A stretch of 64,000 nucleotides of DNA from Rudanella lutea DSM 19387 (GTDB lineage Bacteria; Bacteroidota; Bacteroidia; Cytophagales; Spirosomataceae), in assembly GCF_000383955.1 (NCBI RefSeq), contig NZ_KB913013.1, positions 3,061,194-3,125,193 of the forward strand, read 5' to 3'. The notes under the pieces were generated by a model that was given only the letters and a program-made list of their open reading frames with translations, searched no databases and was not told the DNA's origin. Shown here one piece after another: positions 1-64,000 of this stretch. Numbering within the stretch: position 1 is the stretch's first letter; each line of letters starts with the position of its first letter. The position numbers and the translations under genes are program-made.

Positions 1-833
1 CGATCTCTGGACAGTCGTACGAAGAGCGAGTTGAAGCGTTGCGTACTGGTATACGAAATCACTATGAGCGTCTGGCCGACTACTGTCATCAAACATACGC
101 GCAGGTGCCGCTTCTGGCCATGGGGCACCTGTATGTAAACGGAGCGAGTGTGTCGGAAAGTGAACGAGAGATTCACTGTGTGGGCGGTCAGGCGGCTTTC
201 TCAACCGAACACTTTCCGGGCGGATTCAATTATGTAGCCCTGGGCCATATCCATATGCCACAGTCGATGGGCTCCGATGGGATGGTTCGGTACAGTGGCT
301 CGCCCATTCCGCTTAGCTTCAGTGAACGCGCCAACGCGCATCAGGTGCTTGAGTTATCGCTCGAAAACGGGATTCTGACCAATGTGTGTTCTATTCGGGT
401 GCCTTCGTTCCGGCGGTTGCAGCACGTAGGCGGTACACTTGAGCAGGTAAGGGATTCGCTTGAGCAGATTACGGCAGAAGAGGGCCAATTGACAACCCTT
501 GTCGAAATACTGGTTGAAGAAGCACAGGAAAGCCACGCGACCCGACTTCACTTTGAGCAACTCCATCGTGATTACATGGAGGCTCCTTTTTCGATAGCCA
601 AAGCGAGATTGGTGTTTCAGAACAAACGGCAGGGGCTGGAGTCGTTGTTAGTGGCCGATACCCACTTGCAAGACCTATCGTACCTGGACGTTTTCGAGCG
701 TCGGCTGGATAGTTCGCTTGTTGATCCAGAAAACCGCTCTGTACTTCTCGAAACCTACAAACAACTTTACCGGGCTGTGACAGAACAGGCCTCGCCCTTC
801 TTGCATGAAAATTCGGCAGATACGCTTTCGTAA
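1..833 (+). CDS. sbcD: Exonuclease SbcD (Mre11-like nuclease subunit), C-terminal part
   Basis: The reading frame is open to the left edge, so only the C-terminal part (about 277 residues) is visible. SbcD is the Mre11-type metal-dependent nuclease that works with the SbcC ATPase to cut hairpins and protein-blocked DNA ends. The segment YVALGHIHMPQ (near base 240) matches the GHxH metal-binding motif of calcineurin-like nucleases, followed by the capping region. The identification is reinforced by sbcC, whose start lies 29 bases inside the end of this gene, indicating translational coupling. The N-terminal phosphoesterase motifs lie outside the window. Confidence 0.93.
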   Translation, partial: ISGQSYEERVEALRTGIRNHYERLADYCHQTYAQVPLLAMGHLYVNGASVSESEREIHCVGGQAAFSTEHFPGGFNYVALGHIHMPQSMGSDGMVRYSGSPIPLSFSERANAHQVLELSLENGILTNVCSIRVPSFRRLQHVGGTLEQVRDSLEQITAEEGQLTTLVEILVEEAQESHATRLHFEQLHRDYMEAPFSIAKARLVFQNKRQGLESLLVADTHLQDLSYLDVFERRLDSSLVDPENRSVLLETYKQLYRAVTEQASPFLHENSADTLS

Positions 834-3800
834 TATAAACTCCTTTTACGGCGAGCACCCGCCGGTTCAGTTCACGGAGGGCGCCTTGGCGGCTACGGGG
901 CTATTTGTAATTTCGGGGCCCACCGGCGCGGGCAAGTCTACCCTACTCGACGTAATTACGCTAGCTCTGTTCAACCGGGTACCCCGGATTTCGGGTCAGC
1001 TTTCGAATACCGTTCTTGTGAACGAAGGCCTGATTGTGAATCAACAGGCTATGCAGGAACCTAACACGGCGGCCTATGCCGAAGTAGAGTACGAAGTAGC
1101 GGGTGAAGCATACCGATCGCGCTGGTCGGTTCGGAAGAACCGCAACGGCAACTGGAACAACTATGAGATGGAGGTGGCCCATTTGCCGAAAGGCGAAACC
1201 GAGGGCAAACTGTTTCCGATTAAGAATCTCGCTGATTTCCCCCGAAAAAACGAAGAGCTGATTGGCCTCACCTATGAGCAATTCATCCGGTCGATTGTAC
1301 TGGCGCAGGGTGCTTTTGACCAGTTTTTGAAAGCTAAAGCGGCCGAACGGAGCAAAATGCTGGAGAAAATAACCGGCACTGAAATCTACCGTCTCCTGAG
1401 CCAACGGGCGTATGCCATCGCCAAAGACTACGATGCCCAACTGGAGACGATGCGACAGGCGGTTTCGTTAATTCACGTGCTCGACGATGAGAAGGTTGCC
1501 GCGTTGAAAGCCCAGCAAAAGGCGATCGGTACCCAGTTGAAAACGCTCGACACGGCCATTGAGCATTTTACAGCCGAACAACAGTGGCTCAAACAACTCG
1601 CCGAAGCAGAACAAAGTCTGACAGGGTTGGCGAATCGTCAACAGCAGCTGGCGAGTCGCCGTGACGAATTTGCCCCCAATGCCGCCCGGTTGGCCCGTCA
1701 TGCCACCGTGGCCGACCTAACTGCCGAACTCACCACACTCCGTGCGCTGGAACAACAACGCACGCAACTGACGACCCAGCAAACCGAAGCTGCAACTACA
1801 CTTACCGCCCTGCACTCCTCACTAAACGAGTTGCTGGGCAAAGCCCGGCTATTGACTCATCAGGGCACACTCGCCATTGAGGCTATCGAACCCGCCGTTA
1901 ATACCTTCCGGGAGCAGATTGTGTCGCTGACGCAGAATGAACAAAGCGAACACCAGAATGCTAAACGCCCGCTTGCTACGGTACAGCAGGCCATTCGATC
2001 GGCGGAGGAGCCCTGGCTACGGAAATTACCGCTAAACAACACCGAAGCGGCTCTAGAGGAAGTACAGCTCCAACAGCAGAAACTGGCCAACGACCTGGCC
2101 ACACTATCGGCCGAGTACACGTCCATCACGCCCGACACCCTTCAGCATGCGTTGAACCAACTGGTAGAACGCACCACGCAGTACAGCCAATTGGTCACCT
2201 TGCTTGAAGAACAGCAAAAACGACTGGCAGAAGGGATGAGCCTCAAAGAAAAGGCCGAAACACTCGACGCTACGGTTGACGCCAATACAAAAGCCGAAGC
2301 CCGGTTAAAATTGGAGCTTGAACAGCTGGAAGCGACCAAAGTGGCCCTTGAAGCGACCCAACGTCGAATCGATACAGAAGCCAACCTGGATGAACTCCGC
2401 AAAGGGCTGACCTCGGGCGAGCCTTGTCCGCTCTGCGGATCGTTGAAGCATCCGTATGCCCAGCACTATGTACAACAAACAGGCGAGGTGGCCCTGAAAC
2501 TCCGGATTGCCCAGGCAGACTGGGAGGCCAAGCGGGCTCAATACGAGCAGGCGCAGCGAGCCCTCATTCAGTCGCAATCCGATCAGGCATCTTTTACTAC
2601 CTACCGCGATCAACTGCGGCAGGAGTTCAAAAAACGCAAGGCCGAACTCGCAACTAAGTTGACAGCCGTAGCCCTCGACCCCGACATTCAACCCACCGAA
2701 CTGCAAAGCACCATTAAGCTGCTTAATCTGCAACGGCAGGATTTGCACCGGCTGCAGCATCTCTGGCAACAGCGCGACATGCTACAACGGATAGCGACGG
2801 ACCTGCAACAGGCGGATGCTTGCCTTAAACGAGCCGCCGAAATCAAAGCCCGACGTGAGTCCTTATATATAGGTACAGATATTCGGTCCGACTGTGAAAC
2901 CCTCCTCAACCAGTTGGCGCGGGTTCAACAGCAGATAGCCACCCAACAAACGCTCCTTCGGAAGGCGCAGGACGAAGGGCAAGCCTGCCAGCAACAGCTT
3001 GGACAATTACACCACGGACTAACCCCTGTACTGACCCAGCGGGGGTTTGTCGATGCCGACTCGGCGCGGGCCTGCCTTCTCGATGCCACAACGGCCCGGC
3101 AGCTACAGGAAATCGAGACGGGATTGCAAAAAGAAGCCGATGAGATCAGCCGACGTACAGAGGAGGAAACAACCAAACGGGACAACGCGTTGGCCCATCG
3201 AAAAGAAACCGGCACAGCGGAACAAATCGATACGCAGCTCAAAGGGCTCAAGGATGAACAACGCCGGGTAACCGAAAGTGTGGGCTATGTGAAGAAGCAA
3301 CTTGAACACGATCAGGACGAGCGCAAACGACAACAATCGATGCGCAAAAAGCTGACCAACCTGGAGCAGGAGGCTCAGCCCTGGCGCGAACTGGCCCGGC
3401 TCATTGGTAGCGCCAAGGGTGATGAGTTTAGCAAGTTTGCTCAGGGATTAACTCTCTCGCAACTGATCGGGCTGGCCAACCGGCGGCTCCGCGAACTCAC
3501 TGACCGGTATTTGTTGCAAAAACCACGCGACGGGCAAGACGAACTGTACGTTGTGGATTTGTATCAGGGTAATGCCGAGCGGTCGGTATCGAGCTTGTCG
3601 GGGGGTGAAACATTTACGCTCAGCTTGTCGCTGGCGCTGGGGCTGTCGGATCTGGCTTCGCAAAATGTGCAGATCAACAGCCTGTTTATCGACGAGGGCT
3701 TTGGAACCCTCGACCCCGAATCGCTCGACACGGCCATTGTCATGCTCGAGAAACTTCAGCACGACAGCCAAAAGACCATCGGGATTATTTCGCACCGGCA

Positions 3801-3882
3801 CGAAATCAAGGAGCGGATTTCGGTACAGATTCAGGTAGAGAAAGGAACCGACGGCAACAGCAAGCTGAAAGTGGTTGAGTAA
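805..3882 (+). CDS. sbcC: Exonuclease SbcC (Rad50-like SMC ATPase)
   Basis: A protein of 1025 residues with the full Rad50/SbcC architecture. The N-terminal Walker A is GPTGAGKST near residue 39. Long Gln/Glu/Ala-rich coiled coils flank a zinc hook CPLCGS at residues 541-546. The ABC signature SSLSGGE is near residue 930 and Walker B SLFIDEGFGTLD near 958. It drives ATP-dependent processing of DNA ends and hairpins with SbcD. The ATG lies inside the end of sbcD (29-base overlap), a classical two-gene operon. Length is normal for the family and no lesion is seen. Confidence 0.97.
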   Translation: MKIRQIRFRNINSFYGEHPPVQFTEGALAATGLFVISGPTGAGKSTLLDVITLALFNRVPRISGQLSNTVLVNEGLIVNQQAMQEPNTAAYAEVEYEVAGEAYRSRWSVRKNRNGNWNNYEMEVAHLPKGETEGKLFPIKNLADFPRKNEELIGLTYEQFIRSIVLAQGAFDQFLKAKAAERSKMLEKITGTEIYRLLSQRAYAIAKDYDAQLETMRQAVSLIHVLDDEKVAALKAQQKAIGTQLKTLDTAIEHFTAEQQWLKQLAEAEQSLTGLANRQQQLASRRDEFAPNAARLARHATVADLTAELTTLRALEQQRTQLTTQQTEAATTLTALHSSLNELLGKARLLTHQGTLAIEAIEPAVNTFREQIVSLTQNEQSEHQNAKRPLATVQQAIRSAEEPWLRKLPLNNTEAALEEVQLQQQKLANDLATLSAEYTSITPDTLQHALNQLVERTTQYSQLVTLLEEQQKRLAEGMSLKEKAETLDATVDANTKAEARLKLELEQLEATKVALEATQRRIDTEANLDELRKGLTSGEPCPLCGSLKHPYAQHYVQQTGEVALKLRIAQADWEAKRAQYEQAQRALIQSQSDQASFTTYRDQLRQEFKKRKAELATKLTAVALDPDIQPTELQSTIKLLNLQRQDLHRLQHLWQQRDMLQRIATDLQQADACLKRAAEIKARRESLYIGTDIRSDCETLLNQLARVQQQIATQQTLLRKAQDEGQACQQQLGQLHHGLTPVLTQRGFVDADSARACLLDATTARQLQEIETGLQKEADEISRRTEEETTKRDNALAHRKETGTAEQIDTQLKGLKDEQRRVTESVGYVKKQLEHDQDERKRQQSMRKKLTNLEQEAQPWRELARLIGSAKGDEFSKFAQGLTLSQLIGLANRRLRELTDRYLLQKPRDGQDELYVVDLYQGNAERSVSSLSGGETFTLSLSLALGLSDLASQNVQINSLFIDEGFGTLDPESLDTAIVMLEKLQHDSQKTIGIISHRHEIKERISVQIQVEKGTDGNSKLKVVE

Positions 3883-3886
3883 AGGA

Positions 3887-3961
3887 AGTTTGCAGTAGGC
3901 AGTAGGCAGTAGGCAGTTCTGCTGAGTACGCTCTGCGAACTGCCTACTGCCACTGCAAACT
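3887..3961. repeat. Inverted repeat with internal tandem unit
   Basis: The left arm (3887-3919) and right arm (3937-3961) are complementary, except that the left arm carries one extra copy of an 8-base unit, agtaggca. The element lies just after the sbcC stop codon and before the end of the convergent fabI. It probably forms a hairpin that terminates transcription from both sides. Confidence 0.75.
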
Positions 3962-3966
3962 GCTTT

Positions 3967-4782
3967 CTATTTCACATTCACCAGATCCATGATTTCTGCC
4001 GAAACGCCGGTCATTGAGAAACCACCGTCGTGGAAGAGGTTCTGCATGGTCACCATACGCGTATAATCTGAGAAAAGCGTAATGCAGTAATCGGCGCACT
4101 GATCGGCCGTAGCGTTACCCAAGGGGGCAATCGCATCGGCATATCCGAAAAACTTATCGAACCCACCAATCCCCGAACCAGCCGTGGTTTGCGTTGGCGA
4201 CTGCGATACCGTGTTGACGCGCACCTTGCGGTATTTACCGTAGTGGTAGCCAAAGCTCCGTGCAATGGACTCCAGCATGGCTTTCGCTTCGGCCATGTCG
4301 GTGTAGAACGGAAACGTCCGTTGGGCGGCCATATATGTCAGACCCACTACCGAACCCCACTCATTGATGGCATCCAGCTTATAGGCCGTTTGCATCATGC
4401 GGTGAAACGACAGCGCCGAAATATCGAGGGTTTGCTTAAACCATTCGTAGTTGAGGTCAGTGTAGGCGCGGCCTTTGCGAATATTGGGGCTCATGCCGAT
4501 GCTGTGCAGCACAAAGTCGATTTTGCCGCCCAGAATTTCCTGCGATTGGGTAAAGAGCTTTTCGAGGTCTTCGTTCGAGGTGGCGTCGGCCGGAATAATT
4601 TCGGCATTACATTCTTCCGCCAGCTTTTTGATCTCGCCCATGCGCATAGCAATGGGGGCATTTGTGAGCGTAAAGGTGGCTCCTTCTTCTTTAGCCCGCT
4701 GCGCTATTTTCCAAGCGATTGAGCTGTCGTTGAGGGCACCCGAAATGATGCCGCGTTTTCCTTGTAATAGTCCGTATGCCAT
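3967..4782 (-). CDS. fabI: Enoyl-[acyl-carrier-protein] reductase FabI
   Basis: NADH-dependent reductase of the last step in each fatty-acid elongation round. The 271 residues begin with the typical FabI start (GLLQGKRGIISGALNDSSIAWKIA), a Rossmann fold lacking the usual TGxxxGIG and instead carrying the FabI form of the cofactor loop. The catalytic Y-x6-K is Y160/K167, with a second conserved Tyr at 150. Length matches the family (about 260-275). The gene stands alone, flanked on both sides by intergenic repeats, so it is probably monocistronic. Distinction from FabL/FabV is clear from the Y-x6-K spacing. Confidence 0.95.
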   Translation of the reverse strand: MAYGLLQGKRGIISGALNDSSIAWKIAQRAKEEGATFTLTNAPIAMRMGEIKKLAEECNAEIIPADATSNEDLEKLFTQSQEILGGKIDFVLHSIGMSPNIRKGRAYTDLNYEWFKQTLDISALSFHRMMQTAYKLDAINEWGSVVGLTYMAAQRTFPFYTDMAEAKAMLESIARSFGYHYGKYRKVRVNTVSQSPTQTTAGSGIGGFDKFFGYADAIAPLGNATADQCADYCITLFSDYTRMVTMQNLFHDGGFSMTGVSAEIMDLVNVK

Positions 4783-4793
4783 AATGTTAAAAA

Positions 4794-4870
4794 TGCGTAA
4801 TGAGTAATGTGTAATGCGTAATGAAAGTTACTCGCGCGGTCGCTCATTCATCATTACGCCTTGCGCATTC
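4794..4870. repeat. Repetitive, partly palindromic intergenic element
   Basis: Upstream of fabI the + strand repeats the unit taatgcgtaatga with variants (4795-4833). A roughly complementary copy follows at 4848-4870. It belongs to the general class of intergenic repeats seen across this window and overlaps the place where the fabI promoter should lie. Confidence 0.55.
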
Positions 4871-4885
4871 GTAGACAAAAGTAGG

Positions 4886-5914
4886 TTATTTTTTGGGGAT
4901 GGAAGCGACAGTAACTGGCTGGGGGCTCATTCTCAGCACCTCTTCCATAAATTTTCGGGTTTCGCGCTCTACCCCGGCAAGATCCCCGGAGGTAAACCGG
5001 GAGGCAATCACATGATCGCCCGATTCGGGAAAAGCCACCTCGCGTTTCTGCGTGGTCGGCGTCCCCAGTTGCGCAAACATATCGAGCATGGCCGGTACCG
5101 ATACCACCTCATCCTGATGCTCGTCGTCTTTATAATAATACCCCATAAACACGGGCTGCTTAATGCGGGCAAACACCTCGGTTGTCATGTACGTGTCCAT
5201 CAGGGTCTGGAGCGTTAGCAACCCGTTGGTGTGATAACGCGTAAGCCAGTACTGGGCACGGTCGGGTTTATACCGGGTAATGTTGACGTGCTCACCGTTC
5301 ATAACCCGATTCAGAATCTGTTGGCCCCAGGGCCGCGTGGTTAGCTTAAGGGCCGGGTTGGCCGTAGCGATACAGGGTGAGTAGAGTATCAGGCTGTGTA
5401 TTTCGGGGTGATGGGCCGCCAGATACAGTGTCAGCATACCACCTGCCGACGTTCCCATCACGATAACACTATCGCCCAACGCCTTACCAATGGCCAGCGC
5501 CCGCTCTGCCGAAGCCACGTATGAAGCCGGGGTAAGGTTTTTCAACGCATCGGGCGATTTCAGGCCGTGTTCGGCGGTACGGGCCAGGTACAGGTTACAC
5601 CCGTAGGCCTGCGCAATAGCTCGGTTGACCGGGTCGCCCTCGGCCCAACTGGCACCAAACCCCGGAATATAGACAAGGCTATACCGCGTTTTTTGCTTCG
5701 ACGTGCTATCGGCCCAGATAATCCGGGCCTCGTTGTCGGGTTTGAGGGGCACAGCGGCTTCGTCGCGGGCAATGACTGCTTCCAGTTCAGCGAGCGACGA
5801 GGTCAACTGAACCGGCTTTGGGGCTACCGGCTCAAAACTCGGGCGAGGCCCCGACAGATAAGCCGCCCCCAAAGCAGCCAGCCCTACACCTACCCATTTC
5901 AGGTATCGATTCAT
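4886..5914 (-). CDS. Alpha/beta hydrolase, membrane-anchored or exported
   Basis: A predicted serine esterase/lipase of 342 residues. A hydrophobic N-terminus (MNRYLKWVGVGLAALGAAYL) looks like a signal peptide or anchor. The nucleophile elbow GTSAG places Ser156. An acidic stretch (DDEHQDEVV) and ESGDHVIAS near the C-terminus could supply the Asp and His of the triad. The start at 5914 is preferred over an in-frame ATG at 5959 because the latter lies inside the upstream methyltransferase gene; from 5914 the gap is 8 bases, implying one operon. The substrate cannot be told from sequence. Confidence 0.85.
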   Translation of the reverse strand: MNRYLKWVGVGLAALGAAYLSGPRPSFEPVAPKPVQLTSSLAELEAVIARDEAAVPLKPDNEARIIWADSTSKQKTRYSLVYIPGFGASWAEGDPVNRAIAQAYGCNLYLARTAEHGLKSPDALKNLTPASYVASAERALAIGKALGDSVIVMGTSAGGMLTLYLAAHHPEIHSLILYSPCIATANPALKLTTRPWGQQILNRVMNGEHVNITRYKPDRAQYWLTRYHTNGLLTLQTLMDTYMTTEVFARIKQPVFMGYYYKDDEHQDEVVSVPAMLDMFAQLGTPTTQKREVAFPESGDHVIASRFTSGDLAGVERETRKFMEEVLRMSPQPVTVASIPKK

Positions 5915-5922
5915 AAGCGGTT

Positions 5923-7293
5923 TTATACGTACTCTTTTATATCCATTCGGATCCGCCAATCCTTTGGCAGGTAGTTATTCACCCGGTTGCCAACGCCTTT
6001 CATCCAGCCCAGTGCCAACCCCTCGAAACGCGCCAGCACCCACCCTCGAACTGGCTCATTCAAGACCAGATTCTCTTTCTTAAAGTACCGAAGTGCTTCT
6101 TCTTTACTAAGCTCAACGCCCGGTACCGTGGAGGCCAGCGCTGTGCTGAGGGCCAGCGCATGGGCCGGCACAAAATCGGTCCCTTTAAACGTGCCCGAAT
6201 CCAGGCCAAACCCTTTGTTGCGGAGTTGGTCATTGACAAAGTACAGCGTTTTTTCGAGCGATGTCAGAATAGCCACTACCTCCCCATTGGGCTTTTGCCA
6301 GTACGAAAACCGGTCGGGCTCGGCCAGCCAGCTCCGCACCTGTGCCGTTTCGCGGGGGCGGAGGGGCTTCCAGTCGCGAAAGGGGCGGCTGTTGTTTTTG
6401 ATAGCGGGAGCAAAATCAGTTTTCTCAAACACACTGATAAAAAACCCCTCACCCTCTACCCGGTGCGGATAACACTGATAGCCCACCGCCCCGGCCTGCT
6501 GTTTAGGCACCACTTGCCAGTCGGCAGGCAGGTTGAGCGGCCGATTTTTGAACCCGTTGTCGAGCAAAAACTGCATGTTTTCGCTGTTTTCGGCCTCATT
6601 GTAGGTACAAGTGCTGTAAATCAGAATCCCCCCCTGATCGACAAGCGGGGCGGCTGCCGCCAGAATCCGTTTCTGCCGCGCCGAGCACAGCTGTACGGCA
6701 TCGGTAGACCATTCCTGCACGGCATCGATGTCTTTCCGGAAAAGCCCCTCACCTGAGCAGGGAGCATCGACCATGACGACATCAAAGAAACCCGCCAGTC
6801 CCCCCATATCGTCGGGGTCATGATTGCTGATTAGCACGTTCGGATAGCCCCATTTTTCCACGTTTTCGCGCAGGATCGGGATGCGGGTACGAATCACCTC
6901 GTTGCACATCAGCAAGCTATCGTCCGACAGCAACGACGCCATCAGGGTAGTTTTCCCACCGGGGGCGGCACACAGATCGAGTACTTTAAGCGGTCGGTTC
7001 AGATTAACCGACTGCCGCAGGGCTTCGGCCAGCAGCATCGACGAGGCCTCCTGCACATAGTACGCACCGGCCTGAAACAGCGGGTCGAGCGTAAACACGG
7101 GCCGTTCGGGTAGGTAATACCCCTCGGCGCACCAGGGCACCGGCTTCAGGTGGGTGGTATCGAGTGCGGGTTTGCGCGGGTTGACGCGAACACTAACCGG
7201 CGGTTCCTGAGCAAGCGCGGCTTCAAACGCCGAAAATTCGTCGGCCAGCTGGGCCTGCATCTGCGCACGAAACGCGGGGGGAAGTTGAATCAT
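5923..7293 (-). CDS. rsmF: RsmF/NSUN-type RNA m5C methyltransferase
   Basis: SAM-dependent cytosine-5 RNA methyltransferase of the NOL1/NOP2/Sun family, most like RsmF (YebU), which modifies 16S rRNA. It has the SAM-binding motif VLDLCAAPGGKT (residues 104-115), the motif IV cysteine in DAPCSGEG (Cys179) and the catalytic cysteine in STCTYNEAE (Cys229). The C-terminal domain (about 300-456) is the RNA-binding extension characteristic of RsmF. At 456 residues the length is normal. The esterase gene follows 8 bases downstream. The upstream region is shared with the divergent kdsC. The target base is inferred from the family. Confidence 0.92.
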   Translation of the reverse strand: MIQLPPAFRAQMQAQLADEFSAFEAALAQEPPVSVRVNPRKPALDTTHLKPVPWCAEGYYLPERPVFTLDPLFQAGAYYVQEASSMLLAEALRQSVNLNRPLKVLDLCAAPGGKTTLMASLLSDDSLLMCNEVIRTRIPILRENVEKWGYPNVLISNHDPDDMGGLAGFFDVVMVDAPCSGEGLFRKDIDAVQEWSTDAVQLCSARQKRILAAAAPLVDQGGILIYSTCTYNEAENSENMQFLLDNGFKNRPLNLPADWQVVPKQQAGAVGYQCYPHRVEGEGFFISVFEKTDFAPAIKNNSRPFRDWKPLRPRETAQVRSWLAEPDRFSYWQKPNGEVVAILTSLEKTLYFVNDQLRNKGFGLDSGTFKGTDFVPAHALALSTALASTVPGVELSKEEALRYFKKENLVLNEPVRGWVLARFEGLALGWMKGVGNRVNNYLPKDWRIRMDIKEYV

Positions 7294-7301
7294 ACTGTAA
7301 A

Positions 7302-7392
7302 GATGGGAACATGGATTGAACGGATGTAGCGGATCGGAACGGATTTTTTATCCATCCTGATCTGTTGCATCCATTCAATCCGTGTTCCCATC
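7302..7392. repeat. Long inverted repeat in the rsmF/kdsC divergent promoter region
   Basis: Arms at 7302-7326 and 7368-7392 (25 bases each) are complementary with two mismatches and contain the core ggattgaacggat. The same core builds the repeat on the other side of kdsC (7931-8038). It fills most of the 118-base space between divergent genes, so it must be part of or next to both promoters. Confidence 0.8.
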
Positions 7393-7399
7393 AAAGTAA

Positions 7400-7407
7400 T
7401 ATCTTTA
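7400..7407 (+). promoter_or_regulatory. -7 element for kdsC, almost at the start codon
   Basis: TATCTTTA matches the Bacteroidota -7 consensus TAnnTTTG at all but the last base. Only 4 bases separate it from the kdsC ATG at 7412, so transcription would begin at or inside the start codon (a leaderless or nearly leaderless mRNA). Confidence 0.5.
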
Positions 7408-7411
7408 CGCC

Positions 7412-7924
7412 ATGAACCCACTACACGAACGTTTTGCCCGCGTCCGCACCTTCATTTTTGATGTCGACGGGGTGCTGACCGATGGCAGCGTGCATGCTTT
7501 AGCCTCTGGCGAGCAGTTTCGCACCTTCAACATCCGCGACGGCTACGGTATTGAGCAAGCCCTCAAGGCGGGGTACAAAATCGCGATTGTATCGGCCGGT
7601 AATCAGGAGGGCGTTCGGAAACGGCTGGAATTCCTGAAAATAAAAGACATTTTCATGGGCGGCCCTTCCGACCAGAAGCTCAACGCGTATCTGGGATACC
7701 TCACCCGCGACGCCGTTGCCGAAGATGAGGTGCTCTACATGGGCGACGACCTCCCCGACTGGGAGATTCTGGCCCGCCCGGCTCTCCTCAGCACTTGCCC
7801 GGCCGATGCTGCCGATGAGATTCAGGCTATTTGTGACTATATATCGCCCAAACCCGGCGGCCGTGGAGCCGTGCGCGACGTGATTGAGCAGGTCATGAAA
7901 GCGCAGGGCAAATGGGTAAGATAA
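7412..7924 (+). CDS. kdsC: KdsC-type HAD phosphatase (KDO 8-phosphate phosphatase)
   Basis: A small HAD hydrolase of 170 residues. The nucleophile motif FDVDGVLTDG has Asp17 and Asp19, followed by IRDGYGIEQAL, the VSAGNQ motif II and YMGDDLPDWE motif IV. This pattern and length are those of KdsC, which dephosphorylates 3-deoxy-D-manno-octulosonate 8-phosphate in lipopolysaccharide core synthesis. There is no large cap domain, as expected. It lies alone between two intergenic repeats that share a core sequence. A related HAD phosphatase of other specificity is possible but less likely. Confidence 0.88.
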   Translation: MNPLHERFARVRTFIFDVDGVLTDGSVHALASGEQFRTFNIRDGYGIEQALKAGYKIAIVSAGNQEGVRKRLEFLKIKDIFMGGPSDQKLNAYLGYLTRDAVAEDEVLYMGDDLPDWEILARPALLSTCPADAADEIQAICDYISPKPGGRGAVRDVIEQVMKAQGKWVR

Positions 7925-7930
7925 TTGTAG

Positions 7931-8038
7931 ATAGGAACGCGGATTGAACGGATTGAGCAGATAGGCACAGATTTTTTCTTTATGATTAAAAAGAAAATCA
8001 GTTTAAATCCGCTCGATCCGTTCAATCCGCGTTCCTAT
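7931..8038. repeat. Long inverted repeat supplying the ybeY stop codon
   Basis: Arms 7931-7958 and 8011-8038 (28 bases) are complementary with one mismatch. The element separates convergent kdsC and ybeY. The right arm encodes the last codons of ybeY (Asp-Arg-Asn-Ala-Asp-stop). It shares the core ggattgaacggat with the repeat at 7302-7392. Confidence 0.85.
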
Positions 8039-8453
8039 CCTTCCAAACCGCTAACCATTCGTTCTCTTTCGCCCTCATAGCCTGTTCTTCTTCGGGTGTT
8101 TTGTCGCCGAAGCCGCAGAGGTGCAGCAACCCGTGGGCCAACACCCGGCGCATTTCCTGAATAGGCGCAACACCCAACTGAGCGGCATTATCGACCACCC
8201 GGTCGACACTAATAAAGATATCGCCTTCGAGCAGGTCTTCTTCCTCGCTCTGGTCAAAGGTGATGATGTCGGTGTAATAATCGTGATCGAGGTAGTCACG
8301 GTTGACCTGCAGCACGTGCTCGTCGGAGCAGAAAATATAGTTCAGGTCGCCGATGCGGAAGCCTTCAGCTTCGGCCTGTTGCTTCAGCCACTGGCGCGTG
8401 GCCTGTTTTTGCGGCAGTTTGTAGGGGGTATCTTCGTTGAAAAATCGAATCAT
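8022..8453 (-). CDS. ybeY: YbeY endoribonuclease (rRNA maturation)
   Basis: A single-strand-specific, metal-dependent RNase of 143 residues needed for 16S rRNA 3'-end maturation and ribosome quality control. The motif RRVLAHGLLHLCGFGDKT gives zinc ligands His107 and His111. The third position of the classical H-x3-H-x5-H is Asp117 instead of His; I recall the same change in other Bacteroidota YbeY proteins. Length is normal. One base separates it from the upstream Uma2 gene, so the two are probably co-transcribed. Its C-terminal codons lie within an intergenic repeat arm. Confidence 0.93.
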   Translation of the reverse strand: MIRFFNEDTPYKLPQKQATRQWLKQQAEAEGFRIGDLNYIFCSDEHVLQVNRDYLDHDYYTDIITFDQSEEEDLLEGDIFISVDRVVDNAAQLGVAPIQEMRRVLAHGLLHLCGFGDKTPEEEQAMRAKENEWLAVWKDRNAD

Positions 8454-8454
8454 G

Positions 8455-9060
8455 TTAGCGCATCAGCAAGTTCAGATTAAAGGTAAAGCCTGGTAATACC
8501 TTTTCTCCTGAAATTGGCTCGTTGAAATCGGTGTGCTTGCCAATGGTTCCGTCGGCCCTATAAATCAAAACCTCCTGTTGTTTGACATTGATAAGCCAGC
8601 CAAGCTGCACACCGTTGGCAATATATTCCTGCATTTTGTCTTTTGCAGGAGCCAATACATCTGTTTTAGACATCAACTCAACAACAAACTCGGGAGCTAC
8701 CGGTGGAAACCGCTCCTGTTCATCTTCGGTAAGCTCGTTCCATCGGGCATCGCTCACCCAGGCAACATCCGGTGAGCGGGTGGCTCCATTGGGTAGCTTA
8801 AAAGCAGTTGAAGAGTCAAAAACCAGTCCTCCATGTGTCTCCGACCAAGCGTCGAGCCGTGAGGTAATTTTAGTGTTCCGGTTTCCCGTTTTTCCGCCTG
8901 TATTGGGCATCGCTACAATAGTTCCGTCGGGGTTGCGCTCAAACTTAAGGTGGTCATTTTGACGGCAAAACTCGTAGAACGCCAGATCATCCATCTGGTA
9001 GTTAGCAAACTTGACAATCGTTTGCTGCACGTCTGGCATATTGGCAATACTCAGCGTCAT
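8455..9060 (-). CDS. Uma2 family (PD-(D/E)xK-like) putative endonuclease
   Basis: A 201-residue member of the Uma2 restriction-endonuclease-like family (PF05685), whose biological role is unsettled. Recognisable elements are the N-terminal region around FYEFCRQND, the ATRSPDVAWVS core with its conserved Asp, PEFVVELMSKTD with the acidic residue and the DKMQEYIANGVQLGWLI segment. A second Uma2 gene lies at 11610, on the other side of the helicase gene. The upstream minus strand has TAACTTTA (near the TAnnTTTG consensus) about 20 bases before the start. Confidence 0.88.
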   Translation of the reverse strand: MTLSIANMPDVQQTIVKFANYQMDDLAFYEFCRQNDHLKFERNPDGTIVAMPNTGGKTGNRNTKITSRLDAWSETHGGLVFDSSTAFKLPNGATRSPDVAWVSDARWNELTEDEQERFPPVAPEFVVELMSKTDVLAPAKDKMQEYIANGVQLGWLINVKQQEVLIYRADGTIGKHTDFNEPISGEKVLPGFTFNLNLLMR

Positions 9061-9099
9061 GAATGATCTACGTTTATTAGTAAAGTTAGCATATTACCC

Positions 9100-11436
9100 T
9101 CACTCCACAATCCGCAGCTTGGCGAAGCTGAGCAGCAACGTTTTCTCGCCAGCCGTATCGAACTGAATGACGGCTTTGCGTTCGGTGCCGTTGATATCCA
9201 TACTCTTCACCGTACCGAAACCAAACTTGGTATGCTCGACCTTCATACCCGCAGCCAGGTTAGACGTATCGCTCGGCACAAAACCGGCCGACGGTGTGTG
9301 TGCCACCGCAGGCTGGGGCGACTGTGTCCGGGCAGTTTTCTGCGCCAACGACCGCACAAAACTCATCGAGCCGGCCGTTGGCATCTCGTTTCGGTCGCGG
9401 TCGGGAATGGTACGGTCCGTCGTACGGCTGCCCTCGCGGGCGTCCTGCCGGGTAGCCCCGTAACCGCTGCGTTCGGTATGCGTCCGGGCCATTTTGAGGT
9501 GTCGCTGATCGACCTCCATCAGAAACCGGCTGGGCTCGCACATTTTTAACCGGCCATAATGGTAGCGCGACTCGGCATACGACATCGTCAGCCGCCGTTC
9601 GGCGCGGGTGATGGCTACATAAAATAACCGGCGTTCTTCTTCCAGATCCGCCCGGCTTTCGAGCATCATCTGACTCGGAAACAGCTCTTCTTCCAGACCC
9701 ACAATGTGTACATTCTTGAACTCCAGCCCTTTGGCCGCGTGAATGGTCATGAGTGTCACCTTGTCGTTGTCGCCATCGTCCTCTTTCTCGTCGGCTGTGG
9801 TCAGCAAAGACACCGTTTGCAGGAAGGCGCTCAGGCTTTTGTCGTCGTTTTCGGGATTGTCGACAAACTCTTTGATCGCATTCAACAATTCCTGCACGTT
9901 CTCGTAGCGAGCCAGGCCTTCCACGGTTTTGTCTTCGTAGAGGTCTTTCAGCAGGCCCGATGCCTTGGCAATATGCGCCGAAACCTCATAGGCGTCTTTC
10001 TTGTCGATGAGCAGATTGAAGCTCTTAATCAAATCGGAAAATCCTTCAATGGCAATGGAGGCCCGCCCGGCAATATGCTGGCTCACGTTACCCACAATTT
10101 CCCAGATCGGTACGTTTTTCTCCGACGCCAGTACCGATATTTTGGCTACTGTGGTATCGCCAATACCCCGCTTGGGCAGGTTGATAATTCGTTTGAAGGC
10201 TTCTTCGTCCTGCTGATTGACCGTAAAACGCAGGTAAGCAATCAGGTCTTTGATTTCCTTACGCTGGTAAAACGACAGACCGCCAATGATCCGGTACTTG
10301 ATGCTCAGTTTGCGGAGAGCTTCTTCAAACGCCCTCGACTGCGCGTTGGTCCGGTACAGAATGGCAAAATCGTTGTTGCGCAGGCCGTCCTGCATTTTGG
10401 CCTCAAAAATAGCCTGCGCCACCAGTCGCCCCTCTTCATTGTCCGACGACGCCTTGATTACGTCGATCAGGGCTCCCTCCGAGTTATCCGTGAAAACGTT
10501 CTTTTCGAGCTGATTCCGGTTGCGGGCAATCACCGAGTTTGCCGCTTCGACAATGTGCCTGGTAGAGCGGTAATTTTGTTCCAGCTTCACGATCTTAACA
10601 GCGTCTTTTCCGTAGTCGCGCTGAAAGTTCAGAATGTTCTCGATGTTGGCCCCCCGGAAGGCATAGATACTCTGGGCATCATCGCCTACGACGCAGATAT
10701 TCTGGTGAACAGCCGCGAGCTTCCGCGTGATGAGGTACTGCGACACGTTGGTATCCTGAAACTCATCGACCATCACGTGCTGAAATTTGTGCTGGTATTT
10801 GTTCAGAATATCTAAGTGATCGCGGAACAGGACGTTGGTATTGAACAGCAGATCGTCGAAGTCCATAGCGTTGGCCGCAAAGCAACGCCGGGCGTACTCT
10901 TTGTAGATACGCCCCACCTCGGGCATCCGCGCCGATTCGTCGTCGGCCTTGATAACCGGATTGGCCAGGTAATCTTCGGGGCCGATAAGCCGGTTTTTGG
11001 CCGCCGAAATCCGGCTGAACACACTATTAGCTCGGTACACCTTATCGTCGAGCCCCATCTCTTTGATAATAGACCGGAGCAACGACTTAGAATCGTCGGT
11101 ATCGTAAATAGAAAAATTGCTGGTGTAGCCAATGGCCCGGGCCTCAATGCGGAGGATCTTGGCAAAAACCGAGTGGAAGGTCCCCATCCAGATATTGCGG
11201 GCCTCGCTCCCGACCACCTTCTCAATCCGGTGCCGCATTTCGCCAGCAGCCTTATTGGTAAACGTCAGCGACAGAATCCGGAACGGATCGACCCCGTTTT
11301 CGATCAGGTAGGCAATCCGGTAAGTAAGCACACGGGTTTTTCCTGACCCCGCCCCGGCTATAATCATCAACGGCCCGTTGCCGTGGGTAACGGCTTCGCG
11401 CTGGGGGTCATTTAAGCTCGAAATATAGTCGATCAT
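9100..11436 (-). CDS. UvrD/PcrA-type superfamily 1 DNA helicase
   Basis: A 3'-5' DNA helicase of 778 residues for repair and clearing of replication obstacles. The Q motif LNDPQREAV precedes Walker A AGAGSGKT (residues 27-34). TFTNKAAGEM (Ia), VDEFQDTN (II), GDDAQSIYAFRGA (III), QNYRS (IV), VTLMTIHAAKGLEFKNV (V) and VAITRAE (VI) follow. The C-terminus ends in a Tudor-like segment (VEHTKFGFGTVKSMD) typical of PcrA, the likeliest RNA-polymerase-binding part. Length fits PcrA/UvrD. It is isolated on its strand apart from the Uma2-ybeY pair downstream. Confidence 0.95.
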   Translation of the reverse strand: MIDYISSLNDPQREAVTHGNGPLMIIAGAGSGKTRVLTYRIAYLIENGVDPFRILSLTFTNKAAGEMRHRIEKVVGSEARNIWMGTFHSVFAKILRIEARAIGYTSNFSIYDTDDSKSLLRSIIKEMGLDDKVYRANSVFSRISAAKNRLIGPEDYLANPVIKADDESARMPEVGRIYKEYARRCFAANAMDFDDLLFNTNVLFRDHLDILNKYQHKFQHVMVDEFQDTNVSQYLITRKLAAVHQNICVVGDDAQSIYAFRGANIENILNFQRDYGKDAVKIVKLEQNYRSTRHIVEAANSVIARNRNQLEKNVFTDNSEGALIDVIKASSDNEEGRLVAQAIFEAKMQDGLRNNDFAILYRTNAQSRAFEEALRKLSIKYRIIGGLSFYQRKEIKDLIAYLRFTVNQQDEEAFKRIINLPKRGIGDTTVAKISVLASEKNVPIWEIVGNVSQHIAGRASIAIEGFSDLIKSFNLLIDKKDAYEVSAHIAKASGLLKDLYEDKTVEGLARYENVQELLNAIKEFVDNPENDDKSLSAFLQTVSLLTTADEKEDDGDNDKVTLMTIHAAKGLEFKNVHIVGLEEELFPSQMMLESRADLEEERRLFYVAITRAERRLTMSYAESRYHYGRLKMCEPSRFLMEVDQRHLKMARTHTERSGYGATRQDAREGSRTTDRTIPDRDRNEMPTAGSMSFVRSLAQKTARTQSPQPAVAHTPSAGFVPSDTSNLAAGMKVEHTKFGFGTVKSMDINGTERKAVIQFDTAGEKTLLLSFAKLRIVE

Positions 11437-11553
11437 AGATAATGAAGACGCTGGAAGCTGAGTGGTAACCGCTTAGACCATAGCATCAGTCTAACGCCCA
11501 GGACTCAGTGTCCAACGTCCTTATATAACAATCAAAAGTACGAAATAATTTGG

Positions 11554-11584
11554 TTGAGGGCAGGTCTGAAAATTCGTATCTTTG
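11554..11584 (+). promoter_or_regulatory. Bacteroidota-type promoter for the second Uma2 gene
   Basis: A TTG (11554-11556) and TATCTTTG (11577-11584, an exact TAnnTTTG) are separated by 20 bases, the usual spacing for this phylum. The start codon at 11610 lies 25 bases further. Confidence 0.7.
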
Positions 11585-11609
11585 ACTTACACAGAAGCCA
11601 CGCAACGTC

Positions 11610-12176
11610 ATGATTACCCCCACTCAATCTGTCCTATCGTTCCCTTCTAATCTACAGACCGTAGCCGAATTTGAACTATGGGAGCGGCAGCACATCCACG
11701 AAGGCAGCTACGAGTTTGTTCGGGGGCGAATCATTCCAAAACCCGCCATGAAACAGGACGAGTTTTACATAGCCGCTTTCCTGACCCGGCTTTTCACACG
11801 CACCGAAGCGTACCAACAAGGCCACGAATTACTCCCCGAAGCCGATTCGTACGTGGACGGTGTCCGTAAGCGTGTCCCTGACCTCGCTTATTTCACCGCC
11901 GATCAGCTATTAGCTATTCGTCGGGGTGGGCGGGTCAGTACCCGGTTTGCTATAGAGATCCTGTCCGATTCTGAATCCTTCGAAGACGTTGTGGAGAAAA
12001 TTCAGGACTATTTCGACGCCGACGCTCAGTTGGTATGGTACATCGTCCCCAACAAGCAACGGATCTATGTGTACAACTCCCCAGATGAGTCGAAGGCTTA
12101 CAAAGGATCGGATCTCATTTCGGCTTCAGCGGTAGTACCGGGGTTTGAGTTTCGGGTTGAGGAGTTGTTTGGGTGA
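11610..12176 (+). CDS. Uma2 family (PD-(D/E)xK-like) putative endonuclease
   Basis: A second Uma2-family protein, 188 residues. Family marks are ELWERQHIHEGSYEFVRGRIIPKP at the N-terminus, RKRVPDLAYFT with the conserved Asp, FAIEILSDSE with the acidic partner, and EKIQDYFDADAQLVWYIVPNKQRIYVY. It is diverged from the copy at 8455, so this is not a recent local duplication. It has its own promoter and is followed 21 bases later by the mosaic unknown gene. Function in the cell is unknown. Confidence 0.88.
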   Translation: MITPTQSVLSFPSNLQTVAEFELWERQHIHEGSYEFVRGRIIPKPAMKQDEFYIAAFLTRLFTRTEAYQQGHELLPEADSYVDGVRKRVPDLAYFTADQLLAIRRGGRVSTRFAIEILSDSESFEDVVEKIQDYFDADAQLVWYIVPNKQRIYVYNSPDESKAYKGSDLISASAVVPGFEFRVEELFG

Positions 12177-12197
12177 TTACTTTATTTCTATCGAAAG

Positions 12198-13847
12198 ATG
12201 AAAAATAGAAAAGAGATTGAGGATCAAATTATGTCTGTGAAACGTAATATCAATCTTGTCATAAATTGGATTGAAATATCAAAGTATACTGCTTCACTTG
12301 CCAATAAGATCAAAGATAAGGAAGCAGAGAAACAGTTATTAGAGAGCAAGCTCCAAGAGTTAGAGAATCAGTTAGCTGCTTTGCGTGCTGATACTTCCTC
12401 AAAGTTGCCTAATTTAAAAAAAGCCAACCAACACCCTAAAAACCAAAGGCTTAAGGCAGACCGGGCACTTTATTTCACAGGAGTAAAGTTTAAAAAGAGC
12501 GAGAAAATTGGTATAAAGGTTGATGGTAATTATAACGTTATTTGTAGCAACAGTTATAGTAGGGACTTTAATCCAAAACGCTTACGAAAAGCCGGAGGAG
12601 AAATTGAAGAGTATTTACGCTTACTTCTTGCATTAAAGACAAAAGCTATTCAAAGTAGTGCAAAAGAGTTTAGGGCTCTTTCTTTAAAGGAAGAAGCCAA
12701 CGGCCTGCAGCCTGTACCAAGTCCAGTTACCTCAAAAGGCCAGCCTAATAAATTAAAGAATAATGTAGACCAACAAAGCCAACTGATTGTAAAAAGCCAC
12801 AAAAAAGCTAGCAAACGTGTAGCAACTCAAAAAGACCCTACAGACTACTCATCATTAATAAAGTTTAATGAGTTTGTAAGGTCGACTATAAAAATTGAAG
12901 AAAAGCTATCTCTGCAAACCCTCAACTACTACCGCACACGTTATGACTTGTTTATCATAAATATAGACACTAAGCACTTAACAAATCTATTAAAATATAA
13001 ATATAATTTATCAAAATTCAAACTTGAAAAATGGGTAAAAAAGCAGGAAAGTAAAAGGACAAATCAATCCTATTCGCCAAGTATTTCTGATACGACATAT
13101 CCTGTTCCAGAAATTGCGTTATCAATACCATGGAGTCAAATTACATTTGATACCGGCTTTTTTAAAACTCATCAATACACCATATCCCTCCCCCGTTCTC
13201 AAAAGTCTTTCAATCAGCTTAAACCATATTTATCAGTTTTCAGGAACACCAGTCTGGAATTACGCGTCGACCCAAAAACGCAAAAAGTCCTTGAGGTTAA
13301 AAATGCCGAAGTTCTCGACCAAGTCTTCGACCGGCTTGAGATTGAGCAGGCATTGACCAGTGCCGACATCAAAAACCCCGACTACTTTGCCCGAACGCTT
13401 TTGGGTCGTTGGAGCAACGAGCGCCTGATTCGGGCGTATGCACCTGAAAGCCGCTCACTCTACCTGAAACATCTGTGCGGGGCCTACTCGTCAAACTACC
13501 GAATCGTACCCGTACGGGAGCACCGTCGTAATGAAAGCAACGATACCGTTACGACCGAAGATGCCTTTCTGTTTCCCATCCACGGCCATCGCTACGTGTA
13601 TATTTTGTGGGAAAGTGTCGAGGACAAACGGGCTACGTATGTTTTTCGCTGTACGCCCAGCAACTATGCAGCCGCCGTTCAAAAAGTGTTTGATTACGTA
13701 GCCTCCGACGAAATCACAAACAAACGCGATCGTTTGCGTCAGGGCAACGTCGGTTATTTCAGGGGTTCGGTAGTGGAATATTGGCAATCATTGAACCACA
13801 ACGACCTGAACGACTGGAAACGACGGCTTACCGAAACCTGCTGGTAG
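12198..13847 (+). CDS. Unknown protein with coiled coil; compositionally mosaic gene
   Basis: An unrecognised protein of 549 residues. Residues about 1-65 form a coiled coil (EAEKQLLESKLQELENQLAAL). A Lys/Ser-rich linker follows at about 150-230 and then a Lys/Tyr-rich segment up to about 320. The first kilobase (12198 to about 13250) is visibly AT-rich with AAA/AAT/TTA codons, unlike everything around it. The last 600 bases have the GC-rich codon use of the neighbours. One open frame spans both, without a lesion. It could be a foreign gene fused to a resident one, or a foreign gene partly ameliorated. No signal peptide or membrane segment is seen. Confidence 0.7.
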   Translation: MKNRKEIEDQIMSVKRNINLVINWIEISKYTASLANKIKDKEAEKQLLESKLQELENQLAALRADTSSKLPNLKKANQHPKNQRLKADRALYFTGVKFKKSEKIGIKVDGNYNVICSNSYSRDFNPKRLRKAGGEIEEYLRLLLALKTKAIQSSAKEFRALSLKEEANGLQPVPSPVTSKGQPNKLKNNVDQQSQLIVKSHKKASKRVATQKDPTDYSSLIKFNEFVRSTIKIEEKLSLQTLNYYRTRYDLFIINIDTKHLTNLLKYKYNLSKFKLEKWVKKQESKRTNQSYSPSISDTTYPVPEIALSIPWSQITFDTGFFKTHQYTISLPRSQKSFNQLKPYLSVFRNTSLELRVDPKTQKVLEVKNAEVLDQVFDRLEIEQALTSADIKNPDYFARTLLGRWSNERLIRAYAPESRSLYLKHLCGAYSSNYRIVPVREHRRNESNDTVTTEDAFLFPIHGHRYVYILWESVEDKRATYVFRCTPSNYAAAVQKVFDYVASDEITNKRDRLRQGNVGYFRGSVVEYWQSLNHNDLNDWKRRLTETCW

Positions 13848-14101
13848 ATATTGACTGCCGGGTTTCTATATACTCTCCAAATCAACGCCCATAACATCCG
13901 AAACCGTCCCTACCGTCGTATTCCCAAAACACCCGCCAGGCAGGGGTAATTGACTGATACATGGCGTTTTGGTAAGTACATCTTCTAAGCTCAGTACACA
14001 TTTTTTTGCGCGCACGTGCAACACCAACGTATTTAGGTTGTCTTTATTTTGAATTCGCCCCGCTTCGGCGGTTCGACCCTCAACCGCTCCGGAACGATTG
14101 C

Positions 14102-14686
14102 TTGGAAACGAAACTGTACATAGACCGAACCGTTGACCTTGTTGAACGCTGCAAGCTTGGCGAGCGCAAGGCCCAGTATGACTTGTATCGCCAATACGCG
14201 AAGGCGATGTACAACGTCAGTCTGCGAATCCTGAACCATGCGGCCGAGGCTGAGGATTCGTTGCAGGAAGCGTTTCTGGATGCTTTCAACCACATTCACT
14301 CCTTCCGGGGGCAGAGTACATTTGGCGCCTGGCTGAAGCAGATTGTGGTAAACCGGGCCATCAACCACCTCCGGAGCAGGCGGGTTGAATTTGTCGAACT
14401 CGATACCACCCGTACCGGCACCGACGAGTCGGCCGAGTCGCTCGACTGGGCGTCGCCGGAGCCGTACGACGAAACCGAGATCAATTTCGATGTGGAGCGG
14501 GTACGCAAGGCGATGCAACAACTGTCGGAAGGGTACCGGGTCGTATTGTCGCTGTATCTGTTTGAAGGGTATGACCACGAAGAGATTGGTCAGATTCTGA
14601 ACATCAGCGAAACTACATCCCGAACACAGTTTATGCGGGGGCGGAAACGATTGTTGACTGTATTGGCCACCAATGAGCAAGACTAA
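14102..14686 (+). CDS. ECF-type RNA polymerase sigma factor
   Basis: Sigma-70 family factor of the extracytoplasmic-function class. Region 2 (ELYR-like helix, EAEDSLQEAFLDAFNHIHSFRG, FGAWLKQIVVNRAINHLRSRR) and region 4 (LSEGYRVVLSLYLFEGYDHEEIGQILNISETTSRTQFMRGRKRL) are both complete. I chose the TTG at 14102 (194 residues), which puts the usual VERCKLGERKAQYDLY block near the N-terminus. The frame is open back to a TTG at 14006, but no ATG exists and a TATTTTG promoter-like sequence lies at 14045-14051, inside that extension. The start remains uncertain. A probable anti-sigma gene follows. Confidence 0.9.
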   Translation: METKLYIDRTVDLVERCKLGERKAQYDLYRQYAKAMYNVSLRILNHAAEAEDSLQEAFLDAFNHIHSFRGQSTFGAWLKQIVVNRAINHLRSRRVEFVELDTTRTGTDESAESLDWASPEPYDETEINFDVERVRKAMQQLSEGYRVVLSLYLFEGYDHEEIGQILNISETTSRTQFMRGRKRLLTVLATNEQD

Positions 14687-14734
14687 CAAAAATGTTGACA
14701 CATGGTGAACCACTACAACTGGAGAATTTGACCT

Positions 14735-15394
14735 ATGAAAAATAACCTTGAACGATTTATCCGCGATAACCGCGAAGATTTTGACGCCGACGAGCCTTCC
14801 CTCGATTTGTGGGCACGCATCGAGTCGGGCATCACAATCCCGGACTCGTCGGCGAATCAGGACCATGCAGGACCGGCCAAAGCGGGGCTTCTGGCCGACC
14901 TCATGACCGAACCCGTACAAACACCCCACAACAAGCGCCCGTTTGGGTCTGTGTACCGGGGGGGCTGGCAAAATACGTTGGGCTTCAACCGCTGGATGGC
15001 GGCCTCGGTAGCCGTGCTGTTGCTGGTAGGTAGCTTTTGGCTCCTCAACTACCGCTACGGCGTGGCCGAACAACCCGAGGTGGTAGCCGTGAGCCCGACA
15101 TATGCCAAAGAGTTTGTGCAGTACACCCGCTTAGTCGACGCCAAGCGTGAGGAGCTGAAGTCAATGACAGCCAGTAACCCGTCGCTCTATGAGGCCTTTG
15201 CCAGCGATTTGAGCCGCCTGGAGCGCAATTACCAGAATCTGAAGGCCGACCTCCCGGCTACCCCGAACCAGGAAGTGCTGGTGCAGGCCATGATTCAGAA
15301 TTTACAATTACAGATTGACCTCCTGAATGAACAGCTGCGTGTAATTCAGCGCATGAAAGGACAAAACAACAAGACAAATGAAAACCTTATATAA
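14735..15394 (+). CDS. Single-pass membrane protein, probable anti-sigma factor
   Basis: 219 residues. The N-terminal region MKNNLERFIRDNREDFDADEPSLDLWARIE resembles anti-sigma proteins of Bacteroidota. One membrane segment lies near residues 88-106 (WMAASVAVLLLVGSFWLL). The periplasmic part is helical and ends in a coiled coil (LQLQIDLLNEQLRVIQRMKG). It sits 48 bases after the ECF sigma gene and overlaps the next gene by 17 bases, so the three form an operon. The anti-sigma role is inferred from position and topology; no canonical zinc-binding anti-sigma motif is seen. Confidence 0.7.
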   Translation: MKNNLERFIRDNREDFDADEPSLDLWARIESGITIPDSSANQDHAGPAKAGLLADLMTEPVQTPHNKRPFGSVYRGGWQNTLGFNRWMAASVAVLLLVGSFWLLNYRYGVAEQPEVVAVSPTYAKEFVQYTRLVDAKREELKSMTASNPSLYEAFASDLSRLERNYQNLKADLPATPNQEVLVQAMIQNLQLQIDLLNEQLRVIQRMKGQNNKTNENLI

Positions 15395-16427
15395 AGTAGC
15401 GTACCTGTTGTTGCTGCCGCTCTCGTTGGCAGCAGCCAACACCCCAATCGAAGACGGTCAGGGGGCCATTGAGAAAAAGAGAACCGTCATCAAGATGTTC
15501 GATGTGGACCAGAAAGACAAGCTTCTGATCGACAATCAGTTCGGGCAAGTCAACGTGGATCTGTGGGATAAAAACGAGATTCGGGTCCAGATCGTGATTA
15601 CGGCCAACGCTAGCACCGACAGCCGCGCGCAGGATTTCCTGAACTCAGTAGAAATCACCGACAAGCGCGACGGCGACCAGATTACCCTCAAAACGGAGTT
15701 GCAGAAACAGTCGGGCAGCTGGACAAACTGGGGAAATGGCAATGGCGAAAAGAACTATGTCCGGATTGATTACACCGTGCAGATGCCCCGCAACAACGCG
15801 CTTACGGTCCGTAATAAGTTTGGTAACACCCACGTGGCTACGTTCCAGGCTCCGCTGAACATCTACACCCGCTACGGCAACTTTACGGCCCAGCAACTCA
15901 GCGGACGGCAAAACGACATCGATGTGGCTTTCGGCAATGCCGACATCCGCAACATGGACGCGGGCAAACTCGCCATTGCGTACTCGAACCTCGAACTCGA
16001 CAAAGCGAATGTGCTGGTTCTGAACAACAAGTTTGGCAAGCTGAAAATTGGTGAAGTAGGCAAGATCGACGCGAACATCAGCTACTCAGGTGCCCGGATC
16101 GGCACCCTGCGGGAGTCGTGCAAAATGAAGCTCGACTTCTCGGGCGGGTTCCAGATCGAACAGCTCAAATCAGCCGACAACGTCGATATTCAGGCCAATT
16201 ATTCGTCGGTAGCCCTGCCTATCAATGCCGAAACCGGCTACGACTTCGATGTATCGGTAACGTACGGCGGGTTCAAATACCCCAACGGTCAGAACCTCCT
16301 GCTGACCACCCAGCCTAACGACGAAAACCGACCGGGCAAAAGTCGGCAGTACATCGGTAAAATTGGCCGGGGCTCCGGGCCTCGCGTACGGGTCGTGTCA
16401 AAATTCGGCGACGTTACCTTTCGGTAG
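15378..16427 (+). CDS. Exported DUF4097-like adhesin-type beta-strand protein
   Basis: 349 residues with a signal peptide (MKTLYKVAYLLLLPLSLAAA). The rest is a regular series of short beta strands (LTVRNKFGNTHVATFQAPL, IYTRYGNFTAQQLSG and similar) of the DUF4097/putative-adhesin type, suggesting a right-handed beta helix in the periplasm or on the surface. Repeats such as NKFGKLKIGEVG and SKFGDVTFR recur. It overlaps the anti-sigma-like gene and probably reports on or belongs to the envelope-stress regulon of the sigma factor; that link is inference. A strong terminator follows. Confidence 0.78.
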   Translation: MKTLYKVAYLLLLPLSLAAANTPIEDGQGAIEKKRTVIKMFDVDQKDKLLIDNQFGQVNVDLWDKNEIRVQIVITANASTDSRAQDFLNSVEITDKRDGDQITLKTELQKQSGSWTNWGNGNGEKNYVRIDYTVQMPRNNALTVRNKFGNTHVATFQAPLNIYTRYGNFTAQQLSGRQNDIDVAFGNADIRNMDAGKLAIAYSNLELDKANVLVLNNKFGKLKIGEVGKIDANISYSGARIGTLRESCKMKLDFSGGFQIEQLKSADNVDIQANYSSVALPINAETGYDFDVSVTYGGFKYPNGQNLLLTTQPNDENRPGKSRQYIGKIGRGSGPRVRVVSKFGDVTFR

Positions 16428-16463
16428 TCAGCATCGTTCGGGGTTTGTCGCCCTATCGGTTCC

Positions 16464-16500
16464 AAACAAAACGAGCAGCCTGAGGCTGCTCGTTTTGTTT
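16464..16500. terminator. Bidirectional hairpin terminator
   Basis: A perfect 17-bp stem (aaacaaaacgagcagcc and its complement) with a 3-base loop, ending in T-rich sequence on both strands. It lies between the convergent DUF4097 and cupin genes. Confidence 0.9.
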
Positions 16501-16502
16501 GC

Positions 16503-17000
16503 TTAATCGGTTAGTAATTCGATTACCTCGCGGTGTTGCGGATAATGCCGGAGCAAGTCGGTCCGCTCGGCCATCTCGAAGTCGGCAAAGTCAAAGCCCG
16601 GTGCTACGGTACAACCTACAAGCGAGAAAGAAACGCCCTCGGCCGGTTTCGACCCGAACCAGCAACCGGCCGGTACCACCGCCTGAAACACCTCGCCCGC
16701 AGCCGGGTTGTTTCCCAGTCGGATCACCGACAAAGCCCCGGCCGGGTCGATGACGTACACGTTCAGCGGGCCACCGGCGTAAAAATGCCATACCTCATCG
16801 GCCTGAATCCGGTGCAGCGCCGACCGATGGTGCCTCTCCAGCAAAAAGTAAATAGCCGTACTGAACGCCCGCCCCCCCGTAAACCGGGCGGGCAGAGCCT
16901 CGTGCGCTATGGTTTCTGCCGAGCGGTAGGTCTCCGCAAAGTAGCCCCCTTCGGGGTGCGGCTGCATGTGGTAAGCCTGAACAAAATCGTGTGCAGTCAT
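16503..17000 (-). CDS. DUF985-type cupin protein
   Basis: A small cupin of the DUF985 family (about 165 residues). The sequence YHMQPHPEGGYFAETYRS and the block RIQADEVWHFYAGGPLNVYVID are hallmarks of the family, with the second cupin half around VVPAGCWFGSKPAEGVSFSLVGCTVAPGFDF. The start MTAHDFVQAY at 17000 is preferred over one 27 bases upstream because it fits the family N-terminus and is preceded by aaagga. Ligand unknown; related cupins bind sugars or metals. Confidence 0.85.
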   Translation of the reverse strand: MTAHDFVQAYHMQPHPEGGYFAETYRSAETIAHEALPARFTGGRAFSTAIYFLLERHHRSALHRIQADEVWHFYAGGPLNVYVIDPAGALSVIRLGNNPAAGEVFQAVVPAGCWFGSKPAEGVSFSLVGCTVAPGFDFADFEMAERTDLLRHYPQHREVIELLTD

Positions 17001-17057
17001 AAGAAAGGAGCCACAAACGGCACTCATTCACCAACCGGCAAGCCGGCCTTTTATACG

Positions 17058-17822
17058 TTAGTTATTCGCCTTTACCACCGTCGTGAAATCGCGCGACTTC
17101 AGTGAGGCACCGCCAATCAGGCCGCCATCTACATCGGGTTGCGAAAACAACTCGGCCGCATTTTGAGCGTTGGCGCTACCGCCGTACAGAATAGAGGTAT
17201 TCTGGGCTACCTCTTCACCATACTGACTCGCCAGGTGTTGGCGCAAGGCTAGGTGCATATCCTGCGCCTGCTGCGACGAAGCCGTCAGGCCCGTACCGAT
17301 TGCCCAGATCGGCTCGTAGGCAATCACAATGTTGGCAAACTGCTCGGCGCTCAGGTGAAACAGGCTCTCGGTGATTTGCGCTTTCACAAAACCGATATAA
17401 TCACCGTTTTCGCGCATATCGAGCGACTCACCACAGCAGAAAATAGGCTTCAGGCCGTTGGCCAGGGCTGCATCAACCTTAGCGGCCAACTGTGCGTTAG
17501 TTTCGCCAAAATACTCCCGGCGCTCGCTGTGCCCCAGAATGACGTACTCAACCCCGATCGACTGCAACATCGACGCGGCCACTTCGCCCGTATAAGCACC
17601 TGAGGCTTTTTCGTGGCAGTTCTGCGCGCCCAGCGAAATACGCCCCCCGGCCGGGATATATTGTTTCAGGGTGGTCAGGTACACAAAGGGCGGGCAAAGC
17701 ACCACCTCGGTATTCCCGGTCACCTCGTCTTTTACCATGTTTACAACCTCCGAAACCAGCGCTACAGCCTCTTCGTAGGTCTTATTCATTTTCCAGTTAC
17801 CAGCAACTATTCGCTTCCGCAT
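17058..17822 (-). CDS. tpiA: Triosephosphate isomerase
   Basis: Glycolytic interconversion of dihydroxyacetone phosphate and glyceraldehyde 3-phosphate. Catalytic residues are visible: Lys11 in AGNWKMN, His98 in ILGHSERR and Glu170 in AYEPIWAIGTG. The phosphate-binding ILYGGSANAQNA segment is near the C-terminus. Length (254) is normal. The minus strand upstream has TAATTTCG, one mismatch from the -7 consensus. The cupin gene lies 57 bases downstream on the same strand and may be co-transcribed. Confidence 0.97.
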   Translation of the reverse strand: MRKRIVAGNWKMNKTYEEAVALVSEVVNMVKDEVTGNTEVVLCPPFVYLTTLKQYIPAGGRISLGAQNCHEKASGAYTGEVAASMLQSIGVEYVILGHSERREYFGETNAQLAAKVDAALANGLKPIFCCGESLDMRENGDYIGFVKAQITESLFHLSAEQFANIVIAYEPIWAIGTGLTASSQQAQDMHLALRQHLASQYGEEVAQNTSILYGGSANAQNAAELFSQPDVDGGLIGGASLKSRDFTTVVKANN

Positions 17823-17968
17823 ATTCTTGATAATGTTTGAATTCCGCGGGCGAAATTAGTGGATTTCACCCACTGCACACCGGGTTTTGGCACAAATACA
17901 CCGTTCGTCGAAACATTCTGCATTAATAGGCTATTTTTTAGTAAATTTCCCATGTAATACAAACAGTT

Positions 17969-19234
17969 ATGAAAGTGCTTTTACTGGTCATGGGTTGGCT
18001 GTTTTGTCTCGGTAGCTCGGTACAGGCTACCCCCGACAAACACGTACCCGATAAAGATCGGTTTGGCTTTTTTTTGGCGGGAAACCGTAGCTGGGCCCGC
18101 ATTCCGTTTCAGCTTCACTCCAACCTGATTATTATCCCGATCCGGATCAATAATTCCGACACGCTACGCTTTATTCTGGATACGGGCGTCAGCAGCACCA
18201 TCGTAACCGATCCGAAAGCCATCCGAAACCAGAAGCTTCGGTTTACGCGTAAGGTTAAACTTGCCGGAGCAGGCGAGGGTGGCAATCTGACGGCTTCGGT
18301 AGCCATCGACAATCAGCTCAGTATTGGCTACCTACGGGCCAATCGCCATAACATTGTCGTGCTTGATGAAGATGTGCTGAAACTTTCGGAATACGTAGGC
18401 GTGCCGATTCACGGCATATTCGGATACGACCTGTTCAATACGTTTGTGGTCACCATCGATTTTCAGCTGCACGAGATCACCCTCACCCGGCCCGATAAAT
18501 ACCGCTATCGGCAGCGGCATGGCGAGAAATACCCCATTACCATTCAGGATACCAAGCCATACACCGATGCCATGACGCTCGTGGAGGGCAACCGGGTGAC
18601 ACCCTTGCGGGTCATTCTGGACACGGGCGCGGGGCACGCCCTGCTCCTCGACCGTACGCGCAACCCCGAAAACCTGCCCCTCCCCGACCGCATTATCCGG
18701 GCGCAGCTGGGCCGCGGGCTAAACGGCGTGATCAACGGCAGTATGGGCCGGTTACCCAAAGTACGCTTTGGCCGCTATGAGCTCGACAATATTCTGGCTT
18801 CGTTTCCCGACAGTGTGGCGTTTGGCACTAAACTGACCAACTCACCCGAGCGTGTAGGCAACGTGGGCTGCGAACTCCTCCGACGATTTAAAATTACCTT
18901 CAACTACCGCGATGGGTTTATCGTGATGAAGCCGATCCGGCGAATTATGAAGGAAACGTTTGAGCACGACATGAGCGGCCTGGAGCTCAAAGCGCGGGGC
19001 GAGAGCTTTCAGAATTACTACATCGGTCGGATTATTGAAGGATCACCGGCCGACTTGGCCGGACTGGTTGAGGGCGACGAGTTGTTGCTAATCAACAACA
19101 CGGCGGCCCACAACATGAGCATCAGCGATATCTACAAGCTCTTGCAGCGGGGCGAGGGCAAAGAAGTAACGATGGTAGTGCGCCGAAAAGGGCACATTGC
19201 GCTGGCTCAGTTTGTCTTGAAGCGCGTTATTTAA
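17969..19234 (+). CDS. Exported retropepsin-like aspartyl protease with PDZ domain
   Basis: 421 residues. A signal peptide (MKVLLLVMGWLFCLGSSVQA) is followed by two aspartyl-protease half-sites: FILDTGVSSTIV (Asp71) and VILDTGAGHALLLD (Asp near 217). A C-terminal PDZ domain (about 335-421) contains YIGRIIEGSPADLAGLVEGDELLLINN. The pair of DTG motifs on one chain suggests a complete single-chain active site. It probably works in the periplasm; substrates are unknown. The gene is followed by a long hairpin shared with convergent rpmB. Confidence 0.88.
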   Translation: MKVLLLVMGWLFCLGSSVQATPDKHVPDKDRFGFFLAGNRSWARIPFQLHSNLIIIPIRINNSDTLRFILDTGVSSTIVTDPKAIRNQKLRFTRKVKLAGAGEGGNLTASVAIDNQLSIGYLRANRHNIVVLDEDVLKLSEYVGVPIHGIFGYDLFNTFVVTIDFQLHEITLTRPDKYRYRQRHGEKYPITIQDTKPYTDAMTLVEGNRVTPLRVILDTGAGHALLLDRTRNPENLPLPDRIIRAQLGRGLNGVINGSMGRLPKVRFGRYELDNILASFPDSVAFGTKLTNSPERVGNVGCELLRRFKITFNYRDGFIVMKPIRRIMKETFEHDMSGLELKARGESFQNYYIGRIIEGSPADLAGLVEGDELLLINNTAAHNMSISDIYKLLQRGEGKEVTMVVRRKGHIALAQFVLKRVI

Positions 19235-19236
19235 AT

Positions 19237-19317
19237 TAAAAACGCCGGATGCTCGGCACTGGGCGCTCATCTGTAAGGTTTACAGGCAGGCGCTCAATGC
19301 CGGGCATCTGGCGTTTT
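19237..19317. terminator. Long imperfect hairpin between convergent genes
   Basis: The first and last 30 bases are complementary apart from a few mismatches (ends aaaacgcc and ggcgtttt). It lies 3' of the aspartyl protease gene and before the end of rpmB. Confidence 0.7.
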
Positions 19318-19330
19318 CTACAACAGGAAA

Positions 19331-19350
19331 ACCAGCAATCGGAGGCTGGT
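19331..19350 (-). terminator. rpmB terminator hairpin
   Basis: accagc/gctggt stem; read on the minus strand it is followed by a T-rich stretch (tttt c), 10 bases after the rpmB stop codon. Confidence 0.65.
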
Positions 19351-19359
19351 ACTACCTGA

Positions 19360-19620
19360 TTACTTCGGCGAAACAACAATCCGGCCCGAAAGCGTACCGC
19401 GCTCGGCAGCCTTCAGCAGGGTGGCTTCAACACCATTTTTGTTGATCGTCTTGATAGCAGAGGTGGCTACCTTCATGGTAATCCACTCGCCCGTCGACTC
19501 CATGTAGAAACGCTTCTTCTGGAGATTCGGGAAAAATTTACGCTTCGTTTTATTGTTGGCGTGTGAGACATTGTTCCCTACACGCGTGCGCTTACCTGTT
19601 AATTGACAAACTCTGGCCAT
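19360..19620 (-). CDS. rpmB: 50S ribosomal protein bL28
   Basis: Large-subunit ribosomal protein, 86 residues. MARVCQLTGKRTRVGNNVSHANNKTKR is the signature N-terminus, followed by FFPNLQKKRFY and TMKVATSAIKTINKNGVEA. In many Bacteroidota rpmB is followed by rpmG and a DUF4295 gene; here neither follows, as the next gene downstream is convergent. Upstream on the minus strand CATCTTTG is one base from the -7 consensus, about 30 bases before the start. Confidence 0.97.
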   Translation of the reverse strand: MARVCQLTGKRTRVGNNVSHANNKTKRKFFPNLQKKRFYMESTGEWITMKVATSAIKTINKNGVEATLLKAAERGTLSGRIVVSPK

Positions 19621-19756
19621 GACCGTTGCTATTTTCCTTTTGAGGGCGCAAAGATGGTGAATTTCCTGATAATCTGCAACTCAAGGCTGTATAAAACGAA
19701 AAAGACGTTGGAATGCTGGACGTTAGGCAGCATCCGGGCAGCCGTTGACCCGTAAA

Positions 19757-21502
19757 TCACCGTCTTTTGTCCCCGCTGTTTATGTCGCCGTAAAACTTCC
19801 AGTTCGCTTTATGGCTGCGGTTGAGCGGTTGCCCGGTCAGAATAGCCCGAAGCATTTCGACCGGTAGCGAATTTTCCTGCATCACCGCATCATGAAACTG
19901 CTTGTAGGTCATTTTACCACTGTCGACCAGCTCTTTCTTGAGGGCGTAGAACTGAAACCCGCCTGTCATGTACGCCAACTGATACAGGGGCTCATAGCCT
20001 CCCACAAATGAACGGCGCACCTCCCCCTCAGCATTGGCCCGCTCGTGCCCTACCCGATCGACAAGGAAATCGATGCACTGTTGGGGTGTCCACTTGCCCA
20101 AATGGTAATTGAGCGAGAAAATGATACGGGCACAGCGGTGCATCCGCCAGAACAACATACCAATACGGTCTTCGGGCGACTGCGGGAAGTTCATGTCCCA
20201 CAGAATCATCTCCCAATACAACGCCCAGCCCTCAGTCCAGAACGGCGTGCGGAAGCGCCGGTATGTTTTGTAGCGGTTGTTCATGAAACCCTGTAAATGA
20301 TGGCCTGCAATCAGCTCGTGGTGTACGGTCGAGCGCGAAAAATGGGGGTTATTGCCGCGCATACTCATCAGCTTCTCTTCCTGACTCATAGCGGCCGTCG
20401 GGTACGAAATCAGCAGTGTCTCGCCCCCCAGAAAAAACGGGCTGAACCGTTGCCGCTCGGCCGACATCATCATCATCCGCCAGGTTTCCTCGGCAATGGG
20501 CGGAATGGTAATGAGGTCTTTGTTTTTCAGAAACGCGATGGACTCATCGTAGAGCCGCAGAATCATTTCGGGTTGTTTCCCAACTGGTACCGCGCTGTTT
20601 TTGACTTTTTCCTGAGCGGCTTTCCAGTTGTCGCCGAAACCCATGTCGCGCGACGCCCGGAGTAGCTCACGGTCGCACCAGGCAAACTCCCGGTTCGCAA
20701 TTTCGATCAGATCTTCGGGCGAGTAAGCGATGTACTCAAAGGCCAGCTGTCGCACAATCTCGTCGCGACCAACGGGCGTACCAACAATGCCGCTGCCGTC
20801 GTTGGCCGGGGGCGTAGCGGCTTTAGCCTTCTGGGCAAAGAAACGCGCATAAGCTCCCAACAGGCTATCGGCACGCTCGTAGGGAGCAGGTATCCACCAC
20901 GTAAACTGCGGATCGTACTGGTTGTAGAACTCAAACACACTTTTCAGAGCCGAGCGAAGCCCCTGAGCGGTTCCTTCGGCCCGTTGGGCAAGGGCTGCCG
21001 ACATGGGTCCTGCCTTCTCGACTGTTGCGCGCGTTTCGCCGATTTGCCGGGCCAGCTTCGCCAAATCGGCGGCTACCTGCTCACTATTGAGCGATGCTCC
21101 ACGCCGACGTACTTTTTCGAGCGCGTAGATCCCCTCAGCAAACGGAAACCAGGGCTTAATCTGACCTACCTCGGCGGCCTCTTTAGCCAGCTCAGCCTGC
21201 TCGACCAGCAGACTCCGGCGAAACAGTAGGTAATCAACCTGACTACCCACGGGCATTTTATCGAAATCAACACGATCGAGTTGTTGCAGATAATCGGTGG
21301 TGAGCCGCTCAAACCGCTCCCGGCGTTCGGGGGAGTTCTCAACGGTGTAAAACCGGCTCAGGCTCCCCTTATCAGCGGCATACTGCGTCATGAGGTGGTG
21401 CATGTCGCTCGTTTGGCGATACAGCGAAGAGACAGCCTGAGCGAAACTGGGAAGAAGGGTGGCAAGACACAGCACCCCACTAAGAAGCAAACGAATAGCC
21501 AT
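19757..21502 (-). CDS. Exported DUF885 family metallopeptidase-like protein
   Basis: 581 residues with a signal peptide (MAIRLLLSGVLCLATLLPSFAQA). Family marks are VHHELIAGHHLQGFMN (an HExxxGH-type zinc motif near residue 395) and RTPFWTEGWALYWE, which provides the downstream Glu. These are diagnostic for DUF885, a group with predicted carboxypeptidase-like activity. Probably acts in the periplasm on peptides; true substrates are unknown. Stand-alone gene. Confidence 0.87.
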   Translation of the reverse strand: MAIRLLLSGVLCLATLLPSFAQAVSSLYRQTSDMHHLMTQYAADKGSLSRFYTVENSPERRERFERLTTDYLQQLDRVDFDKMPVGSQVDYLLFRRSLLVEQAELAKEAAEVGQIKPWFPFAEGIYALEKVRRRGASLNSEQVAADLAKLARQIGETRATVEKAGPMSAALAQRAEGTAQGLRSALKSVFEFYNQYDPQFTWWIPAPYERADSLLGAYARFFAQKAKAATPPANDGSGIVGTPVGRDEIVRQLAFEYIAYSPEDLIEIANREFAWCDRELLRASRDMGFGDNWKAAQEKVKNSAVPVGKQPEMILRLYDESIAFLKNKDLITIPPIAEETWRMMMMSAERQRFSPFFLGGETLLISYPTAAMSQEEKLMSMRGNNPHFSRSTVHHELIAGHHLQGFMNNRYKTYRRFRTPFWTEGWALYWEMILWDMNFPQSPEDRIGMLFWRMHRCARIIFSLNYHLGKWTPQQCIDFLVDRVGHERANAEGEVRRSFVGGYEPLYQLAYMTGGFQFYALKKELVDSGKMTYKQFHDAVMQENSLPVEMLRAILTGQPLNRSHKANWKFYGDINSGDKRR

Positions 21503-21532
21503 ACGTTTAGGAATCAGAAATGACTCCTAAAA

Positions 21533-21700
21533 TTAGGCTGTTTTTTTAAACCCATAGGGGCAGTGTCGGCAGCCGTTTTTGCAGCAGTAACCCCGCTTAA
21601 GGTGATAAGCGGCCGTAAAAACCAGAAAACCCTCGGGCGTATAATAGTAATCCTCGTCCTTGAGGCCCGGAACTGTTCGCTTCTTCTGGCGGGTGGACAT
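21533..21700 (-). CDS. DUF5522-type small Cys-rich protein (55 residues)
   Basis: A small gene encoding MSTRQKKRTV at its start and the conserved block YYYTPEGFLVFTAAYHLKRG, then YCCKNGCRHCPYGFKK. The four cysteines (CC-x3-C-x2-C) look like a metal site. The sequence matches my memory of the widespread Bacteroidota family DUF5522, of unknown function. The start ATG (21698-21700) is divergent from rocD, and the two share a 118-base intergenic region. Confidence 0.85.
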   Translation of the reverse strand: MSTRQKKRTVPGLKDEDYYYTPEGFLVFTAAYHLKRGYCCKNGCRHCPYGFKKTA

Positions 21701-21706
21701 TAGAAA

Positions 21707-21737
21707 TTGGGGGTTGCTAAAATAGATTGTAATTTTG
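21707..21737 (+). promoter_or_regulatory. Bacteroidota-type promoter for rocD
   Basis: TTG (21707-21709), 20-base spacer, TAATTTTG (21730-21737), an exact TAnnTTTG. The rocD ATG is about 80 bases downstream, leaving a leader of roughly 75 bases. Confidence 0.65.
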
Positions 21738-21818
21738 ATGGCAACCCTTTGTTAGGCTATATGGTTGTCAAAAAGTAAAATTGAGCCACTTTAAGGCCTT
21801 AATTTTAATCGTAAATTC

Positions 21819-23066
21819 ATGGAAACTACCCTGTCCACATCACTCAGCCAGCAGGCCATTGATCGCGAAGAACGTTATGGCGCTCACAACTATCACCCAC
21901 TCCCGGTGGTCCTGTCGCGGGGTGAGGGTGTCTTTGTCTGGGATGTCGAGGGAAATCGGTATTACGATTTTTTGTCGGCCTACAGTGCGGTTAGCCAGGG
22001 GCACTGCCATCCGCGCATTATTGGCGCCATGATGGAGCAGGCCGGTCGGCTCACACTCACTTCTCGTGCGTTTTATAACGATCAGCTGGGCGTGTGCGAG
22101 AAGTTTCTCTGCGAATATTTTGGCTACGACAAGGTACTGATGATGAACGCGGGCGTGGAAGGGGGCGAAACCGCCCTGAAACTAACCCGCAAATGGGCGT
22201 ACAAAGTGAAGGGTATTCCGCAAAATGCAGCTAAGGTCGTGTTTGCCGAGGGGAACTTCTGGGGGCGTACCATTGCGGCTATCTCCTCCTCCAACGACGC
22301 CAGTAGCACCAACGATTTTGGCCCTCTGCTCACCGGCTATCTGCAAGTGCCCTACAATGACCTGCCTGCTCTGGAAAGCCTTTTTCAAACCGACCCGAAC
22401 ATTGCGGGTTTCATGGTCGAGCCGATTCAGGGCGAAGCGGGCGTGGTAGTGCCCGACGAGGGCTACCTGCGTGGGGTGCGCGCGTTGTGTACCCGCTACA
22501 AGGTGCTGTTCATTGCCGATGAAGTACAGACCGGCATTGGCCGCACCGGCCGCCAACTCGCCTGCGACCACGAAGGCGTAAAACCCGACCTGCTGGTGCT
22601 GGGTAAAGCCCTGTCGGGCGGAACCATGCCCGTATCGGCCGTACTGGCCAACGACGAGGTGATGCTAACCCTCAAGCCGGGTGAGCACGGCAGCACCTAC
22701 GGGGGCAACCCGTTGGCCTGCGCCGTTACGATGGCAGCGCTTCAGGTAGTGCAGGACGAACAATTGGCCGAAAACGCCGAAGCGATGGGGCAAATCTTCC
22801 GGGACCGGATGAATGCCCTCCGCGCCAAATCCGATCTGATTACCCTTGTGCGGGGTAAAGGCCTGCTCAACGCGATTGTGATTGCCTCACGGCCAGCCTT
22901 CGGCGACCAAACCGCCTGGGAGCTTTGCCTGCGCCTGCGCGACAATGGTCTGCTTTGCAAGCCAACCCACGGCGACAAAATCCGGTTTGCGCCCCCCCTC
23001 GTGATTACCGAAGAGCAGATGCACGAGGCCTGCGATATTATCGAGAAAACGGTGTTAGCTTTTTGA
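21819..23066 (+). CDS. rocD: Ornithine aminotransferase
   Basis: PLP enzyme transferring the delta-amino group of ornithine to 2-oxoglutarate, giving glutamate semialdehyde. It has [25 protein letters not shown] near the N-terminus, diagnostic of ornithine aminotransferases, and [12 protein letters not shown] with Asp234. The Schiff-base lysine is Lys263 in VLGKALSGG. Length (415) is typical. It stands alone with its own promoter; no other arginine-catabolic genes are nearby. Confidence 0.95.
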
Positions 23067-23078
23067 GTAGCGGATTCG

Positions 23079-23110
23079 TTTTTCGACAGGATTTACGAGA
23101 TTACAGGATT
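23079..23110 (+). repeat. Half copy of the gacaggattacaggatt element
   Basis: This stretch (tttttcgacagg, then gattacaggatt) matches the left arm of the complete inverted repeat at 43498-43546, but no complementary arm follows. It lies just after rocD. Confidence 0.6.
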
Positions 23111-23210
23111 GGGCATCACAAACAGAAGCCCGCTGGTCTACTTGTAGCTTGTTCTTTGGCGCGAATGGACTTGACATTTTGAAAAACGGGTTGCAGATTT
23201 GCAACCACAA

Positions 23211-23286
23211 GCGGGAGTAGCTCAGTTGGTAGAGCGGCAGCTTCCCAAGCTGCAGGCCGTGGGTTCGAGACCCATTTCCCGCTCCA
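23211..23286 (+). tRNA. tRNA-Gly (CCC)
   Basis: A complete cloverleaf: acceptor stem gcgggag/ttcccgc, D-arm agctcagttggtagagc, anticodon stem gcagc/gctgc with loop ttcccaa (anticodon CCC), and T-arm with ggttcgaga. The CCA end is encoded (23284-23286). Confidence 0.96.
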
Positions 23287-23400
23287 GAGAAAGCATCAGG
23301 CAAACATGCCCGGTGCTTTTTTGCTTTGTGCCCAATCGGCTGTTTATACTTCGTCTGATAGTCTGACAAAACCTGGCGGTACTTCTGCCCTAATCATCGA

Positions 23401-25170
23401 CTAATACCCGGCAGCCTGCCCGTCTTTGCGCATTTCGGTAGCCCCCCAATACACCCGGTTGACGGCATCGAACCGAATGGCCTGATAGCCGCCAAAGAAG
23501 TCGGTTTCGGCTAACCGATGCCCACGCCGTTGCAGTTCGGCCCGAACCTGACTGTCAATACCACTTTCGAGTGCCACCCGACCTCCGTCGGTCATGACCG
23601 TACCGATAGGCTCACTGCTGCCGCTATGACTGAAACGGGCCGCATCGCCCGCTTCCTGTACATTCATGCCGAAGTCGATGAGGTTACAGAGCACCTGCAC
23701 ATGCCCCTGCGGTTGCATGGCTCCGCCCATCACCCCAAAGCTCAAAATCGGTTGCCCCTGCTTGGTCAAAAAACCGGGAATGATGGTATTAAACGGCCGT
23801 TTGCCGGGCGCGTACACGTTGGCATGGCCCGGCAGCATAGAAAAACTGGTGCCCCGGTTATGAAACACGAAGCCCAGCCCATCAGGTACCATGCCACTGC
23901 CAAATTCGAGCATATTGCTTTGAATCAACGACACCATGTTGCCTTCGTCGTCGGCCACGGTCAGATACACGGTATCGCCCGTACGCAGGGCCGGGTCGCC
24001 CGCATCGAGTCGTTCGGAAGCCTTCGACATGTTGATGAGCTTTCGCCGTTCGGCGGCATATTCTTTGGAAAGCAGCCACGACAACGGCACCTTACTAAAT
24101 GCTGGGTCGGCGTAGTACCGGGCCCGGTCTTCGAACGCCAGCTTTTTAGCTTCAACCAGCACGTGCAGATAATCGGCACTATTGTGTTTCAGGGCTTTCA
24201 GATCAAAGCCCTCCAGAATATTCAGCATTTGCAGCACGGCAATACCCTGCCCATTGGGCGGTAGTTCATGCACATCGAAGCCCCGGTAGTTGGTCGAAAC
24301 CGGCTCGACCCACTCGCTTTGGTGGGCTACCAAATCGGCCTTGCGTAAAGGCAGGCCATGTTTCCGGGCATACCGGTCCATGACATCAGCCAGCTTACCC
24401 TTGTAAAATGCATCGCGCCCCCCGGTGGCAATAGCCTCGTAGGTAGCCGCCAGTTGCGGGTTCCGAAACAGACTCCCCTCTGCCGGAGAGTTCCCATCGA
24501 CCAGAAATGTTTGTCGAAAATTCGCAAACTCACCCACTACAGCCTGATTATCGGTTAGTCGGCGGGCCGCTACCTGCCATGAGTGGGCAATCACCTGCGG
24601 CACGGGTACCCCCTCGCGGGCGTACCGGATGCTCGGCTTCAACAGGGCTGGCATGCGGATTCTACCAAAGCGTTGGTGCAGGGCATACCACCCATCGACC
24701 GTGCCCGGCACCGAAACCGACAGGGGGCCATACAGCGGAATTTGTTTTTGCGCACCCAGCCGCGCCCGCAGGCTATCGTACGAGAGCCCCATCGGCGAGC
24801 GACCGCTGGCATTGAGCCCATACAGCCGCCGGTCTTTGGCCGACCAGACAATGGCAAACAAATCGCCCCCAATGCCGCCATTATTGGGCTCCACAACGCC
24901 CAAAGCGGCATTGGCTGCAATAGCCGCATCGACGGCCGTACCGCCCTGCTTAAGAATATCGAGCCCAATCTGCGTAGCCAGCGGATGGCTGGTAGCCACC
25001 ATGCCGTGACGACCCAGCACGGGGCTTCGGGTGGCAAAGTTGGCACCACTGATTCGGTCGCCTTTGCCCGGTGTTTGGGCCGACACCGGTACGAGGCTAC
25101 CGCCTGCCAGCATGAGCAGAGCGCCCCCCAACAAACACAAGCGAGTTGACAGAGTGATAACGGATTTCAT
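23401..25170 (-). CDS. ggt: Gamma-glutamyltransferase (exported)
   Basis: Autoprocessing periplasmic enzyme that cleaves or transfers gamma-glutamyl groups, for example of glutathione. 589 residues with a signal peptide near the N-terminus (CLLGGALLMLAGGSLVPVSA). The proenzyme segment has GLDILKQGGTAVDAAIAANAALGVVEP. The nucleophile Thr400 lies at the start of the small subunit (GDTVYLTVADDEGNMVSLIQS), followed by the GGAMQPQGHVQ block. Length is normal. It has no obvious operon partner. Confidence 0.94.
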   Translation of the reverse strand: MKSVITLSTRLCLLGGALLMLAGGSLVPVSAQTPGKGDRISGANFATRSPVLGRHGMVATSHPLATQIGLDILKQGGTAVDAAIAANAALGVVEPNNGGIGGDLFAIVWSAKDRRLYGLNASGRSPMGLSYDSLRARLGAQKQIPLYGPLSVSVPGTVDGWYALHQRFGRIRMPALLKPSIRYAREGVPVPQVIAHSWQVAARRLTDNQAVVGEFANFRQTFLVDGNSPAEGSLFRNPQLAATYEAIATGGRDAFYKGKLADVMDRYARKHGLPLRKADLVAHQSEWVEPVSTNYRGFDVHELPPNGQGIAVLQMLNILEGFDLKALKHNSADYLHVLVEAKKLAFEDRARYYADPAFSKVPLSWLLSKEYAAERRKLINMSKASERLDAGDPALRTGDTVYLTVADDEGNMVSLIQSNMLEFGSGMVPDGLGFVFHNRGTSFSMLPGHANVYAPGKRPFNTIIPGFLTKQGQPILSFGVMGGAMQPQGHVQVLCNLIDFGMNVQEAGDAARFSHSGSSEPIGTVMTDGGRVALESGIDSQVRAELQRRGHRLAETDFFGGYQAIRFDAVNRVYWGATEMRKDGQAAGY

Positions 25171-25240
25171 ACGGGTAAAACAGATACCTTCTCAGCAAGG
25201 CATTTGCGCTGTTCTTCTACCCTGAAGCCTGAGAGGGGTG

Positions 25241-25918
25241 TTAAAACATACCCGATTCATCCCCCGACAGCCCCTGAACGCGCTCCCACGAAAACGGGTA
25301 CCAAATCCCGTTGTAATCGTCGAAAACCTCGGTAGCAGGCTCGCAGGCAAATAGCTTGTAGTTAAACTTGGGGTAGTCTTTCGCCAGGTACCCCGGATAG
25401 TAGTACGTTTTGCCAACCCGACGGGCATATTCTATCTTCTGCAACATCAGGAATTTACCCAGACTCTGCTTGCGGTAGGCCGGGTCGTAGAAGTTCATGA
25501 TGCCGGCGATACTCTCCAATCCATTGTCGAAAATACCGGCGGCAATAAGCTTCCCGCCGTCGCGCACCTCCACTACGTAGGTATCGAACACATTGAATAC
25601 AGATCCATTAAGCAAACACGACTCAACCGACTCGGGTGCGTCGAAATCGATTCCCCCCTTGTAGTCTGCATACAGCGTTTCCAACTCCTGCGTAAGCCGA
25701 AAGGGTGTTACAGATACCTCGAACCCACCGTTGATTTTCAGAATTCGGAGCTGACTTTTGCCGTAGATCACGTTGGGCAGCACCAACCGCAACCAGTACA
25801 CCTGACACAGTTTGTCTTCAAAAAAAACGTACCGGCACGTAAACAAGTCCTGCTGCATTCGGAAGTACCCTTCGCTCAGGTACAAATCGAGGTCTCGGCC
25901 TCTCATCGGCTGTAACAT
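25241..25918 (-). CDS. ATE1-like arginyl-tRNA-protein transferase / GNAT fold protein
   Basis: 225 residues. The C-terminal half (GIMNFYDPAYRKQSLGKFLMLQKIEYARRVGKTYYYPGYL) resembles the C-terminal, GNAT-like domain of arginyl-tRNA-protein transferases, which add amino acids to N-termini marked for degradation. Unlike classical ATE1/Bpt, the N-terminal Cys-rich block (CGYC) is absent; only Cys28, Cys38 and later scattered cysteines are seen. It may be a relative with another acceptor. A terminator separates it from the upstream aspartate aminotransferase. Confidence 0.65.
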   Translation of the reverse strand: MLQPMRGRDLDLYLSEGYFRMQQDLFTCRYVFFEDKLCQVYWLRLVLPNVIYGKSQLRILKINGGFEVSVTPFRLTQELETLYADYKGGIDFDAPESVESCLLNGSVFNVFDTYVVEVRDGGKLIAAGIFDNGLESIAGIMNFYDPAYRKQSLGKFLMLQKIEYARRVGKTYYYPGYLAKDYPKFNYKLFACEPATEVFDDYNGIWYPFSWERVQGLSGDESGMF

Positions 25919-25973
25919 TTATGGATGGGCCTCAATTTCGGTTTTTGGGCAATGGAATGCAACCCCAACAAAA

Positions 25974-25997
25974 AAGCCCAACCGATTGGCTGGGCTT
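25974..25997 (-). terminator. Rho-independent terminator of the aspartate aminotransferase gene
   Basis: Stem aagcccaacc/ggctgggctt (one mismatch) followed on the minus strand by a run of Ts, 25 bases after the stop codon. Confidence 0.85.
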
Positions 25998-26021
25998 CTG
26001 TATGCGTGTACACGCCTGAAA

Positions 26022-27239
26022 TTATTGCAACTGGGCAACCGCAGCCTTGATCCGGCCAACGGCTTCAACAAGGTTCTCGTCGGAAGCTGCTGTGCTGATA
26101 CGCAGGCAGTTAGGCGCACCAAAGCCAGAGCCCGCTACCGTGGCCACATACGCTTTGTTGAGTAGCCAAAGCGCAAAATCATCCGAGTTCTGAATGGTTG
26201 TTGTCCCGTCCGATTTCCCGTAGTACGCACTCACGTCCGGAAACGCGTAGAAAGCGCCCGTAGGCACGTTGACCTTAAAGCCCGGAATATCTTTCAACAG
26301 TTTTACCACCAGATCCCGACGGCGCTTGTAAGCTTCGTTCATGGCGTAGGTTGGCTCCATCGTACCCGTCAAGGCAGCTACGGTGGCCTTTTGGGCAATC
26401 GAGTTTGTCCCCGACGTTACCTGACCCTGTAGTTTCTCTACCCCGTCGGCAATCCATTTGGCAGCACCGATGTAGCCAATCCGCCAGCCGGTCATGGCAA
26501 ACCCTTTTGCCACGCCATTAACCGTAATCACGCGGTCGGCAATTTCGGGGATTGAACCGATGCTGAAATGTCCTTCGGGGGTGAAGTTGATGTATTCGTA
26601 AATCTCGTCAGCGAGCACATACACATTGTCGTGACGGGCAATCACATCCCCAATCGCGCGCAGTTCAGCCTCCGAATATACCGATCCGGTTGGGTTGTTG
26701 GGCGATGCAAACATCACCACCTTGGTCCGGTCGGTGATGGCGGCTTCGAGTTGCTCGGGAGTCACTTTAAAATCGTTCTCAAAGGCTCCGTCGATCACCA
26801 CCGAACGCCCTTCGGCCAGCTTCACCATTTCGGAGTAGCTCACCCAATAGGGCGCAAAAATGATGACCTCGTCGCCGGGGTTCACCAACACGCTGATTAC
26901 GTTAGCGAGTGAGTGCTTGGCCCCCGTTGATACCACAATGTTCTCGGGTTTCCAGTTAATGTTGTTGTCCCGTTTCAGCTTGTCTGCAATCGCTTTACGG
27001 AGATCGGGGTAACCCGCTACCGGCGAGTAACCGTGGAAACCATCGTCGATGGCTTTTTTGGCCGCATCACAAATGTGTTGTGGGGTTTTGAAATCAGGCT
27101 CTCCTACGCTGAGACTGATTACAGCGTGACCCTGAGCAGCCAGCTCACGGGCCATTTTGGTCATCGCCAGCGTCGAAGATTCCTCCAGCGCGTTGATCCG
27201 ATCCGCTAAGGGATGGGTGGCGTTGAGCGTTGCAGACAT
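26022..27239 (-). CDS. aspC: Aspartate aminotransferase (class I PLP enzyme)
   Basis: 405 residues of the fold-type I, class I aminotransferases (Igamma type). ISLSVGEPDF, YSPVAGYPDLRKAIA, SPNNPTGSVYS, LADEIYEYI and the Schiff-base Lys245 in NGVAKGFAMTGWRIGY are present, with the C-terminal FGAPNCLRISTA arginine. The start MSATLNATHPL at 27239 is preferred; an in-frame ATG 45 bases upstream lies inside the untranslated leader behind an exact -7 element at 27282-27289. Reaction: aspartate plus 2-oxoglutarate to oxaloacetate plus glutamate. Broader specificity, including prephenate, is possible. Confidence 0.93.
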   Translation of the reverse strand: MSATLNATHPLADRINALEESSTLAMTKMARELAAQGHAVISLSVGEPDFKTPQHICDAAKKAIDDGFHGYSPVAGYPDLRKAIADKLKRDNNINWKPENIVVSTGAKHSLANVISVLVNPGDEVIIFAPYWVSYSEMVKLAEGRSVVIDGAFENDFKVTPEQLEAAITDRTKVVMFASPNNPTGSVYSEAELRAIGDVIARHDNVYVLADEIYEYINFTPEGHFSIGSIPEIADRVITVNGVAKGFAMTGWRIGYIGAAKWIADGVEKLQGQVTSGTNSIAQKATVAALTGTMEPTYAMNEAYKRRRDLVVKLLKDIPGFKVNVPTGAFYAFPDVSAYYGKSDGTTTIQNSDDFALWLLNKAYVATVAGSGFGAPNCLRISTAASDENLVEAVGRIKAAVAQLQ

Positions 27240-27281
27240 AACAGTGAATTGTACGTTAATATTTTGACAACAAATCGACCG

Positions 27282-27289
27282 CAAAGATA
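27282..27289 (-). promoter_or_regulatory. -7 element (TATCTTTG) for aspC
   Basis: On the minus strand TATCTTTG exactly fits TAnnTTTG, 42 bases upstream of the start codon at 27239. No TTG at the usual -33 spacing is seen. Confidence 0.55.
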
Positions 27290-27413
27290 CTATGATTGTA
27301 TCGTAAAGGCCTGATTATTGACAAAATATAATTTCTACAACGCCACAAGCCGGGCTTTCTCGTTGGGCCAAAATACCGCCGGGCCTCTGACCCGACGGCA
27401 ACGAGTATCCTGT

Positions 27414-28910
27414 CTACCGCCGGTTGGCTTTCCAGCGGCTCACTTTGGCTTCGGTCACGGCCGTTCCGTTGGTGGCAGCGGGCTTACGGTTGGCAAATAG
27501 CTGAGCCGCCAACACGGCTGCCAGTTGAGTCTCAGCAGCATCCGGCGCCGGTTTAAGTACGTCGGGCGTGAAGTACCGGTTTACAAAGTGCGTATCGAAG
27601 TTGCCCGACGTAAAGGCTGGGTGCTCCATCACGTATTGGCAGAAAGGCAATGTCGTTTGTACGCCCGTAATCTGATACTCATCGATAGCCCGAATCATTT
27701 TCTGGATGGCCTCGGTGCGGTCGTTACCGTAGGTGATGAGTTTGGCAATCATCGGGTCGTAATAAATCGGAATCTCCATACCCTGCTCGAAACCATCATC
27801 CACACGCACGCCATTTCCCTGCGGCCGCACATAGGTTTGCAGCGTACCTACGTCGGGCAGGAAGTTGTTGGTAGGGTCTTCGGCATACACCCGCACCTCC
27901 ACCGCATGCCCTTTTATTTCGAGGTCTTCCTGTTTAATAGTCAGCTCTTTTCCCTCGGCAATGTAAATCATCTGCTTCACCAGATCCACGCCCGTAATCT
28001 GCTCGGTTACGGGGTGCTCTACCTGCAGGCGGGTGTTCATTTCGAGGAAATAAAAGTTCAGTTGATCGTCGACGATAAACTCAACCGTACCCGCCCCGTA
28101 GTACCCACAGGCGCGGGCCACATCGACCGCACACCGACCCATTTCGGCCCGGATTTCGGGCGTCAATACAGCCGATGGCGCTTCTTCCACTACTTTCTGA
28201 TGCCGACGTTGCACCGAGCATTCGCGTTCGAACAGGTGAATAATATTGCCGTGCTGATCGCCCAGCACCTGAATCTCGATGTGCCGGGGCGAGGTCACAT
28301 ACTTCTCAATAAACACCGATCCGTCGCCGAAGGCCGAAATAGCCTCACTTACGGCACGGTCCATCTGCTCGTCAAAGTCTTCTTCGCGCTCTACAATCCG
28401 CATCCCTTTGCCGCCCCCGCCCGCACTTGCCTTGATCAGAATCGGGTAGCCGATCTGCGCCGAAATAACTTTAGCCTCTGCCCGGTCTGAGATAGCCGAA
28501 GGCGTGCCCGGCACCATCGGAATATTGTACGTCGACACGGCGGCTTTGGCGGCCAGTTTGCTACCCATCACCTCGATACTTTCGGGCGAAGGCCCCACAA
28601 AGATCAACCCGGCCTCGCGCACCAGTTGGGCAAATCGGGCATTTTCAGACAAAAACCCGTAGCCGGGGTGAATGGCGTCGACCCCTAACTGGCGGCACAC
28701 CTCGATAATGGTGTCGGCTTTCAGGTACGACTCCGACGAGGGGGCTGGCCCAACACAAACAGCCTCGTCGGCATACCTGACGTGCAGCGCGTGCCGATCG
28801 GCTTCGGAATAAATGGCCACGGTTTGGATACCCATTTCGCGGCAGGTGCGCATGATACGGAGGGCTATTTCGCCCCGATTGGCAACAAGTAGTTTACGGA
28901 TGCTTGGCAT
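27414..28910 (-). CDS. accC: Biotin carboxylase
   Basis: ATP-grasp enzyme that carboxylates biotin on the carrier protein of an acyl-CoA carboxylase. MPSIRKLLVANRGEIALRIMRTCREMG is the standard N-terminus; KASAGGGGKGMRIV is the ATP-binding glycine loop, and FLEMNTRLQVEHPVTEQITGVDLV the catalytic block. The 498 residues include a C-terminal extension of about 45 residues, low in complexity. The start at 28910 fits the family; a start 12 bases upstream would lie in the adjacent repeat. No biotin carrier or carboxyltransferase gene is next to it, so it may serve acetyl-CoA or another carboxylase. Confidence 0.93.
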   Translation of the reverse strand: MPSIRKLLVANRGEIALRIMRTCREMGIQTVAIYSEADRHALHVRYADEAVCVGPAPSSESYLKADTIIEVCRQLGVDAIHPGYGFLSENARFAQLVREAGLIFVGPSPESIEVMGSKLAAKAAVSTYNIPMVPGTPSAISDRAEAKVISAQIGYPILIKASAGGGGKGMRIVEREEDFDEQMDRAVSEAISAFGDGSVFIEKYVTSPRHIEIQVLGDQHGNIIHLFERECSVQRRHQKVVEEAPSAVLTPEIRAEMGRCAVDVARACGYYGAGTVEFIVDDQLNFYFLEMNTRLQVEHPVTEQITGVDLVKQMIYIAEGKELTIKQEDLEIKGHAVEVRVYAEDPTNNFLPDVGTLQTYVRPQGNGVRVDDGFEQGMEIPIYYDPMIAKLITYGNDRTEAIQKMIRAIDEYQITGVQTTLPFCQYVMEHPAFTSGNFDTHFVNRYFTPDVLKPAPDAAETQLAAVLAAQLFANRKPAATNGTAVTEAKVSRWKANRR

Positions 28911-28915
28911 TGGTC

Positions 28916-29012
28916 TGTACAACGAAGTGGCACTTCGTTGGGCCGTCAGGCCTGAAAAGTAAGTACAGAAAAAGTAGCCGAATGGCTCAACGAAGTGCCA
29001 CTTCGTTGTACA
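28916..29012. repeat. Nested inverted repeat between accC and serine palmitoyltransferase genes
   Basis: Arms at 28916-28940 and 28988-29012 are exact reverse complements over 25 bases. Each arm is itself palindromic (caacgaagtg/cacttcgttg). It occupies the divergent intergenic region upstream of both genes, beginning 5 bases before the accC start. Confidence 0.88.
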
Positions 29013-29071
29013 ATATGCAAATTAGCCAAACGGTACGGAATGTTCATAAAATTGAATTTTAGGACGTTGAA

Positions 29072-29102
29072 TTGGCCAATGCCAACATTTCCTGTATTTT
29101 TG
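29072..29102 (+). promoter_or_regulatory. Bacteroidota-type promoter for serine palmitoyltransferase
   Basis: TTG (29072-29074), 20-base spacer, TATTTTTG (29095-29102), an exact TAnnTTTG. The GTG start codon lies 71 bases downstream. Confidence 0.7.
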
Positions 29103-29173
29103 CACTTATTGAACTAACGACACCCGTATTTCGCTTAATAACAGGCACATAACCGGATAAACGACTCTAAAAA

Positions 29174-30478
29174 GTGGATTTATTTGAGAAATTACGTACG
29201 AACCTGGGGCCGATAGGCTCCTCGTCGAAAGAGCTAAGTGGTCATCACTATTTTGCATTTCCAAAGTTAGAGGGCGAACTCGGTCCACATATGATGTTCC
29301 GGGGCAAGCGTATGCTCAACTGGAGCTTGAATAATTACTTAGGGTTAGCCAACCATCCGGAGGTACGCAAGGCCGATGCCGATGCCACTGCCGAATGGGG
29401 CCTGGCCTACCCGATGGGCGCCCGTATGATGTCGGGCAACTCCGATCTGCACGAAGAACTGGAGGCCCGTCTGGCCAAATTTGTCGGTAAAGAAGACGCT
29501 TTCCTGCTCAATTATGGGTATCAGGGGGTTATGTCGGCTATCGAAGCCGTAGTGGATCACCGCGACGTGATCGTGTACGATGCCGAGTGCCATGCCTGCC
29601 TTATCGACGGGATTCGGCTGCATAAAGCCAAGCTGGGTGAGTACTATAAGTTTAACCACAATGACATGGCCAGCCTGGAGAAAAACCTGCAGCGGGCCGA
29701 GAAGAAAGCCGCCGAAAAAGGCGGTAGCATTCTGGTTATCACCGAAGGCGTATTCGGTATGTCGGGTAAAGTGGGTAGCCTCGCCGAGATTGTAGCCCTG
29801 AAAGAGAAATATGAATTCCGTCTGCTGGTCGACGATGCCCACGGGTTTGGTACGATGGGCGAGACCGGCGCGGGCGTTGGCGAAATGCAGGGTTGCCAGG
29901 AAGGCATAGATCTGTACTTCTCAACATTTGCCAAGTCGATGGCGGCCATCGGGGCTTTTATTGCCGGTGACCACGACATCATCATGTACCTCAAGTACAA
30001 CATGCGCTCGCAAACGTACGCTAAGGCCCTGCCCATGCCGTACGTAATTGGCGCCATGAAGCGTCTTGACCTGATTCAGCAGCACCCCGAACTGCGGGCT
30101 AAGTTGTGGGAAAACGTACAGGCGCTACAGAGTGGCTTGCGGGCCCGTGGGTTCAACATTGGCGATACAACCTCGCCGGTTACGCCGGTCCTGCTGCAAA
30201 GCGAGGGTGGCGTAGCCGAGGCCACGGCACTCGTCCGCGACCTACGCGAGAAACACGGTGTATTCTGTTCGATTGTGGTGTACCCCGTTGTGCCCAAAGG
30301 CGTGATTATGTTGCGGGTTATTCCAACGGCTGCCCACTCCTTGGAAGACGTTGAATACACCCTGAATGTGTTTAGCGAAGTGGCCGAAAATCTCAAAAAT
30401 GGCCTCTACAGACAATTGGTGGCCTCTCCGGTAGCCGAAGAGACCGTTGAAGTGTCGGCTGAGTCTGCCGCAGAATAA
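29174..30478 (+). CDS. spt: Serine palmitoyltransferase (Bacteroidota type)
   Basis: First enzyme of sphingolipid synthesis, condensing serine with an acyl-CoA. It is a PLP enzyme of the alpha-oxoamine synthase family. The sequence follows Bacteroides/Porphyromonas SPT closely as I recall it: FRGKRMLNWSLNNYLGLANH, AYPMGARMMSG, FLLNYGYQG, His140 that stacks on the cofactor, VDDAHGFGTMG with Asp220/His223, and Lys254 in FSTFAKSMAAIGAF. The 434 residues include an acidic C-terminal tail of about 25 residues. The start is GTG. Sphingolipids are characteristic of this phylum. Confidence 0.93.
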   Translation: MDLFEKLRTNLGPIGSSSKELSGHHYFAFPKLEGELGPHMMFRGKRMLNWSLNNYLGLANHPEVRKADADATAEWGLAYPMGARMMSGNSDLHEELEARLAKFVGKEDAFLLNYGYQGVMSAIEAVVDHRDVIVYDAECHACLIDGIRLHKAKLGEYYKFNHNDMASLEKNLQRAEKKAAEKGGSILVITEGVFGMSGKVGSLAEIVALKEKYEFRLLVDDAHGFGTMGETGAGVGEMQGCQEGIDLYFSTFAKSMAAIGAFIAGDHDIIMYLKYNMRSQTYAKALPMPYVIGAMKRLDLIQQHPELRAKLWENVQALQSGLRARGFNIGDTTSPVTPVLLQSEGGVAEATALVRDLREKHGVFCSIVVYPVVPKGVIMLRVIPTAAHSLEDVEYTLNVFSEVAENLKNGLYRQLVASPVAEETVEVSAESAAE

Positions 30479-30544
30479 GGTTAGGTAACGCTTTTTGCAT
30501 TTTTCTCCTATTTTTTTGGGTCAGCTATTGCGTTGTATATAAGA

Positions 30545-30597
30545 ATGCCTAAATTTCAGCCGAAAACCGCGTTTTTAGCGGATTTAGGGCATTTTTA
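30545..30597 (+). terminator. Imperfect hairpin with T-run between SPT and histone-like gene
   Basis: atgcctaaat pairs imperfectly with atttagggcat across an inner ccg...cgg stem, followed by ttttt. It may terminate the upstream gene or be a structured leader of the histone-like gene 26 bases further on. Confidence 0.45.
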
Positions 30598-30622
30598 ACA
30601 ATTAAACCTCATCCGTACTATC

Positions 30623-30805
30623 ATGGCACGATTTGATGAAGTAAAGAATCTGGTGATGTCACTGGAAGCTGATTTCGAGAAATTCTACGAGAAGAATAAT
30701 CAGGCAGCAGGCACGCGTGTACGCAAAGGCATGCAGGACCTGAAGACGTTGGCCCAGCAAATTCGCTCAGAAGTTCAGGAAGCTAAAAACGCGGCTGCTA
30801 AGTAA
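30623..30805 (+). CDS. Histone H1-like DNA-binding protein
   Basis: A 60-residue basic helical protein, MARFDEVKNLVMSLEADFEKF..., with TRVRKGMQDLKTLAQQIRSEVQEAK. This is the short histone H1 homologue conserved in Bacteroidota, presumably a nucleoid-associated protein. It lacks the long Lys/Ala/Pro tail of eukaryotic H1 and chlamydial Hc1. Its own terminator follows, so it is probably a separate, well-expressed transcript. Confidence 0.85.
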   Translation: MARFDEVKNLVMSLEADFEKFYEKNNQAAGTRVRKGMQDLKTLAQQIRSEVQEAKNAAAK

Positions 30806-30825
30806 TAGCCCGTTCTCTCCTTATG

Positions 30826-30857
30826 AAAGAACCCACTGGAAATCAGTGGGTTCTTTT
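30826..30857. terminator. Bidirectional hairpin terminator
   Basis: Stem aagaacccactg/cagtgggttctt with a 5-base loop and a T-run on the + strand, 22 bases after the histone-like gene. Confidence 0.88.
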
Positions 30858-30887
30858 GTTTTAGACCCTTCACCAATAAGGCAGGAC

Positions 30888-31301
30888 TTAGATTTTCTCC
30901 CGGTGCATGAGCCTGGCCACACCGCGCGTTGTGACCTTACCCGTTTGCTTATCGCGGACTTCGCCCAGAATTTCGGCAATGTGCCGGGCCTCGTCAATTG
31001 ACTGCACCGTAAACGTGACTTCGTAGTCGGTATCAACAAACATAGGCCGCAAAAACTCCAGCGTTTGGCCCAGATACACCGAACCGTATCCCGGAAATTC
31101 GGTGCCCAACACTTTGGTGAAGATACTTGCCCCCAACATCCCGTGAATAATCGGTCGTTTGAAGGGAGTTTGAGCCGCAAATTCGGCATCCAGATGAAGG
31201 GGATTGTTGTCGCCCGTAACGCGGGCAAAGTCTTCTACATCGGCCTGCGAGAACCGAAAAGCGTGACTGTACGTGGCATGAAGACCAAATTCAGGCGTCA
31301 T
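30888..31301 (-). CDS. MaoC family (R)-specific enoyl-CoA hydratase
   Basis: A hot-dog fold hydratase of 137 residues. The catalytic Asp/His sit in FARVTGDNNPLHLDAEFA (family motif D-x4-NPLH), followed by IIHGMLGASIFTKVLG. This is the PhaJ/MaoC pattern, hydrating 2-enoyl-CoA to (R)-3-hydroxyacyl-CoA. No polyester synthesis genes are nearby, so the pathway is unknown. Divergent from the asparaginase gene. Confidence 0.9.
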   Translation of the reverse strand: MTPEFGLHATYSHAFRFSQADVEDFARVTGDNNPLHLDAEFAAQTPFKRPIIHGMLGASIFTKVLGTEFPGYGSVYLGQTLEFLRPMFVDTDYEVTFTVQSIDEARHIAEILGEVRDKQTGKVTTRGVARLMHREKI

Positions 31302-31361
31302 AAGTTGGAGTTATAGAGGTGATTCCCGTAGATTCAGGACGCTAAATAACCGCCAAATAGT

Positions 31362-32411
31362 ATGTCTATGACTTCACGACGCCATTTTCTTCGCTGGGGA
31401 GCGCTGGCTCTGCCTCAGTTTCAACTGGCTAAGCTGATTCCGGGCGCAAAACCCGTTGCCAAAAAGCCAATTGTTGTTTCAACTTGGGACAGCGGCAAAA
31501 CAGCGAATAATGGTGCCTGGCCCGTGTTGCAAAAAGGTGGCTCGGCGCTCGATGCGGTCGAACAGGCCGGGATCTTTATCGAAAACGAACCCAGCTGCTG
31601 CGTAGGTCTGGATGGCAACCCCGACCGCGACGGATATGTAACTCTCGACGCCTGCATCATGGACCATCAGTACAATTGTGGGTCGGTGGTGTTTCTGGAG
31701 CGGATCAAGCACCCGATTTCGGTGGCCCGGAAGCTTATGGAGACGACTCCACACGTGATGCTTGCCGGTGAGGGTGCCCAGCAGTTTGCCGTAGCTAATG
31801 GTTTTGCGCTGGAACCCCAAAAACTCTCCGCTGATGCCGAGCGTACGTACCGTCAATGGCTTAAAAAATCAGAGTACAAGCCTATTATCAATATTGAAAA
31901 CCAACCCCGGCCCAAACCGGACCGCAAAGGCAACGGACCGTTTGCACCGTCGTACTTCGACGATGGTACGCCCAACCACGATACCATGGGCACCGTGGCC
32001 CTCGATGCCGCCGGTAACTTGTCGGGTATGTGTACCACGAGCGGCATGGCGTTTAAGATGCGGGGTCGTATTGGCGACTCACCCATCATCGGAGCGGGCC
32101 TGTACGTCGACAACGAGGTAGGGGCCGTAACCTGCTCCGGACAAGGCGAAGAGGTGATTCGGATGTGCGGTTCGCACCTGGTCATTGAGTTTATGCGGCA
32201 GGGCAAAAGCCCCGAGGAGGCTTGTCGGCTAGCCATTGAACGGATTGTAAAACGCGATGTCAACCGGGCCAAAGAATTTCAGGTCGGCTTTATTGCGCTG
32301 AGCAAAGCGGGCGAAATTGGCGCGTATTCGGTGCAGCCCAACTTCTCGTACACGGTTATGGCCGACGGCATCAACAACGTGACAACGGCATCGAAAAGTT
32401 ATTTCAAGTAA
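31362..32411 (+). CDS. Tat-exported N4-(beta-N-acetylglucosaminyl)-L-asparaginase
   Basis: Ntn-hydrolase of the glycosylasparaginase family, which cuts the sugar-asparagine bond of N-glycans. MTSRRHFLRWGALALPQF is a twin-arginine signal. The nucleophile is Thr208 in PNHDTMGTVALD, freed by autocleavage. The conserved TTSGMAFKMRGRIGDSPIIGAGLYVDNEVGA block shapes the active site. 349 residues is typical. Its best-studied bacterial relative is from Elizabethkingia, also Bacteroidota. Confidence 0.94.
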   Translation: MSMTSRRHFLRWGALALPQFQLAKLIPGAKPVAKKPIVVSTWDSGKTANNGAWPVLQKGGSALDAVEQAGIFIENEPSCCVGLDGNPDRDGYVTLDACIMDHQYNCGSVVFLERIKHPISVARKLMETTPHVMLAGEGAQQFAVANGFALEPQKLSADAERTYRQWLKKSEYKPIINIENQPRPKPDRKGNGPFAPSYFDDGTPNHDTMGTVALDAAGNLSGMCTTSGMAFKMRGRIGDSPIIGAGLYVDNEVGAVTCSGQGEEVIRMCGSHLVIEFMRQGKSPEEACRLAIERIVKRDVNRAKEFQVGFIALSKAGEIGAYSVQPNFSYTVMADGINNVTTASKSYFK

Positions 32412-32468
32412 ATGCAGGAGCCGCGGCCTCAATCTATCGTGTGTCGCGGCACCTTACTAAATACCCCG

Positions 32469-32476
32469 TAGCTTTG
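32469..32476 (+). promoter_or_regulatory. -7 element (TAGCTTTG) for acyltransferase gene
   Basis: Exact TAnnTTTG, 38 bases before the ATG at 32515. It overlaps a more upstream in-frame GTG (32476), which argues against that start. Confidence 0.6.
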
Positions 32477-32514
32477 TGAGCAGTTGCCTGCCGCTGGCGG
32501 GCCGGTTATTGCTT

Positions 32515-33729
32515 ATGTTAAAACGCTTGTTTTCGCTCGACACCGCATCGCAGAAGCGGGTCTTCGGGCTGGATGTGCTCCGGGCCGCGGCCATTCTGAT
32601 TGTGGTTGATGCACACGCCAACAACGCGCTGGGGTCGTACCATCAGGGCGGGTTACTTCATCAGTTTCTGCCCGATGGCGTGGAGTTGTTCTTTGTCCTG
32701 AGCGGGTTTCTGATTGGAGGAATCCTGATCCGAATTTATGAACAGGAAGGCCGCATGGACGGACCCGTACTGATGAATTTCTGGGTACGCCGATGGTTCA
32801 GGACTTTACCAAACTATTATCTGGTGCTGGGCGGTATTATCGGTATCAATCTGATTCAGGCGTTTCTGACCGGGCAGCATCACTCGCTACCAGCCAAATG
32901 GACCCTTGCCAGCTATTTTGTTTTTCTACAGAATTTTGCCTGGTACGTACCCGATTTCTTCCCCGAAACGTGGAGTCTGGCTATTGAAGAATGGTCGTAC
33001 CTGTTTATTCCGCTTATTTTGCTCCTCTGGCACCGGCTGCGCCCGGCCCATTGGTCGCAGCAGCGGGTTGTCCTGGCTGTTATCCTGACGGTAATTGTGG
33101 GGACTAACCTACTCCGGCTGGTTTTGGCGTTACAGCAGCCAATTTCGGCCGGTGAGCTGGGATTTCGGGGCATTGTCATCACCCGGCTCGATGCCATTGC
33201 GTATGGTGTACTGGCGGCTTACGTGAAGCAGTATTACCCCGCTTTCTGGCGTAGCCCCATGGCCCAGAAAAACGCGTTCTGGCTGGGACTGGTCATGACT
33301 GTCATCACCGCATTTACCGCGTCGATTCTGATCCTGGCTTTTTACGTCGACAGTGGCGTGTACCCAGCGTATGTATTTTACAAGCGTACGTTTTACTTTC
33401 TGGTGATTGGTTTGAGCATGATGCTGCTCATTCCGCGGATGGACGCCTGGCGGTCGGCTACGGGCTGGATTCCCCGCGCCATTACCCACGTCAGTCTGAT
33501 TTCGTACTCGCTGTACCTGCTCAACCTGACGCCCGTGATGGGGCTGCTCATCAACCGCATCCCGACAACTTCACTGACGGTTGGGTACGGCAAGGTGGTT
33601 TTGTTCTGGATAGTCAGCCTGGGGCTGTCGACCCTGCTGCATAAGTACTACGAATTACCCATGACGAGCCTCCGCGACCGTATGTCGAAGCGCGAACCCC
33701 ACCTTACCGAGACGGCCAACGTCCACTGA
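32515..33729 (+). CDS. Acyltransferase 3 family membrane protein (OafA-like)
   Basis: 404 residues, with about ten hydrophobic segments. FGLDVLRAAAILIVVDAHANNALG contains the family R-x10-H motif. VELFFVLSGFLIGGILIR and NFAWYVPDFFPETWSLAIEEWSYLFIPLILLLW follow the OafA/YrhL pattern. Such enzymes O-acetylate or acylate cell-surface sugars, antibiotics or peptidoglycan. The start at 32515 is chosen because a -7 element overlaps the longer reading. The acceptor cannot be predicted. Confidence 0.9.
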   Translation: MLKRLFSLDTASQKRVFGLDVLRAAAILIVVDAHANNALGSYHQGGLLHQFLPDGVELFFVLSGFLIGGILIRIYEQEGRMDGPVLMNFWVRRWFRTLPNYYLVLGGIIGINLIQAFLTGQHHSLPAKWTLASYFVFLQNFAWYVPDFFPETWSLAIEEWSYLFIPLILLLWHRLRPAHWSQQRVVLAVILTVIVGTNLLRLVLALQQPISAGELGFRGIVITRLDAIAYGVLAAYVKQYYPAFWRSPMAQKNAFWLGLVMTVITAFTASILILAFYVDSGVYPAYVFYKRTFYFLVIGLSMMLLIPRMDAWRSATGWIPRAITHVSLISYSLYLLNLTPVMGLLINRIPTTSLTVGYGKVVLFWIVSLGLSTLLHKYYELPMTSLRDRMSKREPHLTETANVH

Positions 33730-33733
33730 TTTG

Positions 33734-34165
33734 TTAGCTGGAATGGTCGCTGACGATCACCCAACGGCCTTTGAGCTTGCGCCACAACAAGGTGTAATGC
33801 CCACCGGCATCGCCTACCTGCGGGCGGGTCAGGTGCCACTTGCCAATCACGTACGCCACATTGGGGGCCGGAAATTCGAGTTTCAGAATATCAAACTTGA
33901 GCGTTCCCATCGAGGCCCGGTCGGGGTAGCGCTTCTTGTAGTTGGCTAACGTAGCCTCGTACCCTTTGGTCACCCCGATCTTGCCCACAAACGTGAGCGA
34001 ATCCGACTGCCAGTAGCCGTTCATAAAATCGTCGACCCGGCCCGCATTCCAGTCGGTTGTCTGGCGGTCAAGAATAGCCAAAATAGCCCGGCGGTCGGCG
34101 GCCGACTGCGCCGTGGCTGCACCAGCAGCCCAAAACAACAATACCGCAACAAATACCTTTCGCAT
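33734..34165 (-). CDS. Exported NTF2/SnoaL-like (DUF4440) protein
   Basis: 143 residues. MRKVFVAVLLFWAAGAATAQ is a signal peptide, followed by a cystatin-like NTF2 fold: ILAILDRQTTDWNAGRVDDFMNGYWQSDSLTFVG, YKKRYPDRASMGTLKFDILKLEF and GHYTLLWRKLKGRWVIVSDHSS. This is the DUF4440 pattern. Such proteins are periplasmic with unknown ligands. I chose the start at 34165 because it places the signal peptide at the N-terminus; the frame runs a further 28 codons upstream. Four bases separate it from the convergent acyltransferase gene. Confidence 0.85.
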   Translation of the reverse strand: MRKVFVAVLLFWAAGAATAQSAADRRAILAILDRQTTDWNAGRVDDFMNGYWQSDSLTFVGKIGVTKGYEATLANYKKRYPDRASMGTLKFDILKLEFPAPNVAYVIGKWHLTRPQVGDAGGHYTLLWRKLKGRWVIVSDHSS

Positions 34166-34245
34166 AGCAGAAACAAACCCGTTTGCAGGTTCGGCAACAA
34201 TATACACACGAAACCGAAACAGGGTCATGGCCGTCCCTCCTATGC

Positions 34246-34503
34246 TCACCGAATCGTATCGATCCGAACGGCTCCTCCCCGCCGGAGCGAATCGGGCCGG
34301 AGCTTCCGCCGACCGGGCCGGGTAGTATCAATTGGGACTTCCCGGTTCTGATTCGGATTCACGGGTTTTGCCTGCGGACGCGCCGGGCGGGCCTGCTGGG
34401 GATTCGGGGTCGAGGTCGATTGGTTCATTACCGGCGCCTGTTGCGCTCCGGCCGTCAACGACAGACCAAGGAGGCTCATCATAAGAAAGAGGCTCGTTTT
34501 CAT
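34246..34503 (-). CDS. Small exported Pro/Arg-rich protein
   Basis: 85 residues: signal peptide MKTSLFLMMSLLGLSLTAGA, then a disordered segment rich in Pro, Gln, Asn and Arg (PQQARPARPQAKP) ending RRGGAVRIDTIR. No recognised domain. The start at 34503 places the signal peptide first. Co-directional with the DUF4440 gene 80 bases downstream. Expression is uncertain, but the signal peptide and intact frame support a real gene. Confidence 0.55.
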   Translation of the reverse strand: MKTSLFLMMSLLGLSLTAGAQQAPVMNQSTSTPNPQQARPARPQAKPVNPNQNREVPIDTTRPGRRKLRPDSLRRGGAVRIDTIR

Positions 34504-34581
34504 ACGTAGTGTATCAATTTTAGTTTGTGATTTCTTTTGAATATTACGTGCTCCCAAACAGCAAATGGGCTGTAACAAAAG

Positions 34582-34615
34582 AAGCCGGACGGGTGCTATT
34601 CCCATCCGGCTTTTT
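34582..34615. terminator. Hairpin terminator
   Basis: Stem aagccggacggg/cccatccggctt (one mismatch) with a 7-base loop and T-rich flanks on both strands. On the minus strand it lies 3' of the Thr-rich gene at 34691. Confidence 0.8.
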
Positions 34616-34627
34616 CTGGGCCATCAC

Positions 34628-34657
34628 ATTTATGGATTACGTATTTATGGATTACGT
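34628..34657. repeat. Two tandem copies of a 15-base unit
   Basis: The unit atttatggattacgt occurs twice in direct succession (34628-34642 and 34643-34657) in the non-coding space downstream of the Thr-rich gene. Confidence 0.9.
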
Positions 34658-34690
34658 AGAAACGCAATCTATTCCGTCTCCAGTGCTTGT

Positions 34691-35248
34691 TTACCGATTC
34701 GTTGTGCTGCGGGGGCTCGTTGTATTGCTCCGACGACCGTTTCGCATATTCGAGTTCGTATCCATAGTCTGGTTCGTGGTGCGGTCCGTTGAGCGTACCC
34801 GGTTCTGACTCCGGCGGGTATTCCCCTGCTGCATGGTCCGGTCTTCCTGCGTCGAGTAGCTACCACTATTGGTGCTTCCGGTGCCGGTTGTACCCGTAGT
34901 GCCGGTTGTGCCCTGCGTGTTGTAATTTCCCGAATTGGTATTCTGCGGGTTGGTCTGCGTAGTGCCCGTTGGCTGTTGCGTTGGCGTAATACCCGTGTTG
35001 TACTGACCACCCGTTGTGGTGGGCTGGGTCTGGTACGTGCCTGCGTTCGTGTTGGTGCTCGATGGCTGCGTCTGATACGTGCCTGAGTTTGTATTCGTGT
35101 TCGACGGATTGTTCATCGTACCCGTGTTCGTGGTACCCGTACCAGTGGTCCCGGTTGGCGTTTGCGTCGAGTTCGTTGTCTGTGCCTGAGCGTTCAGGGT
35201 CATACCGGCTGCCAGCATGAGGCCCATGATCATTAGCTTTTTCATCAC
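34691..35248 (-). CDS. Exported low-complexity Thr/Asn/Gly-rich protein with repeats
   Basis: 185 residues. A signal peptide (MKKLMIMGLMLAAGMTLNAQA) is followed by a composition almost confined to Thr, Asn, Gly, Ser, Gln and Pro. Imperfect repeats include NTNSGTYQTQPSS/NTNAGTYQTQPTT. The last 45 residues turn basic (RRSQNRVRS, NGRRS). It may be a surface or matrix protein. Low complexity prevents any family call. Confidence 0.6.
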   Translation of the reverse strand: MMKKLMIMGLMLAAGMTLNAQAQTTNSTQTPTGTTGTGTTNTGTMNNPSNTNTNSGTYQTQPSSTNTNAGTYQTQPTTTGGQYNTGITPTQQPTGTTQTNPQNTNSGNYNTQGTTGTTGTTGTGSTNSGSYSTQEDRTMQQGNTRRSQNRVRSTDRTTNQTMDTNSNMRNGRRSNTTSPRSTTNR

Positions 35249-35391
35249 TAAAACCTGTTTTGTCTATAGTTTTGGTCGTTTACCAAAATCTTAACCCTCG
35301 GCTTTTAGATGATGTTCGTTTTTATTGAGGGAACGGGCCAGCTCGAAGCCCCACAAAGCAAGTTAAATCTAATTAGTGAATACTTAAAACG

Positions 35392-36459
35392 CTACAGTTT
35401 AAGCCGAATAGCTTCTTCTTTCAGCCTTGCCTTGTCGATAGGGACTACCCCCACTGACTCACAAACGAGCCCTCCGCCGAGGTTCGACAAACCGGCCACC
35501 AGTTGGGGCGGCTGACGCAGTGCCACGCAGCAGGCCGCAATGCTAATGACAGTGTCGCCCGCACCCGATACGTCCGATATTTGCCGCAGGTGAGCCGGCA
35601 AGCGGTGTTGCTGATTATCGAAGTCAATATACACCCCCCGCTCCGACAGGGTAATGAGTGCGCCCTTGATCTGCAACGATTCTTTCAGCGTATCAACTGC
35701 CTGCTGAAACTCAGCGGGGTCGTCGACATCAAATTCCAGCTTCAGGCCTTCCTTCAATTCTTTCAGGTTTGGCTTGAAAAGTGTGGTATGGTGGTAATTC
35801 AGGAAATTGCGCTTTTTGGGATCAACAACCGTCGGAACGCCCTGCTCGTTGGCGAAGGCCGTGATTTCGGCAATCGACTCGGCGTTGAGCACTCCTTTGT
35901 CGTAATCTTCAAAAATAACTACCTGACAGGTCGGAATCAGCTCTTTGGCCTTAGCAATGAGCCGGGCCCGCTCCGTAGTCGTAATATGCTTGTCGGTTTC
36001 GGTATCGACCCGTACCACCTGCTGCGAACCGGCAATAATCCGCTCTTTGATCGTGGTAATCCGTGACTCACTCCGAATCAGCCCATCGCACGACAGACAA
36101 CGCTCATTCAATTGGCCAACCAGCCGGTCACCGGGCTCGTCGGTCCCGATCACCGAACAGATAATAGCCTCAGCGCCCAATGCCTGCACATTAAGGAGCA
36201 CATTGCCCGCCCCTCCCAGCCGCAACTCCCGCCGAACCACATTCACGACCGGAACCGGGGCCTCGGGCGATATACGGTCAACGCGGCCCCACACGTAGGA
36301 GTCGAGCATCACATCGCCAATAATCAGCACCCGGAGGTTGTTGAATGCATTGAAAAGTTCATCGATGGCGACTTCACGCGGTGTATTTCCATGCGAGGCA
36401 TTTCCGTTCTGGGCATTGCCATGCCCGACCGTATCGAGTGCAGGACTCATGAGCAGCAT
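35392..36459 (-). CDS. PfkB-family sugar kinase, HldE/RfaE kinase-domain type
   Basis: About 355 residues of the ribokinase superfamily. VLIIGDVMLDSYVWGRVDRISPEAPVPVV and RLGGAGNVLLNVQALG match the kinase domain of HldE/RfaE, which makes D-glycero-D-manno-heptose 1,7-bisphosphate. The anion hole DVSGAGDTVIS holds the catalytic Asp. The nucleotidyltransferase domain of bifunctional HldE is absent. The reading could start at 36459 or 36450; a TTG further up lies within the promoter-like TTTCTTTG. Divergent from bioA. Heptose substrate is inferred. Confidence 0.85.
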   Translation of the reverse strand: MLLMSPALDTVGHGNAQNGNASHGNTPREVAIDELFNAFNNLRVLIIGDVMLDSYVWGRVDRISPEAPVPVVNVVRRELRLGGAGNVLLNVQALGAEAIICSVIGTDEPGDRLVGQLNERCLSCDGLIRSESRITTIKERIIAGSQQVVRVDTETDKHITTTERARLIAKAKELIPTCQVVIFEDYDKGVLNAESIAEITAFANEQGVPTVVDPKKRNFLNYHHTTLFKPNLKELKEGLKLEFDVDDPAEFQQAVDTLKESLQIKGALITLSERGVYIDFDNQQHRLPAHLRQISDVSGAGDTVISIAACCVALRQPPQLVAGLSNLGGGLVCESVGVVPIDKARLKEEAIRLKL

Positions 36460-36507
36460 TTGAGTTGTTTCTGGGTGCAAAGAAACGAAAAAGGCGTGGC
36501 ACCAATG

Positions 36508-36515
36508 TACCTTTG
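36508..36515 (+). promoter_or_regulatory. -7 element (TACCTTTG) directly in front of bioA
   Basis: Exact TAnnTTTG ending 3 bases before the bioA ATG at 36519, implying a leaderless or nearly leaderless transcript. It rules out the longer in-frame start at 36465. Confidence 0.6.
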
Positions 36516-36518
36516 CCT

Positions 36519-37790
36519 ATGACTTTACCAAACCGCGACTCTGCTGTTATCTGGCATCCGTTCACTCAGATGCAAACAGCCCCGCTCCCGATTCCGATTG
36601 TTTGGGGCGAGGGTAGCCTGCTTTTCGACGCATCGGGCCGGTCATTTCTGGACATGATTTCGTCCTGGTGGGTAAACCTGCACGGGCACAGCCACCCCTA
36701 CATTGCCCAGCGTGTGAGCGAGCAACTCAATACCCTGGAGCATGTCATTTTTGCTGATTTTACGCACGAACCGGCCGTACAGCTAGCCGAGCGGCTCTTA
36801 CCTCTACTACCCTCCAACCAACGCCGGGTGTTTTACTCCGACAATGGCTCTACCGCGGTAGAGGTAGCCCTGAAAATGGCATTTCAGTACTGGCATAATC
36901 TGGGGCAGCCGCGTCGGCGGGTAGTCGCTTTCGAAGACGCCTACCATGGCGACACCTTCGGAGCCATGGCCGTTGGCGGGCGCAGTGCCTTTACGGCTCC
37001 GTTTGTTCCGTTTCTGTTCGATGTTGAATACCTGCCCGCCCCCACGCCCGGCCGGGAGGAGGCCGTACTCGAACAGGCCCGGCACCTGTTTGCCGACGAT
37101 GTGGCCGCGTTTATTTTTGAACCGTTGGTGCAGGGGGCCGGCGGCATGGTTATGTACGAGCCAGAGCCGTTACAGGCGCTTATCCGCATGGCACGTCAGC
37201 ACGGTGCCCTTGTGATTGCCGACGAGGTGATGACGGGCTTTGGGCGTACGGGCAAGACATTTGCCTGCCACTACCTGACCGAACAACCCGACCTAATGTG
37301 TTTGTCGAAAGGGCTCACCGGCGGCACCATGGCCCTGAGCGTAACCACCTGCACGGCGGCCATCTACGAAGCGTTTCTGTCGACCGACCGCTACAAGACC
37401 CTGTTTCACGGGCACTCATTTACGGCTAATCCGGTGGCCTGTGCCGCGTCGTTGGCCAGTCTCGATTTATTACAGAAACCCGAAACGGAACAGGCCATTG
37501 CCCGCATCGCGCAACAGCACCAAACCTTTGCCGAAACGCTACGGCAGCACCCGGCAGTTGAGAATGTACGGCAGCGCGGCACGATTCTGGCGTTCGATCT
37601 GCGGGTTTCGGGCGAAGGCAGCTCATATTTCAACAGTATTCGGGACGTGGCCTACCGCTACCTACTTGACCGGGGTATTCTGATGCGACCCCTGGGTAAC
37701 GTGCTTTACCTGCTTCCCCCCTACAGCACCACCAACGGGCAGCTCGACGAGGCTTACACGGCTATTCTCGGCTTACTCGATATACTCTGA
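36519..37790 (+). CDS. bioA: Adenosylmethionine-8-amino-7-oxononanoate aminotransferase
   Basis: Biotin synthesis enzyme that makes 7,8-diaminopelargonate with SAM as amino donor. 423 residues; WHPFTQMQTAPLPIPIVWGEG and ISSWWVNLHGHSHPYIA (with the Trp-Trp typical of BioA) are diagnostic. FEDAYHGDTFGAM, ADEVMTGFGRTG and the PLP lysine Lys264 in CLSKGLTGGT follow. The other bio genes are not in this window. The ATG at 36519 directly follows a -7 element. A strong hairpin terminator follows the gene. Confidence 0.95.
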   Translation: MTLPNRDSAVIWHPFTQMQTAPLPIPIVWGEGSLLFDASGRSFLDMISSWWVNLHGHSHPYIAQRVSEQLNTLEHVIFADFTHEPAVQLAERLLPLLPSNQRRVFYSDNGSTAVEVALKMAFQYWHNLGQPRRRVVAFEDAYHGDTFGAMAVGGRSAFTAPFVPFLFDVEYLPAPTPGREEAVLEQARHLFADDVAAFIFEPLVQGAGGMVMYEPEPLQALIRMARQHGALVIADEVMTGFGRTGKTFACHYLTEQPDLMCLSKGLTGGTMALSVTTCTAAIYEAFLSTDRYKTLFHGHSFTANPVACAASLASLDLLQKPETEQAIARIAQQHQTFAETLRQHPAVENVRQRGTILAFDLRVSGEGSSYFNSIRDVAYRYLLDRGILMRPLGNVLYLLPPYSTTNGQLDEAYTAILGLLDIL

Positions 37791-37796
37791 TAGGCA

Positions 37797-37840
37797 AAAT
37801 GGCCTGCCCGATGCCGAAATGACATCGGGCAGGCCATTTT
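37797..37840. terminator. Bidirectional hairpin terminator after bioA
   Basis: An 18-bp stem (aaaatggcctgcccgatg and its complement) with a loop of about 8 bases between convergent bioA and the AlbA_2 gene. Confidence 0.92.
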
Positions 37841-37860
37841 AAACAGACCCGCACGGGCGG

Positions 37861-38514
37861 CTATACTTCAACCGATGACGTGTACCGGTCAACAACTTCA
37901 TTAGGGTGCACCTGCAACACATTGGCCAGTACCAGTAATACAAGCGTGCGGGAAGCAATTTTCCGGGGAACATTAGCCAGGCTGGCGAAGGCATCGACCG
38001 TGATGGTCTGGTGCTGGCTCAGGTGTTGCATCAGCACCCGCTCTTTGTCGCCATAAGTAAAGCGTACGCTACGGTCGGCCCGCTGCCCTTTCAGAATTTC
38101 CCGCACCTCTTTACTTGCCTGCACCGAGCGATCGGCTACGCGGACATAGGCTTTTTTCTCCTCGGGCTTATCAGCGTCGAGAACCACGTAATGTGGCCGA
38201 CCGGGGCTGGCTGGAATCTTAAACAGCAGAACTTCGCGCTCGTCGTACAACGGAATACGCTCTACGGTGTACGGAATGGCCGGAAAGCAGAATTTCTGAA
38301 TGGCGCGTTCGAGCAGGTAAAGGTCTTCGTCGGCATGTTTGAGGCCGGGAATACTCAGGTCGTCGTTCACACCGATAAAGAGCAGCCCGCCTTCTGAATT
38401 GGCAAAAGCGACTACCTCACGGATAATTTTTTCGGGGTGATTGACTTTCAATTTAAACTCGATCTGCTGGCCTTCACCCCGACGAACCAGATCTTTGAGT
38501 GCCCGGTAGTCCAT
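37861..38514 (-). CDS. AlbA_2 (Schlafen-like) domain protein
   Basis: 217 residues. GEGQQIEFKLKVNHPEKIIREVVAFANSEGGLLFIGVNDD is the AlbA_2/Schlafen-type ATP-binding domain. KKAYVRVADRSVQASKEVREIL follows, then a C-terminal segment (HLSQHQTITVDAFASLANVPRKIASRTLVLLVLANVLQV) that looks like a winged helix. Such proteins are common putative transcription regulators or nucleic-acid binding proteins. The start at 38514 fits the domain; a longer start adds 9 residues. Confidence 0.85.
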   Translation of the reverse strand: MDYRALKDLVRRGEGQQIEFKLKVNHPEKIIREVVAFANSEGGLLFIGVNDDLSIPGLKHADEDLYLLERAIQKFCFPAIPYTVERIPLYDEREVLLFKIPASPGRPHYVVLDADKPEEKKAYVRVADRSVQASKEVREILKGQRADRSVRFTYGDKERVLMQHLSQHQTITVDAFASLANVPRKIASRTLVLLVLANVLQVHPNEVVDRYTSSVEV

Positions 38515-38723
38515 AATTGGCTTACTGATTGTGTGGAGCACTTACTTGTCTAAATATACAACGGGTATTTAAAAACACAAGTACGGCTTTCCGGCGGATG
38601 TTATTATCTTGTTACGAAGTTGAGCGAATGGCGTTAAGGCCCAACTTTCTGGCCACAAAATCGGTTATCTGAACAGGGTCGCAGGGCCCACCTGTCTGAT
38701 TAACCTAACTTAATAACACAAAA

Positions 38724-39197
38724 ATGCTACTAAACGTTGCCTTAGTCATCGGGACGTTTCTGTTCATGGAAGGCGTTGCCTGGTTTACCCATAAGTACGT
38801 CATGCACGGTATTTTGTGGAGTTGGCACCGCGATCACCACAACCACCACAAAGGCTTTTTTGAACGAAACGACCTGTTTGCCGTCGTTTTCAGCGCCGTT
38901 TCCATCTCGCTGATCGTAACGGGTGTCGAGGTAGAGTCGCTCCGTTTTCTGGCCTGGATCGGCGGTGGCGTAACCCTATACGGCATCTTCTACTTCGTTT
39001 TCCACGACATTATTGTTCACCAGCGGGTGAAGTTCAAACACCGCTTTACTGGCCCGTATATGCAGCGAATCATCCGGGCGCATTACATTCACCACAAAGT
39101 ACACACCAAAGAGGGCGCCGAGGCCTTCGGGTTTTTGTACGCTCCCAAGAAATACGACCGGAACGTTCGGTCGACTACATCGGCTACCGAAGCCTAA
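38724..39197 (+). CDS. crtZ: Beta-carotene hydroxylase CrtZ
   Basis: Membrane di-iron hydroxylase converting beta-carotene to zeaxanthin. 157 residues, with hydrophobic segments and the histidine clusters HKYVMH (His23-His28), HRDHHNHH (from His35), FHDIIVHQRV and HYIHHKVH. This fatty-acid-hydroxylase-like set is the CrtZ hallmark. It suggests a pigmented (yellow to orange) organism. No other carotenoid genes are next to it. glpD starts 22 bases downstream and may be co-transcribed. Confidence 0.93.
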   Translation: MLLNVALVIGTFLFMEGVAWFTHKYVMHGILWSWHRDHHNHHKGFFERNDLFAVVFSAVSISLIVTGVEVESLRFLAWIGGGVTLYGIFYFVFHDIIVHQRVKFKHRFTGPYMQRIIRAHYIHHKVHTKEGAEAFGFLYAPKKYDRNVRSTTSATEA

Positions 39198-39219
39198 TCG
39201 GTAAACTCTGAGTACACGC

Positions 39220-40881
39220 ATGAACCGCACAACCAACCTTCACCGCTTACGAACCGAACAGTTTGATATATGTATTTTAGGCGGTGGAGCCACTGGGGCC
39301 GGTTGTGCACTCGATGCAGCCAGTCGGGGTTTGAAAACAGCCCTGATCGAACGCAACGATTTTAGTTCGGCCACCTCCAGCAGCTCGACCAAACTGGTGC
39401 ATGGCGGGGTGCGGTATCTGGAGCAAGCCTTCAAAAAACTCGACCCCAGGCAGCTTTCTATGGTCCGAAAGGGCCTATACGAACGCCAAACTGTATTGCG
39501 GCTGGCTCCGCACCTGGCCCATCCGCTCGCTCTGCTCACGCCCTGTAAAAACTGGTTTGCTGGCCTCTACTTTACCATTGGCCTGAAGCTGTATGATCTG
39601 CTGGCCGGCAGCCGCCGGTTGGCGCCCAGCCGCTGGCTCTCCCACCGGGAGGCTCTGGATTACTTCCCGGCCTTTTCAACGAAAGGGTTTCACAGTGCCG
39701 TGCTGTACTACGACGGGCAGTTCGACGATGCCCGTTTCAACCTGGGCCTGGCCCAAACAGCCGATGGGCAAGGCGCGGCCGTAGCCAACCATTGCTCGGC
39801 AATTCGGTTTGAGACCGATGACACAGGCGCGGTTCGGGCGGTGCTGCTGCGCGACGAGCTTAGTGGCGAGACATTCTGGCTGCGGGCGCGCGTATTTGTG
39901 AATGCTACGGGCACATTGGCCGACTCGCTCCGGCGCGAGGCCAACCCCAATCAGGCTAACCGGATGCGCGCCAGTAAAGGGGCACACGTAGTTTTGCCCA
40001 TGCAGGCTGTGGGCAATACACGGGCCGCTCTGCTCATTCCCGAAACGTCGGACGGGCGCGTGCTATTTGCTATTCCGTGGCGGGGTCATTACCTCATCGG
40101 TACCACCGACACCGAAGCCGACCCCACCGAAACGCCGTATCTACAACCCGACGAGGCTTCGTTTTTGCTCAAGCACGTCAGCGAGTACCTGACCGTTCCG
40201 CTCTCGGCCGAGCAGATCACAGGCGGATTTGCCGGCTTACGGCCCCTTCTGCAAGCCGACCCCAATGCCGACTCGAAAAGCCTGGTTCGTGACCACGAAG
40301 TAGAAGTCGACGAACAGTCGGGACTGGTCAGTATTATGGGCGGCAAATGGACAACCTACCGGCTTATGGCGCAGGACACCATCGACGTGTGCTGCGAGCG
40401 GCTGGGAATCCATAAAGAGTGTCATACCGACGAACTGACCTTACTTGGGGGGGCTGGATACACACCCGATTTTGTGGAATCGCTGGTGAAGCGCCATGTG
40501 CATATTCCGGCGCAAACAATCCGGCACCTGGCCCAGACGTACGGCACACAGGCAACGGTCGTGCTCGACCTGATCGAAGCCGACCCGGCTCTGGGCGAAG
40601 AATTGGTGGCGGGTCATCCTTTCGTGAAGGCCGAAGTTTGCTATGCGGCACGCCACGAGATGGCCCAGACCCTCGAAGACCTGCTACTACGTCGGATTCG
40701 GCTCGGCCTTGTCGACTGGCGGGCGGCTTTAGCGGCTATCCCTACTGCTACGGCGCTATTGAGCACCGAACTGGGCTGGTCAGATGCACACGCCCAAGCG
40801 CAGCAACAGGCCTTCAAAACCCAAATTCAGACCTACATCGAGCAGGCGAAGCATAGCCACCCTGAACCGCTATTAAAGTGA
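39220..40881 (+). CDS. glpD: Glycerol-3-phosphate dehydrogenase (FAD)
   Basis: Aerobic, membrane-associated flavoprotein oxidising glycerol 3-phosphate to dihydroxyacetone phosphate and feeding electrons to quinone. ICILGGGATGAGCALDAASRG binds FAD. SSSTKLVHGGVRYLEQAF, LIGTTDTEADPTETPYLQPDE and SIMGGKWTTYRLMAQDTID are GlpD blocks, with a C-terminal helical domain (about 420-540). 553 residues. glpK is 3 kb away on the other strand. The stop codon lies in the arm of a perfect 40-bp inverted repeat. Confidence 0.96.
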   Translation: MNRTTNLHRLRTEQFDICILGGGATGAGCALDAASRGLKTALIERNDFSSATSSSSTKLVHGGVRYLEQAFKKLDPRQLSMVRKGLYERQTVLRLAPHLAHPLALLTPCKNWFAGLYFTIGLKLYDLLAGSRRLAPSRWLSHREALDYFPAFSTKGFHSAVLYYDGQFDDARFNLGLAQTADGQGAAVANHCSAIRFETDDTGAVRAVLLRDELSGETFWLRARVFVNATGTLADSLRREANPNQANRMRASKGAHVVLPMQAVGNTRAALLIPETSDGRVLFAIPWRGHYLIGTTDTEADPTETPYLQPDEASFLLKHVSEYLTVPLSAEQITGGFAGLRPLLQADPNADSKSLVRDHEVEVDEQSGLVSIMGGKWTTYRLMAQDTIDVCCERLGIHKECHTDELTLLGGAGYTPDFVESLVKRHVHIPAQTIRHLAQTYGTQATVVLDLIEADPALGEELVAGHPFVKAEVCYAARHEMAQTLEDLLLRRIRLGLVDWRAALAAIPTATALLSTELGWSDAHAQAQQQAFKTQIQTYIEQAKHSHPEPLLK

Positions 40882-40971
40882 TGAGTGATAAACGATGAGG
40901 GATGAGTTGGCTGGCGCGTCTTTTTACGCTTGCGCCAGCCAACTCATCCCTCATCGTTTATCACTCATCAC
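40878..40971. repeat. Perfect 40-bp inverted repeat containing the glpD stop codon
   Basis: Arms 40878-40917 and 40932-40971 are exact reverse complements over 40 bases, with a 14-base loop. The TGA of glpD (40879-40881) lies in the left arm. Confidence 0.92.
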
Positions 40972-40977
40972 TCACAG

Positions 40978-41010
40978 ACAGGCCCCGTAACAAGATGCTA
41001 CGGGGCCTGT
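40978..41010. terminator. Hairpin terminator
   Basis: Stem acaggccccgta/tacggggcctgt, 9-base loop, followed by ttt on the + strand. A second hairpin behind the 40-bp repeat, between glpD and the convergent DUF2795 gene. Confidence 0.85.
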
Positions 41011-41040
41011 TTGCGTATAAAAGGCGGGATTCACTCCCGA

Positions 41041-41262
41041 TTAATATTCATCTTCATTGAAGAAGAAATCGTCTTTGGTCGGGTAATCCGGCCAGATTTC
41101 TTCGATGCTTTCGTAAGGTTGTCCATCGTCTTCCAGCTCCTGAAGGTTTTCAACCACTTCGAGCGGGGCTCCCGAGCGAATCGAGAAGTCAATGAGTTCA
41201 TCTTTGGTGGCGGGCCAGGGGGCATCTTCCAGATACGACGCCAATTCGAGTGTCCAGTACAT
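41041..41262 (-). CDS. DUF2795 family small acidic protein
   Basis: 73 residues. MYWTLELASYLEDAPWPATKDELIDFSIRSGAPLEVVENLQELEDDG is the DUF2795 pattern, strongly conserved in Bacteroidota; the tail DYPTKDDFFFNEDEY is very acidic. Function unknown. An exact -7 element (TACTTTTG) lies on the minus strand at 41301-41308. High conservation suggests a housekeeping role. Confidence 0.88.
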   Translation of the reverse strand: MYWTLELASYLEDAPWPATKDELIDFSIRSGAPLEVVENLQELEDDGQPYESIEEIWPDYPTKDDFFFNEDEY

Positions 41263-41300
41263 ACGTATTACTTGTTTTAGAGTCTTGCTTTATGAGGGTG

Positions 41301-41308
41301 CAAAAGTA
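41301..41308 (-). promoter_or_regulatory. -7 element (TACTTTTG) for the DUF2795 gene
   Basis: Exact TAnnTTTG on the minus strand, 38 bases upstream of the start codon at 41262. Confidence 0.6.
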
Positions 41309-41434
41309 AAAAAATTTATATATCCAAGGGTCCTTTCGTAAAATTCTGCCCTCAGATAGAATAAACGGCATTTAGGCCATAAACTGAGTGGCTATGCATT
41401 TGTTTATTTTGCACTCAAATAAAGCTTTTTCACC

Positions 41435-42193
41435 ATGCAAATCGAAATCTGCTGTTACTCGCTCACCGATTGCCACACCGCCGAACAGGCCGGCGCCGAC
41501 CGGATTGAACTCTGCGGAGGCCTAAGCGACGGCGGCCTGACCCCCAGCGCGGGGCTGCTCCGACTCGTTAAAGAGCACGTCAAGATTCCGGTTTGGGTGA
41601 TGATTCGACCGCGCGGGGGCGATTTTGTGTATGATGATGCCGAAGTGGCCGTTATGGAAGCCGACATCGACCTGGCGCGCCAACTCGGTGCCGATGGGCT
41701 GGTACTTGGTTGCCTGCAACCCGATGGCTCTGTAGATGAAGCACTCACCCGGCGGCTAATCGACCGGGGGCAGGGATTACCCGTTACGTTTCATCGGGCG
41801 TTCGATGTGTGCCGCGATCCGCTATCGGCTCTGGAGGCCATCATCCGAACGGGTGCCGTGCGGATTCTGACATCGGGCCAGCAACCTAATGCCCCAGCCG
41901 GAGCCGCGCTGCTGCAAACGTTGGCCCAACAGGCCGCCGGGCGCATTCAGATTATGGCCGGGGCCGGTGTAAACGCCCAAAACGCCGAACAGCTCGCCCA
42001 AACCGGCGTCGATGCGCTTCACCTGAGTGGGCAACAAACAACGCCCAGCCCCATGCAATACCGGTCGGAGGTGGTGCGTATGGCATCGGCGGTGCAGGGC
42101 GAATACGACCGACATGGAGCCAGTCTGCCAAAAATCCGGCCGGTCGTCGAGCTGGTCCGCGCCTATACCGACGGAGCGTCCGCTACCCGTTGA
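41435..42193 (+). CDS. cutC: CutC family copper homeostasis protein
   Basis: TIM-barrel protein of the CutC family, 252 residues. IEICCYSLTDCHTAEQAGADRIELCGGLSDGGLTPSAG, VWVMIRPRGGDFVYDDAE, HRAFDVCRDPLSALE and RILTSGQQ are conserved blocks. The family was named for copper tolerance, but its biochemical role is unproven. The last 11 bases overlap the end of the convergent glycoside-hydrolase-like gene. Confidence 0.92.
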   Translation: MQIEICCYSLTDCHTAEQAGADRIELCGGLSDGGLTPSAGLLRLVKEHVKIPVWVMIRPRGGDFVYDDAEVAVMEADIDLARQLGADGLVLGCLQPDGSVDEALTRRLIDRGQGLPVTFHRAFDVCRDPLSALEAIIRTGAVRILTSGQQPNAPAGAALLQTLAQQAAGRIQIMAGAGVNAQNAEQLAQTGVDALHLSGQQTTPSPMQYRSEVVRMASAVQGEYDRHGASLPKIRPVVELVRAYTDGASATR

Positions 42194-43373
42194 TCTCGGC
42201 AAATAAGTTTCGGCCAACCCGTTGCTGAACATCCCGCAGGGCATCGGCATAAGGCTGGTATAAAACCCGGGCGGGCGGCTGGTCAGTGCGGCTCAGGTCG
42301 GCATCCCAAAGCCCCGAATGATGCCACTCACGGTCCAGATGGTCCCAGTCGGGCCGGTCGATGATCGGATACAGGCAAACACCCCACAGGGGTACCCCCT
42401 GTTCAATGGCCGCCCGGCACTCTTCGCCCACAAACCGAATCCAGCCCGGCCGGTCGATACCGGGGTGACTCGTTTCGGTGAGGGCCACCGGGCGTTTGTA
42501 CCGGCCGTAGGCTTCAATAAGCAGGCTACGCAGGGGCCGCCAACGCGGGTCGTTGCCTTCGTTGACCCACGGCAAAAAATCGAACGTGGGCACCACCCAC
42601 TGGTTATTGTAGTAATAATTGAAACCCAGAATATCGAGGTTATCTTCGGTACCGCCCAGTTCAGGGCACATCCGGCCAGCCAGCATATCAACCGCCTGAT
42701 ACTGGTTCGTGTGGGCCTCAGCCGCCTGTCGAATCTGGTCGAGATCAGGGTGCAGAGGGGGCACCATATTCACCAGCGGCTCGGTAGTTAGAATACGGAC
42801 TGTAGGGTCAATTTCGCGCATGGCCGCAATGCCTTCGATGTAGGCCCGCATCAGGCCGTATTTAACCGCAAACCCCTGGTTGGTGGTGTAAGGCTGCGTA
42901 CCGCGGGCGTCGCCCCCCAGCCACGAGATAAAGCTCACCTCATTGATAGGCGTAACCACCAATGGGCCATCGGGGCGATTGTCGCGGTACATTTGCACAA
43001 AAGCGCGGCACAGGGCCGCAAACCGCCGGGCAAACATCGGATGCAGTGGGTGCAGATCGTCGGCGTAACCGAAGTGACAGATATCCCAGACCTGCTGAAT
43101 ACCGTGCACCCGGCCCCGCTCCATCAAGTACTGCACCTCAGACCAGTCGTACTGGTAGGGCCGTTTCTCGACCTTACTCCACCCGATTCCTTCCCGAACA
43201 GTGTGGAGGCCAAACGCCCGAATCCGCTCATAGTCGTCATCGCAGAGAACCAGGTGGCCGGTAATGTCGAGAAAATCGACCCGATTGCCGAAGCAGTTCA
43301 ACTGGTCGGTACATTCAAAACCCGCCCACCAAAACGAGTCAAAAGGGTTCTGATTAGGGTTACTGGTAGTCAT
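42183..43373 (-). CDS. GH1-like glycoside hydrolase (divergent)
   Basis: 396 residues with a TIM-barrel layout like family 1 glycosidases. The probable acid/base is Glu145 in VVTPINEVSF, and the nucleophile Glu300 in VALTETSHPG. These replace the usual TFNEP and TENG motifs. YYYNNQWV and LWGVCLYPIIDRPDWD recall GH1 strand ends. It is shorter than typical GH1 (about 450), has no signal peptide and is probably cytosolic. Substrate unknown. It could also be assigned to a neighbouring clan GH-A family. Confidence 0.75.
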   Translation of the reverse strand: MTTSNPNQNPFDSFWWAGFECTDQLNCFGNRVDFLDITGHLVLCDDDYERIRAFGLHTVREGIGWSKVEKRPYQYDWSEVQYLMERGRVHGIQQVWDICHFGYADDLHPLHPMFARRFAALCRAFVQMYRDNRPDGPLVVTPINEVSFISWLGGDARGTQPYTTNQGFAVKYGLMRAYIEGIAAMREIDPTVRILTTEPLVNMVPPLHPDLDQIRQAAEAHTNQYQAVDMLAGRMCPELGGTEDNLDILGFNYYYNNQWVVPTFDFLPWVNEGNDPRWRPLRSLLIEAYGRYKRPVALTETSHPGIDRPGWIRFVGEECRAAIEQGVPLWGVCLYPIIDRPDWDHLDREWHHSGLWDADLSRTDQPPARVLYQPYADALRDVQQRVGRNLFAEING

Positions 43374-43497
43374 TCGTGAGGGTTTGAGGCCAATTGAATA
43401 CTAATCGACACGGTTTCGATTTCGTTGCAAAAGCCGATTGAGTGGCCCCCTTCTCCGCGAATGACTACCCGTTGGGTGCAGGACAAGTTTATTTTTC

Positions 43498-43546
43498 GAC
43501 AGGATTACAGGATTTTCTTTTATAAAAATAATCCTGTAATCCTGTC
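43498..43546. repeat. Inverted repeat gacaggattacaggatt
   Basis: Exact 17-base arms at 43498-43514 and 43530-43546, with an AT-rich loop and T-rich flanks, between the GH1-like gene and glpK. A half copy occurs at 23079-23110. Confidence 0.88.
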
Positions 43547-43633
43547 ATAAAACTTTTTTGGCAAGCCTGCCGTGAGGAATCTTACTCCCTGGAACCTCGT
43601 CTTAAGCATGGAGACACGAAAGTCCTCAACCGC

Positions 43634-45130
43634 TTAATCCTCCCAATCAAACGACCGCTCAACGGCTTTGCTCCAGCCCCGTAGCAAGCGCGCGCGGGTG
43701 GGCTCGTCGAGATTCGGCTGGTATGTTTTGCTGACTCCCCAATTCAGGCACAGGTCGTCGGTATTTTTCCAGTACCCTACCGCCAGGCCAGCCGCGTAAG
43801 CAGCCCCCAAAGCAGTGGTTTCGGTGATGGTTGGGCGTACCACCGGCACATCGAGAATATCAGACTGAAACTGCATGAGGAGGTTATTGAGGGTCATTCC
43901 CCCGTCGACACGCAGTGAGCTCAGTTCCATACCAGCATCCTGCTCCATCGCCCGAACAACGTCGTAGGTCTGGTAAGCAGTGGCTTCGAGCACCGCCCGG
44001 GCAATATGCCCTTTATTGACAAACCGGGTCAGGCCGGCCACCACCCCGCGCGCGTTGGCTTTCCAGTAGGGTGCATACAGGCCCGAAAAAGCCGGCACAA
44101 AATACGCCCCGCCATTATCGTCGACGGTTTTGGCCAGCGTTTCTACGTCAGCACTGTTTTTGATCATGCCCAGGTTATCGCGTAACCACTGCACCAACGC
44201 GCCTGTAATAGCCACGCTTCCTTCGAGAGCGTAGTTGACTGGCTCATTGCCAAATTTATAGGCAACGGTTGTAAGCAGTCCGCAGGTCGACTCGCGTAAT
44301 TCAGTACCCGTGTTGAGCAGTAAAAAGCATCCTGTACCGTACGTATTTTTGGCCTGACCGGGCTCAAAGCAGGTTTGCCCCACCAAAGCCGCGTGCTGAT
44401 CGCCCAGAATACCGGCCACAGGCACACCCGGCATTACCTCCGAGGCCACCATGCCGTAGACCTCGCTACTTGAGCGGATAGTCGGCAGCATGGCACGTGG
44501 AATATTGAAATCGCGCAGAAGGTCATCGTCCCAATCAAGGGTGCGGAGGTTCATCAGCTGGGTCCGGCTGGCATTGGTCACATCAGTAATGTGTAACCCT
44601 CCCTGCGGGCCACCGGTCAGATTCCAGGTAACAAACGTGTCCATTGTCCCGAAGAGCGCATCGCCCCGCTCGGCATCGGCCCGCAAACCGGCCACGTTAT
44701 CGAGCAGCCAGCGTAGCTTGAGGCCACTGAAGTAAGTAGCCAACGGCAGGCCGGTTTGCGCCCGAAACCGGTCTTGTCCACCCGTAGCCGAAAACGAGTT
44801 GACCAGATCGCCGGTGCGGGTATCCTGCCAAACCAGCGCATTATAATAGGGTTTTCCGGTTTTCCGGTTCCAGACCACCGTGGTTTCGCGTTGGTTGGTA
44901 ATCCCGATTGCCTCAATATCGTTGGCGTGGAGTTTGGCCTTGATGCGGGCGAGGGCAATTACTTCGAGGGTATTTTTCCAGATTTCCTCGGGGTCATGCT
45001 CAACCCAGCCGGGCTGCGGGTAAATCTGCTTGTGTTCTTTCTGCGCCAGAGCCACAATGGTACCCTGCCGGTCGAAAACAATGCAGCGAGTACTGGTAGT
45101 GCCCTGATCAATAGCGGCAACGTAAGACAT
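43634..45130 (-). CDS. glpK: Glycerol kinase
   Basis: ATP-dependent phosphorylation of glycerol to glycerol 3-phosphate, the substrate of GlpD encoded nearby. 498 residues of the FGGY kinase family. [18 protein letters not shown] opens the ATPase fold. [56 protein letters not shown] and [19 protein letters not shown] complete the set. No glycerol facilitator gene is adjacent. Confidence 0.97.
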
Positions 45131-45289
45131 GAGTCAGTAAGGGTTTATTGCTAAACCACAAACTTGCCGATTGTTTGGGACTGTATCAAGTGTCGGGCCG
45201 TTGCGTGCGTGCAATATGCGCACACGGCCGCCTAACCCGTTGTGGGCGGGGAATCGTTACAACCAAACGAATGAGAAGAAACAGATTGG

Positions 45290-45937
45290 CTACCGCAAAT
45301 CGTCGGGGGTGGTGATTTTGATGTTGGCGTAGTCCCCTTCGATCAGGGTGATCGGAAAATGAGCGTATTCGAGTACGCTGGCGCAGTCGGTAAAGAAAGG
45401 CTGCTCCTCTACGGCAAACGCCTGCCGAAACCAATCGAGCCGGAACGTCTGCGGAGTTTGCACGAGCCTTACCCGGCTCCGGTCTACGGCCTCACTTCGC
45501 CCCTCTTCATCAACGAGCCGCACCGAGTCTTTGGCCGGTACGCAGGTGACCGCGCTCCCGGTTTGGGCCGCCGTTTCAAAGCCCCGGCGGATAATATCGG
45601 TCGATACAAAAGGGCGCACCCCGTCGTGCACGGCCACAAACCCCTCAGGTGCATCGATAGCCGCCAACCCATTCCGTACGGATTGGAACCGCGAGGCCCC
45701 GCCAATAACGGTTTGTACCGGTACATCGAACCCATGCTCGGCGCACAGGGCCTGCCAGGTTTCGAGGTCGCGGGCGGGCAACACCAGTATAATGCGCAGA
45801 TCGGGTGAATAGGCCCGAAATTGTTCGAGGGTATGCTGCAGGATAGGCTTGCCGTTGAGCAGCAAAAATTGCTTGGCTACTGCCGACTGCATACGGCTGC
45901 CACTGCCCCCGGCAACAATGATCGCGTAGTGGGTCAT
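45290..45937 (-). CDS. ispD: 2-C-methyl-D-erythritol 4-phosphate cytidylyltransferase
   Basis: MEP-pathway enzyme making CDP-methylerythritol for isoprenoids, including the carotenoids implied by crtZ. 215 residues; AIIVAGGSGSRMQSAVAKQFLLLNGKPIL is the nucleotide-binding loop, VAVHDGVRPFVS the metal/CTP site and RLVQTPQTFRLDWFRQAF the C-terminal block. The start at 45937 is chosen because the longer frame reads into the neighbouring inverted repeat. It is downstream of queA on the same strand. Confidence 0.95.
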   Translation of the reverse strand: MTHYAIIVAGGSGSRMQSAVAKQFLLLNGKPILQHTLEQFRAYSPDLRIILVLPARDLETWQALCAEHGFDVPVQTVIGGASRFQSVRNGLAAIDAPEGFVAVHDGVRPFVSTDIIRRGFETAAQTGSAVTCVPAKDSVRLVDEEGRSEAVDRSRVRLVQTPQTFRLDWFRQAFAVEEQPFFTDCASVLEYAHFPITLIEGDYANIKITTPDDLR

Positions 45938-45946
45938 AAGGAAAAA

Positions 45947-46062
45947 AGGAGTGAGGAGATAGAAGTGAGAAGTGAGGAGTTGCTGACGCCTGAACATTAC
46001 TTTCGCGTCAGCAACTCCTCACCGCCGGGCGACCCCGCCCTCACTTCTATCTCCTCACTCCT
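45947..46062. repeat. Long inverted repeat between queA and ispD
   Basis: The left arm starts aggagtgaggagatagaagt and ends gttgctgacgc (45947-45989). The right arm (46005-46062) is its complement, apart from a GC-rich insertion of about 16 bases (around 46022-46038). It lies between two co-directional genes. Confidence 0.85.
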
Positions 46063-46067
46063 AAACG

Positions 46068-47111
46068 TTAGATAATCAGCATAGCGTCGCCGTAACTGAA
46101 GAAGCGGTATTTCTCTTTGATGGCCGTTTGGTACACCTCCTTCATGAACTCATGGCCACCAAACGCACTTGCCATCATAATCAGAATGGACTCAGGCAGG
46201 TGGAAGTTGGTCAGCAGGGCGTTGGCAATCTTGAAATCGTAAGGCGGGAAGATAAACCGGTCGGTCCAGCCTTCAACGGGCTTCAACCGGCTATTGGCCG
46301 ACACCGACGACTCAATTGCCTTGAGCGACGTAGTGCCGATGGCACACACCCGCTTACCCGCATCGAGGGCGGTGTTGACAATCTGAGCCGAGTCAGACGG
46401 GATAGCGTAGTTTTCCGAATCTGTCTTGTGCTTGGTCAGGTCTTCTACATCGACCTGCCGGAACGTACCGAGGCCCACGTGCAGGGTGATCGGGGCAAAA
46501 TGAATGCCTTTGATCTCCATACGCTTCATCATGGCTTTGGTGAAGTGCAGACCAGCCGTTGGTGCCGCTACAGCGCCTACATGTTCGGCAAAAACGGTCT
46601 GATACCGCTCACGGTCGGCATCTTCGGTTTCGCGCTTGATTTCGCGGGGCAGTGGCATCTCGCCCAGTTCGTCAACTGCTTTCATGAACTCTTCATGCGA
46701 GCCATCGAACAAAAACCGGATCGTGCGTCCCCGAGAGGTTGTATTATCGATTACCTCGGCCACCAGATCGCTGTCGCCGAAATAAAGTTTGTTACCAACA
46801 CGAATTTTGCGGGCAGGGTCCACCAGTACATCCCACAGTTTCATTTCGCGATTGAGCTCGCGTAGCAGGAACACCTCGATCTTGGCCCCGGTCTTCTCTT
46901 TATTGCCGTACAATCGCGCCGGAAACACCTTGGTGTTGTTAATCACCATGACGTCGCCGTCGTCGAAATAGCTCAGCAGATCAGAGAACATTTTGTGTTC
47001 GATTTGCTTTGTCTTGCGGTGCACTACCATTAAGCGTGCTTCACCGCGCTCCGCCGGATACTTTGCGATCAGGCTCTCAGGCAAGTCGAACCTAAATTCA
47101 GATAGCTTCAT
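46068..47111 (-). CDS. queA: S-adenosylmethionine:tRNA ribosyltransferase-isomerase QueA
   Basis: Transfers and isomerises the ribosyl group of SAM to 7-aminomethyl-7-deazaguanine in tRNA, making epoxyqueuosine. 347 residues: [63 protein letters not shown] and [19 protein letters not shown] are signature blocks. Length is normal. An exact -7 element TATATTTG lies 46 bases upstream of the start. The small unknown gene at 47257 ends upstream, with a terminator between. Confidence 0.97.
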
Positions 47112-47157
47112 AAGCGTATTAGCCCCAAATAATCAACCCGTTATAACAAAAAGTTTG

Positions 47158-47165
47158 CAAATATA
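47158..47165 (-). promoter_or_regulatory. -7 element (TATATTTG) for queA
   Basis: Exact TAnnTTTG on the minus strand, 46 bases before the start codon at 47111. It follows the terminator of the upstream gene. Confidence 0.6.
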
Positions 47166-47171
47166 CAACGC

Positions 47172-47203
47172 AAAAACCCGGATGCTTCTTTTTCTCCGGG
47201 TTT
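47172..47203 (-). terminator. Hairpin terminator of the 116-residue unknown gene
   Basis: Stem aaaacccgga/tccgggtttt with a loop of about 12 bases; on the minus strand it is followed by Ts, some 50 bases after the stop codon at 47257. Confidence 0.8.
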
Positions 47204-47256
47204 TACTTGCAATTTTCGCAATTATGTTCTAAACGCTCACTTTTTTTAAATAGGAA

Positions 47257-47607
47257 TTACTCGTGCCCAAGCGGCTGCACAGATCCTTCCGTATTGACCG
47301 TAGGCCGCTCACCGACGTTGAACTTAGCCATCAACTCGGCCGAAACCTCGTTAGCATATGTGCCCTGCGCCGATACAAATAGCCCTTTTTGACCTGCCTT
47401 GGTCGTAATGGCATATAGTGTCATTTCGTCGCCGGGGTCAGAGGTGCCTTCAAATCGGTGAAACTCATCGACCATAAATTCGTCGCCCCGCACACGCATG
47501 TCGGTACCGGCTACGGTCAGATAGTCGGCATGGGGAGAAAACTCGTAGCTGTAGCCCCGAGCGCGGAGGTTTTCCATCGCTTCGGTTAGGGTGGTGAAGT
47601 AATTCAT
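47257..47607 (-). CDS. Small conserved unknown protein
   Basis: 116 residues, starting MNYFTTLTEAMENLRARGYSYEFSPHADYLTV. The segment FMVDEFHRFEGTSDPGDEMTLYAITTKAGQKGLFVSAQGTYANE resembles short Bacteroidota proteins that databases often label phosphoribosylpyrophosphate synthetase. It has none of the motifs of that enzyme, so I do not adopt the name. No signal peptide or membrane segment. Function unknown. Confidence 0.75.
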   Translation of the reverse strand: MNYFTTLTEAMENLRARGYSYEFSPHADYLTVAGTDMRVRGDEFMVDEFHRFEGTSDPGDEMTLYAITTKAGQKGLFVSAQGTYANEVSAELMAKFNVGERPTVNTEGSVQPLGHE

Positions 47608-47685
47608 GACGTTGGTACGTTGTTGTTTACCGATTAACCACCAGCCTGCCAGATGGTTTTTGAAGGTTACGGACTGGTCTTTTTC

Positions 47686-47720
47686 AGAGCTGTCATCCTA
47701 TTTAGAAGAATGACAGTTCT
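47686..47720. repeat. Imperfect hairpin of the agctgtcat family
   Basis: agagctgtcat and atgacagttct flank a short loop. It shares its core with the paired elements at 51849-51933 and lies 25 bases from the next hairpin. Confidence 0.7.
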
Positions 47721-47744
47721 GTGTTTTACCGACTCGCTCACTAG

Positions 47745-47795
47745 CCTTTTGTAGAGATGTCATCTTGTTTGGAAAGATGACATCTCTACAAAAGG
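47745..47795. repeat. Perfect 22-bp hairpin element
   Basis: Arms ccttttgtagagatgtcatc... and its exact complement (22 bases) with a 7-base loop. It ends 3 bases beyond the DUF72 stop codon at 47799. Confidence 0.9.
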
Positions 47796-47798
47796 CAT

Positions 47799-48737
47799 CT
47801 AAAACAAACTCCCCTGTACCAGTTGCGGCTGAATTTGGGGCTCGCGGAGGTTCAGCCCGCAACATTCGTTAAGTTGCCGCACCCAGTACCGGATCAGCTC
47901 GGGGGCGGTATCGTTGTCACCACCGCCGTGCACAAACAGGTAGGCGGTTTGCAGGCCCTTGTCGAACCAGGTTTTTAGGCGTTGCACCCAGGCATCGGTA
48001 CGGGTGTAGTCAGACGGGTGCCCCTCGTTAGCAATGAACCGAAGCGTAAGCACGGGGCTACTCAGCCCCATATGCAACACATCGCGCCGACCCGCTACGT
48101 CGGTGATAACCACATGCCGATGCAGGCCATGCAGTTTTTCGAGCGTGGTTGGCCAGACATCTTTTTTAAACCAGTCGGGGTGCCGAAACTCCACGGCCAC
48201 ATCGAGTTCGTCGGGGAGGTTGGTCAGGTATGTTTCCAGAATCGGCCACTTGTCGGGGGCAAACTGAGGGGGCAATTGCAGAAACGACATCCCCAGGTTT
48301 TCTTCCAGGCCCATGATGGCATTCACAAACTCATCGGTGAGGGCTTCAGACGCCACCAGCATCCGTTCGTGGCTGATCAGTTGTGGGAACTTAGGGCAAT
48401 ATACGAAGCCTCCCTGCTCGGCCGTACGGGTGCTGGCACCGGCAATGGCCTCGGTACGCCATTTGGTAATCATGGCGGGCGTCGGAATCTGGTAGTGCGT
48501 CAGGTTTAGCTCAATGGTATTGAACTGCCGGGTGTAGTGGTGCAAAAAGTCGCGCTCCTTAGCCGTAGTCGGGTATATTTTCCCAACGTACTGCCGGTTG
48601 GCCCAGATAGGCCCGCCGATGTAGACCGTGGGTCGGGGCGCGGGCATGGCCTGACTCCAGATCTGGGCATTGAACGCCTGACCGGGCGGCAACGCGAAGT
48701 TGATCTGATCAATGTTGGCGGCTTTTCCGAATTCCAT
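47799..48737 (-). CDS. DUF72 family TIM-barrel-like protein
   Basis: 312 residues of the DUF72 (YecE) family. YIGGPIWANRQYVGKIYPTTAKERDFLHHYTRQFNTIELNLTHY, FVYCPKFPQLISHERML, LGMSFLQLPPQFAPD and VAVEFRHPDWF are conserved. Function is unknown; a TIM-barrel fold with a possible nucleic-acid or metal link has been proposed for relatives. A perfect 22-bp hairpin lies directly after its stop codon. Confidence 0.9.
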   Translation of the reverse strand: MEFGKAANIDQINFALPPGQAFNAQIWSQAMPAPRPTVYIGGPIWANRQYVGKIYPTTAKERDFLHHYTRQFNTIELNLTHYQIPTPAMITKWRTEAIAGASTRTAEQGGFVYCPKFPQLISHERMLVASEALTDEFVNAIMGLEENLGMSFLQLPPQFAPDKWPILETYLTNLPDELDVAVEFRHPDWFKKDVWPTTLEKLHGLHRHVVITDVAGRRDVLHMGLSSPVLTLRFIANEGHPSDYTRTDAWVQRLKTWFDKGLQTAYLFVHGGGDNDTAPELIRYWVRQLNECCGLNLREPQIQPQLVQGSLF

Positions 48738-49166
48738 GACTTTGAGGATGAAGTGTTTGCTCGTACTGGATGACCACCGGGCGGCCCCGCTCTCGTTCAG
48801 AACGATGTCATCTATTAAGAATCAGAAATTTACACCTTTTGTTTTTGACAAAACAGCCCGTTTACGAACTAAAATTAGGGTGTCGGCAACGACGCTCCAA
48901 AACCAATTATCGGTTAAAAACCGGCCGACTCGGGGCCTTTGGGCTACCCGTGTCATCCATCGGTACGGGGAGCTTTACGTAAGCGATTGTGTCTGACGGC
49001 CGTAAAGAACAACTCCCAACCATCCGCTGTTGCGCTCATTTATATCCTCGCGGGCGACCGTACCGCCGGTTATTTGTCGGAGGGGGTTATTTTTGCACCT
49101 TATATTCGTAAATCAGAACGCGGCCGGTCGGTGAGCCGGTGTTGCTTCTGGACAATTTCGCGCAGC
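48738..49166. other. Intergenic region between divergent DUF72 and valS
   Basis: About 430 bases without a supported gene. The frame of valS is open back to 48939 but this part has no typical ValS sequence. The only clear signal is the valS -7 element at 49088-49095. A small inverted stretch (aaccggc/gccggt) and an AT-rich patch at 48810-48890 are the only other marks seen. Confidence 0.6.
49088..49095 (+). promoter_or_regulatory. -7 element (TATTTTTG) for valS
   Basis: Exact TAnnTTTG, 71 bases before the ATG at 49167. It lies inside the longer open frame and so supports the downstream start. Confidence 0.6.
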
Positions 49167-51845
49167 ATGATCGCTAAAACGTATAATCCCAGAGACGTCG
49201 AAGAAAAGTGGTACCAATACTGGATCGACAACCAGCTGTTCAAGTCGGTTCCTGATGAGCGGGAGCCGTACACCATCGTGATTCCGCCCCCCAACGTGAC
49301 GGGCGTGCTTCACATGGGCCACATGCTCAACAATACGATTCAGGATGTGCTGATTCGGAAAGCCCGCATGGAAGGCAAAAACGCCTGCTGGGTGCCCGGC
49401 ACCGACCACGCCAGTATTGCCACCGAAGCGAAGGTGGTGAACATGCTCAAAGAACAGGGCATCAAGAAAACCGACCTTACCCGCGACGAGTTTCTGCGCT
49501 ATGCCTGGGAATGGAAAGAGAAATACGGCGGCATTATTCTGAAACAGCTGCGCAAGCTGGGCGCATCCTGCGACTGGGACCGGACGCGCTTCACGATGGA
49601 GCCCGACCTGTACGACTCGGTCATTGATGTATTTATCGACCTCTACCAGAAAGGCAAAATTTACCGGGGCGTCCGGATGGTGAACTGGGACCCACAAGGG
49701 CTCACGGCCGTATCCGACGAGGAGGTAATCATGAAGGAAATCCAGCAGAAGCTGGTGTACATTAAATATGAGGTAAAAGGAGAAGGGAAAATGGAAAAAG
49801 GGAGCGAAGGCCCTTCTTCTACCTTCATCACCATCGCTACGGTTCGGCCGGAGACCATCATGGCTGATTCGGCGATCTGTGTGAACCCGAACGACGAACG
49901 CTACCGGCACCTGATTGGCAAACAGGCCCTGATTCCGCTCATCAACCGGCCCATCCCGATTATTGCCGATGAGTACGTGACGATGGACTTCGGAACGGGT
50001 TGCCTCAAGGTTACGCCCGCCCACGACCCCAACGATTATGAGTTGGGGATTAAGCACAAACTGCCCGTCATCGACATTCTGAACGACAACGGCACGCTGA
50101 ACGAAAAAGCGCAGATTCTGGTCGGGAAAGATCGGTTTGCGGCCCGCAAAGAGATTATCGCGTTGCTGGAAGAAGCGGGGCACCTCGAAAAGACCGAAGA
50201 ATACAAGTCGAACGTAGGGTACTCGGAGCGGACCAACGCCGTGATTGAGCCGAAGCTGTCGTTGCAGTGGTTCCTGAAAATGGATCAGATTGCGAAGCCC
50301 GCCCTCGAAAACGTGATGAACGACACGATTCAGCTGGTACCGCCCAAGTTCAAAAATATGTACCGGGCCTGGATGGAAAACCCGCACGACTGGTGCATTA
50401 GCCGCCAACTGTGGTGGGGACAACAGATTCCGGCGTTTTACCTGAAAGACGGCACCATTATCGTGGCCAAAAACAAGCGCGAGGCTCTGCGCAAAGCGCA
50501 GCGCGAGTATCAGCTGTTTGCCCTTACTGAGCAGGACCTGACGCAGGACGAAGACGTACTCGATACCTGGTTCTCGTCGTGGCTGTGGCCCATCACGGTG
50601 TTCAACGGCCTGAAAGAGCCAAACAACGCCGAAATCAACTACTACTACCCAACTAACGACCTCGTTACGGGCTTCGACATTATTTTCTTCTGGGTTGCCC
50701 GCATGATCATGGCTGGGTACGAGTACCGGCAGGAGCGTCCGTTCCGCAACGTGTATTTCACGGGGATGGTACGCGACAAGCAGGGCCGCAAAATGTCGAA
50801 ACAACTGGGCAACAGCCCCGACCCGCTCGACCTGATCGAAGTATTCGGGGCCGACGGCGTCCGGACGGGGATGCTCTTCAGCTCGGCGGCCGGCAACGAC
50901 CTGTTGTTCGACGAAAAACTGTGCGAGCAGGGCCGGAACTTCAACAACAAAATCTGGAACGCCTTCCGGTTGGTGAAGGGATGGACGGTTGACAACGAAC
51001 AACGGACAACGAACAACGAGCAACGGTCCGACGCACTGATGGCAATTCAGTGGTTTGGGGCACGGCTGAATGCGACGCTGACTGAGGTGGAAGACCATTT
51101 CAGCAAGTTCCGGATTTCGGACGCTCTGCAAAGCATTTACAAGCTCATTTGGGACGATTTCTGCTCGCAGTACCTCGAAATGATTAAGCCAGCCTACGAT
51201 CAGGAGGCCAATGGGTCGCTGCCGATTGATGCGGCTACCTACGAGGCTACGGTCGGGTTCTTCGAGCAACTGTTGCAGTTGGCGCATCCGTTTATGCCGT
51301 TCATTACGGAAGAAATCTGGCAGCAACTGGGTGAGCGCGAAACCGGTGCCAGCATTTGCGTGGCTCCATACCCGAAAGCCGGTGAGGTAGACGCGCAAAT
51401 CATCGCTGATTTTGCCATTCTGACCGAGGCCGTCAGCACAATCCGCAACCTGCGCTCCTCGAAAGGGTTGTCGCCCCGGATCGAGCTGCCGTTGGCCATC
51501 CGGACCGAAACCCCCGACCGCTACCGGCCGCTCGAAGGGCTGTTTGCGAAGCTGGCCAACGTGGTCGATATTCAGTACGTGACCGAAAAAGCCCCCGGAA
51601 CGCCCTTCCTGATTAAGTCCGACGAATTTTTTGTGAACGTAGCGGGCGAGGTAGACGAGGAAGCCGAACTGGCCGAAGCGCGCAAGGAGCTGGAATACCT
51701 CACCGGTTTCCGCGATTCGGTACAGAAAAAACTCGCCAACGAGAAGTTTGTAGCCAACGCCAAGCCCGACGTGGTGGAGCGCGAACGCCAGAAACTGGCC
51801 GATGCCGAAGCCAAAATCAAGGCGCTGGAAGAGCGGGTTAAATAA
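49167..51845 (+). CDS. valS: Valyl-tRNA synthetase
   Basis: Class I aminoacyl-tRNA synthetase, 892 residues from the ATG at 49167. MIAKTYNPRDVEEKWYQYWIDNQLF is the usual N-terminus; HMGH is at 49-52, the editing domain follows (about 190-410), and KMSKQ lies near residue 541. The C-terminal coiled coil (ELAEARKELEYLTGFRDSVQKKL) is typical of ValS. The open frame extends 76 codons upstream, but a promoter element and family length favour this start. Elements at 51849-51933 follow directly. Confidence 0.97.
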   Translation: MIAKTYNPRDVEEKWYQYWIDNQLFKSVPDEREPYTIVIPPPNVTGVLHMGHMLNNTIQDVLIRKARMEGKNACWVPGTDHASIATEAKVVNMLKEQGIKKTDLTRDEFLRYAWEWKEKYGGIILKQLRKLGASCDWDRTRFTMEPDLYDSVIDVFIDLYQKGKIYRGVRMVNWDPQGLTAVSDEEVIMKEIQQKLVYIKYEVKGEGKMEKGSEGPSSTFITIATVRPETIMADSAICVNPNDERYRHLIGKQALIPLINRPIPIIADEYVTMDFGTGCLKVTPAHDPNDYELGIKHKLPVIDILNDNGTLNEKAQILVGKDRFAARKEIIALLEEAGHLEKTEEYKSNVGYSERTNAVIEPKLSLQWFLKMDQIAKPALENVMNDTIQLVPPKFKNMYRAWMENPHDWCISRQLWWGQQIPAFYLKDGTIIVAKNKREALRKAQREYQLFALTEQDLTQDEDVLDTWFSSWLWPITVFNGLKEPNNAEINYYYPTNDLVTGFDIIFFWVARMIMAGYEYRQERPFRNVYFTGMVRDKQGRKMSKQLGNSPDPLDLIEVFGADGVRTGMLFSSAAGNDLLFDEKLCEQGRNFNNKIWNAFRLVKGWTVDNEQRTTNNEQRSDALMAIQWFGARLNATLTEVEDHFSKFRISDALQSIYKLIWDDFCSQYLEMIKPAYDQEANGSLPIDAATYEATVGFFEQLLQLAHPFMPFITEEIWQQLGERETGASICVAPYPKAGEVDAQIIADFAILTEAVSTIRNLRSSKGLSPRIELPLAIRTETPDRYRPLEGLFAKLANVVDIQYVTEKAPGTPFLIKSDEFFVNVAGEVDEEAELAEARKELEYLTGFRDSVQKKLANEKFVANAKPDVVERERQKLADAEAKIKALEERVK

Positions 51846-51848
51846 GCG

Positions 51849-51933
51849 GAGCTGTCATCTCATTTGGAGAGATGACAGCTCTTTTTAGTGGACTTATTCA
51901 GAGCTGTCATCTCTCCAAATGAGATGACAGCTC
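51849..51933. repeat. Two 33-bp hairpins that are exact reverse complements of each other
   Basis: 51849-51881 reads gagctgtcatct, loop catttggag, agatgacagctc. 51901-51933 is its exact reverse complement, loop included. The whole can fold either as two small hairpins or as one large one. It lies 3 bases after valS and 15 bases before prmA. Confidence 0.93.
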
Positions 51934-51948
51934 GGGCTTTTCCCAATT

Positions 51949-52782
51949 ATGAATTATACCGAACTAAAATTAACCCTCTCACCCGACTACGCCGATATCC
52001 TCACAGCCGAGCTGGCCGAGCTGGGTTTTGAGTCGTTTGTGGAAACCGACGAGGGCCTCAATGCGTACATCATTGAGCCCGATTTCGACGAGGCTGCCGT
52101 GCAGGAAGTTATTGACCGCTACGCGCTGCAAACCGCAATAGTCTATGAGGTTACATCGTTAGAAAAGCGTAACTGGAATGCCGAATGGGAGCAGAGTTAT
52201 CAGCCGATTGAAGTAGGTCAGGCGGTGCGGGTGCGGGCGTCGTTTCACGAACCCGACCCGGCTTTCCAATTCGATCTGGTCATCAATCCGAAAATGTCGT
52301 TCGGAACGGGGCACCACGAAACCACCGCCATGATGCTCGAACACCAGCTGAGCATCGACCATGCAGGCAAATCGGTGCTCGACGTGGGTAGCGGCACCGG
52401 AATTCTGGCAATTCTGGCTGCCCGCATGGGAGCCGCGCCCGTAGTTGCGTTCGATATTGAAGAGTGGGCCGTAGAAAACGCGCAGGAAAACGCTGCTCTG
52501 AACGATTGCGCAGCCATCCGGGTGTTTCAGGGCACCATTGCCGATGTTGATACCGCCGACCGGTACGATATTGTGCTGGCGAACATCAACCGCAACGTGC
52601 TACTGACCGAAATCCCGACGTATGCGGCCCTGATGAATCCCGGCGGCTGCTTACTGGTGAGCGGCTTCTACGAGCACGATGCCGCCGATATCGACGCTAA
52701 GGCGCGGGAAGCGGGCTTGCGTTCGGTTGGCCGAAAAACACAGAATGGGTGGTGCTCGTTGGTTTTTGCCAACCCCGCCTAA
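51949..52782 (+). CDS. prmA: Ribosomal protein L11 methyltransferase PrmA
   Basis: SAM-dependent trimethylation of L11 side chains. 277 residues; the N-terminal substrate domain (about 1-95) precedes MSFGTGHHETTAMMLEHQ and the SAM-binding VLDVGSGTGILAILAARMGA. LANINRNVLLTEIP carries the NPPY-like motif as N-IN, as usual for PrmA. Its end is 16 bases from the next gene, so the two are likely co-transcribed. Confidence 0.95.
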   Translation: MNYTELKLTLSPDYADILTAELAELGFESFVETDEGLNAYIIEPDFDEAAVQEVIDRYALQTAIVYEVTSLEKRNWNAEWEQSYQPIEVGQAVRVRASFHEPDPAFQFDLVINPKMSFGTGHHETTAMMLEHQLSIDHAGKSVLDVGSGTGILAILAARMGAAPVVAFDIEEWAVENAQENAALNDCAAIRVFQGTIADVDTADRYDIVLANINRNVLLTEIPTYAALMNPGGCLLVSGFYEHDAADIDAKAREAGLRSVGRKTQNGWCSLVFANPA

Positions 52783-52798
52783 GTCAACAACACATACG

Positions 52799-55700
52799 AT
52801 GAAACGCATTTCTATTTTGCTGGTTTTGAGCCTGGCCACTACAATCTCGGTTATGGGGCAGGCGGTGAAGCTTTCCGAAACGCCGGATCAGTTTATTGCC
52901 GATGTGCAGAAACTCATGGCCACCGGAGGCCCGGCAGCGGTCAAAGCCGGTACCAACCTACAGGCGCTCTGGTCGGAGAATCGGCTTACACCCGCCCAAC
53001 GCGACCGACTGATGGCGCTGAGCCGCAAAATGAATGCAAAACGGTATCAACCAGCAGCACACTTCGCCCCGCTGTTCGAAACGTTCTACAACGCAGCCTA
53101 CACCCAAAAGCCATCGGCCCAGCCCGTCAACCTGGACGAACTGCTGACCCTGGCCGAAAAGCAGTTTACCAACGGCGACGCCAAAGCGTTTGGGCAGGTG
53201 ATGAATGCCACCCGGCAGTTTCTGGAGCGTCGGCTGCTGTATGCCGGTACATATAACAAGCTCTACGCCGAAGGAGGTACGTTCTCGTTCCGCTACCTCG
53301 ACGGACCGCAGGCAGCCGGAGCAACCGACGTAGCCCCGGCGAGTGGTACAACCGTAGCCCCGACCGCCAGCACTGCCCCCGCCAGCAACTTCGACGGATG
53401 GGACGACCCGCTACCCGGCGACTCAACCATGACCAAGCCACTCGGCCGGGTGTTCATTCCCCAAAAACGAACGATGCCCGCTCTGGTTGGCCCCGTGCTG
53501 ACGGTCAAAGACGTGTTTCTGGGTATGGTTGCCAACGGCGACTCGGTCGTGATTCCCGGCACGGGGGGCGACCTGATGCTCAACTCCGGCGTGTTTGTGG
53601 GTAAAGGCGGCAAATTCGACTGGACGGTCGCCGGGCGACCCGACATTTTCGTCACCCTCGCCGACTACACCCTCTCGGTCATGAACCCCCGCCTGGCAGC
53701 CGACGACGTGACACTCACGCACCCGGCTTCGCCCAAGCCCATCAAAGGGGTTTTTGAATACGTCAGCAAAAAGAAAGGAACCCCGCAGGCCGCTCAGTTT
53801 CCCCGCTTTATGTCGTGGCAAAGCGATGTTACGCTCCCCGATCTGGGCAAAGACGTAACCTACAAAGGGGGCTTTGCGCTGGCGGGTGCCCGCATTGTGG
53901 GCGCGTCGGCAAGCGGCCAACCGGCCGTGATTACCGTACTCGATGGGGGCAAGCCTGCGTTTCGGGTGCGTAGTAATCGGTTTGAGTTTACTACCACAAC
54001 CGGGCGGGCCACCCCGGCCGACTCCTCGTTTAACGGAGGGCTACTACCCGGCGAATCGTTGGGGGGCGCACCCGGCAAACCTACCTCGCTCATTACGGCG
54101 GCTGCGGCTCAGTTTTCGGGGTATATTGAAACCGACTCCATCACGCACCCATCGGTGCAGTTTCGGTACGACAAAGAGGGTCGCGTGGCCTGGCTGAACC
54201 GGCAGGAACGGTCGCCGTATGCGCGGGTGCCGTTTACCGATACGTACCATAAGTTTTACATTCAGCCGGAGGTGCTGCGCTGGGATGTAGCCCGCCGGAA
54301 AGTTGATTTCTACCAGATTGGGGCCAAACGCGAAGTACCCGTCCGGCTCGAATCGTTCGATTACTTTGTGCCTGAGCGCTACTCCGACCTGAGCCTCGAC
54401 TACGGGTTTCACCCGTTGCAGATTGCCGCCAATTACATCTCCAAAAACAAAACCCAGACGTTTCTGGCCGATGACCTGGCGCAGTTTGCCCGCCTGAACC
54501 CCAAAACACTGGGCGGGGCTCTTGACCGTATGGTGATCGAAGGGTATCTGGACAAAGACGCCAACACCGGCCTGATGCGCCTGAGCCGTAAAGGGATTCT
54601 GTACGTACTGGCCTACAACAAACAGCGCGACTACGACAACTTCCAGATTCAGTCGCAGTTTGTGTCGAACGACAGCGTAAAAAATGCCACCATCAACCTG
54701 AACGATAAGTTTCTGACGGTGCGGGGCGTGAAAACGTTTACCATCAGCGACTCTCTCAAAATATACGGAGCCCCGACAGACAAGACCCTCCGCATTGGCA
54801 AAGGCCGGGCCTTTACGCTCAACGGGCAACTGAAATCGGGCACGTTCCGGTATTCGGGTCGCGACATGGCCTTCGATTACGACAAGTTTGCCATGAACCT
54901 CAACAAAATTGACTCGATCACCTTTACGCCCCAGCAATTGGCGGCTCAGGGCCGAACCGAAGAAGTTGGGGGTGACATTAAGTACGACAAACCGGGGCTG
55001 GTGTACCTCGGTACGCCCGACAACAAATCGGGCCGGATGAAAGACAAGAAAACCACGCAGCGGCTTGTGATGCCCGAGGGCATGACCGTGTACTTCAACC
55101 AGCCGGTGCGGGGCAATATCACCTACAACGAGAAGGTCTATTTCAAGATCCCGGCCATCGATAATGACAGCCTCGGCAAAGGCGACATTTCGTTCGTCGG
55201 CACGTTTTACTCCGATGGTATTTTCCCGCCATTCAAGGCCGAGCTGAAAACCATGCCCGACAACACGCTTGGGTTTGTACACAAGGCCCCACCGGGCGGC
55301 TACCCTATTTACAGCAGCAAGCCCACGAGCACTCCGGGAGCATCCACTCCGGGAGCATCCACTCCGGGCGGCTCAAATGTGAAATTTACGGGCGACCTGC
55401 GCATGGACCAAAGCGGGCTACGCGCCGAGGGCACGCTGAATCACCTGACCGCGAGCCTGACCACAGGCGGTATTCTGTTCATGACCGACTCGCTGTTGGC
55501 CTCGGGGCCGAAGGGCGAAATCAAGGAGGGACTGTCGGGAAAGGCACCTAAACAGGTGTACTATCCGGCCGTGCAGCTGAACGATTACAGCCTTAAATGG
55601 TGGCCCAAAGCCGATAGCATGGTCATCATGACCCAGAAAGGCAACTTCAATTTTTATAACGGCAGTACCAAACTGGAAGGAAACCTGGTACTCCGTAGTA

Positions 55701-57991
55701 GTGGTTTGTTTGGCAACGGTACCCTCCGCCGAAACGACTCAGAAGCCCTGTCGCGCAGTGTTAAGTTCAACAAAGACGGTTTTCTGGCCGAAGATGCTCA
55801 GTTCAAGATCATCTCCAACGTAGCGCAGAAAGGTGTGGCCAACAAGCCTATTTTGCTCGGCACGGGCCTCGACGTCGACTTTAATCAGGTGAAAGGCGTA
55901 GTAGGGCTGACCATTAAGCCCACCAAAAATGCGGCCATCGACGACACCCTGAGCGCCAGCATGGAGTTCCCATACGCAGCCTACAAGACCAACATCAACC
56001 GGGCGCAGTGGAACATCAACGCCAAAACGATTGCCATGAAAGCCGGGGATGTGAACACCTCTACCTTTACGGCAACGGGCGAGGAGCAGGAGGGCCTGAC
56101 GTTTAATGCCGGGGCGGCCCTGTACGATGTGGAGAAAATGACGCTCAACATCAGCGGGGTGCCCTACGTTAAATCGGCCGATGCCCGGATTTACCCGGAT
56201 AAGGGCCTGGTGTCGGTGAAGCGAAACGGTGAAATGATGGCGTTCAAAAACGCCCGGCTCGAACTCGATACTGTATCGCTGCACCACAAGCTCAAAAATG
56301 GCAACATCCAGATTCTGTCGCGCACCCGCTTCACGGGCGACGCTACCTATCAGTTTGCCACGGCTGCGGGCGACACAGCGAGTATAAAAATGGGCAGTTT
56401 CGAGCTGAAGGAAGCCCCGGCCAATGCCGCCTTGGCATCGAATCAGCCGACACCCGGCCCCAAAAACCGTCGGAAAGGCACCGCATCGACCGGACTCACG
56501 TACTTTACGGTAGCCCGGGCCGAAATCGACGAGCGCGACAACCTTCAACTGGCTCCGCGCATGACGTTTAAGGGCGACATTCTGATGCAGGCCCCTGACA
56601 AAGACCTGGCGCTGGATGGCTTCATCAAGCCGTCGCTCAAAAAACGCCAGGACTTGATTAGCGGCTGGATTCCGTTCAAGGAGAAGGTAGTGGAGCGCAT
56701 CGAAATCAAGGTCGACAAAAACCTCAAGAATGAGGGCGATCAGCCGCTGGTGGCCGGTATTCACTACCGGGGCGGTGAAGGCGGCCTATACCCCACGTTC
56801 CTGTCGCCCAAAGAAGACCCGCGCGACGATGATATTTTCACGGTGCAGGGCCTGATGCGGTACGACGAGAAAGACAAGGTGTTCCGGATTGTGCAGAAAG
56901 GCGCCGACGGACTCGAAGACCTCGAAAACGCGTTTACCTTCAACGACCCGAAGGGCACGATGACCTACAAAGGGCGGCTGACACTCATGAACACAGCCCC
57001 GGCCGAGTACCTGCTGGCGTCGGGGTCGGCCAATATCAACATTGATAGCACCAAGTACCGGCTCAACACCCTGCTGGCTTTCACGTTTCCGGTACCCGAG
57101 CCTATCACCGCCGAGATTGGCAAAAAACTGGTCGAGGCCAATCTGGAAGAACAAAACGACGAACCCGCCGACGACGACCTGAATGCCCTCTCCGACAAAA
57201 TGGTGCCCCTGATTGGGCAGAAAGAGGTAGATGCGTACCGGGCCAAAGCCCAGAATCAGCACGTGTCGCTGGCGTTGGCTTCGCCCAAGCTGGCGGTTCC
57301 GCTGGTGTTTGCCAATGTAGAACTCCGCTGGTCCGAAAAAACCAATGCGTTTTACAGTATCGGGCCGTTGGGCGTCTCGAACCTGGGTACCACCGACATC
57401 AACGCGATGATGAACGGCTTTATCGAGATCCGCAAAACGGCCAACGGCGACGAGGCTACGGTGTACGTTGAGTCGTCGGACGAGGTCTGGGCTTTTTATG
57501 AGTTTAAAAGTCGAGGTAATGGTGGTGGTCAGTTAGCCATCACGACCTCCGATCAGGCCATCAACGACAAGTTGTTGGCAGGCTCGAAAAACTCGGCCAA
57601 ATCGGCGGTTGAGATTGTATCAGCCACCCCCGACGAGAAAGATCAGTTCGTCTCTTTATACCAGAGCCAGTACAAAACGCGGGTTCGCCCGGCTCCGGCC
57701 CCCAAGCCCAGCACCATTGCGACACCGGCCGCCAAAACACCGGCCGCTGGCTCGGCAGCCAAACCAACGGAGAAAGCCGTGGCTACAGATGCCCCCGGCG
57801 GTAAAGGAACCCCAACCAAACCGGGCGTAGCAACGCCCGGTGTAGCAACGAAGCCCGGCGTAGCGAAGCCCGGCGTGACGACGCCCGGCTCTACCACAGC
57901 GACGCCAGCCGACAAAGCTGTAGTGACCAAGGAACCCGTAACCCCCAAAGAGAAGAAAAAGGAGAAAGAAGAAGAGAAGGAAGGGTTTTAG
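52799..57991 (+). CDS. Very large exported protein of unknown function
   Basis: 1730 residues from the ATG at 52799, which opens a signal peptide (MKRISILLVLSLATTISVMG). No recognised domain. Most of the chain alternates short beta-strand-like segments with repeated wording such as KFTGDLRMDQSGLRAEGTLN and FKGDILMQAPDKDL, recalling large beta-solenoid or lipid-transfer-like envelope proteins. About 560-640 looks like a small helical (winged-helix-like) domain (LGGALDRMVIEGYLDK). Low-complexity STPGAST repeats occur near 843, and PGVATPGVATKPGVAKPG near 1680. The tail is KEKKKEKEEEKEGF. Codon use is that of its neighbours. Likely periplasmic or outer-membrane associated. Confidence 0.75.
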   Translation: MKRISILLVLSLATTISVMGQAVKLSETPDQFIADVQKLMATGGPAAVKAGTNLQALWSENRLTPAQRDRLMALSRKMNAKRYQPAAHFAPLFETFYNAAYTQKPSAQPVNLDELLTLAEKQFTNGDAKAFGQVMNATRQFLERRLLYAGTYNKLYAEGGTFSFRYLDGPQAAGATDVAPASGTTVAPTASTAPASNFDGWDDPLPGDSTMTKPLGRVFIPQKRTMPALVGPVLTVKDVFLGMVANGDSVVIPGTGGDLMLNSGVFVGKGGKFDWTVAGRPDIFVTLADYTLSVMNPRLAADDVTLTHPASPKPIKGVFEYVSKKKGTPQAAQFPRFMSWQSDVTLPDLGKDVTYKGGFALAGARIVGASASGQPAVITVLDGGKPAFRVRSNRFEFTTTTGRATPADSSFNGGLLPGESLGGAPGKPTSLITAAAAQFSGYIETDSITHPSVQFRYDKEGRVAWLNRQERSPYARVPFTDTYHKFYIQPEVLRWDVARRKVDFYQIGAKREVPVRLESFDYFVPERYSDLSLDYGFHPLQIAANYISKNKTQTFLADDLAQFARLNPKTLGGALDRMVIEGYLDKDANTGLMRLSRKGILYVLAYNKQRDYDNFQIQSQFVSNDSVKNATINLNDKFLTVRGVKTFTISDSLKIYGAPTDKTLRIGKGRAFTLNGQLKSGTFRYSGRDMAFDYDKFAMNLNKIDSITFTPQQLAAQGRTEEVGGDIKYDKPGLVYLGTPDNKSGRMKDKKTTQRLVMPEGMTVYFNQPVRGNITYNEKVYFKIPAIDNDSLGKGDISFVGTFYSDGIFPPFKAELKTMPDNTLGFVHKAPPGGYPIYSSKPTSTPGASTPGASTPGGSNVKFTGDLRMDQSGLRAEGTLNHLTASLTTGGILFMTDSLLASGPKGEIKEGLSGKAPKQVYYPAVQLNDYSLKWWPKADSMVIMTQKGNFNFYNGSTKLEGNLVLRSSGLFGNGTLRRNDSEALSRSVKFNKDGFLAEDAQFKIISNVAQKGVANKPILLGTGLDVDFNQVKGVVGLTIKPTKNAAIDDTLSASMEFPYAAYKTNINRAQWNINAKTIAMKAGDVNTSTFTATGEEQEGLTFNAGAALYDVEKMTLNISGVPYVKSADARIYPDKGLVSVKRNGEMMAFKNARLELDTVSLHHKLKNGNIQILSRTRFTGDATYQFATAAGDTASIKMGSFELKEAPANAALASNQPTPGPKNRRKGTASTGLTYFTVARAEIDERDNLQLAPRMTFKGDILMQAPDKDLALDGFIKPSLKKRQDLISGWIPFKEKVVERIEIKVDKNLKNEGDQPLVAGIHYRGGEGGLYPTFLSPKEDPRDDDIFTVQGLMRYDEKDKVFRIVQKGADGLEDLENAFTFNDPKGTMTYKGRLTLMNTAPAEYLLASGSANINIDSTKYRLNTLLAFTFPVPEPITAEIGKKLVEANLEEQNDEPADDDLNALSDKMVPLIGQKEVDAYRAKAQNQHVSLALASPKLAVPLVFANVELRWSEKTNAFYSIGPLGVSNLGTTDINAMMNGFIEIRKTANGDEATVYVESSDEVWAFYEFKSRGNGGGQLAITTSDQAINDKLLAGSKNSAKSAVEIVSATPDEKDQFVSLYQSQYKTRVRPAPAPKPSTIATPAAKTPAAGSAAKPTEKAVATDAPGGKGTPTKPGVATPGVATKPGVAKPGVTTPGSTTATPADKAVVTKEPVTPKEKKKEKEEEKEGF

Positions 57992-58008
57992 TAGAGACCG
58001 GTCTCTAC
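57991..58008. repeat. Perfect 18-bp palindrome
   Basis: gtagagacc followed directly by its complement. The first base is the last base of the preceding stop codon. The gtagaga end also occurs in the hairpin at 47745-47795. Confidence 0.85.
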
Positions 58009-58161
58009 ATGGCTAAAACGTTGTAGCTCTGTAATAAAAACACCGCGAAAAATGCTCGCTTTAGACCCCCGAAAGCTGACCAGAAGGATATGAAATGATT
58101 CGGAGGGACTATTACGCCGTCTTGAAATTGTAGATTGACGACAGACGCTTAACTTGCTTTC

Positions 58162-59280
58162 ATGCAACTACCTGAAAGCACGGAGCTAGACATTTCGCGC
58201 CTTGCCCGCGTTTTTGCGGACACAACTAACTCATATAAGTTTTACTGGCTACTGGCAATTCTGGACGACCTGAAAGAAAACGACAGAAGCATCATCTCTC
58301 TTAACGACCTTGCTCTAAGGATGGTTGCCAACGTCTGGTATCCGCTCGATTATTTCAAGCTATCGTTTGGCAGTCAGGACGGTTTTAAACCAATTGCCGA
58401 TTTTGTGTCGGCTCGCATGGTGGTTGACCATAGCAAAAACTCACTCCCTGTTTTTGAGCAGTTGACGACAAAGTTGACACATCAAGAATTAGCTACGGTC
58501 TATAAAATGGTCGATACGCGAGTTCGCTACGTACCTTATCGGTTTGTTCGGCCATTTCTGAGCGAGTTTATTACAGTTGAGGACAAGGGCGATAACGTGA
58601 AAAATGCCATTGTGCATTTCAGCAATACTTTGTTTGCTGTAGATCCTAACCGCGTAATGTATCGTTTTTCGAAAGGAGCTATCGAAATCAGTTCGGTCTG
58701 GAAAGACTATCTGCAAAAACACCAGGCCATTTTGCGGGGCTTCACCTACTGGCATCTACTGAGATTCTTACAGAAAAACAACCCGATCGTTGTGGGTTTG
58801 CCTGATAAGCTTTTCAAACATAGTGAGCGAGACCTGAAGCAAGCCGAAACATTCTGGAAAAGCTATTTGCAAACTCACTCTGCGTTAACCTGCATTTATT
58901 CCGGTCAACTGATCACCCGGCAGAATATTAGCTTAGATCATTTTCTGCCCTGGTCATACGTCGTTCATGACCAGCTTTGGAACATCATCCCAACGCCTAA
59001 ATCGGTCAATTCGGCTAAAAACAACTCGCTTCCTTCCGAAGTAGCTTATTTTGAAAAGTACGCCCAATTGCAATTTGATGCTTTTACGTTTCACGCTCAG
59101 AATGGGCACAGTAAGCTGTTAGCTGATTATTTCGCCTTATTTGGACAAGATTTGAACAGTTTGCAGAATCAACCTTACGCGTGGTTTCGTGAAGGTTTAG
59201 AACGCGCCGTTCTACCCCAGCTTCAAACCGCCCGGAACATGGGTTTTGCCTATCCATTTATCTATAAATCCACTGATTAA
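58162..59280 (+). CDS. HNH endonuclease domain protein
   Basis: 372 residues. The N-terminal part (LARVFADTTNSYKFYWLLAILDDL) is helical and of a type seen in stand-alone HNH nucleases. The nuclease domain lies at about 240-295: CIYSGQLITRQNISLDHFLPWSYV with Asp259-His260, then WNIIPTPKSVNSAKNNSLP with the conserved Asn and Lys. Only one cysteine is seen, so no zinc-binding HNH variant. It starts an operon: two bases separate it from kptA. Expected to cut or nick DNA; target unknown. Likely part of a defence or repair set. Confidence 0.82.
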   Translation: MQLPESTELDISRLARVFADTTNSYKFYWLLAILDDLKENDRSIISLNDLALRMVANVWYPLDYFKLSFGSQDGFKPIADFVSARMVVDHSKNSLPVFEQLTTKLTHQELATVYKMVDTRVRYVPYRFVRPFLSEFITVEDKGDNVKNAIVHFSNTLFAVDPNRVMYRFSKGAIEISSVWKDYLQKHQAILRGFTYWHLLRFLQKNNPIVVGLPDKLFKHSERDLKQAETFWKSYLQTHSALTCIYSGQLITRQNISLDHFLPWSYVVHDQLWNIIPTPKSVNSAKNNSLPSEVAYFEKYAQLQFDAFTFHAQNGHSKLLADYFALFGQDLNSLQNQPYAWFREGLERAVLPQLQTARNMGFAYPFIYKSTD

Positions 59281-59282
59281 GC

Positions 59283-59831
59283 ATGCTCGCCGAAGCACAA
59301 ACCACACGCGTTAGTAAATTTCTCAGTCTGGTGCTGCGTCATAAACCCGAAGAAATTGGCATTACGCTGGATGAAAACGGCTGGACGGATGTACCAACGC
59401 TCCTGGTAAAACTGGCTGCGAAAGGGCACCGTATCACACACGAGCAGCTACGTTTCATAGTTGAGACCAACAATAAAAAGCGGTTTGCTTTCAACGAAAA
59501 CGAGACCCGTATTCGGGCAAATCAGGGTCATTCAGTAGAAGTTGATTTGGGTTATGTGCAGAAACAGCCACCCAATTTTTTGTTTCACGGCACAGCAACA
59601 CGGTTTTTGGATGCAATTCTGGCCGAGGGACTAAAGAAGATGGACCGCCATCATGTACACCTGAGTGTCGACGAACAAACAGCGTATAAAGTGGGTAGCC
59701 GACACGGCAAGCCGGTAATATTGACGGTCAAAGCGGGGGAGATGGTTGCTGATGGGCACGTTTTTTACCAGTCTGAAAACGGTGTTTGGCTAACCGACCA
59801 CGTACCAACGGCCTACCTTATTCATGAATAA
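59283..59831 (+). CDS. kptA: RNA 2'-phosphotransferase (KptA/Tpt1)
   Basis: NAD+-dependent enzyme that removes an internal 2'-phosphate from RNA, releasing ADP-ribose 1'',2''-cyclic phosphate. 182 residues; the family catalytic Arg-His-Arg-Arg set is visible as Arg19-His20 (LRHKPEEIGITLDENGW), Arg78 (IRANQGHS) and Arg122 (DRHHVHLS), with FLFHGTATRFL and RHGKPVILTV. In fungi it finishes tRNA splicing. The bacterial role is unknown, though enzymes of this family, including that of Runella, have been characterised in vitro, and some also ADP-ribosylate 5'-phosphate ends. It overlaps the next gene by 8 bases. Confidence 0.95.
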   Translation: MLAEAQTTRVSKFLSLVLRHKPEEIGITLDENGWTDVPTLLVKLAAKGHRITHEQLRFIVETNNKKRFAFNENETRIRANQGHSVEVDLGYVQKQPPNFLFHGTATRFLDAILAEGLKKMDRHHVHLSVDEQTAYKVGSRHGKPVILTVKAGEMVADGHVFYQSENGVWLTDHVPTAYLIHE

Positions 59832-60663
59832 CCCACAAAACCCATACAGCCACCTCACCGCCAAGCAACGAGACACGCCCTCGTTGCCTATTCGGATGCT
59901 GCACGAGCGCAAATTGCTGCATGGCCGGGTGCTGGATTATGGCTGCGGGTTCGGGCAGGATGTGCGTTTTCTGCAAGCAAAGGGCTTCGACGCGCACGGC
60001 TACGACCCGCACCATGCTCCTGACTGGCCCGCCGGAACGTTCGATACCATTGTTTGCTTCTATGTGCTCAACGTGTTGTTCCCCGACGAGCAAACCGATG
60101 TGTTGCTCAACGTTTCGCGCCTACTCAAACCAAGCGGGCGGGCCTACTTCGCGGTTCGGCGCGACATCAGCCGCGATGGTTTCCGAACGCACCAGCTACA
60201 CGGCAAACCCGTTTATCAATGCAGTGTGGTGTTGCCGTTCACGTCCATCTACCGAAACGAGAATACCGAGTTTTACGAATATCGGCATTTTAACCAACTC
60301 GCTACCGAGCCAACAAGCTGCCCGTTTTGCTCGCCCAAACCCAAATTGGAACTACTAGCCGAAACAACATTGACCTATGCCGTGCTGGATGGTTATCCTG
60401 TGAGCAAAGGCCACGCGTTGGTGATGCCAAAAAGACATGTCGCCAACTTCTTCGAGTTGCCCTTGTTGGAGCAAAACGAATGCTGGCAGGTAGTCAATAA
60501 AGTGCAGGAGATTTTGACGGAACGTTACGCGCCGGATGGCTTCAATGTAGGCCTAAATGTCGGGACAGCGGGCGGGCAGAAATTCCCTCACGCGAGTATC
60601 CACGTGATTCCGCGTTACGCGAGCAACGCAGGGGGAGGGATCAGGAACGTAACTAAGCGGTGA
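59824..60663 (+). CDS. Methyltransferase-HIT domain fusion, HIT triad altered
   Basis: 279 residues in two domains. The N-terminal half is a short class I SAM methyltransferase: VLDYGCGFGQDVRFL (about 36-50), GYDPHHAP, FDTIVCFYVLNVL, LLKPSGRAYFAVRRD. From about residue 160 a HIT domain begins: CPFCSPKPK, then GHALVMPKRHV and FNVGLNVGTAGGQKFPHASIHVIPRY. The histidine triad should read HxHxHxx; here it is H-A-S-I-H, so the middle, normally nucleophilic histidine is serine. The gene overlaps kptA by 8 bases. The C-terminus ends soon after the triad (GGGIRNVTKR), where homologues may be longer. Confidence 0.85.
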   Translation: MNNPQNPYSHLTAKQRDTPSLPIRMLHERKLLHGRVLDYGCGFGQDVRFLQAKGFDAHGYDPHHAPDWPAGTFDTIVCFYVLNVLFPDEQTDVLLNVSRLLKPSGRAYFAVRRDISRDGFRTHQLHGKPVYQCSVVLPFTSIYRNENTEFYEYRHFNQLATEPTSCPFCSPKPKLELLAETTLTYAVLDGYPVSKGHALVMPKRHVANFFELPLLEQNECWQVVNKVQEILTERYAPDGFNVGLNVGTAGGQKFPHASIHVIPRYASNAGGGIRNVTKR

Positions 60664-60882
60664 TACTCCTGCCGCATTCCCAAAATAGTAGCGTACAGAA
60701 AGCACTCGTAGTAGTTGGCGAAGATTTTGCCCTGCGCGTATTTCTCCTCCTCGGTCCCTACGGACGTATCAAAGGCCCGTTTGCGGGAAAGCTGCAACGG
60801 CAGTCCGATTATCAATCAACTCGCGGTAGCGGTTGGGGTAGCGCGGCTCTTTACGGTTGAAATGGTCGAGGAGGTTGGGCAT
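60615..60882 (-). pseudogene. Frameshifted and truncated gene remnant
   Basis: On the minus strand an ATG at 60882 opens MPNLLDHFNRKEPRYPNRYR, ending after 37 codons (TGA at 60769-60771). A second frame continues from there: DTSVGTEEEKYAQGKIFANY, then YECFLYATILGMRQEYHR. Both halves look like real protein. The second runs into the antisense of the HIT gene end and loses sense there. The pattern loosely recalls small proteins associated with Dnd (DNA phosphorothioation) loci, but I cannot confirm it. It starts 4 bases after the PIN gene ends. Confidence 0.6.
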
Positions 60883-60886
60883 GGGG

Positions 60887-61303
60887 TTAGCTTGATTGCG
60901 CCAAAAAGTTCAAAAAATCCTGTGCGGTGATAACTGTTACTTGCGGGAAGTCAATTGTATCTTTCAACACATCGTAATGTCGGTCGTTCGTCACTAAATA
61001 ATCTGCTCCACAGGCAAAGGCACAGTCAGCAAATTTGTCGTCGTCGGGATCAGCCTTGATTTTGTACCACTTGTAATAGACATCGACCAACGTAACATTC
61101 GATAAATTGAGCAATTCGCGGAGTTGAATCTCAGTGCGCGGTAGGCCAAGTCGAACGCTGATTTGTTCTTCATATTCGATGACCATTTCGTTAGTCAAAA
61201 AAAGCGTATAACGACCTTATCTGAGTGCCTCGAAAATTGGATGAAAAGGCGAGTGGCTTGGCAAGGAAACCAGTAAAACGTTGGTGTCGAGAACTATATT
61301 CAT
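60887..61303 (-). pseudogene. PIN-domain toxin gene with an in-frame TAA
   Basis: Read from the ATG at 61301-61303 the frame gives MNIVLDTNVLLVSLPSHSPF and then FEALR, stop (TAA at 61217-61219, codon 29), and continues in the same frame with GRYTLFLTNEMVIEYEEQ to the end at 60887. The N-terminal DTN with the Asp, the glutamates of the middle and DPDDDKFADCAFACGADYLVTNDRHY form a complete PIN RNase fold of the VapC-like type. Only the single stop codon breaks it. The antitoxin-like gene is 6 bases upstream. Translation could restart at the ATG of TNEM, but the active-site Asp would be lost. Confidence 0.8.
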
Positions 61304-61309
61304 CGACAC

Positions 61310-61519
61310 TTATTGCTTTTCATCGTTTAACCATTCATTCATGGTTTGCTCAGACCAACCCTGTTGTTCCCAGGCTTTGTCTGCCAGGGTGGTTAGACGA
61401 TTGGCGAAATATTGTCCAATTAATTCACGGATGTTTAGCAGGTCCGTTTCGCTTACCTGTTGAGCATACAGTTTCAACAGTTCCTGTTGCAGATTCGTTA
61501 GTTTTCCAGTTGTTACCAT
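61310..61519 (-). CDS. Probable antitoxin of the PIN toxin
   Basis: 69 residues: MVTTGKLTNLQQELLKLYAQQVSETDLLNIRELIGQYFANRLTTLADKAWEQQGWSEQTMNEWLNDEKQ. It is helical and acidic at the end, with the length and place of antitoxins that precede VapC-like PIN toxins; the C-terminal tail would cap the toxin. No DNA-binding motif is obvious. Gap to the toxin ATG is 6 bases, and to the upstream broken gene 2 bases. Role inferred from position. Confidence 0.7.
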   Translation of the reverse strand: MVTTGKLTNLQQELLKLYAQQVSETDLLNIRELIGQYFANRLTTLADKAWEQQGWSEQTMNEWLNDEKQ

Positions 61520-61521
61520 AA

Positions 61522-61758
61522 TTAAATAAGATTAATCAATTTTTGCTCGTCTGCCATTTTCTGCCGAATCTCTTCCACAAACTCAACCGATACTTCAACC
61601 CAATCAGCAATTTGTTCAATGGTGACCGTCGGTATAGCAGATAAATTTCAAACAAAACGTGCTTTGGCTTTCAGCTCATCTCTTACTTCTGCTGTTTCTT
61701 CACTAATCAGATAAGAAACAGCATTTTCCAGTCCAGAAAATGGTTTAATGGTATTCAT
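61522..61758 (-). pseudogene. Small gene with an in-frame TGA
   Basis: From the ATG at 61756-61758: MNTIKPFSGLENAVSYLISE, then ETAEVRDELKAKARFV, TGA (61648-61650, codon 37), and on in the same frame NLSAIPTVTIEQIADWVEVS, VEFVEEIRQKMADEQKLINLI to a TAA at 61522. The joined protein would have 78 residues with one internal stop. Its helix-turn-helix-like tail resembles short proteins I recall from Spirosoma relatives, of unknown function. It lies between the ATPase gene and the antitoxin-like gene, with a gap of only 2 bases to the latter. Confidence 0.65.
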
Positions 61759-61853
61759 TGTCTTGTCAAGTTGTACACTCAAGTTACAGAGTTGCGCCAA
61801 CACCCGCAACTGATTGAAATATTTTCTTGAAGAAAAATGGGTTCGGTTAGCAA

Positions 61854-64000
61854 TCAAAGGGCAATCTTCTGAATCGTCACTTCCAGTTCGCTCCGGTGGG
61901 TGTTCGAGACCCCATCAGGCATGTCCAACTGATACACGTTCAACGCTTTACCGGTGCGCTGCATACTCTCTTTTAACTCGCGGAGCCGTTCGTAATCAGG
62001 CTTGTAGCGACCCACGCGGTCAGGGTCTTCGAGCAGTAACTCTTTCACAATTACAATGCTTTGCGTAAACGTATTGGCCGTTTCGTTGAAGAACGTCATC
62101 GCCTTTACCACGTCGAAGTCCGACACGGGCGCGTCGGAAATGAGTGGGTAAAATGAAGCATAGTTGCGGGTTTTATTGGCCGACACAATAGCCATGATGA
62201 TAGAGAGCTTCAGCGAGCTAACGAGTGAGGTATTCAGGTTGCTCACCTCGCGCCCATCGGCATTCAGGATAGCCGGTCGGTAACCGCCATCGGTGCCGGT
62301 TTCCACAAACCGGATGGTGCCGTAGAAAGCTCCCGTGGGCGCGTTGATGTTGCGGTAGTGTTCATTAGCCGCGTCTTCGAGTTGCCGCACCAACTCGCGG
62401 TACTTGGTATCTTTGACGCGCTTGGCCAACTCGGCCATGTCGAACAACATCTCTTTCTTCTGAATCAGATAGGGCGGTACCTGCCCCTGCGAGAGCACGT
62501 TCAGCCGGTCGTTAATTTGTTTCTGCCGATTTTCTTTCTGCTCTTTTTGCGTCCGGTACTTATCCAGATCACGGCCAAACTTTGTTATATCAGCAATAGC
62601 TCCATCCATCGAGTTCATGATGTCACGTGCGTTGGTGATGCCGCTCGTTTGCTCCTGCTCCTGAAGCTCGCGCATCCGGGCTTCCAGTTCCAGTTTGGTA
62701 GCCCCTACCTGTTCCTGCTTCATTTGTCCGTCGTGCATCGACTGCTGCACCCGGTAGTTGATGCTTTCGATACTGCTCGCCATACCCAGCCCGTTTTGCA
62801 TCAATTGCTTAAAAAACGACTTCAGATTCGTTCGGGGGAGTTCGGGTTGACTAATTTCCGGTTCGGGCAAGAGTAAACTTCGGATGGCTTCGTAGGCATC
62901 ACTGCCTTCGGGGGCCGGTCGGTCGCAAACCTTACAGTGTTCGTCGGCAAGCATTTGCCGGACATACATCGGCTCCGGCACGTTGTCGGGCAGCCGAATC
63001 TGTAGTTTCTCACCCAATTTTTTGTCTAAGTTGGCAATAGCTTTGCGTGTAGCCACGGCCACGTCGTAGGCTTCGTGTTTTTCTTCAAATTTTCGGAGCA
63101 GGAACGTGGTATCCAGCAGCACCCAATTGTCGGTGAAGAGCTTGCGGCCCAGGGTTTCGTTGAACGTATCGGCTTCTTTTACGGCGTTTTCATAAGCCCG
63201 GCGGGCCTGATCGCGGGTTTGGGTGTACTCGTTAATTTTCTGGGCAAACTCGATACTTGCCAACAGCCCGTCTTTCTTTTCTTTGGCAAATTGCTCATTC
63301 TGCAGAGCCGAGGTAATCTGCCCCTCTAATTGGGCAATTTCCCGTTCAAGCAACCGGTATTCAGTTTGCAGTTTCTCAATTTCCTCCTGCCCTTTCTGTG
63401 ATTTTTTTAGTTCCAGATCAAATGCGTTCTTAGCCGTTTCGTAGGCCTTTTGTGTCGCCTGAATGTATCGATCCCAACGGTCAATGTCCGAGAGCTTTTT
63501 GATCACATTCCGGAGCGAGGTCGTGTTTGACGTATCGATCAGGTTATTGATTCCGCGTTCGCCCTGAAACCATACGTAGGGCCGCACATCGACCGGAATC
63601 AGCCATTCCAGCACCTCTTCATATCGGCTCGGCGGGATAGGTTTGAACGAAATGATGTCGTATTCGAATAGCTGAAACTCGCTTTTGGCAGGTTCAACCC
63701 ACTGCTTGGTGCTGGTTCGGCGGATGGTATAGGTTCTAATTAACTGATAAGCTTTGGGGGCGTTGTTGCGGACAGCTTCCACTTCAATGCAAACTTTTGC
63801 TTCAACCGACTCGCCAACAGCACACTGCTCTTTGGCTTTTTCGGACACTAACTCACCTTTAACCACGCTTGTAGGCCTAAGCTTACTTAGGGTTGCGGTG
63901 GTAGCGTTATCCGTAATGCCATCGCCAAACACCCACTGAAAGGCGTCGTAGAGCTTTGATTTTCCGTAGCCGTTGGCCCCAAGCACCATATTCAGCCCTT
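61854..64000 (-). CDS. Rad50/DndD-like SMC ATPase with CxxC hook (5' end outside window)
   Basis: At least 715 residues; the N-terminus lies beyond the right edge (the frame is open: KGLNMVLGANGYGKSKLYDAF). Walker A is GANGYGKS. Two long coiled coils flank a zinc-hook-like CKVC (62925-62936). The C-terminal head has SLVSSLKLSIIMAIV (weak ABC signature) and PLISDAPVSDFDVVKAM (Walker B/D-loop). YVWFQGERGINNLI resembles the FFDGE block of DndD. It may be DndD of a DNA-phosphorothioation system or an ATPase of another defence system; DndB, C and E are not visible. A tight string of small, mostly broken genes follows. Confidence 0.78.
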   Translation of the reverse strand, partial: GLNMVLGANGYGKSKLYDAFQWVFGDGITDNATTATLSKLRPTSVVKGELVSEKAKEQCAVGESVEAKVCIEVEAVRNNAPKAYQLIRTYTIRRTSTKQWVEPAKSEFQLFEYDIISFKPIPPSRYEEVLEWLIPVDVRPYVWFQGERGINNLIDTSNTTSLRNVIKKLSDIDRWDRYIQATQKAYETAKNAFDLELKKSQKGQEEIEKLQTEYRLLEREIAQLEGQITSALQNEQFAKEKKDGLLASIEFAQKINEYTQTRDQARRAYENAVKEADTFNETLGRKLFTDNWVLLDTTFLLRKFEEKHEAYDVAVATRKAIANLDKKLGEKLQIRLPDNVPEPMYVRQMLADEHCKVCDRPAPEGSDAYEAIRSLLLPEPEISQPELPRTNLKSFFKQLMQNGLGMASSIESINYRVQQSMHDGQMKQEQVGATKLELEARMRELQEQEQTSGITNARDIMNSMDGAIADITKFGRDLDKYRTQKEQKENRQKQINDRLNVLSQGQVPPYLIQKKEMLFDMAELAKRVKDTKYRELVRQLEDAANEHYRNINAPTGAFYGTIRFVETGTDGGYRPAILNADGREVSNLNTSLVSSLKLSIIMAIVSANKTRNYASFYPLISDAPVSDFDVVKAMTFFNETANTFTQSIVIVKELLLEDPDRVGRYKPDYERLRELKESMQRTGKALNVYQLDMPDGVSNTHRSELEVTIQKIAL

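Follow-up and report, generated by a model that had tools for sequence, protein, structure and literature searches.

Near the 3' end of the window, by which we mean the whole 64,000-nucleotide stretch of Rudanella lutea DSM 19387 DNA that was analysed, three genes are tightly packed on the plus strand. The first (58162..59280, 372 aa) encodes an HNH nuclease, the second (59283..59831, 182 aa) a KptA/Tpt1 RNA 2'-phosphotransferase, and the third (59824..60663, 279 aa) a fusion of a class I SAM methyltransferase with a HIT domain, named MTHIT here. HNH and MTHIT are core genes 1 and 2 of the module, and KptA is an optional third gene. A gap of 2 bases separates the HNH and KptA ORFs, and the KptA and MTHIT ORFs overlap by 8 bases; the three intact ORFs, their sizes and this spacing were all confirmed as described in the first-pass annotation. 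Chance ORFs are ruled out by the full-length homologue alignments (10-row and 13-row alignments for the HNH gene) and by the invariant active-site residues. The G+C content is 46.7% at 58-60 kb and 47.6% at 60-62 kb, which is A+T-richer than most of the window, and HNH, KptA and MTHIT have no match in the other three genomes of the genus; with these two observations, an acquired island fits the stretch carrying the trio. The trio adjoins phosphorothioation-type genes on the opposite strand, which were overlooked previously, and a PIN toxin gene is counted among the locus residents beside HNH-MTHIT, KptA and PbeABC.

Domain composition of the three proteins

The HNH domain (aa 244-291; 58891..59034, plus strand) matched the Pfam HNH_4 profile (PF13395) with 39.8 bits against a cut-off of 22, and D259, H260 and N283 were invariant in 13 aligned relatives. 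Based on an alignment, we take these residues to be equivalent to D839, H840 and N863 of Cas9. Judged by the profile and the conserved D-H...N, the domain belongs to the DNA-cutting, Cas9-like type.

MTHIT combines a Methyltransf_23 match (49.5 bits, cut-off 27) and a HIT match (62.1 bits, cut-off 21.5; Pfam) in one protein, and no DNA-methylase Pfam model was among its matches. Over 88-94 aa, its methyltransferase part shares 36-43% identity with proteins annotated as 'DNA phosphorothioation-associated putative methyltransferases'. HIT enzymes, such as aprataxin, Hint and the Ap4A enzymes, have an H-x-H-x-H triad in which the middle His is the nucleophile. By the Pfam HIT profile, the HIT domain of MTHIT spans aa 177-265 (60352..60618, plus strand), and the HIT fold is present, but the triad is degenerate (H256-A-S-I-H260; 60589..60603, plus strand) with Ser at the middle, nucleophile position. 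The middle His was replaced in 85 of 96 MTHIT relatives, including the protein of the window, and kept in 11, one of which (L253) is without the first His of the triad. Because the nucleophilic His is missing, the aprataxin-like removal of nucleotide adducts that had been proposed for this domain is unlikely, as far as can be read from the sequence of the window clade, and its assignment as an aprataxin-like deadenylase was dropped. One search for MTHIT relatives covered the best 80 of 168, the MTHIT tree included 52 of the 96 proteins with every third cyanobacterial one, and one analysis of cyanobacterial loci took in 24 of the 66 loci. Cyanobacterial MTHIT, which has an altered HIT site and no HNH in the flanks of 66 loci, is a second puzzle.

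KptA matched PF01885 (PTS_2-RNA) with 185 bits (cut-off 26) and the NCBIfam equivalog NF002014 with 266 bits (cut-off 239), and its R19, H20, R67 and R122 align with the Arg-His-Arg-Arg tetrad of solved enzymes, which is described as essential in Tpt1 (PMC6333775). By profile and tetrad, it is a KptA/Tpt1 family RNA 2'-phosphotransferase. The KptA of one relative (G164) is identical over 174 residues to PDB 7kw8, presumably Runella slithyformis Tpt1, the model enzyme.

HNH-MTHIT as the conserved unit and KptA as a guest

Full-length MTHIT was found in 17 of 222 family genomes, and all 17 had HNH alongside, 16 seen directly and one (G126) inferred across a contig break (Fisher p 1.9e-18 for co-occurrence in the 222 genomes); 4 of 21 genomes with partial MTHIT or plain HIT matches only were excluded. 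Outside the family, MTHIT was directly downstream of HNH in 11 of 14 fetched phylum loci (HNH >100 bits), with G542 (141 bits), two pieces of G270 and nine entries under 70 bits of the phylum HNH list left unfetched. The coupling extends across Bacteroidota, and one Anaerolineae genome shows it too. A natural comparison is given by the Runella-group genomes G172 and G171, whose flanks share 91% identity over 5.3 kb and 94% over 7.2 kb: HNH-MTHIT is in G172 only, between a response-regulator gene and the KptA start codon, and HNH and MTHIT are present or absent jointly at one otherwise syntenic site.

KptA behaves differently. It was present in 6 of the 17 family HNH-MTHIT loci and absent from the other 11, and none of the 14 fetched phylum loci has it. 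HNH-MTHIT is therefore the conserved unit and KptA a guest, a split that the first-pass annotation had missed. That annotation had named random neighbours of KptA in related genomes as the observation against a conserved set, and the outcome was divided: KptA and MTHIT are adjacent in 6 of 6 family genomes that have both, with KptA between HNH and MTHIT in 5 of 6 (one of the 5 across a contig break), whereas 25 of 31 KptA genomes are without full-length MTHIT. Among these 25, neither HNH nor MTHIT was found at 20 fetched KptA loci (4 were unfetched); in the one that remains (G218), KptA is interrupted and a broken HNH relative lies about 6 kb away. The cassette KptA copies do not form a single clade (p-AU 9.6e-54); they are found in two distinct regions of the KptA tree, which requires no fewer than 3 changes on well-supported branches. 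KptA is likely to have joined HNH-MTHIT repeatedly, and one joining with later losses is also possible; because KptA is placed differently in G172, separate joinings are favoured.

KptA has other partners. It directly adjoins ligase and HD-kinase genes in five genomes (G164, G171, G172, G195 and G202). In G164, HNH-KptA-MTHIT is followed by an RNA ligase (PF09414) and an HD-kinase, the same partners are found in G172 by similarity, and in G048 an HD-kinase match is about 8 kb from the cassette. Since 2 of the 6 KptA-MTHIT genomes carry the RNA ligase and HD-kinase in the same gene run, an RNA-repair connection of KptA itself is still plausible.

HNH was found in 17 plasmid records, 14 of them covering at least 80%, and 5 of the 17 HNH and 1 of the 8 MTHIT plasmid records were opened; no place in the phage and plasmid records covered 80% of MTHIT. 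A phage origin was rejected, as viral contigs give a methyltransferase of 147-148 aa without HIT (4 loci) and one weak HNH and nothing more, while plasmids carry HNH.

Phosphorothioation and BREX surroundings

Phosphorothioation genes (Ssp, Dnd, Pbe and type-4 BREX) were located within 8 kb of 14 of 51 HNH loci and of 0 of 86 controls (p 2.7e-7). The controls were 20 KptA loci, taken from the 25 MTHIT-less KptA genomes, and 66 cyanobacterial MTHIT loci, with 0 in each; cysteine desulfurase (SspA) matches, which are near 2 of the 66 cyanobacterial controls, were excluded from the count. A scan with PF13182 (DUF4007/SspB), independent of the queries behind this count, gave 30 places in 29 of 222 genomes, and 5 of the 30 (two of them fragments) are within 3.2 kb of an HNH gene. 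For example, a Hymenobacter locus (L028) reads SspB-SspC-SspD-HNH-MTHIT, G126 reads SspB-SspC-HNH-KptA-MTHIT then PglZ and BrxL over two contigs, HNH in L252 is beside DndF, a PbeC/DndD-type ATPase and DndC, and on a Hymenobacter yonginensis plasmid HNH occurs with a cysteine desulfurase, DUF4007, a PAPS reductase and SspF. The genome of the window itself had no match to DUF4007/SspB, nor to SspD in a search run without a positive control, and no PglZ, BrxL or BrxC/SspC was found within 8 kb of its HNH gene.

Next to the trio in the window lie PbeA (992 bits) and a gene for a PbeC-like ATPase (81 bits). PbeABCD is described as an HKD-helicase, a small protein, a CxC ABC-ATPase and a DndE cognate (PMC10853773). 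The PbeC-like ABC/SMC-type ATPase gene (61854..64000, minus strand), which is context outside the core, continues past the window end and is 739 aa in L002:48-2267. A broken remnant of a PbeD-like small gene (60660..60882, minus strand; tblastn) retains the first ~69 residues in two frames. An intact PbeD-like gene of 171 aa lies 3' of the PbeC-like gene in a relative (G112), and since it has no PADLOC match, the name PbeD reflects gene place alone. PbeABCD is therefore incomplete here, with PbeA, a 97-aa protein in the PbeB position and the PbeC-like gene open and the PbeD-like gene broken.

Discussion

The first-pass interpretation can be kept in part. Its idea of a defence cassette is backed by context, since the patchy distribution, the phosphorothioation, BREX or DNA-methylase neighbours at part of the loci and the present/absent site all speak for it; its single pathway of cutting, end modification and marking is not supported. 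With a confidence slightly better than even, we propose that HNH and MTHIT form a mobile unit of two genes whose most likely role is DNA defence against invaders, and that KptA is outside its pathway. From sequence and gene context, the pair is probably antiviral. The HNH protein would nick or cut invading DNA, its helical N-terminal region may read DNA or its modification state, and in Ssp, Dnd and BREX-4 islands it could be an extra or replacement restriction effector. MTHIT may be the SAM- and nucleotide-binding partner of HNH, either regulator or modifier, and the window-clade HIT domain would bind nucleotides, probably without hydrolysis. KptA, in turn, may be an enzyme of RNA repair that was recruited to these islands, in some cases along with the RNA ligase and HD-kinase, where it could repair RNA cleaved in the course of infection or by suicide RNases.

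A more elaborate version of this proposal is doubtful, though worth stating. HNH-MTHIT would be an undescribed two-gene defence system, working alone or as the effector of SspE-less phosphorothioation islands, in which a degenerate HIT nucleotide sensor is connected to a phosphorothioation-associated type of methyltransferase and both jointly license HNH, while Tpt1, RNA ligase and HD-kinase form a built-in RNA-damage repair arm.

A restriction-modification-like or toxin-antidote pair is unlikely. Here HNH would be toxic, and the methyltransferase half would protect the host by methylating DNA or else by modification of HNH or its signal. The two-gene coupling agrees with such a pair, as do the 4-base overlap of the HNH stop and MTHIT start in L169, L178 and L181 (mechanically assigned start codons), the C5 DNA methylase 3' of HNH-MTHIT in L262 and L264, and G163 and G166, in which a divergent HNH replaces the usual one while MTHIT is kept. 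However, MTHIT lacks a DNA-methylase Pfam match and occurs without flanking HNH at the 66 cyanobacterial loci, and intact-looking HNH genes exist in genomes without any MTHIT match, e.g., G198, with SspA, SspB and SspC. A toxic HNH requiring an MTHIT antidote was dropped on account of G198 and others.

Hitch-hiking in a defence island, with HNH-MTHIT, KptA, PbeABC and the PIN toxin gene as unrelated residents of an integration hot-spot, is quite unlikely. The low G+C stretch, the scattered clades of cassette KptA and the KptA-ligase-HD-kinase run, which stands beside HNH-MTHIT in G172 and without it in G171, would suit such residents, but HNH and MTHIT are coupled repeatedly, across diverged lineages and in two phyla, where the genes often overlap or abut, and KptA sits between HNH and MTHIT in five of six cases, one across a contig break. 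Lastly, a single end-repair route, in which HNH cuts, KptA and HIT process the ends and the methyltransferase marks them, as first imagined, is very unlikely despite the tight overlapping packing, the KptA-MTHIT adjacency in all six genomes with both (though in two tree parts) and the ligase and HD-kinase genes near the cassette in G164, G172 and G048 (HD-kinase only), as KptA is missing from most loci, the HIT nucleophile is lost, the HNH domain is of the DNA-cutting kind and the genome of the window has no match to HD-kinase or PF09414 RNA ligase. A fixed three-gene end-processing pathway was dropped, since KptA is optional and its cassette copies belong to more than one clade.

Our literature search found no published account of this HNH family with a methyltransferase-HIT partner. 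The natural role of bacterial Tpt1 is a standing question (PMC6333775), and the few relatives with KptA beside HNH-MTHIT offer a concrete place to probe it. Using the G164 gene set and the natural loci with and without HNH-MTHIT (G172 and G171), this role can be addressed by simple deletions. If the reading with a sensor and a repair arm is true, it would provide the first natural context for the biochemically well-studied bacterial Tpt1.

Compared with known systems, the module has several likenesses and differences. TIGR04096 (DNA phosphorothioation-associated putative methyltransferase) has a methyltransferase core homologous to that of MTHIT (NCBIfam 58 bits, below the cut-off of 150), but the two annotated examples, at 690 and 850 aa, match via this core alone, whereas MTHIT is a short core plus HIT. 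ThsC is the HIT protein of Thoeris type II (PMC8565338). The PADLOC ThsC model matches the HIT half of MTHIT with 31.9 bits, but no TIR or ThsA partner is among the scanned neighbours in the window, and this HIT is fused to a methyltransferase. KptA has an RNA ligase and HD-kinase (HD-Pnk) beside it in relatives, whereas the genome of the window has no match to either, and HNH-KptA-MTHIT is no part of Pbe. Phosphorothioation and BREX islands are described as carrying diverse extra nucleases (PMC10853773, PMC12839542). Among the BREX components named in the portion of PMC12839542 consulted, there is no HIT, KptA or RNA ligase; it does describe standalone HNH domains as BREX extras, and these might be the same HNH family. 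Of the type-4 BREX genes (SspB/BrxP, BrxC/SspC, PglZ, BrxL), DUF4007/SspB, SspC, PglZ and BrxL surround HNH-KptA-MTHIT in G126. Finally, in comparison with Ssp (SspABCD with SspE or SspFGH), genes of the HNH family occur alongside SspA/B/C/D genes in islands of Bacteroidota and cyanobacteria, but the extra genes here encode a Cas9-type HNH nuclease and a fusion of methyltransferase and HIT instead of SspE.

Results

The conserved unit is a pair, an HNH nuclease gene and a gene for a methyltransferase-HIT fusion (MTHIT). The first-pass annotation had described three closely spaced genes in the window, and HNH (58162-59280), KptA (Tpt1 RNA 2'-phosphotransferase; 59283-59831) and MTHIT (59824-60663) were recovered as claimed, all on the plus strand, with a gap of 2 bases between the first two and an overlap of 8 bases between the last two. 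The families were also borne out by Pfam matches above the curated cut-offs and, for KptA, by the NCBIfam equivalog cut-off. All three are open frames in the Rudanella lutea genome, with motifs intact except the HIT triad. The G+C content of this stretch (46.7-47.6%) is below that of most of the window, and none of the three genes had a match in the three congeneric genomes. Separately, the window reaches its lowest G+C content (41.8%) at 12-14 kb, around a gene for a putative restriction endonuclease of the Uma2 type and the 549-aa ORF after it, which matched no Pfam family (11610-13847).

MTHIT was matched in 21 of the 222 Spirosomataceae genomes compared and was full-length in 17, in 16 of which HNH lies directly upstream. 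In the 17th (G126), one contig ends with HNH and the N-terminal 82 residues of KptA, and another starts with the remainder of KptA and MTHIT. Co-occurrence of the two genes across the 222 genomes was strong (Fisher p 1.9e-18). MTHIT is kept beside a strongly diverged HNH in two of the 17 genomes (G163 and G166), and the HNH at locus L036 of G166 is 22% identical to that of the window. At loci L183 and L184 of these genomes, the diverged HNH replaces the partner HNH in the same place, and MTHIT is conserved.

In the Bacteroidota sample, the HNH profile matched 27 of 395 genomes, and MTHIT lies directly downstream of HNH at 11 of the 14 loci fetched outside the family (>100 bits). Among the best 80 of 168 GTDB relatives of MTHIT, HNH is the neighbour of MTHIT in 11 of the 13 records from Bacteroidota, the remaining two being records that begin at a contig edge. 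The two genes are also neighbours in the single record from Anaerolineae, but in none of the 66 from cyanobacteria. Neither KptA nor HNH was found in the flanks of these 66 cyanobacterial loci, and an HNH relative was present elsewhere in 5 of 24 genomes drawn from them. HNH without MTHIT was seen at 14/30 family loci (contig breaks in two cases) and at 3/14 phylum loci. As side observations, the HIT site is degenerate in the cyanobacterial MTHIT (L037 and L039-L104 without L063; many filamentous species), and viral contigs carry stand-alone relatives of the methyltransferase half, 147-148 aa long and without HIT (L105:8004-8447, L106:8004-8447, L107:7974-8420 and L108:121-567).

HNH and MTHIT are coupled, and they are present or absent together at one site. 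At a common locus of G171 and G172, two genomes of a genus-level group that also includes G160 and G166, one flank is 91% identical across 5.3 kb and the opposite flank 94% identical across 7.2 kb. In G172, HNH-MTHIT fills the interval from the end of a response-regulator gene to the KptA start codon, and an unrelated short spacer takes its place in G171. Because KptA, RNA ligase and HD-kinase genes remain in both genomes, HNH-MTHIT travels, or disappears, independently of KptA.

KptA is an optional extra, and its cassette copies do not form one clade. It is present in 31 of the 222 family genomes, six of which have it next to HNH-MTHIT: five with KptA lying between HNH and MTHIT (G000, G048, G126, G164 and G190) and one, G172, with KptA following MTHIT. 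The proposal that KptA belongs to a conserved three-gene set held in part: KptA and MTHIT are adjacent in 6/6 genomes that have both, but no HNH or MTHIT was found at 20 fetched loci from the 25 KptA genomes outside these six. The remainder of the 25 comprises four genomes outside the count and G218, in which a broken HNH relative (L190, 4244) and interrupted KptA pieces (~10.1-10.6 kb) lie ~6 kb apart with no MTHIT beside them. KptA is mildly enriched among MTHIT genomes (p 0.018, 222 genomes). In a 26-row KptA tree, the six cassette copies are split between two regions, intermixed with non-cassette copies, and a single cassette clade was rejected (p-AU 9.6e-54). Because the tree needs at least three changes on well-supported branches, KptA either entered the cassette at least twice or stayed behind repeatedly, and the differing position in G172 speaks for independent entries. 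Co-occurrence was also seen between KptA and the HD-kinase (15 family genomes with both, p 2.7e-6), and KptA directly adjoins RNA ligase and HD-kinase in five genomes; neither the HD-kinase nor PF09414 RNA ligase was matched in the R. lutea genome. The G164 KptA is identical across 174 aligned residues to PDB 7kw8, which we take to be Runella slithyformis Tpt1.

HNH is enriched near DNA-modification islands. A phosphorothioation gene lies within 8 kb of HNH at 14 of 51 loci, compared with 0/20 KptA control loci and 0/66 cyanobacterial MTHIT loci (p 2.7e-7), a tally that is biased towards HNH loci by queries themselves taken from HNH loci and that counts L200, probably the other half of the L181 gene. 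The other 37 of 51 HNH loci have no such gene within 8 kb. A scan for DUF4007 (the SspB domain), independent of the tally queries, agrees with the tally: of 30 places in 29/222 family genomes, five (G108, G126, G143, G198 and G211), two of them fragments, are within 3.2 kb of HNH. Genome-level co-occurrence with DUF4007 across the 222 genomes is not significant (MTHIT, p 0.25; HNH, p 0.22), which, like those 37 loci, speaks against the association. PbeA does co-occur with MTHIT (p 0.0038).

The neighbouring genes vary. PADLOC models identify SspB, SspC and SspD immediately upstream of the pair in Hymenobacter (L028), as well as SspA and SspC next to HNH in G198, where DUF4007 is also found; by similarity, SspB and SspC are upstream of the pair at L253. 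HNH is beside DndF, a PbeC/DndD-type ATPase and DndC at L252. The order in G126, over its two contigs, is DUF4007/SspB-SspC-HNH-KptA-MTHIT, then PglZ and BrxL. SspC and SspA genes are near three of five cyanobacterial HNH loci, and Ssp-type genes are present at three of the five plasmid HNH records opened. HNH occurs with DUF4007, an SspC-like N-terminal part, cysteine desulfurase and a DNA phosphorothioation-associated methyltransferase on Synechocystis pSYSM; with cysteine desulfurase, DUF4007, a large ORF in the SspC position, PAPS reductase and SspF on a Hymenobacter yonginensis plasmid; and beside cysteine desulfurase on a Leptolyngbya plasmid. No Ssp-type genes were seen in the Nostoc and Allochromatium plasmid records. 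A C5 DNA methylase gene lies downstream of HNH-MTHIT at two loci (L262:8383-9429 and L264:8630-10153). Two further plasmid genes were observed: a RES-domain gene, of the NAD-consuming type, that precedes HNH and its Ssp-type neighbours in H. yonginensis (L268:5825-7003), and an RtcB RNA ligase gene ~3.7 kb from the HNH relative in Allochromatium vinosum (L269:7974-13997).

Immediately past the stop codon of MTHIT, the minus strand carries the broken remnant of a PbeD-like gene (60660-60882), whose intact relative is the small gene after the PbeC-like gene in G112 (L198). A toxin-like gene with a PIN domain match (60887-61198) and a small ORF in the antitoxin position (61310-61519), also on the minus strand, lie between MTHIT and a PbeC-like ATPase gene, which is accompanied farther on by genes for a 97-aa protein and PbeA (PADLOC, 992 bits). 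G112 carries an MTHIT remnant with stops beside PbeA. The absence of DUF4007 and SspD matches from the R. lutea genome, the latter in a search without a positive control, makes a working Ssp-type phosphorothioation system there unlikely.

Discussion

We suggest that HNH would act as a DNA-cutting effector, that MTHIT may be its SAM- and nucleotide-binding partner, and that KptA would supply RNA repair. The C5 methylases at L262 and L264 fit a broader view, in which the pair goes along with more than one kind of DNA-modification chemistry. Our search, at the level of listings of freely accessible papers, found no account of HNH with a methyltransferase-HIT partner. In the text covered, the substrate of bacterial Tpt1 is treated as unsolved (PMC6333775), KptA in viruses is treated as RNA repair (PMC9503650), and a HIT protein, ThsC, belongs to Thoeris (PMC8565338). 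Dnd neighbourhoods carry extra nucleases in the account that defines PbeA-D, the covered text of which contains neither KptA nor HIT as a word (PMC10853773). Standalone HNH domains are named as extras in a description of type-4 BREX, where, in the text covered, KptA does not occur and HIT is an ordinary word (PMC12839542). The G126 island, with PglZ, BrxL, DUF4007/SspB and SspC, resembles type-4 BREX, and the HNH-MTHIT-C5 methylase order at L262 and L264 is restriction-modification-like.
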